A stretch of 64,000 bases of DNA from an uncultured Gemmatimonadota bacterium (GTDB lineage Bacteria > Gemmatimonadota > Gemmatimonadetes > Palauibacterales > Palauibacteraceae), in NCBI GenBank assembly GCA_913043255.1, contig CAJWLK010000002.1, positions 186,001-250,000 on the forward strand, written 5' to 3'. The position numbers and the translations under genes were made by a program. Under the pieces are notes generated by a model that searched no databases, had not been told where the DNA came from, and worked only from the letters and a program-made list of their open reading frames with translations. This document shows positions 1-64,000 of this stretch, piece after piece. Position 1 is the first letter of the stretch. Each line of letters begins with the position of its first letter.

Positions 1-231
1 CTTGCGATGACCGGTTGGCGCCCAGACCACACCCTTCTTCACGGACTCGGAGTTCGTACTGATCCGAGCACTGGCATCCCCGATCACAACCCGAGGACTA
101 TGGCAACTAACGTCCCCGGGATTTTCGTTGCAGGTGTTCTCACGGCGGGGTTTAATGCCAATAAGATTTTCATCGAGAATGGCCGCCATCACGGCGAACT
201 CATCGCTCAGGCGCTAACCCCTACGTCGTAA
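1..231 (+). CDS. C-terminal fragment of a YpdA-like / thioredoxin-reductase-like FAD-dependent oxidoreductase (truncated at window edge)
   Basis: Open in frame from base 1 (LAMTGWRPDHTLLHGLGV...); C-terminal motif TNVPGIFVAGVLTAGFNANKIFIENGRHHGELIA typical of YpdA-type pyridine nucleotide-disulfide oxidoreductases. Confidence 0.75.
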   Translation, partial: LAMTGWRPDHTLLHGLGVRTDPSTGIPDHNPRTMATNVPGIFVAGVLTAGFNANKIFIENGRHHGELIAQALTPTS

Positions 232-277
232 GCCAACCCTTTTGTTGAAAAGAACGCGACGTAAATCGCTTTTGTGC

Positions 278-598
278 TTAGGCCTCTTTCAACTGTTTCA
301 TTAACTGGAGCAAGACCTGTGCAGCTGCGGCACCAGCGATAACACCGGCAAAGTTAGTCAAAATTCCGCCCACAATCTCACCAGCTACTGGAATCGCATT
401 CAAGTGTTCGGCAATCCCTGGCAGAGCTACGGCTAGCACGTAATAAGCTACTCGCGTTCCAACGTCAGCGATTGGATTCATAAACCCGCTCACGAGTCCA
501 AGCGCCACCAACACTAGTGCAAAGTCGAAGGCATCAGGCATGAAGTGTGCGAGTACTGCAGCAGCTAATGAACCCCACATCAAAACTTTCCCAAGCAT
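278..598 (-). CDS. small hypothetical membrane protein
   Basis: ORF 278..643; start MLGKVLMWGSLAAAVL at 598 preferred because of an upstream GGAG; several hydrophobic segments. Confidence 0.6.
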   Translation of the reverse strand: MLGKVLMWGSLAAAVLAHFMPDAFDFALVLVALGLVSGFMNPIADVGTRVAYYVLAVALPGIAEHLNAIPVAGEIVGGILTNFAGVIAGAAAAQVLLQLMKQLKEA

Positions 599-736
599 TT
601 GACGACTCCTCGTTAGTGTTATACTCACAAGTGACCGAAACACTCACTACACAGTAATTACTTTACATAATGTCAGTCGTTCGGTGCAACGCTGACAATT
701 TCACCGTGATCGAACGGGCCCGAGAAAATGTTGACG

Positions 737-2158
737 TCAGCGTGCACCCACAGACTCTCTCACAGAATCCAACAATTTGGCTGCATGGTATCCGACCCCA
801 TCTTTAAAAACGATTCGCACGTTACGGATATCAGCCGGATTTGATACAGGGTCGCCCTGAATAGCGACCAGATCCGCTCGTTTCCCAGGTGAGACAGATC
901 CTAGTCGCTCGAATTCACCCAAAACCTTAGCGCCGTTGGCCGTCATGATTTCTATGGCCTTCTCCGGCGTGAACCCTGCCTCGATCAACAGTTCGAAGTT
1001 TCGCTGATCCCCAAAACCCGGGATGGCTCCCCCATTACCTGTCGGGTCTACACCTGCCACCAGTAGGCCCCCGGCATCGGCAAAGGCTTTCTCGAATGCG
1101 AGGGCATTTTCCCACACCATTCCAAGCGGTGACGTGGCTGCAGCATTTTGGACGAGCTCGTGTGCTTCCAAGAATGACTCACGCACTTCAGGAGACATTA
1201 TTTCCAAAACACGGTCTTCCACCGGGCGGCCGGGCGTGAGTTGCTCAATAACTGCGAGTGTGGATGTGATCGCCACACCACTCTCCACGGCTTTCCGGAT
1301 GAGTGCCCGTACCTCCGGCCCATCGATGTCCAGATCAACTAAACTTTCACGCTGGCCTCTTGGGCAAACGTCCGGTTCTTTGTTCGGAACGAAATCCGAT
1401 GAAACGAAAAGCCCGTGCTCAAGGTTATCAATCCCCATGTCGATCGCTTCATCATAGGTTACTGAGCACAGATGACCCGTGAACTTAATCCCTTGCTTAT
1501 GCGCTTCATCGATAGCTGCCGCCAGGTTAGCACGGCTGATTCGGGCATGCGCCTTGATCCAACTCGCCCCTTCCTCCACCCAATATCGAACGATTCGGCG
1601 CGCTTGTTCTTCGCTTGTAGGAGAGTAGTTGCCGAGCCCTTCCGATAAACGTGGCCCAGTAATGTGCATACGAGGGCCAGGAATCCGCCCTGCATCAATG
1701 CCATGCTTGAGGTTCAGTTCGATGTATGGCGATACGCTTCCGGTGGTACGAATCGTCGTGACACCGCTCGCTAAATAGATGCGGGGGGCGCTGAAGCCAA
1801 GCGTAAGCCTACCTTTCGCTCCTGCATAGTCTGTGTGGTCGTGCATTCCGATGATTCCCGGAATTACGGTATACCCGTCGAGGTTGAGAATCTCGGCACC
1901 CTCGGGCACATCGACCTTCTCTGTCGGACCCACATCCTGAATCAGGCCGTCCATTACAATCACTGTTTGAGCATCCCGAGCGGCCGCTCCGGTTCCGTCG
2001 ACAACGCGAACGTTAGTAAGCGCGAAAACAGGACTCTCAACGCTAACAAAGCGGCGAACTTCGCCAGAAAGAGAGGCAAATGACTGGCCAACCATATGGC
2101 CAGGGTGAAGAAGCACAGCAGTGAAGACCAAGCCGATCAGACAGACGAATTTTCGCAT
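737..2158 (-). CDS. secreted amidohydrolase family protein (imidazolonepropionase-like)
   Basis: Signal peptide MRKFVCLIGLVFTAVLL, GGYTVIPGIIGMHDHTD metal-binding motif, C-terminal GKRADLVAIQGDP; RBS GGAG before ATG at 2158. Confidence 0.85.
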   Translation of the reverse strand: MRKFVCLIGLVFTAVLLHPGHMVGQSFASLSGEVRRFVSVESPVFALTNVRVVDGTGAAARDAQTVIVMDGLIQDVGPTEKVDVPEGAEILNLDGYTVIPGIIGMHDHTDYAGAKGRLTLGFSAPRIYLASGVTTIRTTGSVSPYIELNLKHGIDAGRIPGPRMHITGPRLSEGLGNYSPTSEEQARRIVRYWVEEGASWIKAHARISRANLAAAIDEAHKQGIKFTGHLCSVTYDEAIDMGIDNLEHGLFVSSDFVPNKEPDVCPRGQRESLVDLDIDGPEVRALIRKAVESGVAITSTLAVIEQLTPGRPVEDRVLEIMSPEVRESFLEAHELVQNAAATSPLGMVWENALAFEKAFADAGGLLVAGVDPTGNGGAIPGFGDQRNFELLIEAGFTPEKAIEIMTANGAKVLGEFERLGSVSPGKRADLVAIQGDPVSNPADIRNVRIVFKDGVGYHAAKLLDSVRESVGAR

Positions 2159-2493
2159 AGTGTACTCCTTCGTTTTTTTCAAAGACACGATCCACTTGGG
2201 GTTGTTCTTATGGGACTGTCATTGGCCCCTACTCCCCCGCTAAAAACCTATCTCACAGGTTATTAGCGCTCCCCTTGGGCTTTTTTGTGCTGGCTTTCGT
2301 TATGTTTTCTCCGCGGTATAGCGGTATAGGTTGCAACGTGTGTCAAACGTGTAGCAGGCTAATGCGCGCGTGCAATGGTCAAACGTTGCAAGGTACCAAT
2401 CTAGCGTTGCCACCCAGACATAGTTATGCACAGTACAGATTTTATGCGCAGGGTATCGTATCAAAACACAAGCGGCCAACCAGGAGAATAACG

Positions 2494-3480
2494 ATGCGTT
2501 TTAGTCAGGGCCTTCACACGTTCGCTGCTACTGTTTGCCTCGCAATTGCGCCAATGGCTTGTTCCCAGGCGATCGATTCGGGAGAACTGGAGGGAGAGCC
2601 AGCCCACTCGGTCACTGCGTTACCCGAGGGGGCCCAGGCCATTTCCCTCTTGGGCCAACCACTCTACCCAAGTACAGACACCACGGAAGTAGTGACTCAA
2701 CAAATTGCCGATCGGGCGGGCGCCCGTATAGCCTACGACGCTGATCCAAATGACGCAGACGCCATCATATGGCTCGGACGCCGCACCGCATATTTAGGCC
2801 TCTATCGAGAAGCCATCGAGATTTTCACTGAAGGCATCAGGAAGCACCCGGGTGACGCTCGCATGTATCGTCACCGTGGCCACCGATACATCAGCGTCCG
2901 AGAATTTGATCTAGCGATTGCAGACCTTTCGCATGGAGCTGACCTCGTTCGCGGAACGGAAGACACCGTAGAACCGGATGGTCAACCAAACGAACGAGGC
3001 ATCCCCACCAGTTCACTCCACTCAAATATTCACTACCACTTGGCCTTGGCATACTACCTAAACGGTGATTTTGAGGCCGCCTTAGACTCTTACCAGGACT
3101 ACATGGATGTGGTGACAAATCCGGATATGCTCGTGGCCATTTCACACTGGTGGTACATGGCACTACGCCGACTTGATCGGGATGCCGAGGCGGATCAAGT
3201 CCTCGAAACAATTTCAGCCGATCTCGCTGTGATTGAAAACCAGAGCTATCACCAACTCCTGCTGATGTACAAGGGCGATTCTGCGGCCGATGATTTGTGG
3301 GACCCAACCAGTCAGGATCCTTCGGGGGTCGCAATTGCGTACGGCGTGGCAAACTGGCACTTCTATCATAAACGGACTGAGCAGGCTGTCGATGCATTTC
3401 GCCAAATCATTTCGGGCACTGGGTGGGCCGGATTTGGCTACATTGCGGCTGAGGCTGAGCTGGCGCGTATGGAAGAGTAG
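2494..3480 (+). CDS. TPR-repeat lipoprotein
   Basis: RBS AGGAG then ATG at 2494 (MRFSQGLHTFAATVCLAIAPMACSQ, lipobox-like); TPR-like helical repeats. Confidence 0.75.
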   Translation: MRFSQGLHTFAATVCLAIAPMACSQAIDSGELEGEPAHSVTALPEGAQAISLLGQPLYPSTDTTEVVTQQIADRAGARIAYDADPNDADAIIWLGRRTAYLGLYREAIEIFTEGIRKHPGDARMYRHRGHRYISVREFDLAIADLSHGADLVRGTEDTVEPDGQPNERGIPTSSLHSNIHYHLALAYYLNGDFEAALDSYQDYMDVVTNPDMLVAISHWWYMALRRLDRDAEADQVLETISADLAVIENQSYHQLLLMYKGDSAADDLWDPTSQDPSGVAIAYGVANWHFYHKRTEQAVDAFRQIISGTGWAGFGYIAAEAELARMEE

Positions 3481-3618
3481 TTTCTGACAGAATACGCACC
3501 GTCAGCCAATGTTCGCCTCAACAACAGCGTTTTCTTGACCAAACAATCAGTCCTCAACAACCATTGTTTAATGGATTTTTGTTGGTCACTCTCAAAGCCC
3601 AAATAGGAGCTGTACCAC

Positions 3619-4404
3619 GTGAGACATCCAAGCCGCCTCGCCATAGTAACTGGCGCCTCTGCTGGCATCGGTAGGGAGCTAGCCCGTCTCGTCGCTGCTG
3701 ATGGCTATCGTCCACTTTTGGTGGCTCGACGCCGCGATCGACTCGAGAATCTGGCTTCGGAACTCGCTACCGAATATGGGACCAAGCCACTAGTGGCAGT
3801 AGTCGATCTAACCGAACGAGATGGGCCCGAGCGCGTCATGGCCGCGACGGAAGGAAACCCCGTAGAGGTGTTGGTTAATAACGCCGGGTTCGGCACGTTT
3901 GGAAAGTTCGCAGGTACCCCGATTGATCGAAGCACAGCGCTTATTGACCTCAACGTGACAGCATTAGTACGACTCACTCGTCTGGTGCTTGACCAAATGG
4001 TCGAACGTGACAAGGGCTACATTATGAATGTGGCCTCGATCGCGGGTTTCATGGCTAGCCCATACATGGCCTCATATTTCGCAAGTAAAGCGTTCGTGCT
4101 GCACTTTTCGGAAGCCATCCATCATGAACTGAAGGGTTCAGGTGTTATCCTCTCGGCGCTTTGTCCGGGGGGTACCACCTCAGAGTTTCACGAGGCTGCA
4201 GGACTCTCAATTCCACCCATGGCTGAGCGACTTCTATTTATGGAAGCGGCAGATGTGGCTCGCATCGGATATGATGGAATGAAGGCGGGTCGACCAGTAG
4301 TCGTTACGGGGCTCCTAAACAAACTCGCAACGTGTATTCTCGGTTGGTTGCCACGCAGAGCAGGCACTAGCCTGATGGGTTGGGCTCAGTCCAGGAAACC
4401 ATGA
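3619..4404 (+). CDS. short-chain dehydrogenase/reductase (SDR)
   Basis: GTG start; VTGASAGIGREL, NNAGFGTFG, YMASYFASKAFV motifs. Confidence 0.9.
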   Translation: MRHPSRLAIVTGASAGIGRELARLVAADGYRPLLVARRRDRLENLASELATEYGTKPLVAVVDLTERDGPERVMAATEGNPVEVLVNNAGFGTFGKFAGTPIDRSTALIDLNVTALVRLTRLVLDQMVERDKGYIMNVASIAGFMASPYMASYFASKAFVLHFSEAIHHELKGSGVILSALCPGGTTSEFHEAAGLSIPPMAERLLFMEAADVARIGYDGMKAGRPVVVTGLLNKLATCILGWLPRRAGTSLMGWAQSRKP

Positions 4405-4637
4405 CCAAACTTCTTTTCATAATCATGGCAATCCTAGTTCTAGCAGTTGGCGCCTCGACAAGGCGGCGGTTTCGCTTGGATCGTGACAAAATGGTTACGG
4501 ACGATATCATGCGACAAATTGAGAGTGTCGGTCATGTCGAAGCGGAAGATATCGAAGCTGTAAACGTTGAGAGAGTTCGCGCGAAAGAAGATGAATTTTG
4601 GGCTCAAACATGGGATCCCCCAGAAGAAGATTGGTAG
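4401..4637 (+). CDS. small single-TM hypothetical protein
   Basis: ATGA overlap with upstream SDR stop; MTKLLFIIMAILVLAVGAS N-terminal TM then acidic tail. Confidence 0.6.
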   Translation: MTKLLFIIMAILVLAVGASTRRRFRLDRDKMVTDDIMRQIESVGHVEAEDIEAVNVERVRAKEDEFWAQTWDPPEEDW

Positions 4638-4710
4638 GTAGCCCGACAAGCAAAGGGTACGCCCCTCACGTTTTCTGCTTGCAAGTTTCCTATTGAAATT
4701 CCTGTCCAAA

Positions 4711-5919
4711 TCAGCGGGTGGCCAGGCTCCAATCAACGGGCTCAGTGGGCGGTGCGAGCGGATCGAAGTCTGCCGCAACCGATACTGATCCAGAAGGCTG
4801 CCAAACTTTCGTATCGGGCTGGTACGCTGCCCATGCAAACCAAAACGCATGATACGCGTCTGCCATTGGCGCGAGTTGGGCACCTTCCAGCGGCCCTTCC
4901 ACCGCCCTACCAGCAAAGTTCCATCTGCTGCCAGTCTCAATGTCTCGCCGTGCCCCGTTCACAACTTCGAAGGTTAATGGCTGACCGTTTGCAGCCGAAC
5001 GGTAGACAACAGCACCCGCCATAGAGTTCCAGAATGCGACTACTGGTGTATTTCCTGCCATTGCACTAGCGGCCCATACAAAAACGACCGACCCGCCCCC
5101 TTGATCACTGATAGCTCTCTGCGCGAGTAGGGGGATTGGGAACGCAATCCCGCCTGTTCCCGCCGGCACCCCGATCACTCGTTCTTTGGGAGGGCGTCGT
5201 TGGTCAATGGGGGACGCAATTGGGTAGCGAAGCTTTGTGTTGTTGAGTTCGCGATAGTCCCCATATGGATAGAGCGTATAGAGATAATCAAACCCGGTGT
5301 CCATTGAGACGACCCAGGTATCTTGATGGATTGCAGACCAAGCGGCGAAAGACATCTGTTCATATGGAACCCGGGCTAAGCTCAACCCATCTTTGGGACC
5401 ACAGCTGGCCGCAGAGATCATTTGCGGCCATAGCGTCCCTTCAGCGTCTTCCATCACAAGATTTGTATCAAGTACATACTTCGACACCCCAAAATCTCCG
5501 ACACCTGTTGGTGCCGGGTTAAATACGAGACTTGAGCCCGTAAGTGGGGAATAGGTTACAGTCAACCGCTCTCCAGGGACTTCAAAGTTTACGACTTCAT
5601 GCCACCAGAGAAGCTTTAGTGGAATCGCCAAAGGCTGGTCATTGAACTGAAGCCCGATAACAAGATCCGATCTAAAGATGTAGCCAAGCTCAGGAGTCGC
5701 TCGGAGCGACACTTTCGGATTTCTTAAGGCTGGAATCCCGGAACGGTCGACACCACCATCGGTGAATCGTTCAAGTGGAATCGAACAATCCGTGATCTCC
5801 GGTCCAATTGTTGCCTCTTCGGAACAGGCAGAAAATTGGATGGTAACTAGAGCTAAAAGACCCCGGAGGCAGAAAGATTTGTCAGTAGGGGTCGGAGGTC
5901 TCGAAGAGGTTCGCTTCAT
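4711..5919 (-). CDS. DUF3179-like lipoprotein
   Basis: Start MKRTSSRPP... at 5919; lipobox-like IQFSACSEE; VVNFEVPGERLTVTYSPLTGSSLVF resembles the DUF3179 core (CPLxGSxxVF-type). Confidence 0.65.
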   Translation of the reverse strand: MKRTSSRPPTPTDKSFCLRGLLALVTIQFSACSEEATIGPEITDCSIPLERFTDGGVDRSGIPALRNPKVSLRATPELGYIFRSDLVIGLQFNDQPLAIPLKLLWWHEVVNFEVPGERLTVTYSPLTGSSLVFNPAPTGVGDFGVSKYVLDTNLVMEDAEGTLWPQMISAASCGPKDGLSLARVPYEQMSFAAWSAIHQDTWVVSMDTGFDYLYTLYPYGDYRELNNTKLRYPIASPIDQRRPPKERVIGVPAGTGGIAFPIPLLAQRAISDQGGGSVVFVWAASAMAGNTPVVAFWNSMAGAVVYRSAANGQPLTFEVVNGARRDIETGSRWNFAGRAVEGPLEGAQLAPMADAYHAFWFAWAAYQPDTKVWQPSGSVSVAADFDPLAPPTEPVDWSLATR

Positions 5920-6027
5920 TCGTTGCCTTTGGGGGAGCTGTGGGTTAGGCCGTCCATAATTATTCACCCTCGCTCCGGGTACACCGCCAGGGAGGTTACT
6001 TGGGCGGCGGCCCAATCTATTGCTATG

Positions 6028-6177
6028 CTAGATAAACCACGACTCGGCTTCCGAGCTTACGTCCTGAACTTGCTCTCTCTGAGTCCGGTCGTCTTTCTGA
6101 CCGCTTTGGTTACGCTGGCCAATCGCAATCAATGCGAAGCTTGCTGTCAAGGCTATCAGCAGTTTCAGTTTCTTCAC
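6028..6177 (-). CDS. candidate small exported protein (49 aa; not in ORF track)
   Basis: GTG start preceded by GGGGGG; MKKLKLLIALTASFALIAIGQRNQSGQKDDRTQREQVQDVSSEAESWFI, signal-peptide-like N-terminus. Confidence 0.35.
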   Translation of the reverse strand: MKKLKLLIALTASFALIAIGQRNQSGQKDDRTQREQVQDVSSEAESWFI

Positions 6178-6276
6178 CTTGCCCCCCGCATCGCCGCGTA
6201 CACACTAAAGGTGATCACCTCACCCTCCGAAGATTACTTGACAGTAACCGAGTATTCTTAACCCGCCCAAAAACAA

Positions 6277-6372
6277 TCAAAGAATAATCTCAAAAAAGAA
6301 TAAGAAATAAAGACCAAATACAATTGCCCAAACAAAGGTTGATTTAATAAAACTTTCTACATGTGTTTCCAT
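6277..6372 (-). CDS. candidate 31-aa single-TM small protein downstream of the NSS transporter (not in ORF track)
   Basis: ATG with TAGGAG 4-5 nt upstream; METHVESFIKSTFVWAIVFGLYFLFFFEIIL. Confidence 0.5.
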   Translation of the reverse strand: METHVESFIKSTFVWAIVFGLYFLFFFEIIL

Positions 6373-6598
6373 AAAACTCCTATACACCCAATTTATTCAA
6401 TTACAGACCCTCTTCATCCCCTAGAGTTCCTCAACTCCACCAAAATAACGCCTTCCACCCATGGATCGTGACACAGACTTAGTCGACAGACGAGCATGGT
6501 CACAACGAATCACATATCACCCCATAAAACACCCAGCAATATATGCAACATTTACCCCTATCCTCAGGACAGTCAGAAACCCCCGATTTGTTTGATTC

Positions 6599-8011
6599 TC
6601 AGCTAAAGTCAACCCCGAAAAAGCCAACGGCTACGAGAATTGCACCTACCGAAACTGGGGCGACATAACGAATAAAGAAGCGCCATGCCCCATATTTGTA
6701 CCAGGAGGGAGTTCCTCCAGCAGCCAATTCGGATTCAGAGTCTTCTCGAGTCATAAACCAACCCGTTGCCAGTGTGATCAGGAAGCCTCCGACAGGGAGA
6801 AGCCAATTAGATGCAAGGTGATCAAGAGTGCCGAAAACTCCTGTCTTACCCTCAAAGAGTTCGAAGTTGCTCGCAGCACCCCAACCACCAAACGACATTG
6901 CACACATAACAGTTACGAGGAAAATCGCACCACCAGTCATTAGTGTTGCTTTTTTCCTCTCCACTCCATGTTCATCTATCACGTAAGCAGCCACCACTTC
7001 CAGGAGTGAAATCGTCGAGGTAAGAGCAGCAAACGCGACGAGAATGTAAAATGCTGGCGCTAAAACACGCCCGAATGGGACCGTCGTATAGAACAACTCT
7101 GGAAGTGAAATGAAGAGCATTCCAACGGTTGACCCGCCGACTTGTTCTTCCATCCCCGGCACCGAGAAGATCACCGAAAACATGATGACCGTAGCAAAAA
7201 GTGCGATCAGGGTGTCCAATAACACTATCATACCTGATGCTTTTACAATCGACTGCTTTTTCGCCACATACGAACCATATGTGATCATAGCCCCCATACC
7301 CAAAGACAGCGTAAAAAAGGCATGACCCAACGCCTCGAGAATACCATCTGGTCCGAGCGAACTAAAATTCGGTCGGAAGATGAACGCGAGTGCTTCGCTG
7401 GACCCCTCCATGCTTAACGCACTCAGAAAGAGAAGCACGAGTATCCCAAAGAGAATTGGGAGAAGAATCCGCGCGGTTCGCTCAATTCCACCTTTAATAC
7501 CTGACCAGACAACGCTCATCGTTGCAGCCATGAAGAGCCCAGACAGGATGACCTGGAGACCACCTCGAGCCGCAAATGAAGTGAATTCATCCCCCAGTCG
7601 GAGCCCCGACGGGAAACCCGATGCACTCCAACCCAACGCCTTCCCGAAGTAGTATAGTGACCACCCAGCTATGACTGCGTAGTAGCTGAGGATGACGAAA
7701 CCGGCGAGGACGCCAATCGCACCAACCAGCCCCCAACGCGGCCCAAAGGCTTCCTTCATCGCTCCCACAGCGCTCTTTTGCGTCTTCCTGCCGATTAGAA
7801 TCTCCGCCATCATGATCGGGAGACCCACCGCAATAATGCAGATCAAATAGACGAGAACGAAGGCACCTCCGCGATTGTCCCAGGTGATGAAGGGAAACTT
7901 CCAAAGGTTCCCGAGCCCAATCGCGCTACCCGTCGCTGCCAGCACAAATCCGAGGTTCGAGGTCCATTGACCGCGAGCTGTTGTCTGTGCTTTCGAAACC
8001 TCACCTTCCAT
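6599..8011 (-). CDS. sodium-dependent transporter, SNF/NSS family
   Basis: WTSNLGFVLAATGSAIGLGNLWKFPFITWDNRGGAF N-terminal NSS signature; multi-TM. Confidence 0.93.
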   Translation of the reverse strand: MEGEVSKAQTTARGQWTSNLGFVLAATGSAIGLGNLWKFPFITWDNRGGAFVLVYLICIIAVGLPIMMAEILIGRKTQKSAVGAMKEAFGPRWGLVGAIGVLAGFVILSYYAVIAGWSLYYFGKALGWSASGFPSGLRLGDEFTSFAARGGLQVILSGLFMAATMSVVWSGIKGGIERTARILLPILFGILVLLFLSALSMEGSSEALAFIFRPNFSSLGPDGILEALGHAFFTLSLGMGAMITYGSYVAKKQSIVKASGMIVLLDTLIALFATVIMFSVIFSVPGMEEQVGGSTVGMLFISLPELFYTTVPFGRVLAPAFYILVAFAALTSTISLLEVVAAYVIDEHGVERKKATLMTGGAIFLVTVMCAMSFGGWGAASNFELFEGKTGVFGTLDHLASNWLLPVGGFLITLATGWFMTREDSESELAAGGTPSWYKYGAWRFFIRYVAPVSVGAILVAVGFFGVDFS

Positions 8012-8121
8012 CGTCTACCTCCATGAGCATGGGCCCCGTTTCGTCATGAACGACGATATCTCGCAGCTTTCCACGGTACAAGCCAGTGAATTACACACCG
8101 TGAACCACACAGATCCAAAAC

Positions 8122-8565
8122 CTACGGCGATATTACCCATCGATTGGCTGATTCGACTCGTAACTCTACCAAGTCGGAATGTAACAACTGACCAATTGCG
8201 TCTTCCGCTTCTAAATTCACACGGGTAGCACGCAGGCGTATATCGAGGCGAACGGAGTCTAGAGCAGGTACGGTGTCCAGCATCACACGAGCGGCCCCGG
8301 CTTGAGCAAAGACATGTACTTCGACCTTACGTGTGTTCACAAGGAGCAAGTGATAGGTGTGAAGGGACCCTTCACCAAACACAGTTGAAACTGAGGGAAT
8401 AGGCGGATCAGACAAAGGGTCGATGCTATCGAAGTGAGTGTCCAGCATTTTTGGTGCTACAGTTTGGTCCGGTGTCATGTTGCTATCGTCGGCGCATGCT
8501 AAAACGATCACAACCAACATAAGACACAGTGAAATTCGCACCTTAACCTTGGTACCGATTGTCAT
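8122..8565 (-). CDS. putative lipoprotein
   Basis: MTIGTKVKVRISLCLMLVVIVLACADDSN lipobox; start overlaps glpD stop. Confidence 0.6.
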   Translation of the reverse strand: MTIGTKVKVRISLCLMLVVIVLACADDSNMTPDQTVAPKMLDTHFDSIDPLSDPPIPSVSTVFGEGSLHTYHLLLVNTRKVEVHVFAQAGAARVMLDTVPALDSVRLDIRLRATRVNLEAEDAIGQLLHSDLVELRVESANRWVISP

Positions 8566-10292
8566 ATCATCGCCTGAGCTATGGCAGCATCGTCAGGCGT
8601 TCTCACTTGAACCGCGTCCTCTATTTCCTGGGCAATCTTGCGCGACGACCACCCCAGTTCTGTCCCCATCACATTAGCTACGCGTTGGGCTGCGACCGAT
8701 ATTTTATTTCTTGTCTCAAGACCAATCCGAGTTCGTCGGTACAACACATCCTCAACATGGAGGGCCAATTCATTTTGAACTGCGTATAGCACTTCAGCCA
8801 AAATGTGCGGCCTGTCTTCTAGAATCAGATGGCGAAGTTCAGGACGATGTTTCACGAGTTCGAGCACCCGATATGCTCGAGTCCCATATGCTCGAGTTAG
8901 GCGGTCCGCACTTACCCGCCCAACGCCAGAAGCATTAGCACGAGTTCGAACATCGGCACGAAGAGCATCGAGTGTATCGAACGTCCCTCCCGGCAAAGGA
9001 ATCTTCGCGGTGTCGACCTTGTGGGTAGGCGAGATGCCGGCACGACCAAGAAACCGTTGTAGACGATCGACTGTTTTTTCTGCCATGTGTCGGTGCGAGG
9101 TCAACTTGCCACCACTAAGCGTAAATACCCCTGTCGGCCCTTCGCGTATTTCAAACTCCCGTGACACAGTACCAGGTTCAGCCAAACCTTCCTCCGGTTG
9201 GACAAGCGGGCGCAAGCCGGCCCAAGCGCTGAGGACGTCCCCAGATCGAAGTTTCGCTTGAGGAAAAAGGCGATTGGTTGCCTCAAGTAGGTAAGCGATC
9301 TCAGTTGGCGTAGCAGCTACGTCCTCAGGTTTCCCGTCGTAGAATTCATCCGTGGTCCCGATAAGCGTCAGGTCCTCACGCCATGGAAGGACAAACATAA
9401 TGCGACCGTCTTGAGGAGCCTCAAAGATAAACGCGCCATCGTGCCCAACTCGATCACGTTTCACATGAATATGGGTACCGCGAGACGGGGTAATACGAAC
9501 GGTTGGTTCAGCTTCCGCACGCATCAGAGTTTGCTCGGCCCACGCACCGGTCGCATTCACGATTGCTAGGGTGTCGACATCAAACTTTTTTCCCCGCTCG
9601 CGATCTTCGACCACTACTCGGTGACCGGGCCAGTCTGAAGAGTCAATCGCACATACTTCCGCTCGGTTTGTGACAATAGCACCGGACTCCAGAGCGGCTA
9701 TCACGGTCATCATAACGAGTCGTGCATCATCAACTTGAGCATCAAAGTACCGTGCACCCCCCAAGAGCCCTTTTCTCCGGATACCCGGTTCACGTTTTAT
9801 TAATTCCTCCGGCTCAAACATCTGGTGCCGTTCGATATTGCGGAAGAATGACAATGCATCATAGAGCCACATGCCAGCATCAAGCTTGAGCTTACCTACA
9901 CGACTGTCCTCAAAGATGGGAAACGTAAATTCCAAGGGACGAACCAAGTGTGGTGCGATTCGGAGTAGGGTTCGTCGCTCTTGGCTCGCTTCAAACACCA
10001 AGTCGAACTCGAAGTTCTCAAGGTAGCGGAGTCCTCCATGTACGAGCCGGGATGAGCGGCTGCTAGTTCCGCATGCGAAATCAACAGCTTCGATGAGAGC
10101 AGTTCGAAATCCACGGCGCGCGGCATCCCGTGCCACGGCGGCACCGGAGATACCACCACCTATGACCAGGACATCAAAATCCCCAGTTGCTAACCCCTCA
10201 AGCTGCTGGACACGCGCGAGTGGGGTTCCATAGGAAGGCGTGTCGCGGCGCTTCACGTCATGGTGCGATGACGAGCTTTCCGAATACTCCAC
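8562..10292 (-). CDS. glpD: glycerol-3-phosphate dehydrogenase (FAD)
   Basis: FDVLVIGGGISGAAVARDAARRG, SSRSSRLVHGGLRYLE, TSHRHMAEKTVD. Confidence 0.9.
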   Translation of the reverse strand: MEYSESSSSHHDVKRRDTPSYGTPLARVQQLEGLATGDFDVLVIGGGISGAAVARDAARRGFRTALIEAVDFACGTSSRSSRLVHGGLRYLENFEFDLVFEASQERRTLLRIAPHLVRPLEFTFPIFEDSRVGKLKLDAGMWLYDALSFFRNIERHQMFEPEELIKREPGIRRKGLLGGARYFDAQVDDARLVMMTVIAALESGAIVTNRAEVCAIDSSDWPGHRVVVEDRERGKKFDVDTLAIVNATGAWAEQTLMRAEAEPTVRITPSRGTHIHVKRDRVGHDGAFIFEAPQDGRIMFVLPWREDLTLIGTTDEFYDGKPEDVAATPTEIAYLLEATNRLFPQAKLRSGDVLSAWAGLRPLVQPEEGLAEPGTVSREFEIREGPTGVFTLSGGKLTSHRHMAEKTVDRLQRFLGRAGISPTHKVDTAKIPLPGGTFDTLDALRADVRTRANASGVGRVSADRLTRAYGTRAYRVLELVKHRPELRHLILEDRPHILAEVLYAVQNELALHVEDVLYRRTRIGLETRNKISVAAQRVANVMGTELGWSSRKIAQEIEDAVQVRTPDDAAIAQAMI

Positions 10293-11286
10293 CTGCCTCT
10301 AGGCGCTCATGCGCCTCTTTCACCTGTCCCAGAGACCAAACCGCATCGATCACAGGATGAAGTTCTCCCCGAACCACAAGGTCCATAACTCGCTCAAACT
10401 CCGCTTGTGTTGCCATAGTGGAGCCCATGATTTTTGTTTGGCTCCAGAACAATCTGGCGATGTTTACATGGCCTCCAGGCCCGGTCGTAGCTCCGTACAC
10501 AACCATACGTCCGAGACGTGATAGCGCCCTTATGCAGTTTTCCCACGTGGCCTCACCTACACTATCGAGTACCAGGTCGACTCCACGCTTACCCGTTTCT
10601 TTCCAAACACGCTTTGAAAAATCCTCTTCCAAACGGTCGATTACCAGATCTGCCCCAAGTCGTTGAACACGCGCCATATTTTCCGGGCCGCTCGTAACCG
10701 CAAAAACCCGAGCTCCAAAATGTTTCGAGATCTGAATCGCAGCAGTCGACACTCCCCCCGAAGCTCCCGTAACTAGTACGGTTTCTCCTGGCTGGAGGCC
10801 TCCCTGGGTAACTAGCCCACGCCATGCCGTCTGGTACACGAGAGCTGATGCCGCTGCTTTTTCGAATGGGAATTCTTCTGGTATCCGGTAGAGGCTTGTG
10901 ACCGGCACCACGGCCAATTCCGCAAAACCTCCAGCCACATGCTCACCCAATATCTGGTATGAGACACACAGTGGATGCTGTCCCCGCTTGCACCACTCAC
11001 AGGTTCCGCACCACACGCCGGGGTTTACCACAACTCGATCCCCGGGCTCCCACCCGGTCACCTCGGGTCCTACCGTATCGATTACACCCGCCATATCGGA
11101 GCCCCCGATATGAGGCATTTCGAGTTTGAGCCCTGGAAGACCTCGACGCACCCAGAGGTCGAGGTGATTAAGGGAAGCCGCCTTAACCTCTACTCGAACT
11201 TCTCTCTCCCCGGGCTCTGGGTTCGGGCACTCGCCCACCTGGATAACTTCGGGGCCACCATGATCGTTGAAAAATGCAGCTTTCAT
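10258..11286 (-). CDS. zinc-binding alcohol dehydrogenase / quinone oxidoreductase family
   Basis: GxGDRVVVNPGVWCGTCEWCKRG zinc motif; VLVTGASGGVSTAAIQ nucleotide-binding motif. Confidence 0.9.
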   Translation of the reverse strand: MKAAFFNDHGGPEVIQVGECPNPEPGEREVRVEVKAASLNHLDLWVRRGLPGLKLEMPHIGGSDMAGVIDTVGPEVTGWEPGDRVVVNPGVWCGTCEWCKRGQHPLCVSYQILGEHVAGGFAELAVVPVTSLYRIPEEFPFEKAAASALVYQTAWRGLVTQGGLQPGETVLVTGASGGVSTAAIQISKHFGARVFAVTSGPENMARVQRLGADLVIDRLEEDFSKRVWKETGKRGVDLVLDSVGEATWENCIRALSRLGRMVVYGATTGPGGHVNIARLFWSQTKIMGSTMATQAEFERVMDLVVRGELHPVIDAVWSLGQVKEAHERLEAGGVFGKLVIAP

Positions 11287-11496
11287 AACTGAAACGTATG
11301 ATCGATTTGTGGTATATGCATACTCTGATCCGTTTTTTCTATAATTAGTTGGATAACCATAGGCCCATTACATTGACTCTAGATGATACCGAGTCTCACC
11401 TAGAGTTGAAAGCCGGTTTCAACTATCTTATCGTAGCCTGCTGGAAATGGTAGAAATGGCAATCTGTTTCTTCACAGAACCCTGCGCACATCTCCA

Positions 11497-11522
11497 GGCC
11501 GGCAACCTCACGGTGACCGGCC
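11497..11522 (+). promoter_or_regulatory. stem-loop in the sufC leader (attenuator/terminator-like)
   Basis: GGCCGG-caACCtcacGGTga-CCGGCC followed by TTT, ending 24 nt before the sufC ATG. Confidence 0.4.
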
Positions 11523-11546
11523 TTTGCTAAAATAAGAGGACTATCA

Positions 11547-12320
11547 ATGTCAGCTCCCCTCCTGGTTATCCAAGACCTCCATGCCAAAGTGGCCGGTGAA
11601 GATCTTGAAATTCTTAATGGTGTAGACCTAACTGTGGAACACGGCCAAGTCCACGCGTTGATGGGTCCGAATGGATCAGGTAAGAGTACTCTCGCGAAGG
11701 TCATTGCAGGGCACCCGGGATATGAGGTTACCAAAGGTGAGATCTTACTGAACGGTGAGGCTCTCCTTGATCTTGAACCAGATGAGAGGAGCCGGGCTGG
11801 CGTTTTTCTTGCTTTTCAGTATCCGGCCGAGGTCCCAGGGGTTTCGATTGCCAACTTCCTCCGAACAGCGATGAACGCTCGCGTCGGTGACGAAGATGAA
11901 ATGGACATCTTCGCGTTTCAAGAACGGCTAACGGAAAAGATGGAACTGCTCAAGGTGGACGAAGGTTTTGCAAGTCGGTATTTGAACGACGGGTTTTCGG
12001 GGGGCGAGAAAAAAAGAAATGAAGTCCTCCAAATGGCGGTTCTGGAGCCAGCCCTCGCAGTTCTCGATGAAACTGACAGCGGCCTCGACATCGATGCACT
12101 CAAGATTGTGGCAAACGGCGTGAACACCCTGTCATCAGAGGATGCATCTTTGGGAGTACTGCTAATAACCCACTATCAACGGATCCTCACTTACATCAAC
12201 GCCGATCACGTACATGTGATGATCGGAGGGAGAATCGTCGAGAGTGCCGGCCCCGAACTCGCCAACAAGCTTGAGGCCAAAGGATATGACTGGTTGCATC
12301 AGGCAGCGGCCACGGTTTAA
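11547..12320 (+). CDS. sufC: Fe-S cluster assembly ATPase SufC
   Basis: GPNGSGKSTLAKVIAGHPGYEVTKGEI, FSGGEKKRNEVLQ, LAVLDETDSGLDIDAL; followed by sufB/sufD. Confidence 0.97.
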   Translation: MSAPLLVIQDLHAKVAGEDLEILNGVDLTVEHGQVHALMGPNGSGKSTLAKVIAGHPGYEVTKGEILLNGEALLDLEPDERSRAGVFLAFQYPAEVPGVSIANFLRTAMNARVGDEDEMDIFAFQERLTEKMELLKVDEGFASRYLNDGFSGGEKKRNEVLQMAVLEPALAVLDETDSGLDIDALKIVANGVNTLSSEDASLGVLLITHYQRILTYINADHVHVMIGGRIVESAGPELANKLEAKGYDWLHQAAATV

Positions 12321-12389
12321 CCCAATTAAAACCAGCCATAGGCTGGAGCCAAATAAATTTCAAGCAGCCTTAGGAAAGAGAAGAGCAAG

Positions 12390-13805
12390 ATGCCTCAGAA
12401 TGAGACCATTAAAGAACTCGGGCTCGATGAGTACAAGTACGATTTTGTCACTGACGACAAACCAGTATTTCGAGCCGTCCCGGGCCTATCCGAGGAAATT
12501 GTGCGACAAATTTCTGCCCATAAAGAAGAGCCAGAGTGGATGCTTGAATTCCGGCTTAAGGCCTACGAAATCTACGAATCGAAGCCTATGCCTGAGTGGG
12601 GTGGCGATCTCTCAACACTCGAAGCAACGCTTGATAACATCTATTTCTACCTCAAACCACAGGACCAGATGGAGCGTTCTTGGGATGATGTTCCACAGGA
12701 AATCAAAGATACGTTTGATAAGCTTGGAATCCCGGAAGCGGAGCGGAAAGCACTAGCAGGGGTTGGGGCACAATACGAGTCTGAAATGGTTTATCACTCC
12801 CTCAAGGAACAGTGGGAAGAACAAGGAGTGATCTTTGACTCAATTGAAGATGGTCTCCGTAACCACCCCGACCTGTTTAAGCAGTATTTCGCCACAGTCA
12901 TTCCACAAGCTGACAACAAATTCTCGGCACTTAATTCAGCTGTGTGGTCCGGAGGTTCATTTGTCTATATCCCAAAAGGGGTCAAGGTCGAAATACCACT
13001 CCAAGCGTACTTCCGTGTCAACTCCGAACGCATGGGCCAGTTTGAGAGAACGTTAATAATCGTGGATGAGGGAGCAGATGCACACTATGTAGAAGGGTGC
13101 ACAGCTCCTGTTTATACGACGGAGTCGTTTCACTCAGGTGTGATTGAGATCATCGTCAAAAAGGGGGGGAATTTCCGGTATACAACCATCCAAAACTGGT
13201 CGAACAACATGTACAACCTGGTCACGCAACGGGCCATGGTTCACGAAGATGCAAAAATGGAATGGCTTGACGGAAACCTCGGTTCGAAACTCACAATGAA
13301 GTACCCATCATGTTATCTCGTGGGAGAGGGCGCCCACGGCGAGATTTTATCGATCGCGTACGCGGGAGATGGTCAGCACCAAGACACCGGAGGAAAGGTG
13401 GTTCATGCGGCTCCTCACACGACATCTCAGATCACGTCAAAGTCGATCTCGAGGGGTGAGGGTCGAGCGTCGTACCGGGGCCTCTGCAAAGTTTATGATG
13501 GTGCATTAGATGCAAAATCAAACGTTGAGTGCGATGCGCTACTGCTCGATGAAACATCACGAACAGACACTTATCCATACATCGAAATTGATGAAAACAC
13601 AGCCTCTATTGGGCATGAAGCCACAGTGTCGAAGGTTGGCGACGAACAGATTTTTTATCTCATGAGTCGAGGGCTTGATGAAGCGGAGGCGATGGCGATG
13701 ATCGTACGCGGATTTATCGAACCAGTCGCCAAAGAGTTGCCTCTTGAGTACGCGATTGAACTGAATCGGTTGATTGAACTCGAAATGGAAGGGTCCGTCG
13801 GCTGA
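12390..13805 (+). CDS. sufB: Fe-S cluster assembly protein SufB
   Basis: [78 protein letters not shown]. Confidence 0.97.
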
Positions 13806-13866
13806 TCTTCGGAACCTTGCAACTAAACGGCGTACCACTCCACGAAATAGAGGGAGACTAGAAGTC

Positions 13867-15201
13867 TTGAACAATACAACGGCGGCGGCGAGAACCGACG
13901 CTGTCTTACCTAAATGGAATTTTGCGCAGTTTGCTAGTGAGCTCACCGAACCTGCTCCGCTCACTTCTGCTCGGAAGGCAGCCTGGAAGCGATATTCGGA
14001 ATTACCCTTCCCCACCCGTAAAGTGGAAGAGTGGCGGTATACAGACATTTCAACGATCGATTTTGAGCTGCTGACTCCGGCAATACGGACAGAAGAGATT
14101 GATGAGGAGTTACCAGCTGACGTTCGAGAAATCTTGTCCCAGTCAGGGGACCGAGCGGGGGTGGTCGTATATCAAGACGGATGCGTGGTGCACGTTGAAC
14201 TTGACCAAGTGCTCGCCGATGCAGGCGTTATCCTGTGCTCTCTCGCTCAAGCCGCCGAAAACCATCCTGAACTACTTCAACAAGCACTGTTTGAGACGAG
14301 ACCAAGCACAGCAGAAGAGAAATTGTGGACCCTCCACCTTGCAATATTGAGTGGCGGGTATCTACTACATGTGCCTCCGGGAGTGGAACTGCCGGCACCA
14401 ATTCACACATTCAACACCCTCAAAACTCCTGGCCTCCTCACATCAACACATTCATTGATTATGATGGAGAAAAGCGCACGTGCGGCGGTGATAGAGGAAT
14501 TCATATCTGAAGACCTTGATGAACAAACCGTATCACTGCACGGAGCAAGCGTCCATTGCAAGGATAGTGCGGGCATCGAATATGTCACGGTACAGCAATA
14601 CGGGAGGGGGGTTGCCCACTTTTCCACCCAACACACCGTGGCCCACCACAACGCGAAATCCATCACCTTTAATGTAGGACTCGGTGCGGATTTATCGCGC
14701 GCAGATGTGACGAGTCGACTCTTGGGTCCAGGCAGTGATAGTGAGATGCTTGCACTCTGGTTCGGTGATGCCCAGCAACATTTCGATCATCACACCCTTC
14801 AACATCACAAAGCACCACACGCGCACAGTGACCTGTTATTTAAAGGTGCGCTCACTGATAAGGCATCAAGCGTGTTTCGCGGTCTGATCCAGGTCGACGT
14901 GGGAGCTCAGCTCACAGACGCCTATCAGACTAACCGAAACCTGCTGTTGAGCGAAGGGTCCCATGCTACAGCACTTCCGAACCTCGAGATCGAAGCTGAT
15001 GATGTCCGCTGCTCGCATGGAGCGACAATCGGACAAGTGGACAACACACAACTTTTCTATCTCATGAGTCGAGGCCTTACACAACGGCAGGCAGAACGTC
15101 TACTGGTATTCGGTTTCTTCGATGAAGTTCTGGGTCGCTTACCGATGGCCGGAGTTCGCGAACGGATACGAGGGGCTATCGAGGAGAAAATCGGCCTATG
15201 A
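13867..15201 (+). CDS. sufD: Fe-S cluster assembly protein SufD
   Basis: ORF 13774..15201; TTG at 13867 likely start after [55 protein letters not shown]. Confidence 0.92.
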   Translation: MNNTTAAARTDAVLPKWNFAQFASELTEPAPLTSARKAAWKRYSELPFPTRKVEEWRYTDISTIDFELLTPAIRTEEIDEELPADVREILSQSGDRAGVVVYQDGCVVHVELDQVLADAGVILCSLAQAAENHPELLQQALFETRPSTAEEKLWTLHLAILSGGYLLHVPPGVELPAPIHTFNTLKTPGLLTSTHSLIMMEKSARAAVIEEFISEDLDEQTVSLHGASVHCKDSAGIEYVTVQQYGRGVAHFSTQHTVAHHNAKSITFNVGLGADLSRADVTSRLLGPGSDSEMLALWFGDAQQHFDHHTLQHHKAPHAHSDLLFKGALTDKASSVFRGLIQVDVGAQLTDAYQTNRNLLLSEGSHATALPNLEIEADDVRCSHGATIGQVDNTQLFYLMSRGLTQRQAERLLVFGFFDEVLGRLPMAGVRERIRGAIEEKIGL

Positions 15202-15518
15202 GCGGATTTGTCACTGTCGCAAAATTAAACGATCTGCCCGAGAATGACCTAAAGGGCTTGATAGTGGATGGCGTTGCTATCGTTCTTATCAATCGCGACG
15301 GTGTCATATACGCGCTCGAGGACAGTTGCTCACATGAAGAGTTCCCTCTGTCGGCAGGAGACTTGGTCGGGTGTGAGATCACCTGTTCGCTTCATGGAGC
15401 CCGATTCGACATTGAGACGGGAGTGCCTCGGGCTTTACCCGCGGTATTACCAGTTAGAACGTTCGAGGTGCAGGTCGAGGGAGATGACATCAAGGTCAAC
15501 CTCACTGAAGCAGCTTAG
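15198..15518 (+). CDS. Rieske-type [2Fe-2S] ferredoxin
   Basis: CSHEEFPL...CSLHGARFDIETG Rieske motifs. Confidence 0.92.
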   Translation: MSGFVTVAKLNDLPENDLKGLIVDGVAIVLINRDGVIYALEDSCSHEEFPLSAGDLVGCEITCSLHGARFDIETGVPRALPAVLPVRTFEVQVEGDDIKVNLTEAA

Positions 15519-15575
15519 CCTGTAACGCACCAAGAACCGACCAAAGAAACCAGTCCAATTCGATCCAGTGTAGCG

Positions 15576-16880
15576 ATGGAAACCAATCAATCGGAAAATC
15601 AGGTCTCTATCAGCGATAGCCAAGCTATCGAAGAAGCACTCAACGAATCGACCAACCCAGATTTTCAGGTGATTCGCGATCAATTCCCAATTCTGCGCCG
15701 TAACATTAACGGACACCCGCTCGTCTACCTTGATAGTGCGGCCAGTTCACAAAAACCTCTCCGTGTCCTTGAGAGGATCGACCGTTATCTGCGAGAACAG
15801 CATGCTAACGTGCACCGGGGTGTTCACTCATTGAGTATCGAGGCAACCGACGCGTACGAGGAAGCTCGGAACACGATTGCAGTTCATGTGGGAGCGGCTG
15901 ATTCGAGCGAAATCGTGTTTACCCGAGGTACTACCGAATCCATCAACCTTGTCGCTTCAAGTTGGGGAGACACCTTCGTAAAAGAGGGAGATGAAATCAT
16001 CCTCACAAAGATGGAGCATCATTCAAACATTGTACCGTGGCAAATCCTTGCCGAACGTACGGGAGCGCGACTGAACTACGTTGATGTCACGGCCGACGGC
16101 CGTCTCGATATGAATGACCTAGATCGACTACTCGAACGCAGACCTAAGCTGGTTTCTTTTACACATGTATCGAACGGTATGGGTACGTTAAATCCCGTCA
16201 TCGACATCGTTGAACGGGCCCATGCTGTTGGAGCTTTGACCCTCATAGACGGGGCTCAAGCGGCACCTCATCTTCAGATCAACGTAGAAGAACTAGGCTG
16301 CGACTTCTACGCCTTCAGTGCCCATAAAATGTGCGGACCAACTGGTGTGGGAGCATTGTGGGGACGTCGGGATTTGTTTGAAATAATGCCGCCGTATCAG
16401 AGCGGCGGAGAGATGATATCAGAAGTTACGCTCGAAGGTTCTAGGTGGGCAGAAGTCCCCCACAAGTTTGAGGCTGGCACACCCAACATTTCAGGCGTCG
16501 TTGGTTTTGGGGAAGCTGTCCAATTCCTAAACGATGTCGGATTGGACACCATTGCTGTCCACGAAAACAGTCTCAAAAAGTACGCACTAGAACGATTGAC
16601 GGCTGTCGAAGGCCTGACCCTCTATGGCCCACGAGAAGAACGCACGTCGGTCTTCTCGTTTACATACGGGGATATTCACCCACACGACCTATCGACCATT
16701 CTTGACCAAAATGGAATCGCCATCCGTGCTGGACACCATTGTAACCAACCGCTTATGGATCATTTTGGCATCAGTGCAACGGCCCGTGCCAGTTTTTACC
16801 TCTACAATACACACAACGAAGTTGATGCACTTTGTGAGGGGCTTCAGATGGCGGCCAAAGTCTTCGGCGGAATAGCCTGA
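15576..16880 (+). CDS. sufS: cysteine desulfurase SufS
   Basis: YLDSAASSQKP, TRGTTESINLVASSWG, FSAHKMCGPTGVGALWG, RAGHHCNQPLM. Confidence 0.97.
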   Translation: METNQSENQVSISDSQAIEEALNESTNPDFQVIRDQFPILRRNINGHPLVYLDSAASSQKPLRVLERIDRYLREQHANVHRGVHSLSIEATDAYEEARNTIAVHVGAADSSEIVFTRGTTESINLVASSWGDTFVKEGDEIILTKMEHHSNIVPWQILAERTGARLNYVDVTADGRLDMNDLDRLLERRPKLVSFTHVSNGMGTLNPVIDIVERAHAVGALTLIDGAQAAPHLQINVEELGCDFYAFSAHKMCGPTGVGALWGRRDLFEIMPPYQSGGEMISEVTLEGSRWAEVPHKFEAGTPNISGVVGFGEAVQFLNDVGLDTIAVHENSLKKYALERLTAVEGLTLYGPREERTSVFSFTYGDIHPHDLSTILDQNGIAIRAGHHCNQPLMDHFGISATARASFYLYNTHNEVDALCEGLQMAAKVFGGIA

Positions 16881-16883
16881 CTC

Positions 16884-17375
16884 ATGACTGACCCACAGAA
16901 TCCTGCGCGAACAGACCGAGAGATCCCATCTACACTAAACACGCTTTACCGGGAGTTGATTCTCGACCACTACCGTAAACCTCGAAATAAACGTGCCCTC
17001 GACGATGCCACCCACGCTATCACCATGAACAATCCACTCTGTGGAGACGTTATCGAATTGCTCCTGAGAGTGGAGGACGGGCGAATTGCCGAGGCATGCT
17101 TTTTAGGTCGCGGTTGTTCGATCAGCCAAGCATCCGCGTCAATGCTCACTGGCCGAGTACGGAATAAAACACCTGAGGAAGTGCTTGAGTTATCGAAAAA
17201 GTTCACACAACTGTTGCATGGCGATGAATCATTGCTGTCCGATTCAGACTTAGGAGATCTGCGTGCACTGGCGGGAGTCTCAAAGTTTCCAGTCCGAATC
17301 AAATGTGCACTGCTCGGGTGGAATTGCCTCGACGAGCTTACCGAGGGTGAGGTGCTACCCGCCGAATCACCCTAA
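16884..17375 (+). CDS. sufU: Fe-S assembly scaffold/sulfurtransferase SufU
   Basis: NNPLCGDVIELLL, GRGCSISQASASM, RIKCALLGW. Confidence 0.93.
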   Translation: MTDPQNPARTDREIPSTLNTLYRELILDHYRKPRNKRALDDATHAITMNNPLCGDVIELLLRVEDGRIAEACFLGRGCSISQASASMLTGRVRNKTPEEVLELSKKFTQLLHGDESLLSDSDLGDLRALAGVSKFPVRIKCALLGWNCLDELTEGEVLPAESP

Positions 17376-17393
17376 AAGTAGATCGGTGCAACT

Positions 17394-18317
17394 TTGGTAA
17401 AAAACGATGAGCCCGCCATTGCTTCTTCTCCTTTTCTCTCGGGTCGAGTTCTAAAGATTGCAGGTGGCATCTACGATGTAGACACATCCGACGGTCTTCG
17501 CCGGGCTTCATTAAGGGGTCGTGTGAAGCAGACAGACTCCCGAATCGTATCCGTGGGAGACCTTGTAGAGCTTGAATCCACTTCCGACGAACCACGTATT
17601 GCCAAACTCCTTCCTCGTAAGAGTGCTCTCACACGTCATGGCGTTGCTAAACGCCGAGAACAGGTCATTGTGGCTAACGTGGATCAAGTGATGGTAGTGG
17701 CGGCCGACCGGTCCCCAAACCCAGACATATTCATGATCGATCGACTATTTGCCCTTGCCACATTAAGTGAAATTGAGAGTTGTCTTGTGGTCAATAAGAT
17801 CGACTTGTCTGATACCTTCTCCCACGAGATTGAGGTTTACGAAAAAGTTGGATTCAACATTTTTCGGACAAGCGCTCATTCGGGCGACGGCCTGGAGGAC
17901 TTAAGCAAACGGCTGGAGGGACGCATCACTGTTCTTACAGGACAATCTGGGGTCGGGAAATCGAGCCTTCTCAATGTTTTGATTCCTGGGCTTGATCTCC
18001 GCGTCGGTAAAATTAGTGAGCGAAAAGGCCGTGGACGCCACACGACGGTTTCTTCCGCACTGTATCCGTATCCACAGGGAGGATATGTAGCCGATACACC
18101 TGGTCTCCAGTACGTGGCTTTGTGGAATATTGATCCAAGTGATGTGGTAGATGGTTTCTCGGAAATTGCCATAATAGGTCAAGACTGCCGATTTGCAGAT
18201 TGTCGACACCGTTCTGAACCTGACTGTGCGGTTTGTCAGAATGTAGAAAACGGAAACATTGAAACCCACCGATACAAGAGTTACCTCGCACTCCTGAGCG
18301 AATCGGAGAACCAGTGA
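17394..18317 (+). CDS. rsgA: ribosome small-subunit-dependent GTPase A
   Basis: Circularly permuted GTPase: VVNKIDL, LTGQSGVGKSSLLN, ADTPGLQ; C-terminal Cys/His zinc motif; TTG start. Confidence 0.92.
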   Translation: MVKNDEPAIASSPFLSGRVLKIAGGIYDVDTSDGLRRASLRGRVKQTDSRIVSVGDLVELESTSDEPRIAKLLPRKSALTRHGVAKRREQVIVANVDQVMVVAADRSPNPDIFMIDRLFALATLSEIESCLVVNKIDLSDTFSHEIEVYEKVGFNIFRTSAHSGDGLEDLSKRLEGRITVLTGQSGVGKSSLLNVLIPGLDLRVGKISERKGRGRHTTVSSALYPYPQGGYVADTPGLQYVALWNIDPSDVVDGFSEIAIIGQDCRFADCRHRSEPDCAVCQNVENGNIETHRYKSYLALLSESENQ

Positions 18318-18910
18318 ACAGCGAGCCCGATGCAAAAAGTGTTCGCGAAGCACTCAAACGGTCGAACCCCCTTTTGGTTGATGCCAACAAAGGTGAGCGG
18401 CGTGCGGCCGTCACACTTCTTTTGAGGTCACTTGGAGGAGCAGTAGATGTCCTATTTGTCCGGCGTGCTGAAGTAGAAGGAGATCCCTGGTCAGGTCATA
18501 TGGCACTACCCGGTGGCCACATGGACCCTACAGACATCGATCTAATAGATACCGCACGGCGCGAGACGTTGGAGGAGGTTGGGGTCAGAATTAAGCGTGA
18601 CAATTTCCTTGGCCAACTCCACGATATGCATCCTGTAAATCGAAAACTTCCTCCAATCACTATCTCAGCTTTCGTGGCATGGCTTGATGGGGATGTGAAG
18701 GTCACCGGAAACCATGAGGTTCAGTATCACGTCTGGATACCTTACACAGAGTTAGGCAATCCCTCTAATGCTTCTGAAGTGGAGTATCACACAAATGGCC
18801 AAGACTTCGTACTACCCTCTATTGTGTACCAAGGTGACGTCATTTGGGGATTGACCCACCGTATCGTAATGAACCTCTGTGAAATACTGAGAGAGGAAGT
18901 GGGCGTATGA
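18314..18910 (+). CDS. NUDIX hydrolase (NudL/CoA pyrophosphatase-like)
   Basis: MALPGGHMDPTDIDLIDTARRETLEEVGV NUDIX box; GTG start overlapping rsgA stop. Confidence 0.9.
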   Translation: MNSEPDAKSVREALKRSNPLLVDANKGERRAAVTLLLRSLGGAVDVLFVRRAEVEGDPWSGHMALPGGHMDPTDIDLIDTARRETLEEVGVRIKRDNFLGQLHDMHPVNRKLPPITISAFVAWLDGDVKVTGNHEVQYHVWIPYTELGNPSNASEVEYHTNGQDFVLPSIVYQGDVIWGLTHRIVMNLCEILREEVGV

Positions 18911-19374
18911 GTAACGTTGTTTATCGTTCCTGCTCGCGAATTATTCGAGAGAAAGGTCCGTTTCGTTTAGCTCAGTTACCAGTGACCGATGAGTTCGTTG
19001 AGTTCGGTGTTCACTCTGCGATCGCTGAACACTATGGAGTGAACCCGGATCGAGACGTAGCAACTACGTTGGACTATATCGTTGCGGCAACAGGTGGCTG
19101 ACTAACCGGAACCTTCGGGGGCGCGCTGGAAGCGCGCGGAGTCAAGGCAGATGAAGGGCGACTGATAGGTGACACTGAGGGAGAGATCGAAGTCGAGGAC
19201 GGGGTGCTCGTGATCAAACGCATTCATGTTCGTTATCATCTTCAGGCGGAGGCTAAACACGCCGCTGTGATCCAGCGCAGCTTTGAACTGCACCCACCTA
19301 AATGTCCCGTATATCAATCCCTTTCTGGCTCGATCGATATAACGACTGAGCTAGCGGCGATCACAGAAACTTGA
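18907..19374 (+). CDS. OsmC-family protein, predicted selenoprotein (UGA 19099-19101 read as Sec, residue 65)
   Basis: 64-aa ORF ends ...DYIVAATGG-TGA; the same frame continues 90 codons to TGA at 19372: LTGTFGGALEARGVKADEGRLIGDTEGEIEVEDGVLVIKRIHVRYHLQAEAKHAAVIQRSFELHPPKCPVYQSLSGSIDITTELAAITET, the expected C-terminal half with the KCPVY Cys; UGA falls at the N-terminal redox-Cys position. Confidence 0.88.
19121..19137 (+). promoter_or_regulatory. candidate bacterial SECIS apical hairpin for the OsmC gene
   Basis: GCGCGC-TGGAA-GCGCGC, starting 19 nt after the in-frame TGA; G in the 5-nt loop. Confidence 0.7.
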
Positions 19375-19496
19375 CGGGGAATTGCGCGAGTACTGGACAG
19401 AAAAAGGAGGCGACTGACTACATCCTTTGCTGTTGATCGAAGAACTGTGGCCTGACAAAACACAACGACTGTCACACGACCTTGCCCCGCCGTGTC

Positions 19497-20867
19497 TTAT
19501 AAGCCTGCCGCCAATCCGCCGTAGAGATTAGCCAGCGCCTCGATGCCTTTACGGTAGACGCTTAGGTCCAACCACTCATTAGGGGCATGCATATTCGATC
19601 CGGGCAATGCAAATCCAATGAGCAGCGCAGGCGCATCAAAAACAACTTCGAATACCTGCACGATCGGAATCGAACCGCCTTCGCGGATGAATGCTGGAGG
19701 GGCACCAAAACCTCTCTCGAGCGCTTTACTGGCCGCATCGAAGATAGGGTGAGTGGTATCAGCGACCCATGGTGCACCACCATGGAAACGTTTCACCTCG
19801 ACTGTCACACCTTCAGGTGCAAGTTCATGGACTCGTTTCTCAAACGCCTCAACGACTTGATCAGGATCCTGATCAGGGACAAGTCGCATCGAAACTTTTG
19901 CCATCGCCTGTGAGGGAAGTACTGTCTTAGATCCCTCGTCCGTGAACCCACTCAGAAGGCCGTTTACATCTAGCGTGGGACGATACCACATCCGCTCAAG
20001 GGCAGAGAACCCTTCCTCACCACCTAGCGCCACCGCCCCTACGGTTTCTCGCAGGGTCTCTTCATCCATTGGTAGGCGGATAAGATCTGCTCGCTCACGC
20101 TCTGTCATTGGTCGCACTGAGTCGTAATAACCTGGCACCGTGGCCTGGCCACGATCATCCTTGAGACCGTCAAGGATAGTAGCCAACGCATTGGCTGGAT
20201 TCACTACCGCACCACCATAGCTTCCTGAATGAAGGTCGGATGCTGGACCATAGACGTTGATCTCGGTGTACACGATCCCTCGAAGACCGGTCGTGATACA
20301 AGGAAGATCCGGCGAAAACATTCCGGTATCACTTATGAGCACAGCATCGCACGCAAGCCTCTCGGCATTCTTATCCAAGAAGGCACCGAGGTGCTTGCTA
20401 CCGACTTCCTCTTCACCCTCAATCACCAGCTTGAGGTTCACGGGCATATCAACATTGCTGGCAAGCCGGGCCTCAATAGCCTTAAGGTGCATATGAACCT
20501 GACCCTTGTCGTCAACCGACCCTCGCGCGAACAAACGCCCATCCCGGACGGTTGGCTCAAAGGGTGGAGACGTCCATAGATCATCAGGCTCCGAAGGCTG
20601 GACGTCATAGTGCCCATAAACGAGCACTGTTGGTGCATCTTCGCTGATCCGATGTTCCCCAAGGACGATTGGGTGTCCATCCGTTTCGATGACTTCAGAT
20701 TTCTCGATCCCAGCCGCATGGAGGTGGCTAGCGACCCATTCAGCACATTTTCGGACCTCACCCGCATGCGAAGGGTTCGTACTAATGCTCGGGATGCGAA
20801 GGAAATCGCAGAGTTCTTTTTGGAATCGAGAGATCTGTCCGTCAATATAAGCGGTTAAATCAGGCAT
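19497..20867 (-). CDS. M20 family dipeptidase
   Basis: VLVYGHYDVQP, EGEEEVGSKHL, SGSYGGAVVNPANALA, EGGSIPIVQVFE motifs. Confidence 0.92.
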   Translation of the reverse strand: MPDLTAYIDGQISRFQKELCDFLRIPSISTNPSHAGEVRKCAEWVASHLHAAGIEKSEVIETDGHPIVLGEHRISEDAPTVLVYGHYDVQPSEPDDLWTSPPFEPTVRDGRLFARGSVDDKGQVHMHLKAIEARLASNVDMPVNLKLVIEGEEEVGSKHLGAFLDKNAERLACDAVLISDTGMFSPDLPCITTGLRGIVYTEINVYGPASDLHSGSYGGAVVNPANALATILDGLKDDRGQATVPGYYDSVRPMTERERADLIRLPMDEETLRETVGAVALGGEEGFSALERMWYRPTLDVNGLLSGFTDEGSKTVLPSQAMAKVSMRLVPDQDPDQVVEAFEKRVHELAPEGVTVEVKRFHGGAPWVADTTHPIFDAASKALERGFGAPPAFIREGGSIPIVQVFEVVFDAPALLIGFALPGSNMHAPNEWLDLSVYRKGIEALANLYGGLAAGL

Positions 20868-21031
20868 CCGTATATTCTATTAGAAGTTCGAGGGCGATGA
20901 GATTTCGTATGTAATTGCCAGAATATCTTCTGGCAGGTGAGGTTGAAATCCCTTTGGCTTTATTGATGTTGATTGGGCAAAATTTATCACGTTGTCCATT
21001 TTTCGAAGAAGTGAGAAGTCATTGAGTAGCT

Positions 21032-22195
21032 TCAATAGAAACGTGCCTCTGTAATCAGCGCTCCCACCTGAGAATCGGGTTGGAAATCAAGAAGCTTGGC
21101 AAGTCCGGGGAGCCGGGTGAGAGCAACGAGTGCCCCTACACCAGATGCGCCAGACGGACCCGCCGCAATCCGGGCACCTAATTCCCCGGTACCAAGCGCC
21201 ATCGCACCAATCTGCCAAACGGATTCCGGTAGAGCCAATGCCGCATCTAAGTATTGTCCCAAAAATGTCCATGCAATAGTCGAAGGAATGCCAGCTGCAA
21301 GTCCACCCATTTCTGTTTCGAATGGTGGTTCTGCAAACACCTGTTTGCCAGATCGAAGACTACGACCAAAACAATCCGCCCTCCATGGTTCAACTGCAAT
21401 AAATCGAGGTCTCCGAACACCCAATTCTTTCACCAAGTGGCTACATACTCCCGTCGCCAGACCCCCAACACCGGTTTGAATAAACAGGTGCGTCAGGTCT
21501 ACACTCTCGGCAGCAAGCGACTGGAGCATCTCATCTGCAAGTACCGTATATCCTTCCATTATTCGCATCGGAGTTTCTTCATACCCGTTGTAAGCAGTAT
21601 CAGAAACAATGAGCCACCCGTTTCGCTCAGCTTCCTGCTCCGTATAACCGACGGCCTCATCATATGAACCCTCAAACCGAACCACCTGGGCACCATGGGA
21701 TTCGATCGCCTGTGCGCGAGCAGGGTGCGCATCTTCCGGAAGAACGACAACGCAAGTGCAGCCAAATTGGGAGCTTCCCCAGGCGACCGATCGGCCATGG
21801 TTTCCTGCTGAAGCCGTTGTTGTTGTGATCAAACTGGCTTCTGGGTGCCCGGCCCAAAGTTCTTCTGCGCTCGGGCGCTGTTTCGTACGCCCCTCAATTT
21901 CGTCTTGAAGGGCACGAAGCACTCCAAATGCTCCACCAAGCGATTTAAACGATCCAAGCCCAAAACGTCCCGACTCATCCTTGCACCATACAGATTTGAC
22001 TCCTAATTGCGTCGCAAGCTTGTTTAGTGGCACAAGTGGCGTGGGCGCATAACCCTCCCATCTGCGGATCACAGACCTGGCATCTGCAGCCGCCTTCGAG
22101 TCGATCACGGGGGCTATGTCTCTGGCTTCAGACTCAGCCGTTGTCGGAGAGCCTTGCCGAAGAGATAGTCGTAACGTGGATCCGCCCATCTTCAC
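21032..22195 (-). CDS. diaminopropionate ammonia-lyase-like PLP enzyme
   Basis: PTPLVPL, KDESGRFGLGSFKSLGGAFGV Lys-PLP motif, TASAGNHGRSVAWGS. Confidence 0.82.
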   Translation of the reverse strand: MKMGGSTLRLSLRQGSPTTAESEARDIAPVIDSKAAADARSVIRRWEGYAPTPLVPLNKLATQLGVKSVWCKDESGRFGLGSFKSLGGAFGVLRALQDEIEGRTKQRPSAEELWAGHPEASLITTTTASAGNHGRSVAWGSSQFGCTCVVVLPEDAHPARAQAIESHGAQVVRFEGSYDEAVGYTEQEAERNGWLIVSDTAYNGYEETPMRIMEGYTVLADEMLQSLAAESVDLTHLFIQTGVGGLATGVCSHLVKELGVRRPRFIAVEPWRADCFGRSLRSGKQVFAEPPFETEMGGLAAGIPSTIAWTFLGQYLDAALALPESVWQIGAMALGTGELGARIAAGPSGASGVGALVALTRLPGLAKLLDFQPDSQVGALITEARFY

Positions 22196-22532
22196 GTCCT
22201 TAACGAAATGATCGTGCTAAATACGTTGGAGGAAACCATTCTCTACCACCCTCTGATGCTGGATTACGATCTGGATTTCAGATTTGTCCTAACCAACTGA
22301 TCCATCCCAGATCTTGCAGATCAAGAGATGTTTACGAGAACCACTTCTTTAAGGTCAGCCGAGGCCAGTTTAAAGACAACCACTCAGTTGTTGGAATCAA
22401 AAAACGCATTATGTTCAATAGCAATCTAATGGTTAGGCAAAACTCCGGGTGGCTACACGTATTCCCCTCTCCACGTGTTACCTGACACGTAGTCAACGGA
22501 CAAACTCTTAATATCACGAGATATCCACAGGC

Positions 22533-23867
22533 ATGGTCGTACCTTCTTTAAGATCCAGAAGTCTTCAAGTGCATGGTACCTATGTGACCTACCGGCTCGT
22601 CGCTTTTTTTATACTGCTGGCCGCGCCTCCCGCTTTGATCGCACAGGATGCCACACCCAGCGAAGCAGGAAATGGGGCACTTCGAATTTTTTTCGACTGT
22701 CAGGCTTATTCAAGGGGTTACAGCCCCTGCGAATTCGACTTCTACCGACGAGAGATCCCATTCGTGAACTACACGCGTGACCGGGAAGATTCTCAGGTCC
22801 ACGTGTTACTAACACAGGAAACGACAGGAAGTGAAGGTCGGCGGTTTACACTCGACTTCATAGGCCGCGAGGAGTTCGTCGACATCGATGACCGATTAGA
22901 GGTAGTTACACCGGCCAATTTTGCGCGAGAACGCATGCTCACCGAGATCGCTGCCGCTATAAAACTTGGCTTGGTTCGATACATCGCAAGGACCGATCAG
23001 GCTGCCAATATCCAGATCATATCTGAAGATTTTGAAAATGACATAGGGGTTGCAACCGCTGAGACAGATCCTTGGAATTTCTGGACGTTTCGAGTGCGCG
23101 GAAACGGAAACCTGGATGTGGACGAGCGCACGCAAAGCTATCGGATCTCTGGTGGGTTCAGCGCAAACCGTATCACCGATAACCTGAAGATCGAGATTGG
23201 CATTGGTGGCGAACACAATGAAAAAATCTTCGAGATTAGCGATACGACATCAGTCACTAGTATACGAGAAAATTACGACCTCGATGGCTTAACTGTGTGG
23301 AGCCTGTCTGATCACTGGTCACTTGGAATGGCTTACGAAGCAGAACATTCATCGTTTGAAAATAAAGATCTTCAGCTTGAATTATCGTCAGCGCTCGAAT
23401 TCAACATCTATCCCTACTCAGAGTCTACGCGGCGCCAGTTTAATATCCTCTACACCGTTGGAGTGAGACACGCCGATTACATAAAAGAGACGATCTTCCT
23501 CAAAACCGAAGAAACATTGCCACTGCACAAGCTTGGGGCGGGCTTGAGTGTGCGGCAGCCATGGGGAATCTCCTGGGGATTTATTGAGTTCTCCCAGTAC
23601 CTGCACGACCTTTCTAAAAACCGCGCCAGCGCGAGTCTGGGGGCTAACCTTCGGTTGTTCCGTGGACTATCTCTCAACACCAACATCGGATACTCACGTA
23701 TTCGAGACCAACTCAACGTACCGGCCGGCGACGCGACCGAAGAAGAAGTCCTTCTTGAACAACGCATCCTCCAGAGCGGGTACGACTATCGAATCTCTTT
23801 TGGATTCTCCTATACGTTTGGATCAATCTTCACGAATGTCGTAAATCCTCGCCTAGAGAGATTTTAG
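22533..23867 (+). CDS. outer-membrane beta-barrel protein, unknown function
   Basis: Signal peptide VAFFILLAAPPALIAQ; alternating aromatic/hydrophobic strands in the C-terminal half. Confidence 0.65.
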   Translation: MVVPSLRSRSLQVHGTYVTYRLVAFFILLAAPPALIAQDATPSEAGNGALRIFFDCQAYSRGYSPCEFDFYRREIPFVNYTRDREDSQVHVLLTQETTGSEGRRFTLDFIGREEFVDIDDRLEVVTPANFARERMLTEIAAAIKLGLVRYIARTDQAANIQIISEDFENDIGVATAETDPWNFWTFRVRGNGNLDVDERTQSYRISGGFSANRITDNLKIEIGIGGEHNEKIFEISDTTSVTSIRENYDLDGLTVWSLSDHWSLGMAYEAEHSSFENKDLQLELSSALEFNIYPYSESTRRQFNILYTVGVRHADYIKETIFLKTEETLPLHKLGAGLSVRQPWGISWGFIEFSQYLHDLSKNRASASLGANLRLFRGLSLNTNIGYSRIRDQLNVPAGDATEEEVLLEQRILQSGYDYRISFGFSYTFGSIFTNVVNPRLERF

Positions 23868-24075
23868 GGCCGTTTCTACCCCCAACTAGGTTTGAATTAA
23901 ACCTTTCGGTATGGCCGCACCTTCTAGTCAAAGGCATTTTTCTAGTTGCACACTCGTAGCACTCAGAAAAGAAAGCCGTGTCATCCAAGGAGATCGTGAT
24001 GATCCTCGCTCAACGAATAACGATCGACCGGCTCATCTCGAAGTGAATTCGCTCAGACTTTCGGGAGACCGAGGT

Positions 24076-25236
24076 ATGGCTCACAGATCTCTCAACATCC
24101 TCAGGCCAGCACTTCTGGTGATGACACTGACGCAATGCACTGAGCCATCTGCCCCCCCCATCGAACCATGCTTGAGCCTAGAACGATTCGACTCAACCAT
24201 GGTTCAATTCATGGAAACACAAAACATCAAGGCTGGGGTTTTAGGGGTAATGAAAGGCGGTCGATTGGTCTACGATAAGAGTTTCGGATGGCAGGATGAG
24301 GCTCAGGAGATCACGCTCCCTCAAGGCGCAATGATGCGCTTAGCAAGCGTGACGAAACCAATCACAGCCGCTGCCGTTCGAGAGTTGATAGATAGCGAAC
24401 TTGTGGATTTGGATGATTTTGTCTTCGATCTTGGCCAACCCGAGGGAGGGATTCTGACTTTGATGCCGTTTCCGTCACTCGGCGACTCCCTGTTGAAGAA
24501 AATCACGGTTCAGCATCTACTGCAGCATCGTGGCGGCTGGGATCGCGATTTGGCCGGCGATCTGACGTTTAAGGAAATTGTGATCGCTGATGCCATGAAC
24601 GTACCAAGCCCTCCCGGACGGACGAATACTATTCGCTACATATTAGGACAACCTCTTCAGTTTTCTCCGGGAACCAAAACTGCATACGCAAATATCGGGT
24701 ATCTAGTGCTCGGTCTCATCGTGGAAGAGGTGTCTGGTGAGGATTTTCTTAGTTACGTGACCACAACTCTTTTTGAACCGCTTGGGGTTCCAAATGGCGA
24801 ACTGATTCAGGGAAGAACCTTCCCTGTTGATCGCAGCCCACGTGAGCCATGGTATGACTCTGACACAATGAGTCAAAACGTGTTCGATCCCAACGGACCT
24901 CCTGTAGAGATTCCGAATGGAGGCTGGGACGTCGAGAGTAGGATTTCCTCTGGTGGTTTAGTGGGATCAGCCCGATCGATTGTTGAGTTTTTGGATGTTT
25001 ACCAGACAGCCGGTGACGGTATTGGGACCCGAAGACGTGGGGCAGAAGGCTCAGGGTGGAGGTGGTACCACACTGGCAGCCTGCCCGGCACCAACACGCT
25101 AGCTAGGCAACGAGGCGATGGCATCAACTACGCAGTACTCTTCAACAAAAGACCATCTGCTGGGGAAAGTTATAGTTCACAAATCCGCAGTAAAATCGAT
25201 GCCATACTAGACTCTGAATTTCTCTGCTGGCCTTAA
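24076..25236 (+). CDS. serine hydrolase, beta-lactamase/PBP4-like family lipoprotein
   Basis: MRLASVTKPITAAAV (SxxK), TAYANIGYLVLG (YxN); lipobox-like MTLTQC; start at 24076 preferred. Confidence 0.8.
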   Translation: MAHRSLNILRPALLVMTLTQCTEPSAPPIEPCLSLERFDSTMVQFMETQNIKAGVLGVMKGGRLVYDKSFGWQDEAQEITLPQGAMMRLASVTKPITAAAVRELIDSELVDLDDFVFDLGQPEGGILTLMPFPSLGDSLLKKITVQHLLQHRGGWDRDLAGDLTFKEIVIADAMNVPSPPGRTNTIRYILGQPLQFSPGTKTAYANIGYLVLGLIVEEVSGEDFLSYVTTTLFEPLGVPNGELIQGRTFPVDRSPREPWYDSDTMSQNVFDPNGPPVEIPNGGWDVESRISSGGLVGSARSIVEFLDVYQTAGDGIGTRRRGAEGSGWRWYHTGSLPGTNTLARQRGDGINYAVLFNKRPSAGESYSSQIRSKIDAILDSEFLCWP

Positions 25237-25353
25237 GCTAGCACCTCCAAGGCGCCGTAGCACAACCCATTTTCTAGTACAACGCTCGATTCGAAACGGA
25301 AATTGTTTTCGGTTTGGTTGCCTCTACCGAGATGCGGACGAATCTTTTTGCAC

Positions 25354-25860
25354 ATGAAAAGGCAGGCTTTTACGGTCGAGCAAGCGAATGCACTCATCCC
25401 TCATGTCCAAGCGACCTTTCGAAGGATCCGGGCAGGGGCCGATGCTGCACAGAGGCGTAGAGATAAGATTACGGTTCTCCACACTCTCTGGGGAGATCGG
25501 GTCTTACAACCAAATAACCTTGATCACCTTGAGTTCCTAGCCCATAGAAAAGCTATTTCGCGTATTCATCGTGCCATTGAACGACTCATTCAAGACCGAA
25601 TGACCAACGTGGGAATTCGCTTACCATCTCCTGGCCTCAATCACTCGATCCTCAAGGGATCTGGGATCGTCGACTTTCCAAGCACTATTGATGGGCGCTG
25701 GGTCTATTTGTGTTGGCACTCAGGAGAGGAAAGGGTTCGTTATTGGCATGAAATCGATGCCGGGTTTAGTGGACGAACTTTGATTACACCGGAGATTGAA
25801 TCCCGACTCGGATTGGTCGACGATCCAGCCCTAAAGGATGACTCTGTACTAGACTTCTAG
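25354..25860 (+). CDS. DUF2203-like protein
   Basis: [20 protein letters not shown]-terminus; [38 protein letters not shown]. Confidence 0.7.
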
Positions 25861-25880
25861 AGCGTTGCCAGTACCAGTTT

Positions 25881-26111
25881 TTATCGATCATTTTCTAACG
25901 GAATATGTCGCATTTCTTCTAAGAATGCTTTTTCTTCTGCAGTTATCTGTCCCGTGTCAAAAGCGTTCAGATACTCCATCAGTCTTCTGAGCCATTCCAG
26001 TAGCCCTTCATCATCAACATCTAGCTCTTCTTTCAATTCTTCTTTTACGCGAAGCATTTCTTTGTCTAATTCTTTTTCATTCTCTTTTTCAAACAAAGAC
26101 TTTTCTATCAC
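25881..26111 (-). CDS. small charged hypothetical protein
   Basis: 76-aa Glu/Lys-rich ORF without competing overlap. Confidence 0.5.
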   Translation of the reverse strand: MIEKSLFEKENEKELDKEMLRVKEELKEELDVDDEGLLEWLRRLMEYLNAFDTGQITAEEKAFLEEMRHIPLENDR

Positions 26112-26142
26112 TTTTTTCCTCTCACTCCATTGATCGCCAATC

Positions 26143-26415
26143 TCAATCCACGATCAGTGTTTCATACTCCGGGTGCGCATTGATCACGTCTGGGACAAAC
26201 GGACAAGTGGGTATGACCTTATACTCGTTCGCCTGTGCGTGATTCAATGCACAGATCACGAGTTTTTCTCCGATTCCAAGCCTGCGGTGTTCAGGTGGAA
26301 CCCACGTGCTCACAATATCCATCAATTCGCCTCTCTGGCGGTATGACACATATGCTTCACCACCAGCTAAATGAACGGCGAAACGTTCGGTTCCAGGATT
26401 GTGTGAGATGTCCAT
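26143..26415 (-). CDS. GNAT-like N-acetyltransferase (YidJ/Gtn1-type)
   Basis: DIVSTWVPPEHRRLGIGEKLV...VIPTCPFVPDVINAHPEY. Confidence 0.8.
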   Translation of the reverse strand: MDISHNPGTERFAVHLAGGEAYVSYRQRGELMDIVSTWVPPEHRRLGIGEKLVICALNHAQANEYKVIPTCPFVPDVINAHPEYETLIVD

Positions 26416-26445
26416 CTTCCCCCACTTAGTTAAATAGAACTATCC

Positions 26446-27696
26446 CTACATGTTTTCGATCATAGCTCGGCCAAATTCGCTACACTTGAGCAAGGTGGCA
26501 TCCTCCATCAAGCGTTCGAAGTCATACGTGACTCGCTTTTGCCCAAGCGTGGCATTCAATGATGAAATGATGAAATCAGCGGCTTCGTTCCAGCCGAGAT
26601 ACCTAAGCATCATCTCGCCTGACAAAATCACGGAGCCCGGGTTCACCTTGTCTTGGCCGGCATACTTTGGTGCAGTACCGTGTGTCGCTTCAAAAATCGC
26701 ATGACCAGTCTCGTAATTAATGTTAGCCCCGGGGGCAATGCCGATACCACCAACCTGGGCTGCCAATGCATCCGAAATGTAGTCGCCGTTTAGGTTCATT
26801 GTGGCAATAACATCGTACTCGCCAGGCCTAGTAAGGATCTGTTGTAGAAATGCATCCGCAATCACATCCTTGATTACGATCCCATCGGGAGTTTTCGACC
26901 ATGGGCCACCATCGATCTCTTCAGCTCCAAACTCCTCAGCCGCAACCTCGTAGCCCCAGTCACGAAAAGCACCTTCGGTAAATTTCATGATGTTGCCCTT
27001 GTGGACGAATGTAACGCTCTTGGAACCCGTGTTCTGTGCATAGCGTATAGCTGCTCGCACAAGACGTTTCGTTCCTTCTTCCGAGATGGGTTTCACACCA
27101 ATCGCACTCGATTTCGGGAACCGGATTGTCGAAATGCCCATTTCTTTTTGTAAAAATTGAATGACCTGACTTACCTCTCCACTCCCCTCTTCCCATTCAA
27201 TCCCGGCATAGATGTCTTCTGTATTTTCCCGAAAGATCGTCATGTCGACGAGCTCCGGACGTAGGACCGGGGAAGGTACTCCCTCAAACCAACGTACCGG
27301 TCGAACACAGGCAAAAAGATCCAGCTTTTGTCTAAGTGCCACGTTCAATGACCGAATTCCCCCTCCTACCGGTGTCGTAAGGGGCCCCTTAATCGCTACC
27401 AGATGATCCTTAATCGCTTCCAAGGTTTCGTCTGGCAACCAATTTCCAAGGGTCTCATTTGCTTTTTCACCCGCTAGAACCTCAAACCACACGATGGAAC
27501 GACTCGGGCCATATGCTTTCTCGACCGCCGCCTCCAGTACCGCCTGGGCCGCTGACCAAATATCCGGACCTATCCCATCTCCTTCAATAAACGGAATGAT
27601 CGGATTATCTGGAACATTCAGCTCCCCATCCGACAATTCGACTACTTCACCCTTCGTTGGTGCACTGAGACCACCATATTTCGAAAAACTCGACAT
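26446..27696 (-). CDS. icd: NADP-dependent isocitrate dehydrogenase
   Basis: [67 protein letters not shown]. Confidence 0.95.
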
Positions 27697-27927
27697 ATTT
27701 CCCTTATCCTCAAAGATTGAAGCGTAAATATTGAAACCCGCTAGTTACTCCGGGGCAGAGAGAGTACGATGGTCCATCCTAGCGGACAAACCGTACACAA
27801 GTGCTCATTTGCTCTTACCCCCTTTGTTTAGATTGCACCCAGCAGCTTCTTTTGTGCTGGCCCCTTTAATCCAAAATCATCTTCTACTGGGCGCACTCAA
27901 GTCAAATAAGCTTTCAAAACAAACAAG

Positions 27928-27944
27928 TGTATACTTTGTATACA
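27928..27944. promoter_or_regulatory. 17-bp perfect palindrome upstream of icd, candidate operator
   Basis: TGTATAC-TTT-GTATACA. Confidence 0.4.
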
Positions 27945-28022
27945 ATTTGATATCGAGCCAAATTAGCCCACAATACTGTAAAAAATAGACAGACATAGGG
28001 GATCGACTTCTACAAATTTCGT

Positions 28023-28796
28023 CTATTCTTTGGGGCGGATTTCACCTGATGGCCAAAGTTTCACCATTTCGCGCCCATCCCGGATCCAACGAACACTGAA
28101 GGGTGACCCTTGAGAAGCGTTGATGGCTTGTATCAAGTCAGGAACTTGGCGAGTAGGCAGGTTTCCTGCGTCAACCACAACGTCTCCAGACCGTAAGCCT
28201 AGTTTTGCCGCTGCCGTACGTGGTGTTACACGGAGTACAAGAAGACCCGAGCGGCCTTCATAACGACGAACAGGCTCAAATTCCGCCCCCTCGAAAGCAC
28301 TCGTACCTGCCTGTTGTATCGGTGCGCGCTGCGACTCGAGTTCAGTTGGTTCGTTCAAGGCGATTTTATCTTGGACAACGGGCGCCGTGAGGCCAGGCTG
28401 TAACGTGTTTTCGGCAAAAAACCCAATTGGCCCCGGAAGCTGAAGCCCCGCAAAAACACCAACCGCAAAAACGAAAACGGCAACGGTAACGGCCAACTGG
28501 CGCGAACCGAAAATGAGACGAGAGCGCCCCGCATGCCACCCAAATCCTAATACGCTTTGGTTGATCCGAGGCTCCTTTGAATCCAATTTCGCCTCGATTG
28601 CCGTCCACTCATCGGCCGGAGGGTCCAAGTCCGGCAGTGCCGATAGCGCCATGCGAATACGGCTAAACCGTTCAAATTCCGCCCTGCACTCCTCGCACGT
28701 TTCTAGATGTAACCAATCCTCTTTGTCCTTCCGTGGCTCATCGAGCAACTCAGAGATTTGCTCTGCTGTCAGATGTTCCGACGCCGATTGATTCAT
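28023..28796 (-). CDS. zinc-finger anti-sigma factor with C-terminal PDZ-like domain
   Basis: HLETCEEC (HxxxCxxC), TM VTVAVFVFAVGVFAGLQL, then LLVLRVTPRTAAAKLGLRSGDVVVDAGNLPT PDZ-like; start MNQSASEH at 28796. Confidence 0.75.
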   Translation of the reverse strand: MNQSASEHLTAEQISELLDEPRKDKEDWLHLETCEECRAEFERFSRIRMALSALPDLDPPADEWTAIEAKLDSKEPRINQSVLGFGWHAGRSRLIFGSRQLAVTVAVFVFAVGVFAGLQLPGPIGFFAENTLQPGLTAPVVQDKIALNEPTELESQRAPIQQAGTSAFEGAEFEPVRRYEGRSGLLVLRVTPRTAAAKLGLRSGDVVVDAGNLPTRQVPDLIQAINASQGSPFSVRWIRDGREMVKLWPSGEIRPKE

Positions 28797-28821
28797 CTGT
28801 CTATACCGTTCACCAAAATTC

Positions 28822-29412
28822 CTACAAACTCGCTTTATCGCGCATGTCATCATTACTCGAACTCACGGGTTGCATTAGTTCGCGCATTCGGGCTCGAGCT
28901 TTGTGTAACTGTGATTTCGACGTGCCGGGAGAACAGCTAAGTGACCGAGCAATTTCCTGGTGGGTCCAGCCCTCAACATCATGTAGGACTAAGACACGGC
29001 GATATCCTGGGGGCAGTTGATCAATCGCTTGTATCAAAACATGCCTTGCGACAATCACGTCGTCCTGAGCTTTCGTGATACGTGGAAGATTGGCTCCAGC
29101 TTCTACGGAGCTTCTCTTCGATGAACGCCGCAAATGATTGAGTGCTACATTGGTCGCCAAACGGTACAACCAGGTCCCAAATGCAGCTTCACCCCTGAAT
29201 AACTCAAGTTTCTCGAACGCCCGGACCCAAGCTTCTTGTGAAAGATCTTCAGCAAGCTGATCGTTTCCTACTAAACGACGTACAGCGGTATATACTCGAC
29301 GTGCGTGAAGTTCATGCAGTTCACCCATCGCGGAGCGGTCACCTGCTTTTGCTCTGGTGATCAGATTGTCTTCTTCCACGCAGTTCCTCGCTACACTGCT
29401 CTCCGACATCAC
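28822..29412 (-). CDS. ECF-type RNA polymerase sigma factor
   Basis: DLSQEAWVRAFEKLELFRGEAAFGTWLYRLATNVALNHLRR and VLVLHDVEGWTHQEIARSLSCSPGTSKSQLHKARARMREL. Confidence 0.93.
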   Translation of the reverse strand: MMSESSVARNCVEEDNLITRAKAGDRSAMGELHELHARRVYTAVRRLVGNDQLAEDLSQEAWVRAFEKLELFRGEAAFGTWLYRLATNVALNHLRRSSKRSSVEAGANLPRITKAQDDVIVARHVLIQAIDQLPPGYRRVLVLHDVEGWTHQEIARSLSCSPGTSKSQLHKARARMRELMQPVSSSNDDMRDKASL

Positions 29413-30299
29413 TCCGTTGGATACCTCGATCCCATCACAGGTTGCCTAGGGCCGAAAAACCCAAAGAGTCTTCGGTCGAATCTCCAGATCAAAACGGCCA
29501 ACGCAAACCCGGCCAACGCATCGATTGCATAATGGAACCGCCCATAGACGGTACCTAAAGCAAGGGCGATCTCCGGAATGATCAAAAGCCAGAACCATCG
29601 TGCATCTTCGCGTGCTGCACCCAGAACAGCCGCTAGAGATGCTGCAATATGAGAACTCGGGAAAGCGGCACCCTTAGAAGAGCCACTCTCTAAAATCGTG
29701 TGCACCAACCCATAAAATGCACCCTCGCTAATTGGTCCTTCAATCCGCGCAAACTCATACCGAGGTCCGGCAACTGGGAAAACCATAAAAATCAAATAGC
29801 AAGCAAAAAATGCGGTGGCGACTACAAACGCGGTGCGGTGTAGCGCTGCAAAACCTTTGGTACAAAAAACCCCAATCAGCGCTATCGGGACTATACCGTA
29901 GTACCCAAAATAAGCGAGGTGAAGCACTTCGGAGAAAGGCAGCCACGGTAACGCGGAACTAAGCTCAATGCTGGGTTGACCCCCAAAAATTTTGGCATCC
30001 CAACTTTGTACTAACCCATCGAAAAAACTTTCCGTAAAAAAACGATTCAGCGTAGCAATTTCGGCATATAAAACGGGCGCCAACGCCACTGGATACGAGA
30101 CTCTTAGAAAACCGAGAAGGCCGTTTTCCGGGCGCCAGCGTGCCAGTGGCGTAATCGCCAGATAAGCGACCGCATGGATTCCGGCGATGACTAACCCCGT
30201 CATCCCACCAAAAACTACAGCAAAGATGGCGGTAACTCCCAAATAAACCCGAGTTAGCCGATCAACCGGCAATAATCCCTGAGCGTCTGTCACATCCAT
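29409..30299 (-). CDS. PAP2 superfamily membrane protein (Aur1/Ipt1-like PAP2_3 type)
   Basis: AAFPSSHIAASLAAVLG and YGRFHYAIDALAGFALA; multi-TM; ATG at 30299 overlaps upstream stop. Confidence 0.8.
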   Translation of the reverse strand: MDVTDAQGLLPVDRLTRVYLGVTAIFAVVFGGMTGLVIAGIHAVAYLAITPLARWRPENGLLGFLRVSYPVALAPVLYAEIATLNRFFTESFFDGLVQSWDAKIFGGQPSIELSSALPWLPFSEVLHLAYFGYYGIVPIALIGVFCTKGFAALHRTAFVVATAFFACYLIFMVFPVAGPRYEFARIEGPISEGAFYGLVHTILESGSSKGAAFPSSHIAASLAAVLGAAREDARWFWLLIIPEIALALGTVYGRFHYAIDALAGFALAVLIWRFDRRLFGFFGPRQPVMGSRYPTE

Positions 30300-31285
30300 C
30301 CCGCTTGGCGATACCAAACAAACGTACGCGACATCCCGTCGTTCAGCTCCACTCGTGGCTTCCAACCTTCAAGGAGCCTTCCCGCCTCTTCAATGTCACA
30401 TGTCCATGAATGGTGGCCGATGTCTCGTACTTTTTTCCGGTCCACCGCCGGCAATCTGCCCACAAGTTTAGCCCCAAGCTCGGACACGAGACCCGCCGCC
30501 CTGAGAAAGGCCATGGGTACTCGAACCACGCGCACTCCATCTCCAACCGCAGCTCCCACCACCTGCGCCAAATCCTCCCATCGATGTTTTTGAGCTCCTG
30601 CTATCTCGACCGGCTTATCCACCGTCGGTGCTTCTATTGCTGCGACAGTTGCCGTCACAACATCTGAAACGTAGGCCGGTTGAAGTGGCACCTCGCTTCG
30701 CGGGACTACCACCCACCCTCGCCTTGCCATCTGAAACAAAGGTAGGAGTGCCGAGTCGCGTGCTCCATAAATACCACCCGGTCGGAGAACAAAAGTCGCC
30801 ATATCGCCTTTATTTTCCTCTAACCATCGCTCGCCCAAGAGTTTAGAACGACCATAGGGAGTCACAGGTCCACGCGCGCCATCCGGTCCACGCGCTGCGA
30901 GACTGCTGATATATACAAACCGAGCAACCCCTGCAGCGGAGGCAGCTTTCGCCAATTCTGCAGTACCCGCTGCATTCACCGCCATAAACTCATCTTCATT
31001 GCGTGCACTTGTTAGCCCACCGCAGTGAATCACAACCTCAACGCCCTCGAGAGCTTTGGCTGGCGTTACACTTCCTTCAATAGATCTAGGCTCTTCGGCT
31101 GCACTAGACTGTAAAGCCTGCCTGGCTGTACCCAAATCCAGTTCAACAGTTTCCACATCAACGGAATCGATCCACCTCCTATTGCTCGTTCGTCGAACAC
31201 TGCACCGGACCTTATGACCATTTTTCACCAATGCTTCAGCAATATGGCTGCCGAGAAAACCTGTTGCCCCCGTTAGGAAAATCAT
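30290..31285 (-). CDS. NAD-dependent epimerase/dehydratase (CerR-like candidate)
   Basis: MIFLTGATGFLGSHIAEALVKNG Rossmann, YGRSKLLGE (YxxxK); next to Spt-like gene. Confidence 0.85.
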   Translation of the reverse strand: MIFLTGATGFLGSHIAEALVKNGHKVRCSVRRTSNRRWIDSVDVETVELDLGTARQALQSSAAEEPRSIEGSVTPAKALEGVEVVIHCGGLTSARNEDEFMAVNAAGTAELAKAASAAGVARFVYISSLAARGPDGARGPVTPYGRSKLLGERWLEENKGDMATFVLRPGGIYGARDSALLPLFQMARRGWVVVPRSEVPLQPAYVSDVVTATVAAIEAPTVDKPVEIAGAQKHRWEDLAQVVGAAVGDGVRVVRVPMAFLRAAGLVSELGAKLVGRLPAVDRKKVRDIGHHSWTCDIEEAGRLLEGWKPRVELNDGMSRTFVWYRQAGWM

Positions 31286-31308
31286 GGTAAAGCGATAAAG
31301 TAAAGCAC

Positions 31309-32454
31309 TTATAAGGGAATTTCATAGAGGCGGTAGGTGCGGTACATCTGACCCCCAAGACGCTTGATTGAGGCGTTCATCTTGTCATTATCCTCAAGAA
31401 TCCAAGACTGCTCCCCCTGTGTGATCCCAACCTCTCTTCCAGCTCGAATCAGGCCGAGATAAAGCAGAACATCGATCCCCTTCCCACGCCACTCCTCTAC
31501 AAGCCCAAGAATGATCACCCGCATCCAGTTGATACGGCGCTTTGCGATGAGCGCCTTAAAAATACCAAAAGGCCATAGCTTGCCATCCATCTTCTTGAGA
31601 ACCTGGTTGAAGTCTGGTAAGGCTAGTGCAAAACCAATTGGTACCCCGTCTGAATCTTCAACAAACAAGGCAAGCTTCGGTTCCAAGATCGGTTTGAGTT
31701 CAGCTGCCATATGATCAATCTCTTCATCCGTCATGGGTACAAAACCCCAGTTCTTCTCCCATGCCGCATTATAGATCGACCTGACCGTCTCCAACTCTGT
31801 ATCGAACTTAGCCATGTCGAACGACCGCATCGTGATGCCATAGCGGCGTGTTACAAGTTTTTCTCCTCGCAACAAGTACCCCATGTCCATTTGATCGTCC
31901 ATTTGCCAGGCATAGAGATCTTTTACTTTTGTGAGACCACACGCTTTCAAAAGGTTGGGATAATACTTGGGGTTGTATGCCATCATGACGGACGGCGGAC
32001 CTGGTTCACCATCCACAAGCAAACCACATGTCTCGTTTGTGGAGAAGCTCGTCGGACCTCGCATGATCTTGAGATCACGGAAACGGAGCCATTCTCGAAC
32101 TATATCGAAAAGGGCCGCCGCCACCTCAACATCGTCCACACATTCAAACCATCCGAAGAAACCCACCGGTTCCTCATGAAACGTTTCATGATTACGGTTA
32201 CGAATAGCGCATATTCGCCCAACAGGTACCGAACCCCGAAGTGCCAGAAATGGCTGTGCCTCCGAGTGCTTATGAAAAGGATGTTTTTCATGATCGAAAG
32301 CATTTCGCACATCTGACTTCAGCGGAGGAACCCAATGCGGATCGTCACCATAGATAGACCAAGGCAAGGCGATGAACTGGTTTAGTTCTTCTCGCGTCAC
32401 GACCGGGATCACTGTGAGTGCAGACGAAGGATGCGACGTCATGAGGTTGCCCAC
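31309..32454 (-). CDS. YghO-like GNAT-fold N-acyltransferase (bacterial ceramide synthase candidate)
   Basis: FIALPWSIYGDDPHWVPPL...PVGRICAIRN...GFFGWFEC...MRGPTSFSTNETCGLLVDG typical of the YghO-like family; next to Spt-like gene. Confidence 0.7.
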   Translation of the reverse strand: MGNLMTSHPSSALTVIPVVTREELNQFIALPWSIYGDDPHWVPPLKSDVRNAFDHEKHPFHKHSEAQPFLALRGSVPVGRICAIRNRNHETFHEEPVGFFGWFECVDDVEVAAALFDIVREWLRFRDLKIMRGPTSFSTNETCGLLVDGEPGPPSVMMAYNPKYYPNLLKACGLTKVKDLYAWQMDDQMDMGYLLRGEKLVTRRYGITMRSFDMAKFDTELETVRSIYNAAWEKNWGFVPMTDEEIDHMAAELKPILEPKLALFVEDSDGVPIGFALALPDFNQVLKKMDGKLWPFGIFKALIAKRRINWMRVIILGLVEEWRGKGIDVLLYLGLIRAGREVGITQGEQSWILEDNDKMNASIKRLGGQMYRTYRLYEIPL

Positions 32455-32503
32455 ATTGTGAGGCGTTCTAGCTGATCGGTCGCACGCTTACGCACCCGAT
32501 CCG

Positions 32504-33754
32504 TCAGACGATGTCGAGTTTTTTAGCTACGTGGTGGACCTGGTCAAGTACAAAATCAAGTTCTTCGTCAGTGTGAGTCGCCATATAGCTCGTCCGCAGA
32601 CGACCCTGGCCTTCGGGAACTGCTGGGGGCACAACTGGATTGGCAAACACCCCTGCCTCAAACAGTGCTCGTCCAAACTGAAGGGTCTTCTCCATAGGGC
32701 CGATAAGAATTGGCACGATCGGAGTCTCGGTGGGTCCGATGTCAAACCCAATTGATTTGAACCCTTCCATCATTTTGTACGTGTTTGCCCACAACCGTTC
32801 ACGCCGCTCTGGCTCTGAACGAATGATCTCGAGGGCTTTGAGCACCGTTGCTACCGATGCCGGCGGCATACTCGCACTAAACATCAAGGCTCGCGCATGA
32901 TTCCGAAGATAATCAATCACATCGGCCTTTCCGGCACAGAACCCTCCGATCGAAGCAAATGATTTCGAGAAAGTTCCGAGGATAAGGTCGACCTCATCCG
33001 TTAGGCCCCAGTGTTCGGCCGTCCCGGCTCCGGTTTCGCCAAGAACACCAACGGCATGCGCATCATCAACGACAAGAGCCGCCCCAAACTCACGTTTAAG
33101 CGCGACCAATGCCGGAAGGTCGGCGATGTCACCCTCCATACTGAAAACACCGTCGATAGCAATTAGCTTTCCACGTTCCGGCTTGTCAGCTTGTAGCATC
33201 CTATGGAGACTTGTGTAGTCTCCGTGGTTGAAGCGCTGCACGCGGCCCAGACCCAAACGGACACCGTCTTGAATGCTCGCGTGATCAAGCTTATCCACAT
33301 ATACGGTGTCACTGCGTCCTATCAATGCACCTAACGTTCCCACATTGGTCTGATATCCAGTGGAAAATACCAATGCCGCTTCCATGCCCACGAAATCTGC
33401 CAACTCTTCTTCAAGACGATCATGTAGATCAAGGTTTCCGTTCAGAAAACGACTTCCTGTATTCCCGCTACCAAATGTGTCCAGTGCATCACGTGCAGCT
33501 TCGAGAATTCGTGGGTCGTGTGTGAGCCCCATGTAATTATTAGAGCCCACCATGATCTTCTTTTCCCCTTCGATCACTACATAGGTATCATGCGATTCCT
33601 CGATGGGCATAAAGTAGGGGTAGAGCCCAATTGCCCGCAGTTCACGCGCACGCGTGAACGCTAGACATTTGGCGAAGATCTCCGGCAGCGGGCTGGCGGC
33701 TGCAAGCAGAGGCTCCGAATGCGATCTGGCGGCCTGAGGTGTGCTATTAGTCAC
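32504..33754 (-). CDS. alpha-oxoamine synthase (serine palmitoyltransferase/KBL-like)
   Basis: GSNNYMGLTHDPR, GSGNTGSRFLNGNLDLHDRLEEELADF, DDAHAVGVLGETGAGTAEH, GTFSKSFASIGGFCAG. Confidence 0.88.
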   Translation of the reverse strand: MTNSTPQAARSHSEPLLAAASPLPEIFAKCLAFTRARELRAIGLYPYFMPIEESHDTYVVIEGEKKIMVGSNNYMGLTHDPRILEAARDALDTFGSGNTGSRFLNGNLDLHDRLEEELADFVGMEAALVFSTGYQTNVGTLGALIGRSDTVYVDKLDHASIQDGVRLGLGRVQRFNHGDYTSLHRMLQADKPERGKLIAIDGVFSMEGDIADLPALVALKREFGAALVVDDAHAVGVLGETGAGTAEHWGLTDEVDLILGTFSKSFASIGGFCAGKADVIDYLRNHARALMFSASMPPASVATVLKALEIIRSEPERRERLWANTYKMMEGFKSIGFDIGPTETPIVPILIGPMEKTLQFGRALFEAGVFANPVVPPAVPEGQGRLRTSYMATHTDEELDFVLDQVHHVAKKLDIV

Positions 33755-33984
33755 AATTCAAAGCTAAGCAAAGTTCACAGTTTTGGGCAAGCAAACCAAG
33801 GTGTCAGTTCAATCTCTCGGAGATTATAGCCCTCTCCTCCTCTTTAGATGAACTCGAGAAATTTCGTTCCTTGATCATAAGCCCTATCGCGGCCCAAGGC
33901 AGCTCAGTTCACCTTACAAGGGCCTGAAGGCCCGAGGCACCGTCGGGAGAAGTAAGATACTTTCGGCCCATCGACGGCCTAATC

Positions 33985-35481
33985 GTGAACCCGGAGCAAG
34001 CCGGCTTGGGAAGACAAGACTTGTATGACATAGTTGTGATCGGAGGGGGGCCCGCAGGGCTAGTAACGGCTGCAGGTTCCTCAGGCTTAGGGGCAAACGT
34101 TGCTCTCATTGAACGAGACCGCCTAGGTGGTGACTGTTTGTGGACTGGGTGCGTGCCATCAAAGGCTCTTATCGCTTCGGCACGCTTGGCTAAACACTTT
34201 CGTGAGGCAGAAGCGTTTGGGCTGCCAGCGGTCACAGTTGACCTTCCCGATCATGTTGTAATGGAAAGTGTTCGAAATATTCGAGCGCGAATACAGGTAC
34301 ACGATGACCCTGAACGTTTTCGTGCTATGGGAGTCAACGTTGTTGAGGGTTCAGCTCGCTTCGTAACCTCCCATGAAGTAGAAGTCGGGGACCAGAGAAT
34401 CCGTGGCCGTCGGTTTTTGATCGCCACTGGATCCCGGCCCGCTGTGCCGCCAATCGAAGGGCTGGCAGGAGCAGGATATTTTACGCATGCGGAAGCATTT
34501 GATCGCGACACCATCCCCGCAACATTGGCTGTGATCGGCGGAGGACCTATCGGGGTCGAGCTCGCTCAAGCATTCCAACGACTGGGCAGCGACGTAACAA
34601 TAATAGAGACGCTAGATCGCATCATGGCGCGGGAAGAACCCGAACTTACCGAACACCTTACCAAACAACTAAAGCAAGAAGGCATACGCATTCTCACGCG
34701 ACACGTTGCCACACGGGTGGACCGACGGGGGACTCAGCGAAGCATTACAATAAAAACTGTAAGTCCTAAGCTAGCCGATGCAGATGTTGGGTCACAAAAA
34801 ACAGAGATCCTAGAAGTAGATGAGATACTAGTCGCGACCGGACGTCTACCAAACACGGAAGGCCTTGGACTTGAGACTGTGGGGATCAAGACTGAGAACG
34901 GATGGCTAACGGTCGATTCGAAACTCCGCACGTCAGAAAAACACGTTTTTGGAGCGGGCGATGTGACGGGTCGTTTTCTCTTTACACACGTTGCCGACCA
35001 CCAAGCGCGTACGGTCGTCCAAAACGCACTCTTCCCTGTTCGGACCAACATTAAATATGACGTGATACCATGGTGCACATTTACAGATCCTGAGCTTGCG
35101 CACGTCGGAATGACGGAACACGAAGCTAGGGACCAATACGGTTCTGAAGTCTCAATCCATTTGTACGACCTGGCTGATTTGGATCGTGTGATCGTTGATC
35201 GAGCACCTGTCGGCTGTGTAAAGATTGTCACCCGTAGGGGGGGGAGAATCCTCGGTGGCCATATTCTGGGACCAACCGCCGGCACCATGATTTCCGAAAT
35301 CGCTTTAGCCATGGAGGCAGGTGTCAGACTCGGATCAATCTCCTCGTTGGTGCATCCGTATCCGACAATGAGCGAAGGAGTTCGTCGTACAGCCGATGCC
35401 TATCGAAGATCACAACTAACAGGGTGGAAAAAATCGCTACTCGAAATAGCCTTGCGAGTCGGTCGTGTCTGGCCTGCGTAA
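33985..35481 (+). CDS. FAD-dependent pyridine nucleotide-disulfide oxidoreductase (mercuric reductase/dihydrolipoamide dehydrogenase-like)
   Basis: GGGPAGLVTA, GGDCLWTGCVPSKALIASA redox Cys pair, GAGDVTGRFLFTHVADHQA. Confidence 0.9.
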   Translation: MNPEQAGLGRQDLYDIVVIGGGPAGLVTAAGSSGLGANVALIERDRLGGDCLWTGCVPSKALIASARLAKHFREAEAFGLPAVTVDLPDHVVMESVRNIRARIQVHDDPERFRAMGVNVVEGSARFVTSHEVEVGDQRIRGRRFLIATGSRPAVPPIEGLAGAGYFTHAEAFDRDTIPATLAVIGGGPIGVELAQAFQRLGSDVTIIETLDRIMAREEPELTEHLTKQLKQEGIRILTRHVATRVDRRGTQRSITIKTVSPKLADADVGSQKTEILEVDEILVATGRLPNTEGLGLETVGIKTENGWLTVDSKLRTSEKHVFGAGDVTGRFLFTHVADHQARTVVQNALFPVRTNIKYDVIPWCTFTDPELAHVGMTEHEARDQYGSEVSIHLYDLADLDRVIVDRAPVGCVKIVTRRGGRILGGHILGPTAGTMISEIALAMEAGVRLGSISSLVHPYPTMSEGVRRTADAYRRSQLTGWKKSLLEIALRVGRVWPA

Positions 35482-35514
35482 GGTTTGAGCGGTACGAGAC
35501 ACGATCATTGATCA

Positions 35515-36351
35515 CTAGGAGACACGCGAAGTTCCTGTATAAACATTAAATCCTTCCTCCTTGGCAAACCCAACTAGGGTCATACCGAACTCGCTCGCCA
35601 CATCCACCGCGAGGCTCGAAGGGGCACCGACTGCTACAATAACAGCAATACCTGCCATTAGAGCTTTTTGCATAATCTCGAATGAAGCTCGACCACTGAC
35701 TGCGAGAACCGATTCCTTGATCGGCAAACCGTCTTCGAGAAACCGGTTCCCAATCACTTTGTCCAGCGCGTTGTGCCGACCCACATCTTCACGGAGAATT
35801 TGGATGTCCCCGTCAGCGTTGAACAACCCCGCTGCGTGGAGGCCTCCGGTGCGTTCAAATATTTGTTGCCCTTCTCTAAGCACGCTTGGTAATGTTTGGA
35901 TTACCTGACTCTTAATCACAGGCCCATCCTCAATAAGAGACGTGCACCCTTGTATCTCGATCGCCTCCAGTGACGCCTTTCCACATACTCCGCAGCTCGA
36001 GGTGGTATAAAAGTTTCGAGTCAGATCAGTGGGGTTGAAACTCGCACCCTCACTTAGCTGCACAGTCATAACATTGTATTCCTGGACATCCACATTGGTG
36101 CAGTATCGAAGATCCAAAACATCGGACCGCCGTTGAATCAAACCTTCCGAGAAGAGGAATCCGGTGGTAAGGTCAAAGTCGTCGCCTGGGGTACGCATGG
36201 TAACGGCTACCTGGTGCTCGTCACCTTGCGGTGTAGCCAAGCGGATCTCGAGTGGTTCCTCAACCGCTACCGCATCTCGGCGATTGCGGGATGATTTTCC
36301 AGCAAAACGATTGACGTCTATGCGCACCATGCTGCGACGAGGAGAGATCAT
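35515..36351 (-). CDS. fdhD: formate dehydrogenase accessory sulfurtransferase FdhD
   Basis: EEPLEIRL, RTPGDDFDLTTGFLFSEGLI, TTSSCGVCGKASLEAI, REDVGRHNALDKVIG. Confidence 0.93.
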   Translation of the reverse strand: MISPRRSMVRIDVNRFAGKSSRNRRDAVAVEEPLEIRLATPQGDEHQVAVTMRTPGDDFDLTTGFLFSEGLIQRRSDVLDLRYCTNVDVQEYNVMTVQLSEGASFNPTDLTRNFYTTSSCGVCGKASLEAIEIQGCTSLIEDGPVIKSQVIQTLPSVLREGQQIFERTGGLHAAGLFNADGDIQILREDVGRHNALDKVIGNRFLEDGLPIKESVLAVSGRASFEIMQKALMAGIAVIVAVGAPSSLAVDVASEFGMTLVGFAKEEGFNVYTGTSRVS

Positions 36352-36435
36352 ACTCGAAGTTACACACGTCCCCGCGAGTGCGTCGAGATGTGAGTTATCG
36401 TTGCCGGCACAGGCCTCTCCCAGTAACTATCCGAC

Positions 36436-38097
36436 ATGAAGAGGCCTTCTGATGGGGAACTGCTGGCCGCCTGGCGCGACGAGCCTGCCCCACTACTTCC
36501 GTTGCTGCACGCGTTTCACCAATGCGATGGGCATCTATCTGAGAAAACCCTTCGGGCCATCTCAGCTGATCTCGGAATCCCAATTGCAGACCTATTTGGA
36601 ACGGTAACATTTTACCATCACTTCGCCCGAACACCTGGAGGACGGGAGAAACCACGGGTCTGTGTCGGTCCAATCTGTGCGTTACGCGGAGCTCAAGAGA
36701 TTGTAGATAGGCTAGATGGTGCTACCACGATGCCCTGCCCAGGTCGATGCGACCAACCCGTTCCCGTCCTTGATGGCGACACAATACTTTGTGGTGACAC
36801 TCCGGCGACTCTCACAAATGTCGATTCACCCCTTCCACCGGAAAGCCCCGACGAAATAGAAGAGTGTGTCTTCGCCCAAATCAGAACACCTGGGCGGGCC
36901 GGACTCGCTGGGTATCGTGAGACGGGCGGTTATGAGGGGCTGGCACGCGCTCTTACAGGTTCTCCTCAAGATCTTCTTGAATCAATTGACGCCAGCGGGC
37001 TCGCGGGCCGGGGGGGAGCAGGATTCCCAACTGGAAGAAAGTGGAGGGCCGTTGCCGAAGCCGAGGGAGAACCCAAGACGATTGTATGTAATGCCGACGA
37101 GGGTGAGCCCGGCTGCTTCAAGGATCGGACACTGATGGACTATGATCCTCACGCAGTCATTGAGGGCATGTTGGCGGCTGGTTTCGCAACCGGGGCCACC
37201 CGAGGGTTCATCTATTTACGCTACGAGTACCCTGAGACGCAGAACATTCTGGAGCGTGCGATCGAAGAAGCCCGGGCTGAAGGATTGCTGGGCAGTGAGG
37301 CGTTCGGGCCGGGCCGCCCATTCGATCTGTGGGTGCGACGAGGCGCAGGAGCATACATTTGTGGGGAAGAGACTTCTCTGCTTAACAGCCTCGAAGGTAA
37401 ACACCCTTTCCCACGCAACCGTCCTCCATTCCCGGTAACCCACGGGTATGAGAATCTCCCTACTGTAGTTAACAACGTGGAGACGCTTGCTTCGATCCCC
37501 CACATTCTCAGCAAGGGACCGGATTGGTACCGAAACCTAGCCATAGGCGATCACGCCGGAACTAAAGTCATCAGCCTTTCCGGCGACATCAGGCGACCAG
37601 GAAATTATGAAGTCCCGCTTGGCTTCCCACTTCAAGTGTTGCTTCAGGACTGGGCAGGAGGTGCACTAGGAGATCGAGATATCCAAGCGGTTACCATGGC
37701 AGGGCTCTCTGGAGGATTTCTCGCAAAAGACGATCTTGATGTCACTCTCGACGAACCAAGCATTAGAGCGAAAGAATCGTTTCTGGGAGCAGGCGGCATC
37801 ATGGTATTCGATGATTCGCGCGATATGGTTGAGGTAGCACATGCTGCGATGGAATTCTTCGCTGAGGAGTCGTGTGGGAAATGTTTCCCTTGTCGCATAG
37901 GAACCCACCGACTGACCGAGCGACTTTCGGGTGGTGGGCCCTCTGACCTTGGCGACTGGGTCGACGAAGTCACAGATCTGGGTCAAACTATGAAACAGAC
38001 GAGTGCCTGCGGTTTAGGCCAGGCAGCCCCTCTAATCACTGAAAGTCTCTTACGGTACTTCCCTGATCAGGTTGCGGCGCGCGTCGAAAATCGATGA
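36436..38097 (+). CDS. formate dehydrogenase NAD-binding subunit, fused NuoE-like + NuoF-like
   Basis: N-terminal [2Fe-2S] thioredoxin-like domain (VCVGPICALRGAQEI...MPCPGRCDQ) then NuoF-like GRGGAGFPTGRKW, CNADEGEPGCFKDR, GAYICGEETSLLNSLEG, SCGKCFPCRIGT. Confidence 0.9.
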   Translation: MKRPSDGELLAAWRDEPAPLLPLLHAFHQCDGHLSEKTLRAISADLGIPIADLFGTVTFYHHFARTPGGREKPRVCVGPICALRGAQEIVDRLDGATTMPCPGRCDQPVPVLDGDTILCGDTPATLTNVDSPLPPESPDEIEECVFAQIRTPGRAGLAGYRETGGYEGLARALTGSPQDLLESIDASGLAGRGGAGFPTGRKWRAVAEAEGEPKTIVCNADEGEPGCFKDRTLMDYDPHAVIEGMLAAGFATGATRGFIYLRYEYPETQNILERAIEEARAEGLLGSEAFGPGRPFDLWVRRGAGAYICGEETSLLNSLEGKHPFPRNRPPFPVTHGYENLPTVVNNVETLASIPHILSKGPDWYRNLAIGDHAGTKVISLSGDIRRPGNYEVPLGFPLQVLLQDWAGGALGDRDIQAVTMAGLSGGFLAKDDLDVTLDEPSIRAKESFLGAGGIMVFDDSRDMVEVAHAAMEFFAEESCGKCFPCRIGTHRLTERLSGGGPSDLGDWVDEVTDLGQTMKQTSACGLGQAAPLITESLLRYFPDQVAARVENR

Positions 38098-38168
38098 GAA
38101 GCTTCCGCTTTTTCCTTTTTAAATCAATAAAACACCCATGACTTTTCGGCTTTAGACGGGGCCAAAAC

Positions 38169-38210
38169 GCTACGCGAAGGTGCACGCGGCCCGAGATCCG
38201 CGTGCGTAGC
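38169..38210 (+). other. predicted stem-loop in the 5' leader of the formate dehydrogenase alpha gene
   Basis: GCACGCGG (38182-38189) / CCGCGTGC (38198-38205) with outer GCTAC/GTAGC (38169-38173 / 38206-38210). Confidence 0.4.
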
Positions 38211-38271
38211 ACACCGATAGTCACCATCTTTACTGGGCACCTTAGCCCGATCCACCTGCGATGGAGGAACT

Positions 38272-40983
38272 TTGGACCGGAATCAATACGACTACGAGAT
38301 TACGCTCGATGGCGAACGTGTCCCCGTGACTCGTGGAGAAACCATCTACGAAGTTTCAGAACGCCACCGCAAATCAATCCCCACGCTGTGCTACGATCCA
38401 CGTCTCGAACCGCTCGGGGCGTGCCGACTTTGCATCGTGGAGATTGAAGGTGCCCGAAACCCAGTCGCCTCTTGTACGACTGTCGCGCAACCAGGTATGA
38501 AAGTCACAACCAAGTCCGCTCGCCTCGAGATGCACCGTCGCGTACTGATGGAGATGGTCGGGTCTGAGAATCGGGATCTCGATGTTGATCCACTATCAGG
38601 TTATGCGTCAGATGAGATGGCGACACTGCTCGATCGGTACGACGCACGAACAAAACGCTTTGCCGGGTCCAGATCGGGTACGAGCCGACCAGACGACGAC
38701 AATCCTTTTATCCTGCGTGATTACGAAAACTGCATCTCCTGTTACAGGTGTGTACGCGTCTGCGCGGAACAGGAAGGAGACTATGCGATCTCGATGATGA
38801 ACCGTGGATTCGAGACGCAAATCACCACCGAATTTGAAGGATTGCTCAAGGACTCTGCATGCACATTCTGCGGACAATGCATACAAACCTGTCCAACTGG
38901 TGCACTCGCCGATGTGAAAGCACTTGCAAATAAAGATGTGCCGGGCGAAACAGAGAAAACGCGGACTGTGTGTCCTTATTGTGGAGTGGGTTGCTCCGTC
39001 GATGTTATGACGCGAGATGACAAGGTCGTCGGGATCCTACCTGCTATGGATGGTCCCGCCAACAAGGGTGCGTTATGTGTCAAAGGACAGTTTGCATTTG
39101 ATTTTGTTTCACACCCTGAACGACTCGCCGCCCCGTTAGTCCGTGGTGACGATGGTGAGCTCCATGAGACCGATTGGGATACGGCACTCGATCGAGCGGC
39201 AACTGGATTCGCGCAGGCCGCCGAAAATCATGGACGACAATCAGTCTATGGGATCGCATCCGGGCGGGCTCCGCACGAAGCTGCTTACATGATGCAACGG
39301 TTCATCCGAGGGGGGTTCGGAACCAATCAAATTGATAACTGCAGCCGTGCCTGACACGCTCCTACGGTCGCCGGTCTGGCGGCCTCTATCGGTCGAGGAG
39401 CCATGTCGAACCCACTCGATGACATGGAAAAACCTGATGTAATTTTTTGCATTGGGACAAATATGACCGAATGCCATCCCGTTGCTGCCACGCGAATCAA
39501 GCGTGCTATCGCCAAAGGGGCGAAACTGATTGTGGCCGATCCTAGGCAGGTTGCGTTGGCAGAGCTCGCCGATATCCATCTGCCACTACGAGTCGGTTCC
39601 GATGTTTCGTTGCTCCTCGCAATGGCTCATGTCATTGCGAGGGATGGATTGGTGGATGAGGCGTTCCTGGAAGAGCGAACCACAGAAGGAACCAAATTTC
39701 TCGATCATGTTGCCGAGTACCCACCCGAGTGGGCTGAATCAATCACTGGAGTTGATGCCAAACTTATCGAACAGGCTGCACAATGGTACGGGGCAGCGGA
39801 GCGCGGTGCCATCTACTACACGCTCGGGATTACCGAACATATTTGCGGTGTCGATAATGTTCAGAGCCTTTGTAACCTGGCCCTGGTCACGGGAAACATT
39901 GGTCGGGAAGGCACTGGAATTAATCCGATGCGGGGGCAAAACAATATCCAAGGGGCAGGAGACTGCGGAGCACTACCCAACAATTATCCAGGATTCCAAT
40001 CGGTACTGGACCCTGCCAACCAGGCCAAGTTCGCAGAAGCCTATGGAAAAGAAGTTGATCTTGAACTTGGGCCGACAAAGGTCCAGGCTTTGGATATGTG
40101 CGGAGACTTAATCCGTGCCATGATTATCAACGGTGAGAACACGGTTGTTACTGATCCCGACCGAGAACACTGTGAACACGCACTCAAAAGTCTTGATCAT
40201 TTTGTTGTAATTGACATTTTTCTCACCGAGACAGCGAAGCTCGCCGATGTCGTGCTTCCAGCGACAGCATGGGCCGAAACAGATGGCGTCTGCGCTAATA
40301 CCGAGCGGCGCGTACAACGACTTCGGAAAGCAGTAACCCCACCGGGTGAGGCAAAGCCAGATTGGTGGATTGTTTCGCGAATCGCCCAACGTATGGGGCT
40401 TGAAGGCTTCACATTTAACTCCGCAAAAGAAGTGTTTAATGAACTTTGCGGACTTTCGCCGATCTACGCTGGCCTCGACTGGGATCGAATCGAACGAGGG
40501 GAGTACCTATGGCCAGTACCTCATAAGGAGCACAAGGGAACGCCGATCCTTCACCGCGGAGAGTTCGAGAACGGTCGCGGAATATTCCAACTGATCGAAT
40601 ATAGGGACCCCGCGGAGACAATCTCACCAGAGTTCCCCGTGTGGCTCACCACGGGGCGTCGCCTTGCAGCCTATCACACCCGAACTCAAACTGGGCGGTC
40701 AGCGGGGATTGACTACCTATTATCAGAAGAAACCCTAGAGGTTAATCCCAGCGACGTCGCAACCTGGGGGCTTGAAGATGGCGGTTGGTGTACACTCACA
40801 AGCCCTCGGGGATCTGTCAGGGTGAAAGTTGAATCCAACAAACGCTCTCCACCCGGAACGGTGTTTGTAAGTTTTAGTTTTGATGATGTTCCGGTCAACG
40901 TTCTTACCGGTGGAGGCTACGACCCTGTGACTCACACTGCTGAACTGAAGGTGTGCCCAGTTCGCGTGGAACCGTCCTTATAA
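38272..40983 (+). CDS. fdhA: formate dehydrogenase alpha subunit, selenoprotein (UGA 39352-39354 as Sec, residue 361)
   Basis: ORFs 38272..39354 and 39403..40983 are in the same frame with no stop except the TGA: NQIDNCSRA-U-HAPTVAGLAASIGRGAMSNPLDDMEKPDVIFCIGTN; N-terminal [2Fe-2S]/4Fe-4S motifs and CPYCGVGC molybdopterin oxidoreductase motif. Confidence 0.95.
39366..39384 (+). promoter_or_regulatory. candidate bacterial SECIS hairpin of fdhA
   Basis: GGTCGCC-GGTCT-GGCGGCC (7 bp with one U.G), starting 12 nt after UGA; loop GGTCT matches the GGUCU core of the E. coli fdhF SECIS loop as recalled. Confidence 0.85.
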
Positions 40984-41012
40984 AAACGGGTCGAGACCAC
41001 ACAAAACTGAGC

Positions 41013-43028
41013 TTATGCCCAATTATCCTTGTCGGACCTATAGGCAGTGATAGATCCTGCGATTGCAGAAGCCATACATGTGAGCGGACTTGCTAAATAG
41101 ACCTTCCCCGGTCCACTTCGACCGGGAAAATTCCGGTTGATCGAACTAATCGTAACCTGGTCCGGTGAGCTTGATACCCCGGGGCCTGCATTAATGCAGG
41201 CCCCACATCCCGGAGCTAAAACCTGGAATCCGGCTTCCTGAAGCAATTTATCGTAGCCCCGTTCGATACAGTAAGCTTCCACATCAATTGAGCCAAACTG
41301 CGCAAAAGCAGCGACCGACGGTGGCACTCGGCGGCCAGCTGCTACCGCTTGTCGGGCGACCTCCGCATACATATCAAAATCATCTCGCTTGGCTCCCGTA
41401 CAGGAGCCAACGAATACGAGATCGACGTTTATATGTTCGTCAAGCCCTGAGATCGCGACACCATTTCCCGGATCACCTGGCTCAGCGACCATCGGTTCTA
41501 ATTGGCTTGCATCGATCTCGATTGTGGCGGCGTAGTGTGCGTCGGGATCACTCTTGAGCCCTTCGCAGAGGTCCCAAATTTCATCAACTGGAATGCCACG
41601 CATTTCAGAGATCCACAACACAGTTTTCTCATCGGGTGCTATGATCCCCGTAAACCCACCTACTTCGGCTGCCATATTTGTGAGTGTTACACGCTCGTCT
41701 ATCGTAAGCGCCGCAATGGTTGACCCAGTGTATTCGATGATGCGGCCAATCGCCTCACCGCTCTTCACCGAAGGATGGCGCAGAATCTCAACCATTAGAT
41801 CCTTAGCTGTTACACCGGGCTGGAGGTCTCCGTTAACTTCTATTCGGATGGATTCCGGCACTTCGAGTCGCACATCCTTCGTTGCCCACGCATTAACTAC
41901 TGCGGAGGTGCCCACTCCGAATGCGAGGCACCCAAGTGCACCAACGTGTGGAGTGTGCGAGTCACTACCGATGATGACTTGTCCTGGGAGTGCATACCTA
42001 TCCTGAATCATAATATGACAGATCCCATCGCTCCCCGTGCGATCTGGAAGTTCTCCGTGTAACCGAACTCCCTTGGCCGTCGCAAACTCACGTTGGCGAT
42101 CATGGAGCGCGTGTGCCGCATCCAAGAGTCCAGCGGCTTTGCGATCCTCTGTGATCACTTCATCTAAAAAAGCTAAGTGGTCACGAAAAAAAAGAATCGA
42201 GTCTGTATCGTTCAAATCCGCTTCACCCGCAAAATCCTGCCAGAAGGTTGAAGCCATGGGGGTCACATACTCATGTGAAAAGCGGAGATCCGTTCGCAAA
42301 AAACCCGTGTCACCTGGCTTTATCCTTGGAACTCCGATATCTGCACCAGATCCATCTTTCAACCAGTGTCTCGCCATGATTTTTTCAGCAATTGTCTCTG
42401 ACCGCTCTAGGTCAGCCACAATCTCGGGTACCGTCACGAGACCTTTTAGTCGGGCTACTGCATACTCAAGCAAGCCACCATACTCAATGATATCGCGTTC
42501 AATTTGGCCTGCATCACCTATAAAAGATTCAAGTGGGATTGCCTCGCCATTCTTGATCTTTTCAATAAGAGAAAAGTCCGTTGATGTTAGAACGCCGATG
42601 TTTGCACAGTTCTCTCCGTAGATACGCTCGATGTTTTCCCCTATGACGACACGAATGCCGGCCGAACGCTCTGCATATGGGGACGCTTCTCGGCTCGACC
42701 CCTTACCACGCCGCTTCCCAGAAACTGAGCAAACAAATCCGCCATTTTTCACATCATTGCGACCGATCGGAAGCTCCTCACCACACATCAAACCGACGTA
42801 GGGGTATTCTCCGAGTTTTTCGTCAAAGTGATAGCACACCCACCCGGGCGTAATTTCATCTGTAGAAATATCGTCACGAAGTGGGATCGAAGGATCCCAC
42901 TCAAGATCCTCCCCCTGCAGTTGTCGCCGTATCAAGTCTGGGTCTTCGGTAAGGAAAAGGATGCGACCCTGGAGTCGTACAGTGGAGGGTCGTTTATTAA
43001 CTTCGGTCTCAAGTAGGTGTTCTAGCAT
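41013..43028 (-). CDS. aconitase/isopropylmalate dehydratase family protein with swivel domain N-terminal to catalytic domain
   Basis: N-terminal LRDDISTDEITPG...KRRGKGSSREASPYAERSAGI (LeuD-like), C-terminal IGSDSHTPHVGALGCLAFGVGT, VGSCTGAKRDDF, PGCGACINAGPG (4Fe-4S Cys). Confidence 0.88.
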   Translation of the reverse strand: MLEHLLETEVNKRPSTVRLQGRILFLTEDPDLIRRQLQGEDLEWDPSIPLRDDISTDEITPGWVCYHFDEKLGEYPYVGLMCGEELPIGRNDVKNGGFVCSVSGKRRGKGSSREASPYAERSAGIRVVIGENIERIYGENCANIGVLTSTDFSLIEKIKNGEAIPLESFIGDAGQIERDIIEYGGLLEYAVARLKGLVTVPEIVADLERSETIAEKIMARHWLKDGSGADIGVPRIKPGDTGFLRTDLRFSHEYVTPMASTFWQDFAGEADLNDTDSILFFRDHLAFLDEVITEDRKAAGLLDAAHALHDRQREFATAKGVRLHGELPDRTGSDGICHIMIQDRYALPGQVIIGSDSHTPHVGALGCLAFGVGTSAVVNAWATKDVRLEVPESIRIEVNGDLQPGVTAKDLMVEILRHPSVKSGEAIGRIIEYTGSTIAALTIDERVTLTNMAAEVGGFTGIIAPDEKTVLWISEMRGIPVDEIWDLCEGLKSDPDAHYAATIEIDASQLEPMVAEPGDPGNGVAISGLDEHINVDLVFVGSCTGAKRDDFDMYAEVARQAVAAGRRVPPSVAAFAQFGSIDVEAYCIERGYDKLLQEAGFQVLAPGCGACINAGPGVSSSPDQVTISSINRNFPGRSGPGKVYLASPLTCMASAIAGSITAYRSDKDNWA

Positions 43029-43059
43029 GATCGCGCACGTTCCCTGTGTATATTCTTAG

Positions 43060-44841
43060 TCAACTAGGCCAGAGGATTGGGATGAAGATTATGGCTGTCA
43101 CCAAAAGAATCAGATTTAAAAGCCCACCAACTTTCGCAAAGTCCGAAAAACGGTATCCGCCTGGCTGATAAATCATAATGTTCGTCTTGTATCCGAAAGG
43201 CGTAATGAAGGAGGCTGAAGCCCCAAACATAACCGACACTAGTAGCGCATAAGGATTTATTCCTGCCTCTATCGCAGCGAAAATGGCGATCGGTGAAAGT
43301 AGGGTAGCTGCCGCCGCATTTGAGATGACGGATGTTAACAGTACCGCCACCAAGTAGAATACGGCCGTTAAGCCAGTAACACCCCAACCGCCAGACACCT
43401 CTAATATACCCGACGCCAGAAGTGACGCCGCCCCTGTCTTATCTAATGCAAGCCCTAACGGTAGGAGTCCCGCCATAACAAACACCACTAACCAGTCGAG
43501 TTCTGCGTATATTTCATCAATCCGTATACAACCCGTAAATACCATCAGGGTAACGCCTGCTAGTGCCGCCGTTACGATATCAAACAAACCAATCCCCGCG
43601 GCGACGACGACGACCGCCATAATCCCTGCCGAGACAGCTGCGCGTGGCCGTTTCTGGAGAGGCGCCTCAACCTCTCCCATGGGGATAAAGCCAGGCTCAT
43701 CTGCAAGACGCTCAAGTGCACTGCCCATACCGTGGACCAAGAGCAAGTCTCCAACCTTAAATTCCACGTCGGCCAACCGTTCATGAACCACGATTCCCTG
43801 CTGTTGAATTGCGAGGACTGTGGCATCGTAGCGTTGTGCAAAGCCGTGGTTTCGGAGGGTTCGCCCCTGGAGAGATGACCCCGGCGCAATCATCACTTCA
43901 ACTAGGCGCCCAGCTCCTGCTGCAAAGCCACTGGTTACACTTGTTCGATCGGCTGGCGTACCGAGCGTCTGCTGGCGTGCAAGTACGAGCAATCGATCCG
44001 CTGCACCTTGCACGTAAAGAATATCGCCTTCCTCAATCTTCGTCGCCGCACGCGGAGAAGGAATGTCTTGCGAGCCACGCTTGATCCCGAGGACGGAGAC
44101 TGCGTAACGCTCTCCCCATTTCAGTTCACCTAATGACCGACCCTTAGCTGGCGACTCAATCGACACTTCAAGTTCGGCAAGAAATCGGCGCATGTCGTAT
44201 TTTCGCGATAGATCCGGGGGGCGATCTCGCCGAGGCAGTTGTGTCCGCCCGATTGTGAACAGATACGCGAAACCAACCACGAGATAAATGATGCCTAATG
44301 GAGCAATAGAGAACATGCTCAGGTCATCATAACCACGCTCTACCGCCATGCCATGTACGATTAAGTTGGTTGACGTACCTATTAGGGAAACCGTACCTCC
44401 AAGAATGGCAACAAAAGACAATGGCATCAGATATAACGACGGCGGCTCTCCCGCCCGATCGGCTAGTGCAACAAAGACCGGAAGAAAAACCATCACAACT
44501 GCCGTATTGTTAAGAAAAGGCGACAACACCGCGACAATCACACAGAGCACGAAAACCCGCATATTGTCACTGCCCAGCGAAGCCGTCTGTGCCCAACGCC
44601 CGATTGCGGCGACCAACCCTGTCTTGCGAAGCCCGAGCCCTAGCACAAGCATTGCCGCAACAGCTACGGTGGCCTCGTTGCTTAACCCTGAGAGAGCTTC
44701 ACGGGGCGTGAGGATTCCACCCAGCAACAAGAGTACCGGGATGGTTAAGCTCACTTGGTCGAGCCGAAGCCGATCCATTGAAAAAAGGATCAGAGCCAGC
44801 ACCGTGAGCAGCAAGACGAACACGATTTCAAATGTCATCAA
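43060..44841 (-). CDS. SLC13/DASS-type permease with central RCK_C-like domains
   Basis: Multi-TM halves flanking regulatory regions (LYVQGAADRLLVLARQ, GDLLLVHGMGSALERLA). Confidence 0.88.
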   Translation of the reverse strand: MMTFEIVFVLLLTVLALILFSMDRLRLDQVSLTIPVLLLLGGILTPREALSGLSNEATVAVAAMLVLGLGLRKTGLVAAIGRWAQTASLGSDNMRVFVLCVIVAVLSPFLNNTAVVMVFLPVFVALADRAGEPPSLYLMPLSFVAILGGTVSLIGTSTNLIVHGMAVERGYDDLSMFSIAPLGIIYLVVGFAYLFTIGRTQLPRRDRPPDLSRKYDMRRFLAELEVSIESPAKGRSLGELKWGERYAVSVLGIKRGSQDIPSPRAATKIEEGDILYVQGAADRLLVLARQQTLGTPADRTSVTSGFAAGAGRLVEVMIAPGSSLQGRTLRNHGFAQRYDATVLAIQQQGIVVHERLADVEFKVGDLLLVHGMGSALERLADEPGFIPMGEVEAPLQKRPRAAVSAGIMAVVVVAAGIGLFDIVTAALAGVTLMVFTGCIRIDEIYAELDWLVVFVMAGLLPLGLALDKTGAASLLASGILEVSGGWGVTGLTAVFYLVAVLLTSVISNAAAATLLSPIAIFAAIEAGINPYALLVSVMFGASASFITPFGYKTNIMIYQPGGYRFSDFAKVGGLLNLILLVTAIIFIPILWPS

Positions 44842-44892
44842 GAAATGTTCCGGTAAAATGACCCTAAGCGCCAGTCAGCGTGGTAGCATCTG

Positions 44893-45810
44893 ATGCGTGT
44901 TCTCATAGCTGGTGGAACCGGATTTCTCGGACGCGCCATCGTGGCCGCACTCACCGACCGCAACGTAGACGTATCGGTTTTGACTCGTGATGCCGCTCGT
45001 GCCGCGGACACATACCCCTTTCTCTCAGCCTCTTTCGTCGAGGGAAACCTGGAGGATCCCGATGCCTTGGTCGCCGCAATGGTCGATATGGATGCTGCCA
45101 TCTTTACAGTTCAATTCTCTGGATATCCCGTAGAGGCACCTGCCGTTGGCCGCACATTTTTAGAGGTGGACACGGGTGGGACTCAATCTTTAGCCTATGC
45201 TGCTAATCGTGCAGGTGTCCCTAAAATCATTTACTTATCAGGGGTGGGAGCCGATGTGTCGTCTAAACGCGTTTGGTATCAGGCTAAAGGATTGGCCGAA
45301 AAGGCTGTGCAGGAAGCAGGCCCAACATGGTCGATCATTCGTCCATCTTGGGTTTATGGCCCCGATGATGTAAGCCTAAACCGTTTCGTGAACCTCGTAC
45401 GAAAGATTCCCTTTTTCTTCCCTCAACTAGGGCCAGGTTCTCAACAAATCACTCCACTATTCATCGATGATTTAGCGGTTTTAGTTCGTGACGTAGTTCT
45501 CGGAAAAAGAGGAGATGGTGCGATCCTTGAAGTCGGCGGACCCGAAACTATTACACTTGACGAGATTGTCCGAACTACAATGCGCTTGCTGGAGCGGGAA
45601 AAACCCATCCTGCACTTCCCCCTATGGCTCGTGCGACCCGCCGCTAAAGTTATAGGCTGGCTTCCGGGACAACTCTTTTCCGCCGACGCTCTAGACTTCC
45701 TTACGCAAGATGGTGTTGCTGATTTGGCCGAGACCTCAAGGTGTTTCCCAAATTTCCGACCGCAAAAATTCGAAACCGCCCTGAAAAGTTACCTCGAGGT
45801 AATATCGTGA
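44893..45810 (+). CDS. NAD(P)-binding epimerase-like protein (NDUFA9-like)
   Basis: MRVLIAGGTGFLGRAIVAALTDRN; IIRPSWVYGPDDVSLNRFV. Confidence 0.88.
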   Translation: MRVLIAGGTGFLGRAIVAALTDRNVDVSVLTRDAARAADTYPFLSASFVEGNLEDPDALVAAMVDMDAAIFTVQFSGYPVEAPAVGRTFLEVDTGGTQSLAYAANRAGVPKIIYLSGVGADVSSKRVWYQAKGLAEKAVQEAGPTWSIIRPSWVYGPDDVSLNRFVNLVRKIPFFFPQLGPGSQQITPLFIDDLAVLVRDVVLGKRGDGAILEVGGPETITLDEIVRTTMRLLEREKPILHFPLWLVRPAAKVIGWLPGQLFSADALDFLTQDGVADLAETSRCFPNFRPQKFETALKSYLEVIS

Positions 45811-46841
45811 GTGCGACTCCTGGCTATCAGGCATCCTTAGATTCAGTCGCGCTTTTCACCGACTTAGGCAGACACGTTCTTGAAATTAAAGGTGCTCGTG
45901 CCTTTGATGCTTTAAACGGCCTTGTCACAAACGCCATTGATAGTGTCCCATCAGGTCAGGGGTGTTACGCATTTCTGTTGAACCCCAAAGGTCGTCCGGT
46001 CGTTGATCTCAGGATCTTAGCTACACCCGGTTTTGAGAAAGACGCAAGCCGTGAATCAACGTCAACTTCCCAGGTGTTTTGGTTGGATATTCCCGTCAAC
46101 GGAGTAGATGCTATTCACACACATTTCACTAAATACATTCCACCAGTCTTTGCTCACTATAGCTCACCTGAACTACATGTTGTAAGCCTCCTAGGCCCAC
46201 GTGCAGTGGAGTGTTTGCGATCCGTCTTGAGTGCGCTCAAGCTGACCCCAACACTAGACCTTGGCCAATTGCCCCATCTTGGCATGACAACGCTCTCGCT
46301 AGAGGCATTAATCGTCCGACGGGAAAAAATCGAAGGGGATGGAATTGATCTTTACATACCGTCCCATGAAATCGAACTCTTTATGCCTGCACTGGAAGAA
46401 GGGGTTCATGCACTCGGTGGTGTGATGGGGACGCCACCAGAGTGGGACATCATCCGCGTGGAAAAAGGTCTCCCCATCTATGGTAGAGAGTTAACCTCGG
46501 AACGCCTTGTCCAAGAGGCGTGCCAAGATGAGCGGGGGATCAGCTTCGAGAAGGGTTGCTTCACTGGTCAAGAGGTCGTTGCACGAATTCACTACCGCGG
46601 GCACGTGAATCGCATGTTGCGCGGCCTCCAAATCCCCTCGGGGCCACCTGATCTCCATTCTGGGGACATACTAACGAGAAATGGGCGAACCATTGGTTCG
46701 GTACACTCAGTGGTTTCTTCGCCTCGATTTGGTCGCCTGGGCCTCGCATACATTCGCCGAGAACTCGAACCCGGTGAACATGTTTCCACAGTTGACCAAT
46801 CTATTCAAAACATCCAGATTACAGACCTTCCCTTTACCTAA
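45807..46841 (+). CDS. YgfZ/GcvT-like folate-binding protein
   Basis: GTG at 45807 overlapping upstream stop; KGCFTGQEVVARIHYRGHVNR signature. Confidence 0.87.
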   Translation: MSATPGYQASLDSVALFTDLGRHVLEIKGARAFDALNGLVTNAIDSVPSGQGCYAFLLNPKGRPVVDLRILATPGFEKDASRESTSTSQVFWLDIPVNGVDAIHTHFTKYIPPVFAHYSSPELHVVSLLGPRAVECLRSVLSALKLTPTLDLGQLPHLGMTTLSLEALIVRREKIEGDGIDLYIPSHEIELFMPALEEGVHALGGVMGTPPEWDIIRVEKGLPIYGRELTSERLVQEACQDERGISFEKGCFTGQEVVARIHYRGHVNRMLRGLQIPSGPPDLHSGDILTRNGRTIGSVHSVVSSPRFGRLGLAYIRRELEPGEHVSTVDQSIQNIQITDLPFT

Positions 46842-46864
46842 AGGTAAAGCACTTCTTCGGGATA

Positions 46865-47875
46865 TTGCCTCTCCCTCCGAGCCACCGTATTCTGCGCGCT
46901 GTGACTACCTATCTAGAAGCCATCCGGGAGGCGATGTGGGAGGAAATGAAGGCGGATTCGTCTGTCTTCGTCATGGGGGAAGATATTGGTGCCTACGGAG
47001 GGGCATTTAAGGTCACGGAAGGATTTCTGGATGAGTTTGGTGCAGATCGAGTTATCGACACTCCTATCAGTGAGGCAGCAATCGTTGGTGCCGCTATTGG
47101 TGCCGCCCATATGGGGCTGAAGCCGATATGTGAGATGCAATTCATTGATTTTATTGGATCCGCATTTGATATAATTGTTAACTTCGCGGCAAAGGTTCGT
47201 TATCGAACTGGAGTGGGGGCAGGAATCGTAATCCGTGGCCCGTGTGGTGCGGGGGGGAGAGCTGGGCCATTCCACTCTCAAAACGTAGAGTCATATTTCG
47301 CTAACGTAGCTGGGCTAAAGATGGTGGCCCCAGCTACTGTGTCCGATGCGAAGGGCCTCCTCAAATCAGCAATTCGAGACCCTGACCCAGTACTGTTTTT
47401 CGAGCATAAGTTTCTTTACCGACGGCTCAAAGATGATCTTCCTGCGGACACCGACTTTGTAGTGCCACTTGGCCGGGCCCGAACACACAGGGAAGGGTCT
47501 GATCTGACCATCGTCACTTATGGCGCAATGCTCTACACCGTTGAGCGGGCAGCTGACCGCCTAGCGGAAGAAGAGGGTGTTAAGGTTGAGATTCTCGATC
47601 TCCGCACACTACGCCCACTTGATGTTGATGCAATCACGACTAGTGTCCGCAAAACGGGCAGACTTTTGATTGTACATGAAGCACCAAGTTTTGGGGGGTT
47701 CGCCGGAGAGGTCACGGCTCAAGTATGCGAGGAAGCCTTTGAGTGGCTTGATGCACCAATTCGTCGTGTAGCAGCCCTCGACACACCTGTACCATATGCT
47801 GCACCCCTCGAAGACGCCCATCTTCCGGCCGTTGATGACGTACTGGCGACTGCTCGAGGACAATTAGCTTATTGA
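46865..47875 (+). CDS. 2-oxoacid (pyruvate) dehydrogenase E1 component, beta subunit
   Basis: MGEDIGAYGGAFKVTEGF, DTPISEAAIVGAAIGAA, HSQNVESYFANVAGLKMVAPAT; alternative start GTG 46901. Confidence 0.93.
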   Translation: MPLPPSHRILRAVTTYLEAIREAMWEEMKADSSVFVMGEDIGAYGGAFKVTEGFLDEFGADRVIDTPISEAAIVGAAIGAAHMGLKPICEMQFIDFIGSAFDIIVNFAAKVRYRTGVGAGIVIRGPCGAGGRAGPFHSQNVESYFANVAGLKMVAPATVSDAKGLLKSAIRDPDPVLFFEHKFLYRRLKDDLPADTDFVVPLGRARTHREGSDLTIVTYGAMLYTVERAADRLAEEEGVKVEILDLRTLRPLDVDAITTSVRKTGRLLIVHEAPSFGGFAGEVTAQVCEEAFEWLDAPIRRVAALDTPVPYAAPLEDAHLPAVDDVLATARGQLAY

Positions 47876-47926
47876 TCCGAACCGGTCTCCTCCGGCAAAG
47901 ATCTCACATTTCAGGAAGAGAGTCAT

Positions 47927-49342
47927 ATGTCGAAAGTCGATGTCATAATGCCCCAAATGGGGGAGTCTATCACAGAGGGGACCCTTACGCGCTGGATCAT
48001 CGCCGTTGGCGAAACCATCGACCGCGATGAGGATTTATTTGAAATCTCGACCGACAAAGTTGATGCAGATATTCCGTCCCCAGCTGCAGGTGTTCTCGCA
48101 GAGGTCCTGGTCAACGAAGGGGAGACAGTTGAGATCAACACCATCGTGGCCCGAATCGAGACAGATGCCAACGAATTCTCCGCGAGTTCTACCTCTGGTG
48201 ATCAACCGGTAGTCGATACGACCCCAACACCAGTTGAGCCGGTAAACCTATCCTCCCCTTCACCCCAAAAAGCGGCAAAACAGGCAGTGGAGATGGTCCC
48301 CATGGGGCAAGAAGAGCGACTGCGGACCAGGTCGACACCTCTCGTACGAAAAATTGCGATGGAGCATGGCATCGATATTGGTGTGATTGTTGGGACAGGT
48401 GCGAACGGGCGGGTTACTCGTGATGATATTCTTGCTTATATCGAGGCCAATAAAACGTCAGGAGGGGAAATTGTTACGGTTCAAGAAACAGTAACGACTG
48501 CGACGAGTCGTCCTACCACACCACCGATTGAAACACCTCCAACGTTAGTTCCCCCCACCGCAACAGGCAGCATACGTGTACCGATACACGGCGCCACTCT
48601 TGACATCAAACTCGGCTCAGTGCCTATCCGAGAAAACGATCGTGTGGAACCCATGAGTCGAGTGCGACTGCGGACTATGGAGCACATGCTCATGTCCAAG
48701 CGCGTTTCCGCCCACGTCACGTCTGTCAACGAAATTGACTTCGAGCGTGTGGTTCGGCTTCGAAGATCGATGAAGGCAAAGTTTTCCGAGAACGGAGTTA
48801 ACCTGACTTACGCACCATTCATATACCGTGCGGTCATCGAAGCTCTTCGAGAATATCCGATTCTCAACGCCTCAGTGGATGGAACTCGTATCGTTTATCA
48901 CGCAAATATTAACTTGGGTATTGCTGTCGCCTTAAACGACGGAGCCGAGTTGATCGTTCCAGTTTTGAAAGATGCAGATCGTTTTAACTTATTAGGCCTC
49001 GCTCAGGGAGTGAACGAGCTTGCTGAAAAGGCGCGCAGCAAAACCCTAGATTTCGACGATATTCAGGGAGGTACCTTCACTATCACAAATGTAGGCGTGT
49101 TCGGAAACCTGTTCGGCATGCCTATCATCAACCAGCCTCAAGTCGCAATTCTCGGCACAGGTGTTATCGAGAAACGCCCGGTCGTAGTGGAAGATGCAAT
49201 GGGGAACGATGTCATTGCGATCCGCCATCGAGCGTATTTTGGTTTGTCATACGACCATCGGGTGGTGGATGGTGCCATGGCAGCCTTCTTCCTCAACAAG
49301 GTCCAAGACTTCCTAGAAAACTTCCCTGAAGAAACGGGATGA
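47927..49342 (+). CDS. 2-oxoacid dehydrogenase E2 (dihydrolipoamide acyltransferase)
   Basis: Lipoyl domain EISTDKVDADIPSPAAG, E3-binding RKIAMEHGIDIGVIVGTGANGRVTRDDI, catalytic SYDHRVVDGAMA. Confidence 0.94.
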   Translation: MSKVDVIMPQMGESITEGTLTRWIIAVGETIDRDEDLFEISTDKVDADIPSPAAGVLAEVLVNEGETVEINTIVARIETDANEFSASSTSGDQPVVDTTPTPVEPVNLSSPSPQKAAKQAVEMVPMGQEERLRTRSTPLVRKIAMEHGIDIGVIVGTGANGRVTRDDILAYIEANKTSGGEIVTVQETVTTATSRPTTPPIETPPTLVPPTATGSIRVPIHGATLDIKLGSVPIRENDRVEPMSRVRLRTMEHMLMSKRVSAHVTSVNEIDFERVVRLRRSMKAKFSENGVNLTYAPFIYRAVIEALREYPILNASVDGTRIVYHANINLGIAVALNDGAELIVPVLKDADRFNLLGLAQGVNELAEKARSKTLDFDDIQGGTFTITNVGVFGNLFGMPIINQPQVAILGTGVIEKRPVVVEDAMGNDVIAIRHRAYFGLSYDHRVVDGAMAAFFLNKVQDFLENFPEETG

Positions 49343-49465
49343 GGAGTAATATGAGTTAGGACCTCACCGCACCTGTTCCACCTTGACGGCCCCTGAAGTG
49401 CCATATACGCTGCCGTTTCAATTTGTGCGGGTGGACGCGGGGAGAAAACAGACCCAAAGGAGACC

Positions 49466-50248
49466 ATGGAAAGTTCTGTTGGAACACGACAAGACGGATT
49501 TGCAAAGACTGATCGTCTAGACAGGTGGTGGCTCCCACCGCTCAGTGTTTTCGTTGGACTTAGCTTCTTCGGTGCCTATGCTACATGGGCCGTAATCCAA
49601 GGCAACAACTATTTTGTTGACCCTTATCTCTCACCGTTTTATTCCCCTTGTATTGCCGCAAGCTGCCCTGAGTCGATTCGCTTTCTCGGAATCGCATGGT
49701 GGCCGTTTTCGCCCGCGATTCTGATGATGGGAGTAATCCTCGGATTCCGAGGCACGTGTTACTACTATCGCAAAGCATACTATCGAGCTTACTTCATGGA
49801 CCCACCTGCATGTTCGGTAGGAGAGTTTCGCGGAGAAAATTATAAGGGAGAGAACTCATTCCCTTTCATCATCCAGAACCTTCATCGCTATTTTCTATAC
49901 GCCTCAATTGTCGTTTGGCTTTTCCTCACCTACGACACAGGTCACGCCTTCTTTTTTGAAGATGGATTTGGGGTGGGACTTGGTTCGATCGTGCTTCTGA
50001 TTAACCTTCTGTTGTTATCAGGATATTGGTTTGGTTGTCATTCACTAAGACACCTCCTTGGGGGTAACGTTGACTGCTATTCATGTGTCCTCGGGGGCAA
50101 TGTTCGATACAAAGCGTGGAAAGGCGTTACCTGGTTCAACAAAAAACATATGAACTGGGCATGGTTCAGTTTGGCATTTGTCTGCCTCACCGACTTTTAT
50201 ATTCGGCTTGTCGCCATGGGGGCAATCACAGACCCGCGATTTTTCTAG
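49466..50248 (+). CDS. succinate dehydrogenase membrane anchor/cytochrome b-like subunit
   Basis: Multi-TM protein directly upstream of sdhA/sdhB; conserved His in TMs. Confidence 0.75.
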   Translation: MESSVGTRQDGFAKTDRLDRWWLPPLSVFVGLSFFGAYATWAVIQGNNYFVDPYLSPFYSPCIAASCPESIRFLGIAWWPFSPAILMMGVILGFRGTCYYYRKAYYRAYFMDPPACSVGEFRGENYKGENSFPFIIQNLHRYFLYASIVVWLFLTYDTGHAFFFEDGFGVGLGSIVLLINLLLLSGYWFGCHSLRHLLGGNVDCYSCVLGGNVRYKAWKGVTWFNKKHMNWAWFSLAFVCLTDFYIRLVAMGAITDPRFF

Positions 50249-50336
50249 TGCTAATGAGACGCTTGAGCTAATACCAAAAGGTTGCACTTAAAATCAGCTT
50301 CAACATCTAAAACTCAGGATCTTTCACGGACTATTA

Positions 50337-52136
50337 ATGGAGATACGAGAACACCACGATCATGACGTGCTGGTTATCGGAGCCGGCGGAGCAGGGCTAC
50401 GTGCTGCTGTTGCAGCTGCTGAGACTGGGGTTTCCGTCGGGCTCGTGTGTAAGTCCCTCCTCGGAAAGGCTCATACAGTGATGGCTGAAGGAGGCATCGC
50501 TTCGGCCCTTGGCAATCTTCGTGCAGAGGACAACTGGCGAGTTCACTTCCGAGATACCATGCGGGGAGGTAAGGGAATGAACGACTGGCGCATGGCGCAA
50601 ATTCATGCACAGGAAGCACCCGACCGTGTCCGCGAACTCGAAGCCTGGGGAGCCCTCTTCGATCGAACCGAAGATGGTCGGATGAACCAGCGCCCCTTTG
50701 GTGGCCACACATATGCCCGACTTGCTCATGTGGGTGATCGCACTGGCCTTGAGATGATTCGCACACTACAAGACCACACAGTCCATGAGGACGTGGACAT
50801 CTTTATGGAGTGCACTGCGATTCGTTTATTCGTTGTAGATGGACGTGTGGCCGGCGTGTTGGCATACTGGCGGCCTACCGGAGAGTTCATCCTTTTTCGC
50901 GCAAAAAGTATCGTGCTTGCGAGTGGGGGCATCGGTAAGGCATGGCGCGTAACGTCAAATTCATGGGAGTATACCGGCGATGGGATGGCGATGGCATATA
51001 GCGTTGGGGCTGAACTTCTTGGGATGGAGTTTGTACAGTTCCACCCAACCGGTATGGTCTGGCCACCTAGTGTCCGAGGCACGCTCGTCACCGAAGGGGT
51101 TCGTGGAGAAGGTGGTGTTCTAACGAATAGCGAAGGCGATCGGTTCATGTTTCGCTATATCCCAGAGCTTTATCGGGCAGACACAGCCGATACTGAGGCT
51201 GAAGCTGATCGATGGGCTGCGGGAGACCGGATTAACAATCGCCGACCACCGGAGTTGTTGACGCGAGATGTCGTCGCCAAAGCGATTGAGAGCGAAGTGG
51301 AGGCAGGTCGTGGATCTTCCCACGGTGGAGCGTTCTTGAACATCGCCGAAAAGCGTGATCCAGATTATATCCGAGCCAAGCTCCCGAGTATGTACCACCA
51401 ATTTAAAGAACTGGCAGGTGTAGATATTACGAAGGAGGCTATGGAAGTCGGGCCGACCATGCACTACGTCATGGGAGGAATCAAGGTTGATCCGGAGACG
51501 GCAGAATCTACCGTTCCAGGTCTTTACGCAGCAGGTGAGGTCGCTGCGGGCTTGCATGGAGGAAACCGCCTCGGGGGAAACTCGCTGTCGGACCTAGTTG
51601 TTTTTGGGCGTCGGGCTGGCGAAGCCGCTGCAACAGTGGCCAAGAGACAACAGGGCTGGAGGGAGATTCCAACAGAAGAATTAACCTCAGCGATAACGAA
51701 AGCTCTTGCACCTTTTAGGAATAAGGACCGACAGAATCCCTTTGCAATTCAAGAAGAGCTTCAGCAGGTCATGCAGCACAAAGTAGGAATCGCGCGGACC
51801 CAAGAGGGTCTTGAAGAGGCACTTCAGGAGATTCGGGCGCTGCAGAGTTCGCTCGAAACGTGCTCTGCAAATGGAGAGGGGGCATACAACCCCGGGTGGA
51901 ATACGTGGCTCGATCTCCACTCACTTTTGGTTGTTTCGGAAGCGGTAACCCTTTCCGCACTGGATCGGAGGGAAAGTCGTGGGGGGCATACGCGAATTGA
52001 TTTCCCGGACTCGGACCCAGAATACGGCAACCACACGACCATTGTTAGCAAAACAGGCAAGCAAATGACGACTACAAGGGAGCCTGTTCCCACACCACCC
52101 GATGATCTCGAGAAGCTTATTGAGGAAGGAGTGTGA
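50337..52136 (+). CDS. sdhA: succinate dehydrogenase/fumarate reductase flavoprotein subunit
   Basis: VLVIGAGGAGLRAAVAAAE, AEGGIASALG, MEFVQFHPTGM, GEVAAGLHGGNRLGGNSLSDLVVFGRRAG. Confidence 0.95.
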   Translation: MEIREHHDHDVLVIGAGGAGLRAAVAAAETGVSVGLVCKSLLGKAHTVMAEGGIASALGNLRAEDNWRVHFRDTMRGGKGMNDWRMAQIHAQEAPDRVRELEAWGALFDRTEDGRMNQRPFGGHTYARLAHVGDRTGLEMIRTLQDHTVHEDVDIFMECTAIRLFVVDGRVAGVLAYWRPTGEFILFRAKSIVLASGGIGKAWRVTSNSWEYTGDGMAMAYSVGAELLGMEFVQFHPTGMVWPPSVRGTLVTEGVRGEGGVLTNSEGDRFMFRYIPELYRADTADTEAEADRWAAGDRINNRRPPELLTRDVVAKAIESEVEAGRGSSHGGAFLNIAEKRDPDYIRAKLPSMYHQFKELAGVDITKEAMEVGPTMHYVMGGIKVDPETAESTVPGLYAAGEVAAGLHGGNRLGGNSLSDLVVFGRRAGEAAATVAKRQQGWREIPTEELTSAITKALAPFRNKDRQNPFAIQEELQQVMQHKVGIARTQEGLEEALQEIRALQSSLETCSANGEGAYNPGWNTWLDLHSLLVVSEAVTLSALDRRESRGGHTRIDFPDSDPEYGNHTTIVSKTGKQMTTTREPVPTPPDDLEKLIEEGV

Positions 52137-52139
52137 CCA

Positions 52140-52880
52140 TTGGCTAAACGAATCTTCGAAGTATACCGAGGTCACGAACAATCAGGCCAGCTTGAAAGCT
52201 ACACTGTCGATGTTGATGAGGGCATGGTCATTCTCGACGCAATCCACCGCATCCAAACCGAGCAAGCACCGGATCTCGCTGTGCGGTGGAATTGTAAGGC
52301 CGGTAAGTGTGGATCCTGTAGTGCTGAAGTCAACGGTCAACCAAAGCTCACTTGCATGACACGTATCTCTGATTATGAAAACGAGGGGACGATCACGATA
52401 ACCCCTATGAAGGCTTTTCCGGTAATTAAAGACCTCGTGACCGATGTTTCCCAAAACTACGCGAATAACAAAGCCATACCGCGCTTCAAGCCTCGGCCTA
52501 AGGATGCAGAAGACGGGTGGCGAATGAAGCAGCATGAGGTAGAGAAGGCTCAAGAAATGAGGAAATGCATTGAATGCTTCCTCTGCCAAGACGTCTGCCA
52601 CGTGCTCCGCTCACATTCAAAACACGAAGAATTTGTTGGACCTGCGTTTTTAGTTCGGACGGCTGGCTACAGCATGAACCCTATCGACAATGAAGATCGA
52701 ACGGAGTTCCTTAAAGAGCGAGGAGGTCTTGGGTACTGCAACATAACCAAATGTTGTACAGAAGTATGCCCTGAGCACATAACAATCACTGACAACGCAA
52801 TCATACCACTGAAAGAGCGCGTGGTAGACCGCTACTACGATCCACTTAAATCTTTAGTGCGCCTGATCCGCCGAAAATAG
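52140..52880 (+). CDS. sdhB: succinate dehydrogenase/fumarate reductase iron-sulfur subunit
   Basis: RWNCKAGKCGSCSAEVNG, CIECFLCQDVCHV, CCTEVCPEHI; TTG start. Confidence 0.95.
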   Translation: MAKRIFEVYRGHEQSGQLESYTVDVDEGMVILDAIHRIQTEQAPDLAVRWNCKAGKCGSCSAEVNGQPKLTCMTRISDYENEGTITITPMKAFPVIKDLVTDVSQNYANNKAIPRFKPRPKDAEDGWRMKQHEVEKAQEMRKCIECFLCQDVCHVLRSHSKHEEFVGPAFLVRTAGYSMNPIDNEDRTEFLKERGGLGYCNITKCCTEVCPEHITITDNAIIPLKERVVDRYYDPLKSLVRLIRRK

Positions 52881-52932
52881 GCCCGCGGATAGCATCATCG
52901 CTAAAGATCCTTATGCTCCTGGGCGGTTTTGT

Positions 52933-53391
52933 TTAAGCCTCAAGGTTGAACACGCTCATTCCCGCAATTCTCCGCAATCCTGACCCGGTCGTGAGGTAAG
53001 CCCTCGCACCCTTTGTAAGTGCTGTCGCGATTTGGATGGCCCTTTCAGGACCACCCCCGAGTTGTGCACGAACTTCAGCAGCTTGAATCGTCACATCTGT
53101 TGTCGCGGGGACCAAAGAAACTCGCGGATGCACCTCAAGTATTTTCGCAACTTCCGCTGCAAGATCCGGCCGCCCAAATCGGTAAACCTCCGCCAGGATC
53201 TGATATAGCGTGACCACGGAAGTCTGCACACTGAGATCGCCGGACCCTGCCACTTTCATCACCTCATCTACCTGATCTCCAATGGCTTTATGACCAAGCA
53301 TATAAAGCGCAAAAACACGGGCATCGACGTGAACGACTGCCCCCTCGGGTAACCCTTCAAGAAGCTCCACAATCTCAGGATCTCCCGTCAT
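52933..53391 (-). CDS. PIN-domain protein (VapC-like toxin)
   Basis: VVHVDARVFALYMLGH...; directly downstream of AbrB-like gene. Confidence 0.65.
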   Translation of the reverse strand: MTGDPEIVELLEGLPEGAVVHVDARVFALYMLGHKAIGDQVDEVMKVAGSGDLSVQTSVVTLYQILAEVYRFGRPDLAAEVAKILEVHPRVSLVPATTDVTIQAAEVRAQLGGGPERAIQIATALTKGARAYLTTGSGLRRIAGMSVFNLEA

Positions 53392-53393
53392 CG

Positions 53394-53615
53394 TTAACTC
53401 TCGGTAAGCTCCGCCCAGAGTTCATCTCGCCTACCCAATGCTTCTAAAGCACCGCGGAGCTGGTCTTCTAGGTTGGCTGGCAACTTTTCGAGATGAACCG
53501 TCTCACCGGTAACAGTTACCGCTAATCTGTCCCCTGCCCTAAGCCGGAGACCATCTCGGGCGAGCTTTGGAACAACAATTTGGTTTTTACTGCTCATTTT
53601 TACGGAAACTGCCAT
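53394..53615 (-). CDS. AbrB/MazE-like antitoxin
   Basis: MAVSVKMSSKNQIVVPKLARDGLRLRAGDRLAVTV SpoVT-AbrB fold. Confidence 0.8.
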   Translation of the reverse strand: MAVSVKMSSKNQIVVPKLARDGLRLRAGDRLAVTVTGETVHLEKLPANLEDQLRGALEALGRRDELWAELTES

Positions 53616-53663
53616 GGAGCCCCCCTCGAATCATAGAAGGAACGTATGCTTTACCTATACGCT

Positions 53664-54719
53664 TTACAACACCCCGCTCCCTGCCACCGGGTCCATCTTG
53701 AAGATCCACACGACGTACAAGATATAAAGCGTTAAGAGAAGGGCTCCCTCCGGCCGATTCACTCGGCCACCCGTGATCGCTAACGGTATCAGGAGTACTG
53801 AGAAGGCTAGTGCTGGCAACACAAACCGCACAACAATGAAGGGGGCCAATTGTAGAGGTCCGAGGAGTGCCGCAGTCCCTAAGACTAGCCCAAGATTAAA
53901 TATATTGGATCCGATCACATTTCCAATTGCAAGATCACTCATGCCACGAAATGCTGCCACTAGGGTAGCGGCCAACTCAGGAAGAGATGTGCCCACAGCG
54001 ACCACACTAGCTGCAATGACCGGTTCAGGAACCTTAAGGTATATTGCGATTGCTTCGGCGCCATCAAGAAGCCAATTCGCTCCGTAGAGCAAACAGGGAA
54101 GCCCAACAGCGAGCCTAAATAAAGACAGTGCCAAGGTCGAGTCACCTTTTCTTGCCTCTTTGGCACTTTGCAAATGGTTCGAACCAGCCACCTTTTCTTC
54201 GTCCAGTATCGCCCGGGGACCAAAGCTCAAGTCATCATCTTCTAAATCCCTAGGAGGTTGCATTTCGGCGTCCCGCGCGCCCCAGCGAAGTAAAAAGACA
54301 AGGTATAGAACCCAGCCCGCTAAAAGTGCTAGCCCATCTAGCCATCCCAGCGCGTTATTCAACGAAAGTAGCATGACGATTGCCAGCACAAAGATTACTA
54401 ATGGAGTTTCTCGGACAATGAGACGACGGTGTACAGAAATCGGTCGGATTAGTGCACCGAGCCCAACGATAAGCCCAACATTTGCCGCAGTTGAACCCAT
54501 GACATTTCCGACTGCCGTTCCGGGGCGACCATCTAGAGAGGCGGCCGCACTCACAAAGAGCTCCGGTGCGGAAGTGCCAAATGCAACTACCGTTAATCCA
54601 ATGACTAGCGAGCTAACCCCGAGGCGTTCAGCAAGGGTTGTAGCACCACGCACAAGCCAGTCTGCCCCAAAAGAGATGAGCCCAAGACCAACTACGAAGA
54701 GGACGACTGATTGAGTCAA
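53664..54719 (-). CDS. calcium/sodium antiporter (YrbG-like)
   Basis: GADWLVRGATTLAERLGVSSLVIGLTVVAFGTSAPELFVS and VAVGTSLPELAATLVAAFRGMSDLAIGNVIGSNIFN alpha repeats. Confidence 0.95.
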   Translation of the reverse strand: MTQSVVLFVVGLGLISFGADWLVRGATTLAERLGVSSLVIGLTVVAFGTSAPELFVSAAASLDGRPGTAVGNVMGSTAANVGLIVGLGALIRPISVHRRLIVRETPLVIFVLAIVMLLSLNNALGWLDGLALLAGWVLYLVFLLRWGARDAEMQPPRDLEDDDLSFGPRAILDEEKVAGSNHLQSAKEARKGDSTLALSLFRLAVGLPCLLYGANWLLDGAEAIAIYLKVPEPVIAASVVAVGTSLPELAATLVAAFRGMSDLAIGNVIGSNIFNLGLVLGTAALLGPLQLAPFIVVRFVLPALAFSVLLIPLAITGGRVNRPEGALLLTLYILYVVWIFKMDPVAGSGVL

Positions 54720-54795
54720 TCAGCTCACTTAGCGGTCAATAAACTGATACCGCCACCGTGACGGTCGAGAAACACGTGCCCTGGTCGCCGTTTTG

Positions 54796-55266
54796 CTAAT
54801 TACGAGCAGCAGAAGCAGGCAGGCTACTACGTCTACTTTGTTGCTCTGGCCGCCGACCTTCGGGTGGTTCAATGCTAGCTGAACGAACCTGTCCGGTCGC
54901 CTTAGCGCCTTTCCCCATATGGAGCCGACCTTCGACATGACCGCCTTCGTCAAGCTTTATCCGACGGCTTTGAATGTCTCCGCGCACACGACAAGTATCG
55001 TGCAATTCGACTCTGCTGGCCCCAGCAATCGTACCTGCTACAGAACCACCGACGACTACATCTTGTGTTTCGATGTCACCCGTCACGCTTCCAGTTTGTC
55101 CAACCACTACAGATTTTGTCGCTCGAATCGAGCCTTCGACTTTCCCTTCCACACGTACAGTACCGTCACACTTAATGTCGCCCGTAATCTCCATCCCTGG
55201 CCCTATCACCGAGACAACTTCGTTGACGTCACGTGCCGGAGGAACAGTTCTTCTCTCTCTTACCAT
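54796..55266 (-). CDS. bactofilin family protein
   Basis: VIGPGMEITGDIKCDGTVRVEGKVEGSIRATKSVVVGQTGSVTGDIETQDVVVGGSVAGTI beta-helix repeats. Confidence 0.92.
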   Translation of the reverse strand: MVRERRTVPPARDVNEVVSVIGPGMEITGDIKCDGTVRVEGKVEGSIRATKSVVVGQTGSVTGDIETQDVVVGGSVAGTIAGASRVELHDTCRVRGDIQSRRIKLDEGGHVEGRLHMGKGAKATGQVRSASIEPPEGRRPEQQSRRSSLPASAARN

Positions 55267-55279
55267 GTCATATTAATCC

Positions 55280-56077
55280 TTACCTCGGGTCCATACTTGT
55301 TCCAGTATTAACCCTCTGGGAGACGTAGTCCATCGGATCGAGCAGTGCACCCCCTTGCTCCAGTTCAAGATGAAGATGGGGTGCGGTCGATCTGCCAGTA
55401 TTCCCCGCGAGTGCTATCACCTGCCATCGTTCAACCGTACTTCCCGGGGACACGAACAGCCAGGAATTGTGACCATACAATGACGCCAGCCCACCGGGAT
55501 GCGCAATCCGTACAAATTTTCCATAAATCTCGTTTTCACCAACCTCCTCCACACGACCAGCTGTAATGGCTCGTACGTAAGACCCTGACGGAACCGCTAT
55601 ATCAACCCCAGTATGTCCCTCCGGCGATGCTTCCGCCCTTGAACCGAATGTACGAGTGATAAAACCCCTTTGCGCTAAAGGCCACGCGAGGGCTGTGGTC
55701 TCAACTTCTACTCGCGCACCTAGCCCTGCTCGCTCATCTAGACGCACCGTCGGCAAAATTTCCTCTTCAGGTTTACCATCGGTCATCACTGTCCACAGTC
55801 GGCTGTATTGCTCCTCCGCGTCCCGCAGGCGACTCGCCAATTCGGTAACTTGTAAAAGCTCCCCCTGAAGGTCTAGTACGTGGCCGCGCAATTCTACGAC
55901 CGTATTTCCTTCAACTCTCGAACCCCAATACAACCCAACAGCCACCCCTAAGACCACCAACAGGAGCGCTCCTCCTGCTACGCTGAGAATGATACCGTTT
56001 CGTCCGGTATTAATGGCCCGTGATTCTCGACCATCTTTCCGAACCAAGTGAACTGTCCACTTGCCCATACTCATCAT
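55280..56077 (-). CDS. M23 family metallopeptidase
   Basis: EGHTGVDIAVPSGSYVRAITAGRVEEVG...STAPHLHLELEQGGALLDP. Confidence 0.92.
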   Translation of the reverse strand: MMSMGKWTVHLVRKDGRESRAINTGRNGIILSVAGGALLLVVLGVAVGLYWGSRVEGNTVVELRGHVLDLQGELLQVTELASRLRDAEEQYSRLWTVMTDGKPEEEILPTVRLDERAGLGARVEVETTALAWPLAQRGFITRTFGSRAEASPEGHTGVDIAVPSGSYVRAITAGRVEEVGENEIYGKFVRIAHPGGLASLYGHNSWLFVSPGSTVERWQVIALAGNTGRSTAPHLHLELEQGGALLDPMDYVSQRVNTGTSMDPR

Positions 56078-56967
56078 CCCCGCAGTTCCGTTGCACTGTG
56101 CTTACCTACCAAAATCTCCGCTAATCGAAGAAAATCCTCTGAGTCATGAAATTGAATTATAACTTCGCCACTCTCGTCTTCTTTCGATTGAATCCGGACC
56201 TTTGTCCCTAACCCTCGCTCCAAGATGAGCTCGGCCCGCCTTGTAATCGGATCCGTTGATGGCAAGATCGGCTTTCTGCGACCAACTTGTTTCTTACCTT
56301 CCTGCCGCATGGCTCGCACTCGACGTTCCGTCTCGCGAACTGACCAACCATCTTTAGCCGCCTGCTGCGCCATCCGACTCTGGCTTGCTTCATCTGGGAG
56401 CCCCAAGATTGCGCGCGCATGACCTCCCGACAGTTCACCTTTGCCGATTAGCACCAGGACGGAGTCGGGCAATGCAAGCAGTCGAAGAGCATTTGATACG
56501 GTGGATCGTTCGCGGCCGACATGTCTTCCAACTTCTTCCTGGGTCAGTCCAAACCGATCGATGAGCTGCTGGTAACCACGTGCTTCTTCAAGCGGTGAAA
56601 GATTTTCCCGTTGGAGGTTTTCTACCAGCGCAACCACCAACATCTGTTCGTCGGTCAATTGCCGAGATACCACTGCCACTTGGTCCCACCCGAGGCTCTC
56701 GACCGCTCGCAAGCGTCGTTCACCAGCTACAACTTCGAAGCCCCCTCCGGCTGTTCGAACTACAATTGGCTGGAGAAGTCCGTTTTCCCGAATTGAGTTC
56801 GCGAGTTCCCTTAGCGCATTGTCATCAAACTTTGCCCTCGGCTGAAACGGGTTCGGATGAATCTGTGCAACCGCAACCGTCTGTTGCCCCACTTCATTTA
56901 GTTCGTCGAGGTTCTCGCCCAGTAGAGCAGCTAGACCTTTGCCGAGCCGGCGTTCTTCGTTAGACAC
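56074..56967 (-). CDS. parB: chromosome partitioning protein ParB
   Basis: GLAALLGEN, IHPNPFQPRAKFDDNALRELANSIRENGLLQPIVVR, VAGERRLRA, LSGGHARAIL. Confidence 0.95.
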   Translation of the reverse strand: MSNEERRLGKGLAALLGENLDELNEVGQQTVAVAQIHPNPFQPRAKFDDNALRELANSIRENGLLQPIVVRTAGGGFEVVAGERRLRAVESLGWDQVAVVSRQLTDEQMLVVALVENLQRENLSPLEEARGYQQLIDRFGLTQEEVGRHVGRERSTVSNALRLLALPDSVLVLIGKGELSGGHARAILGLPDEASQSRMAQQAAKDGWSVRETERRVRAMRQEGKKQVGRRKPILPSTDPITRRAELILERGLGTKVRIQSKEDESGEVIIQFHDSEDFLRLAEILVGKHSATELRG

Positions 56968-57742
56968 CGGTATTCACCGCTTGTCGGTCAATCAGTTCAC
57001 GCGCAAGGCTCAAGTAGCCGCGAGCACCACTTGATAGGACATCGTAAAGTGCTATCGGTTTTCCAAAGCTGGGAGCTTCCGCCAATCGAATGTTCCGCGG
57101 AATCATCGTTTCGAACACCTTTCCGCCGAAGTATTCCCGGGCCTCTTCCGCGACTTGATTCGCGAGGTTTAGCCGGGAGTCATACATAGTTAGCAAGACA
57201 CCTTCGATATCCAATTTCTGGTTCAAGCTACGCTGAACTAATCGAATCGTGTTCAACAACTGGCTTAATCCCTCAAGAGCATAGAACTCGCATTGAATTG
57301 GGATCAAGACTGAGTCTGCGGCTGCGAGGGCATTGAGTGTGAGCAAACCAAGCGATGGTGGAGAATCAATGATCACATATTCATAATCTTCACTGAGGGC
57401 ATTGATCTTTTTTCGTAAGACCCGCTCACGATCCGTTTGTTCAATAAGCTCAACCTCTGCCCCAGCTAGATCACGACTCGCAGAAACGACTGACAGGGAT
57501 GGGAAGTGGACGTTTGAGTGCACTGCCTCACCCAGACCTCGACCATTTACGAGACATTCATATACGGTGGGGAGGTCTCCATCTTTGGGGAGACCGAAGC
57601 CAGAGGTCGCGTTCCCCTGGGGATCACAATCGATGACGAGCGTGTTCCGTTCCGCAATTGCTAAGGACGCGCCAAGATTGATTGCCGTGGTCGTCTTCCC
57701 AACGCCCCCCTTTTGATTGGCAATCGTGATTACTCGACCCAT
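56960..57742 (-). CDS. parA: chromosome partitioning ATPase ParA
   Basis: MGRVITIANQKGGVGKTTTAINLGASLA; DCDPQGNATSGFG; RBS GGAGG before ATG at 57742. Confidence 0.95.
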   Translation of the reverse strand: MGRVITIANQKGGVGKTTTAINLGASLAIAERNTLVIDCDPQGNATSGFGLPKDGDLPTVYECLVNGRGLGEAVHSNVHFPSLSVVSASRDLAGAEVELIEQTDRERVLRKKINALSEDYEYVIIDSPPSLGLLTLNALAAADSVLIPIQCEFYALEGLSQLLNTIRLVQRSLNQKLDIEGVLLTMYDSRLNLANQVAEEAREYFGGKVFETMIPRNIRLAEAPSFGKPIALYDVLSSGARGYLSLARELIDRQAVNTGV

Positions 57743-58016
57743 CTTTGAAGCCTCCTTGTTCCACGACCGATAACCGGCACGCGGGACAACCATAACTCAT
57801 TGTACCACAACACTTTACAAATTAAATCCGGCTGGATTACCGCCATCCCACAACATAAACCGGTTTTATTTTTCTGTTTCATGAAGGGCGGTTGATGGCC
57901 CCTACAAATCAAATATACCCCCAATCGCAGTGCTCGGCGACCCAGGAACACAAGAGCGCTTTACATTAGACCAAAGCGGACCCCGCTATGCTCGGCCAGC
58001 CTGGACCGGAGGGCCA

Positions 58017-58032
58017 CGTTTCACGGGAAACA
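58017..58032. promoter_or_regulatory. parS-like site 1
   Basis: CGTTTCACGGGAAACA vs recalled consensus TGTTTCACGTGAAACA (14/16), upstream of parAB. Confidence 0.75.
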
Positions 58033-58108
58033 TGACGGTGAAACAACAGCTGTCGCGGCCGGCAGGTTACCCAATTAAGTTTCACGGGAAACATGACGGT
58101 GAAACAAC
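58018..58108 (+). repeat. two copies of a 30-bp exact direct repeat, 61-bp period
   Basis: GTTTCACGGGAAACATGACGGTGAAACAAC at 58018-58047 and 58079-58108. Confidence 0.95.
58078..58093. promoter_or_regulatory. parS-like site 2
   Basis: AGTTTCACGGGAAACA (14/16 to parS consensus); within a 30-bp exact direct repeat with site 1. Confidence 0.75.
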
Positions 58109-58134
58109 GGCACGTATTGTGGGCGGAGGGTTGA

Positions 58135-58470
58135 ATGAACTCTAAGGGAGCATCTGATCTCGACATCGGGGTTTTTATTGGAGTCCTGATAGGCGAAGGA
58201 CATTTTGGCGGCGATGGACGGCAGCCTCACATTACCCTCCGGATGCACACCCGACATGAAACGTTGTTTCGTTGGATTGTTGAACACTTTGGCGGCAAGC
58301 TATATGGGCCTTACCATCACGGTGGTCGTCACTATTATCAGTGGATGGCGCGTGGCGCCTACCTTCGCGATGAACTAGTACCATTGCTCACTGAACGCCT
58401 GGGTGCTGAACTTGACGAGCACACATTCCGACGCTTTGTCGACATGAAAGACCGATATGCTATCGAATGA
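58135..58470 (+). CDS. standalone LAGLIDADG-like domain protein
   Basis: DIGVFIGVLIGEGHFGGDGRQPHITLRMHTRHETLFRWIVEHFGGKLYG resembles one LAGLIDADG homing-endonuclease-type domain. Confidence 0.6.
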   Translation: MNSKGASDLDIGVFIGVLIGEGHFGGDGRQPHITLRMHTRHETLFRWIVEHFGGKLYGPYHHGGRHYYQWMARGAYLRDELVPLLTERLGAELDEHTFRRFVDMKDRYAIE

Positions 58471-58522
58471 GTCTTCAATATACGGATTTGGACAAAACTC
58501 ACTGAGAGGTTTTTAACAGGAA

Positions 58523-59233
58523 ATGATCCCTTCAAAAGACCGTTTGATTCTCGCCCTCGACGTTCCTACAGCTGCCAAGGCAAAAAGCCTCGTACTCGAA
58601 CTAGGCGAAACCGTCCATTTCTATAAGATCGGACTCGAACTCTTTCTCTCTGGGGAATATTTTGAACTCTCTGACTGGCTACAAGACAACGGAAAACGCG
58701 TTTTCGCTGACCTGAAACTTTTTGATGTGCCGCAAACCGTCGCTTCCGCCGTTAAGCAACTACGCTCTCAAAATGTTGATTTCGTCACAGTTCACGGCAA
58801 TGATGCGATTCTCTCCGCCGCCTGTGAAGCAGGGAAGGGGGGGGTGCAAATTCTTGCTGTTACGGTTCTTACGAGCCTTGATAAAGCTGACATGGCCGAC
58901 CTTGGATTTCAGGCTGACATTTCATCGGTAGTCCAGTCTCGTGCGCGCAGAGCGGAAGCTCTTGGTTGCGCCGGGGTTGTGGCTTCCGGGCATGAGGCGA
59001 AGTCGATTCGATCAAGCGTAGGAGACCGCTTCCGCCTAGTCGTTCCGGGCATTCGTCCCAATACCGCTGCGGGCTCTGACGACCAGAAGCGGACCGTTGA
59101 TGTGGAGGACGCATTTCGCGCCGGCGCGGACTTCATCGTCATGGGACGGCCCATTCGCAATGCGGCTAATCCGCGCGCGGCCGCTGAGGATGTGCAGCGG
59201 CGGATCCTCGATTGCACCAAACCGGAGCTGTGA
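58523..59233 (+). CDS. pyrF: orotidine 5'-phosphate decarboxylase
   Basis: LILALDVPTAAKA, FADLKLFDVPQTVASAV, VVPGIRPN, FIVMGRPI. Confidence 0.95.
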   Translation: MIPSKDRLILALDVPTAAKAKSLVLELGETVHFYKIGLELFLSGEYFELSDWLQDNGKRVFADLKLFDVPQTVASAVKQLRSQNVDFVTVHGNDAILSAACEAGKGGVQILAVTVLTSLDKADMADLGFQADISSVVQSRARRAEALGCAGVVASGHEAKSIRSSVGDRFRLVVPGIRPNTAAGSDDQKRTVDVEDAFRAGADFIVMGRPIRNAANPRAAAEDVQRRILDCTKPEL

Positions 59234-59243
59234 GGGTTCCTCT

Positions 59244-61124
59244 TTACGCTCTAACCTTCGTGCGATCTGCGTTTTTCTTAATTTCCACCAACAAATTTTG
59301 TAAGTCTGCCGGTGAAATACCTGGAATTCTGGAAGCTTGCCCTAAAGTTTGAGGTTGAACAGCGGACAATTTTTGTCGTGCTTCAAAAGAAAGGGATTCA
59401 AAACTTTCGTAGGGCAAATCCGCCCTTAATGGTGTCTCTCCGCGTTGTTCTAATTCCTCAGCCCTCTCTCGGTCACGCGCAACGTATCCAGCATATTTTA
59501 AGTCCATCTCTACTGTCGCAAGTGCGTCGGAGTCGAAATCGACTTCCGAAAACAACCCGCCTGGATGAACCAACTCTGCAAGCCTCACCTCTGGGCGAAG
59601 CAGCACCCGTGCAAGCGGGGAAGTCTCCTTCAAGGGCGACCCACCCACGGAACCCAAGTAACTAGCCATTTCTTCAGGTGTGACACGGGATTTCTCTACC
59701 CAATTCCTTATGCGCTCGAGTTCTTTTTTGCTGCGCGCAAGCAAATGTCGTTGCTTCTCATCGAGCAACCCAAGCTCGAGTGCCCTTCCTCCCAACCGTT
59801 CCAAGCAATTGTCTTGCCTTAATAACAGGCGAAATTCTGCACGAGAGGTAAAAAGGCGGTACGGTTCGTCCACACCTTTGGTAACGAGATCATCGATAAG
59901 CACTCCCAAGAAAGCCTCATCGCGACGGGGAATCCATGGTTCCTCTCCCATTGAGGACCGCCCAGCGTTGATTCCTGCGACAATGCCCTGTCCAGCGGCC
60001 TCTTCATACCCAGTGGTTCCGTTAATCTGTCCTGCAAAATAAAGACCAGGCAATACCTTTAGCTCTAGTGTTGATTTTAGTTGTAGCGGTGGAAAGTAAT
60101 CGTATTCAATGGCATACCCCGGCTGAGTCATCGTCACCCGATCCAAGCCCGGAACTCGCGCCAAGAATTCCCGCTGGACTTCCGGAGGCAGTGAAGTGGA
60201 GAGCCCGTTCACATATAACTCATTTGTCTCCGCTCCTTCCGGTTCCAAAAACACCTGATGAGAATCCGCATCAGGGAACTTGAAGATCTTATCTTCAATC
60301 GAAGGGCAGTATCGGGGTCCTCTAGAACCAATTTCACCACCATACATGGCCGATTGCTCAAGGTTTTCGGACACGATGGCTTTGACTTCAGGCCCAGCCC
60401 GCACCAACCAGCATGGGATGCGAGAAAGGCCTCCCGTCTTTTCCCAGTGGGAGAATCGGCCCGGATCAGGATCGCTGTCCTGACGATCGAGTTTCTCGAA
60501 ATCCACTGTGCGACCGTCCACACGTGGGGGGGTACCCGTTTTGAACCGGTCCACCTCGAGTCCCAACCCTAAGAGTTGCTCTGCAAGTGTCACAACCGGC
60601 GCGTCCCCCGCACGGCCTCCTTCCATTCTTTTCCCTACGCCGATCCGAATTGCTCCTCGTAAAAAAGTCCCAGCTGTAAGGACAATATGGCCACTGGTAA
60701 AACACGTTCCATCGGCACACTCAAGCCCAACGACTCGACCACCGGACACCGTAAGTCGTTGCACGGTAGCCTGATAGAGATCTAAGCCGTTCACACGTTC
60801 CAGTTCCCGACGGACTTCCCGGGGATACAAACCACGATCACATTGTGCACGTGGTGCCCACACTGCAGGTCCTTTGGATCGGTTAAGTGTACGGAAATGG
60901 AGAGTTGTCCGGTCGGTCGCACGCCCCATAATCCCTCCCAAGGCGTCTACTTCCCGCGCCACTGTTCCCTTTGCAACACCACCAATAGCCGGGTTGCAGG
61001 ACATTTGACCAACCCGGGCCAAGAACGAGGTAACCAACAGTGTTCGCGCACCGGTTCGTGCCGCTGCACTAGCAGCTTCGCACCCCGCATGACCACCGCC
61101 GATCACGATTACATCATATCGCAT
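59244..61124 (-). CDS. mnmG: tRNA uridine-5-carboxymethylaminomethyl modification enzyme MnmG (GidA)
   Basis: YDVIVIGGGHAGCEAASAAARTG, CNPAIGGVAKG, GINGTTGYEEAAGQGIVAGINA (sequence INGTTGYEEAAGQG). Confidence 0.97.
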   Translation of the reverse strand: MRYDVIVIGGGHAGCEAASAAARTGARTLLVTSFLARVGQMSCNPAIGGVAKGTVAREVDALGGIMGRATDRTTLHFRTLNRSKGPAVWAPRAQCDRGLYPREVRRELERVNGLDLYQATVQRLTVSGGRVVGLECADGTCFTSGHIVLTAGTFLRGAIRIGVGKRMEGGRAGDAPVVTLAEQLLGLGLEVDRFKTGTPPRVDGRTVDFEKLDRQDSDPDPGRFSHWEKTGGLSRIPCWLVRAGPEVKAIVSENLEQSAMYGGEIGSRGPRYCPSIEDKIFKFPDADSHQVFLEPEGAETNELYVNGLSTSLPPEVQREFLARVPGLDRVTMTQPGYAIEYDYFPPLQLKSTLELKVLPGLYFAGQINGTTGYEEAAGQGIVAGINAGRSSMGEEPWIPRRDEAFLGVLIDDLVTKGVDEPYRLFTSRAEFRLLLRQDNCLERLGGRALELGLLDEKQRHLLARSKKELERIRNWVEKSRVTPEEMASYLGSVGGSPLKETSPLARVLLRPEVRLAELVHPGGLFSEVDFDSDALATVEMDLKYAGYVARDRERAEELEQRGETPLRADLPYESFESLSFEARQKLSAVQPQTLGQASRIPGISPADLQNLLVEIKKNADRTKVRA

Positions 61125-61257
61125 AGACGTGACTATAGAGGCAACTTTCGCTGCAGACCACCACGCGAGTTAAAATTCGTTATGTTCAAGGCACGTTCTC
61201 TAATTAGAGGTGTATCACTTTGTCTACGAACAGATCAAGAAAGCTTGGAGCGCCTGC

Positions 61258-62055
61258 ATGATAGAATTGCCTGCCGTTGAACGCATGATTGAAGACATCG
61301 CCGGTTATACCACTGGTAAAACCGTTTCAACCATTTGTATGGATGATCCCGAGGTTGTTGAGCTTGATGGCGATCTGGTTCATGAACACCTCGAAAACCA
61401 TGCTGTAGACTCGGTGGAACGACACGGAAGATATGTCGTTCTCCGCTTCCGCTCCGATTATAGCTTAGTTATGGATATGGGGGATGATGGAAACCTCCGG
61501 CTAGAATCCCAAACGGCTCCCCCCACAGCACGTACTAAGATTCGGTTACAGTTCGCAGCTGGACGAGAGCTTCGCTTTTCATCTTCCGGCGATGAAGGCC
61601 TCGTTCAAGCGGTCAGAGGAGACGAATTTAGCGATTCGGGGGCACTTGAGAAGTTGGGCATCGACCCCTTGAGCGAAGAGCTCACCTTAGAATTATTTGA
61701 GAGCCTCGCCTTGAAAAATGGCAGATCAACATTAAAAGGTTTTCTGCTCAACCAGAAAGCCATAGCAGGCATTGGAAATGAATATGCTGACGAAATTTGT
61801 TTTCAAGCGGGCGTCCGACCCGATCTTAAGGTGGCTGACCTAGGAAAAGAGCAGCTGCAGCGACTTCACCGATATCTCAAACGCGTGCTGCGGCGGGCCA
61901 CACTCCACTCGAGTGCAGCACATTCTGATCCTGGTTGGCTAATTAATTCGCGCGGAAGCGGAAGTTCCTGTCCTCGATGCCAGCACGCCCTAGAATCTCG
62001 GCGTATCACCGGACGAAAGACAGTAATTTGTCCGAGGTGTCAGCGAGCCGCATAA
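61258..62055 (+). CDS. Fpg/Nei family protein with divergent N-terminus
   Basis: MIELPAVERMIEDI start; KGFLLNQKAIAGIGNEYADEICF H2TH region; C-terminal CPRCQ...CPRCQ zinc finger. Confidence 0.85.
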   Translation: MIELPAVERMIEDIAGYTTGKTVSTICMDDPEVVELDGDLVHEHLENHAVDSVERHGRYVVLRFRSDYSLVMDMGDDGNLRLESQTAPPTARTKIRLQFAAGRELRFSSSGDEGLVQAVRGDEFSDSGALEKLGIDPLSEELTLELFESLALKNGRSTLKGFLLNQKAIAGIGNEYADEICFQAGVRPDLKVADLGKEQLQRLHRYLKRVLRRATLHSSAAHSDPGWLINSRGSGSSCPRCQHALESRRITGRKTVICPRCQRAA

Positions 62056-62074
62056 CTTTTATCCTCATAAGAAG

Positions 62075-63454
62075 CTACTTGCCCACACAAAACCGTTGGA
62101 AAATTGAGTCCAACACATCTTCTACATCCGTAATCCCTATTAAGGACTCCAAAGCATCTGCTGCCGCTGTGAGGTGCGTGTTCGAAATCTCCATCGGGTA
62201 ACCTCTGCCGACCACGGACCCAAACTCTTTTAAGTCGCGTTTCGCCGACTCCAAGGCTCGTATATGGCGTTTACGAGTTACAAGGGCAGGTTCACCGGAA
62301 GCATGAAGATTAGCAAACATCTCTTGTACCAAGGCGTCGCAAAGCTCCGGTAAGCCCTCTCCAGTGATCGACGAAACAGGAATGGCTGCCCCCATTAATT
62401 CATCGCGACTCTCCATCGTTACAACACCTTCATGGTGATCGGTTAAATCTGCTTTCGTCCGAATAACGATGAGTGTTGTACCTAATTGGCGGATCTCTTT
62501 CACAAGATCCAAATCAGCGCGAGAGGCACCTCCTTCGTGATCCACACAAAGGAGTACGACGTCTGCGCGGTCCAAATACCCACGTGCAATTTCGATTCCT
62601 AGCTCTTCAATGGGTTCCGCATCATCCCTAACGCCAGCTGTATCGACTAGCGTAAAGGGGTATCCTTCAATCGTAATATCGGCTTCGACTGCGTCCCGCG
62701 TTGTTCCTGGCGTCTCTGTAACGATCGAACGGTCGCTGCCCTGTAAGATGTTGAAAAGACTAGACTTACCAACATTAGGTCTGCCAAAAATCGCGATTAA
62801 AGCTCCGGTCCGCAAGCGCGTTCCCTCTGATGCGTGACGAAGGAGGTAATTGATTTCTTCTTTCAAACCTTCCGCAAGCGACAGAATGCGCTCAATTGGT
62901 ATTGGGCCGTCGTCTTCTTCAGGAAAGTCAATGTCGTACCCAATGGCTGCTTGAACTTCCAACAACCGTTGACGGAGGGCTGTGACCCGACCAGATAGGG
63001 CTCCGCTCAAATGCGACATAGCCGACCCGTGATAAGCGATACTTGTGGAATCGATCAGGTCCAGCGTCGCCTCTGCTTGGATCAGGTCCAGCTTCCCGTT
63101 GAGATACGCCCTTTTAGTAAACTCTCCCGGTCCCGCTACTCGCGCACCAAGAGAACAGGCCGCATCGACAATTAGAGCAGAGATCAACGCGCCGCCGTGA
63201 CAGCTTATTTCTATCGTGTCTTCACCCGTGTACGAGTGCGGATTTTCGAAATGCGTTACTAACACTCGATCCAAGGTCCGCCCCCTGGAATCATGAATGA
63301 GGCTCAATAGAGCTTCTCGAGGACGGCCCTTCGCGAGGCCAAGCGTGGACCCTATTTCAAAAGCTTGTGGTCCACTGATCCTGACTAAGGCGATTCCGCC
63401 TCTACCAGGAGCCGTCGATACAGCCGCAATTGTATCGTCAGATGAAAATTTCAT
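62075..63454 (-). CDS. mnmE: tRNA modification GTPase MnmE
   Basis: DTIAAVSTAPGRGGIALVRISG, IFGRPNVGKSSLFN, ETPGTTRDAVEADI, C-terminal DSIFQRFCVGK. Confidence 0.97.
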   Translation of the reverse strand: MKFSSDDTIAAVSTAPGRGGIALVRISGPQAFEIGSTLGLAKGRPREALLSLIHDSRGRTLDRVLVTHFENPHSYTGEDTIEISCHGGALISALIVDAACSLGARVAGPGEFTKRAYLNGKLDLIQAEATLDLIDSTSIAYHGSAMSHLSGALSGRVTALRQRLLEVQAAIGYDIDFPEEDDGPIPIERILSLAEGLKEEINYLLRHASEGTRLRTGALIAIFGRPNVGKSSLFNILQGSDRSIVTETPGTTRDAVEADITIEGYPFTLVDTAGVRDDAEPIEELGIEIARGYLDRADVVLLCVDHEGGASRADLDLVKEIRQLGTTLIVIRTKADLTDHHEGVVTMESRDELMGAAIPVSSITGEGLPELCDALVQEMFANLHASGEPALVTRKRHIRALESAKRDLKEFGSVVGRGYPMEISNTHLTAAADALESLIGITDVEDVLDSIFQRFCVGK

Positions 63455-63520
63455 AGCCTGCAAGCTACGGGCAATGTTGGGTCCTACGCATTCTCCGCCT
63501 GAATTCCCTAAGTTTGACTC

Positions 63521-64000
63521 ATGTTTCAACTCAGCGGTTCACTGGGCACTTACCTAGCCAAGCAAAGTCATTGCGTGCGGTCAGCTCACCATGTATCAAC
63601 TGCACTCGTCTTGAGCTTTCTCATGGCTGGCCTATCCGGAACAGAATTTTTATTTGGCCAGTCGGCTATCCGTTCCACTGTTGAAGAGATTCATGATGCG
63701 AACGGGTTTCCATTTGTTGTGCCAGCCAGTTCGCCACTTGAACCCGTTCATCGAATTGCAGTGGCAATCGTTGATCGAGACACGGTTAAGCGAACGATTG
63801 GCTTGGCTGAGTTTGGTGACCGTTTGGGCTTTTGGATTGTCCGCGCACCCCATGCAAAGTTTGAACTCGCAGGCGCCTTACAGGGAGGTGTATCATCCCG
63901 GTTCGATCTTGGCCAACCTCGTCTTGATCTCCTAGAAATCCACTACAGAGCTGGCTTCCTTTTACGGGCCCGAGTCGGAGCCGTCGCAGCCCGAGTGGAA
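63521..64000 (+). CDS. DUF1207-like protein, truncated at window edge
   Basis: ATG at 63521, open to window end (160 codons): ...SSPLEPVHRIAVAIVDRDTVKRTIGLAEFGDRLGFWIVRAPHAKFELAGALQGGVSSRFDLGQPRLDLLEIHYRAGFLLRARVGAVAARVE. Confidence 0.55.
   Translation, partial: MFQLSGSLGTYLAKQSHCVRSAHHVSTALVLSFLMAGLSGTEFLFGQSAIRSTVEEIHDANGFPFVVPASSPLEPVHRIAVAIVDRDTVKRTIGLAEFGDRLGFWIVRAPHAKFELAGALQGGVSSRFDLGQPRLDLLEIHYRAGFLLRARVGAVAARVE

Follow-up and report, generated by a model that had tools for sequence, protein, structure and literature searches.

A putative ceramide operon with an Aur1-like gene and an adjoining sigmaE-like sigma/anti-sigma module in the order Ca. Palauibacterales (Gemmatimonadota)

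In Caulobacter, ceramide is synthesized by enzymes of the Spt, bCerS, and CerR types and is converted to ceramide phosphoglycerate (PMC11087976; PMC11324152), and bacterial cerS has been reported to lie always in a different operon from the de novo genes (PMC11324152). In Bacteroides thetaiotaomicron, phosphoinositol dihydroceramide is the product of the Aur1 homologue BT_1522, and the BT_1522-1526 genes place an Aur1-type enzyme, a CDP-alcohol phosphatidyltransferase, and a myo-inositol-phosphate synthase (MIPS) in one genome (PMC9246714). On the regulatory side, the E. coli RpoE/RseA/DegS system combines an RpoE-type ECF sigma factor and a membrane anti-sigma factor with periplasmic PDZ domains (PMC8103513), while class I zinc-type anti-sigma factors carry an HxxxCxxC helical domain followed by a transmembrane (TM) helix (PMC7406223). 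Features of all these systems were found side by side in a stretch of 64,000 nucleotides (the window) from a Gemmatimonadota genome (2.45 Mb, 93.9% complete) of the order Ca. Palauibacterales, in the description of which sphingolipids, ceramide, inositol, and sigma factors are all unmentioned (PMC10469786).

The six open reading frames given in the preliminary description were all present on the minus strand in the order claimed there: spt, bcerS, a cerR-like gene, a PAP2-superfamily gene, an ECF sigma gene, and an anti-sigma gene. The three enzyme types Spt, bCerS, and CerR are common to this locus and the Caulobacter pathway, whereas here bcerS is the middle gene of the three in a single string and the Aur1-like gene comes next, so that the predicted ceramide operon, Aur1-like gene included, forms one string. 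The gap between spt and bcerS was 61 nt with the ATG at 32442 or 49 nt with the alternative GTG at 32454, and that between bcerS and cerR (likely ATG at 31285) was 23 nt; the PAP2 gene (likely ATG at 30299) overlapped cerR by 10 nt and shared one base of its stop codon with the sigma ATG (TGATG at 29409), and the likely ATG of the anti-sigma gene (28796) lay 25 nt past the sigma stop. Such spacing is compatible with the single transcript proposed earlier, but a conserved internal promoter precedes the sigma gene. An Rfam search of the window gave no match.

The locus is probably best explained as two modules, an account that we hold, as a whole, with moderate confidence. Module 1, spt-bcerS-cerR-aur1-like, would be transcribed from a promoter before spt (P1) and would make ceramide in the manner of Caulobacter and then attach a phospho-head group to it, for which phosphoinositol from phosphatidylinositol is the likeliest candidate. 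Module 2, comprising the sigma and anti-sigma genes together with, in relatives, a gene for a secreted two-PDZ protein, would be transcribed from an ECF promoter (P2) and would constitute a sigmaE-like envelope-stress circuit, in which the membrane-bound HxxxCxxC anti-sigma factor holds the sigma factor, periplasmic PDZ domains read the signal, and the sigma factor thereby released switches on its own genes as well as htrA. Because the two modules overlap, we infer that transcription of the lipid genes runs on into sigma and anti-sigma, which would lead to their co-production. The gene content, the conserved gene order, the promoter motifs, the fusion described below, and the likeness to Aur1 are observations, whereas the enzyme activities, the link between sigma and its motif, the signal, and the read-through are predictions.

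The product of the fourth gene (29409-30299, minus strand; 296 aa), a membrane protein labelled PAP2_3 by Pfam (PF14378), was matched best to AUR1 by both a sequence profile and an AlphaFold2 model. With a profile of 41 relatives, yeast AUR1 was the top match over profile positions 18-281 of 292, and the AFPSxH (AFPSSH/AFPSLH) and HYxxD motifs of the two lined up. The model (pLDDT 94) likewise retrieved AUR1 first in a fold search (TM 0.61/0.64, E 3e-5), the best phosphatase being a Bacillus PAP2 phosphatase (TM 0.43/0.60, E 0.07). With an Aur1 fold and His/His/Asp catalytic motifs both present, Aur1-like (inositol phosphorylceramide synthase fold) is a more fitting label for the protein than PAP2 phosphatase. 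The preliminary description had allowed for either transfer or removal of a phospho-head group; the Aur1 likeness favours the former, and removal becomes the less favoured activity. It is a substantial possibility, though the less probable one, that the protein acts as a phosphatase on lipid phosphates or moves a head group other than phosphoinositol, as the catalytic core of the PAP2 superfamily also matches phosphatases such as PgpB/YodM; these matched the gene-4 profile in its C-terminal core only, however, whereas AUR1 was best by profile and by fold and over the whole length.

Our first guess for the product of this Aur1-like enzyme is inositol phosphorylceramide, based on the AUR1 match, the BT_1522 precedent, and a MIPS gene adjoining a CDP-alcohol phosphatidyltransferase gene in the same genome, a pair also adjacent in 29 of 30 relatives. 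The co-occurrence of MIPS was discarded as proof of inositol ceramide, since the gene does not discriminate, being carried by 75 of 80 class members including ones without sphingolipid genes. In comparison with BT_1522-1526, the Aur1-like gene here stands within the ceramide operon with the MIPS pair elsewhere, the phylum is another one, and a PgpA-like PIP phosphatase was looked for and not found. From this assignment, inositol-type sphingolipids would be expected in an uncultured marine order of wide distribution.

The sigma gene (28822-29409, minus strand; 195 aa) encodes an ECF sigma factor of the RpoE/AlgU type (PF04542, PF08281; PDB matches sigma-H and RpoE), which adjoins a membrane anti-sigma factor; counting it, the genome gave five ECF-type matches. 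Its co-occurrence with the lipid genes held across the order: of the 35 Palauibacterales loci that could be read, 33 had sigma and anti-sigma behind the lipid genes, a conservation of gene order far above chance. By group, the linkage was seen in 14/14 loci of the same genus, 13/15 from the remaining genera of the family, and 6/6 of the sister family, the last figure including a locus whose contig stops within sigma (L053); a locus masked at this place (L052) and contigs ending too early were not counted as readable. Both loci lacking a linked sigma gene (L040 and L045) belong to genus g4 and retain the lipid genes. None of 14 other Gemmatimonadota operons inspected had an adjacent sigma gene, two of them having a weak ECF match at least 1.4 kb downstream.

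These distributions bear on how closely the two modules are coupled. That they are neighbours by descent only and functionally uncoupled seems somewhat unlikely: their separate promoters, the sigma-free lipid genes of genus g4, and the 90-460 nt, in some cases holding a small additional ORF, that part the Aur1-like and sigma genes in several genera would all agree with it, but the lipid-sigma block has been kept in two families while the flanking icd and fdhD genes are retained in the genus only, and in the window the Aur1-like and sigma genes overlap by 1 nt. At the other extreme, a dedicated lipid-envelope feedback circuit, in which the sigma module would sense sphingolipid or outer-membrane status by means of PDZ domains that act on the anti-sigma factor directly (on a separate two-PDZ protein in relatives, fused here), with no dedicated site-1 protease, and would be co-produced with inositol phosphorylceramide synthesis order-wide, is a doubtful extension of the two-module account. 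In one genus (L088, L090, and L093), an ORF of about 100 aa with a likely TM segment was observed between the Aur1-like gene and sigma.

The lipid operon had been proposed to be regulated by its own sigma factor, and the promoter motifs did not bear this out. A search for an ECF motif upstream of 33754 found no P2-type motif before spt; directly before this gene lies instead P1, a sigma-70-like promoter (TTGCC-N19-TAGCTT; 33761-33790, minus strand) conserved in the genus, the exact pattern of which occurred once per genome, always at spt, in 14 of 16 genus members. Related sites were found at the same position across the order, other Gemmatimonadota carry TTGTG..TA..T in its place, and the spacing of P1 predicts a leaderless GTG start of spt. 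The ECF-type promoter P2 (GGCAACCTGTGATGGGATCGAGGTATCCAA; 29417-29446, minus strand) is located within the 3' end of the Aur1-like gene, just upstream of sigma, where it is conserved with the consensus GGCAAC-N17-YRTCNAA. A slightly looser form, GGCAAC-N17-NNTCNA, was present upstream of sigma in 25 of 33 regions, which are not independent, 14 being from one genus, and was absent from all 164 regions upstream of the other five genes (0.02 expected).

P2 was the sole copy of its motif in the window, and the whole genome contained three, namely at sigma, before an htrA/degP protease gene with trigger factor encoded next, and at C1:452883, the last of which was dismissed for want of a convincing gene behind it. 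The htrA copy was also found in genome G004 and, with one extra spacer base, in G020, but at full stringency the motif preceded only 3 of 30 htrA homologues, a point against the proposed circuit; none of the other four ECF-type matches of the genome stood at a motif copy. As the other meaningful copy precedes htrA/degP, the sigma factor looks sigmaE-like rather than a dedicated lipid regulator, and the promoter layout suggests a lipid operon that possibly reads into an autoregulated sigmaE-like module rather than one driven by sigma. It is unlikely that sigma controls the lipid operon via P1 or another promoter, with ceramide lipids as an envelope-stress output. Although order-wide linkage and the unusually good conservation of P1, once per genome, would suit such control, the sigma-70-like TTG/TAnnnT form of P1 and the similar sites at this position in Gemmatimonadota without the ECF gene speak against an ECF promoter there, and a GGCAAC-type motif was absent from all 30 spt regions. 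Besides these sites, P2-type motifs were noted before genes for secreted beta-propeller-like proteins in genome G007 (L219 and L221), and a related copy at a contig edge in G009.

As to the ceramide genes themselves, the spt product (32504-33754, minus strand, likely start GTG at 33754; 416 aa) is a serine palmitoyltransferase-like alpha-oxoamine synthase. Its top NCBIfam model was serine palmitoyltransferase CFB with 521 bits, which falls below the curated cut-off of 640 bits for that model, against 396 bits for the BioF model, and its best PDB match was Spt with 437 bits versus 299 for the BioF/Kbl comparison. In a tree, it joined bcerS-linked Spt sequences from many phyla, and E. coli BioF and Kbl fell outside this group with support of 100/98, the branches of these two outgroup sequences being long. 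Pfam gave nothing above cut-off for the bcerS product (31309-32442, minus strand; 377 aa, or longer with the possible GTG at 32454), and we therefore compared it with E. coli YghO, to which it was aligned end to end by hhalign (E 1e-70, 362 columns, 33% identity). The third gene (30290-31285, minus strand; 331 aa) encodes an NAD(P)-dependent epimerase-type SDR (PF01370, E 5.6e-26) and was assigned as cerR-like from its family and its conserved neighbourhood with spt and bcerS. The same three genes were grouped in Gemmatimonadota, Eisenbacteria, Myxococcota, Acidobacteriota, Bacteroidota, Ignavibacteria, Planctomycetota, and others.

From the Spt scores and tree, the YghO alignment, and this cross-phylum gene set, the ceramide reading of genes 1-3 appears well founded at the sequence level. 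The preliminary description thus stood on the three points on which it had staked itself: Spt clustered away from BioF/Kbl, bCerS was assigned by full-length YghO similarity and linkage to spt and cerR, and the sigma genes co-occurred with the lipid genes in relatives. Use of another amino acid (alanine, glycine, or cysteate) by the first enzyme, giving 1-deoxyceramide or capnine-type lipids, is improbable; the score below the curated cut-off and the appearance of cysteate-C-fatty acyltransferase among the PDB matches would allow it, but that enzyme scored 238 bits against 437 for Spt structures, and the operon also holds bCerS and CerR. Separately, lone bCerS genes 62-63% identical to that of the window, with no nearby spt or cerR, were found in L085 (G058) and L101 (JAJDYN010000023.1), reflecting either transfer or binning error, and the Myxococcota ceramide clusters L152, L147, and L177 contain another bCerS-like gene, located behind cerR or close to it.

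The last gene of the string (28023-28796, minus strand; 257 aa) encodes an anti-sigma factor with an HxxxCxxC domain, which is retained in relatives, one TM helix, and a C-terminal PDZ domain (PDZ_6, 30.7 bits). In relatives, a PDZ-free anti-sigma gene is followed by a seventh gene for a secreted two-PDZ protein, and both this gene and the PDZ domain in the window had been overlooked at first reading. A structure model of the fused protein comprised the helical domain, the TM helix, a flexible linker, and a PDZ domain resembling those of DegQ/DegS/DegP. In DNA alignment with the same-genus locus L083, the fusion point fell at 28303-28310 (minus strand), where homology to the anti-sigma gene stops at 28310 and homology to the second PDZ domain of the two-PDZ protein begins at 28303, and a search of the genome for the two-PDZ protein gave no match besides the fused PDZ. 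An in-frame deletion of about 1 kb has evidently joined the anti-sigma factor to the second PDZ domain. The fusion, seen in one assembly, is an argument for action of the two-PDZ protein on the anti-sigma factor in relatives and suggests that the two act together; as a natural fusion pointing to the PDZ partner of an anti-sigma factor, it makes the signalling hypothesis directly testable. An assembly artefact is very unlikely, for although the fusion comes from a single MAG and the nearest relatives (about 68% identical in bCerS) are unfused, the join is clean, in frame, at a domain border and inside a 309-kb contig, and the remainder of the two-PDZ gene is nowhere else in the genome.

The module thus resembles the E. 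coli RpoE system in its RpoE-type sigma factor, membrane anti-sigma factor, periplasmic PDZ domains, and predicted htrA/degP target, but differs in that its anti-sigma factor is of the HxxxCxxC type and that the PDZ domains reside on the secreted two-PDZ protein or the anti-sigma factor rather than on a locus-encoded site-1 protease. No site-1 protease of the DegS type was encoded in the locus, and the two-PDZ proteins of L083, L046, and L093 had no protease domain. In E. coli too, degS lies outside the rpoE operon, so that the missing protease says more about how the circuit would work than about whether it belongs to the sigmaE-like systems. The anti-sigma factor shares the arrangement of class I zinc-type anti-sigma factors, from which it differs by the C-terminal PDZ domain gained by fusion. 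In a search that covered mainly openly available papers, we found neither a PDZ-fused anti-sigma factor nor an ECF sigma module linked to a sphingolipid operon, an absence that is a weak sign of novelty.

Beyond the operon, fdhD (35515-36351) lies near a frame for a formate dehydrogenase alpha subunit (38272-40983, plus strand), which is open over 903 aa only when an in-frame TGA at 39352-39354 is read as selenocysteine (context CSRAUHAPTVAGL).
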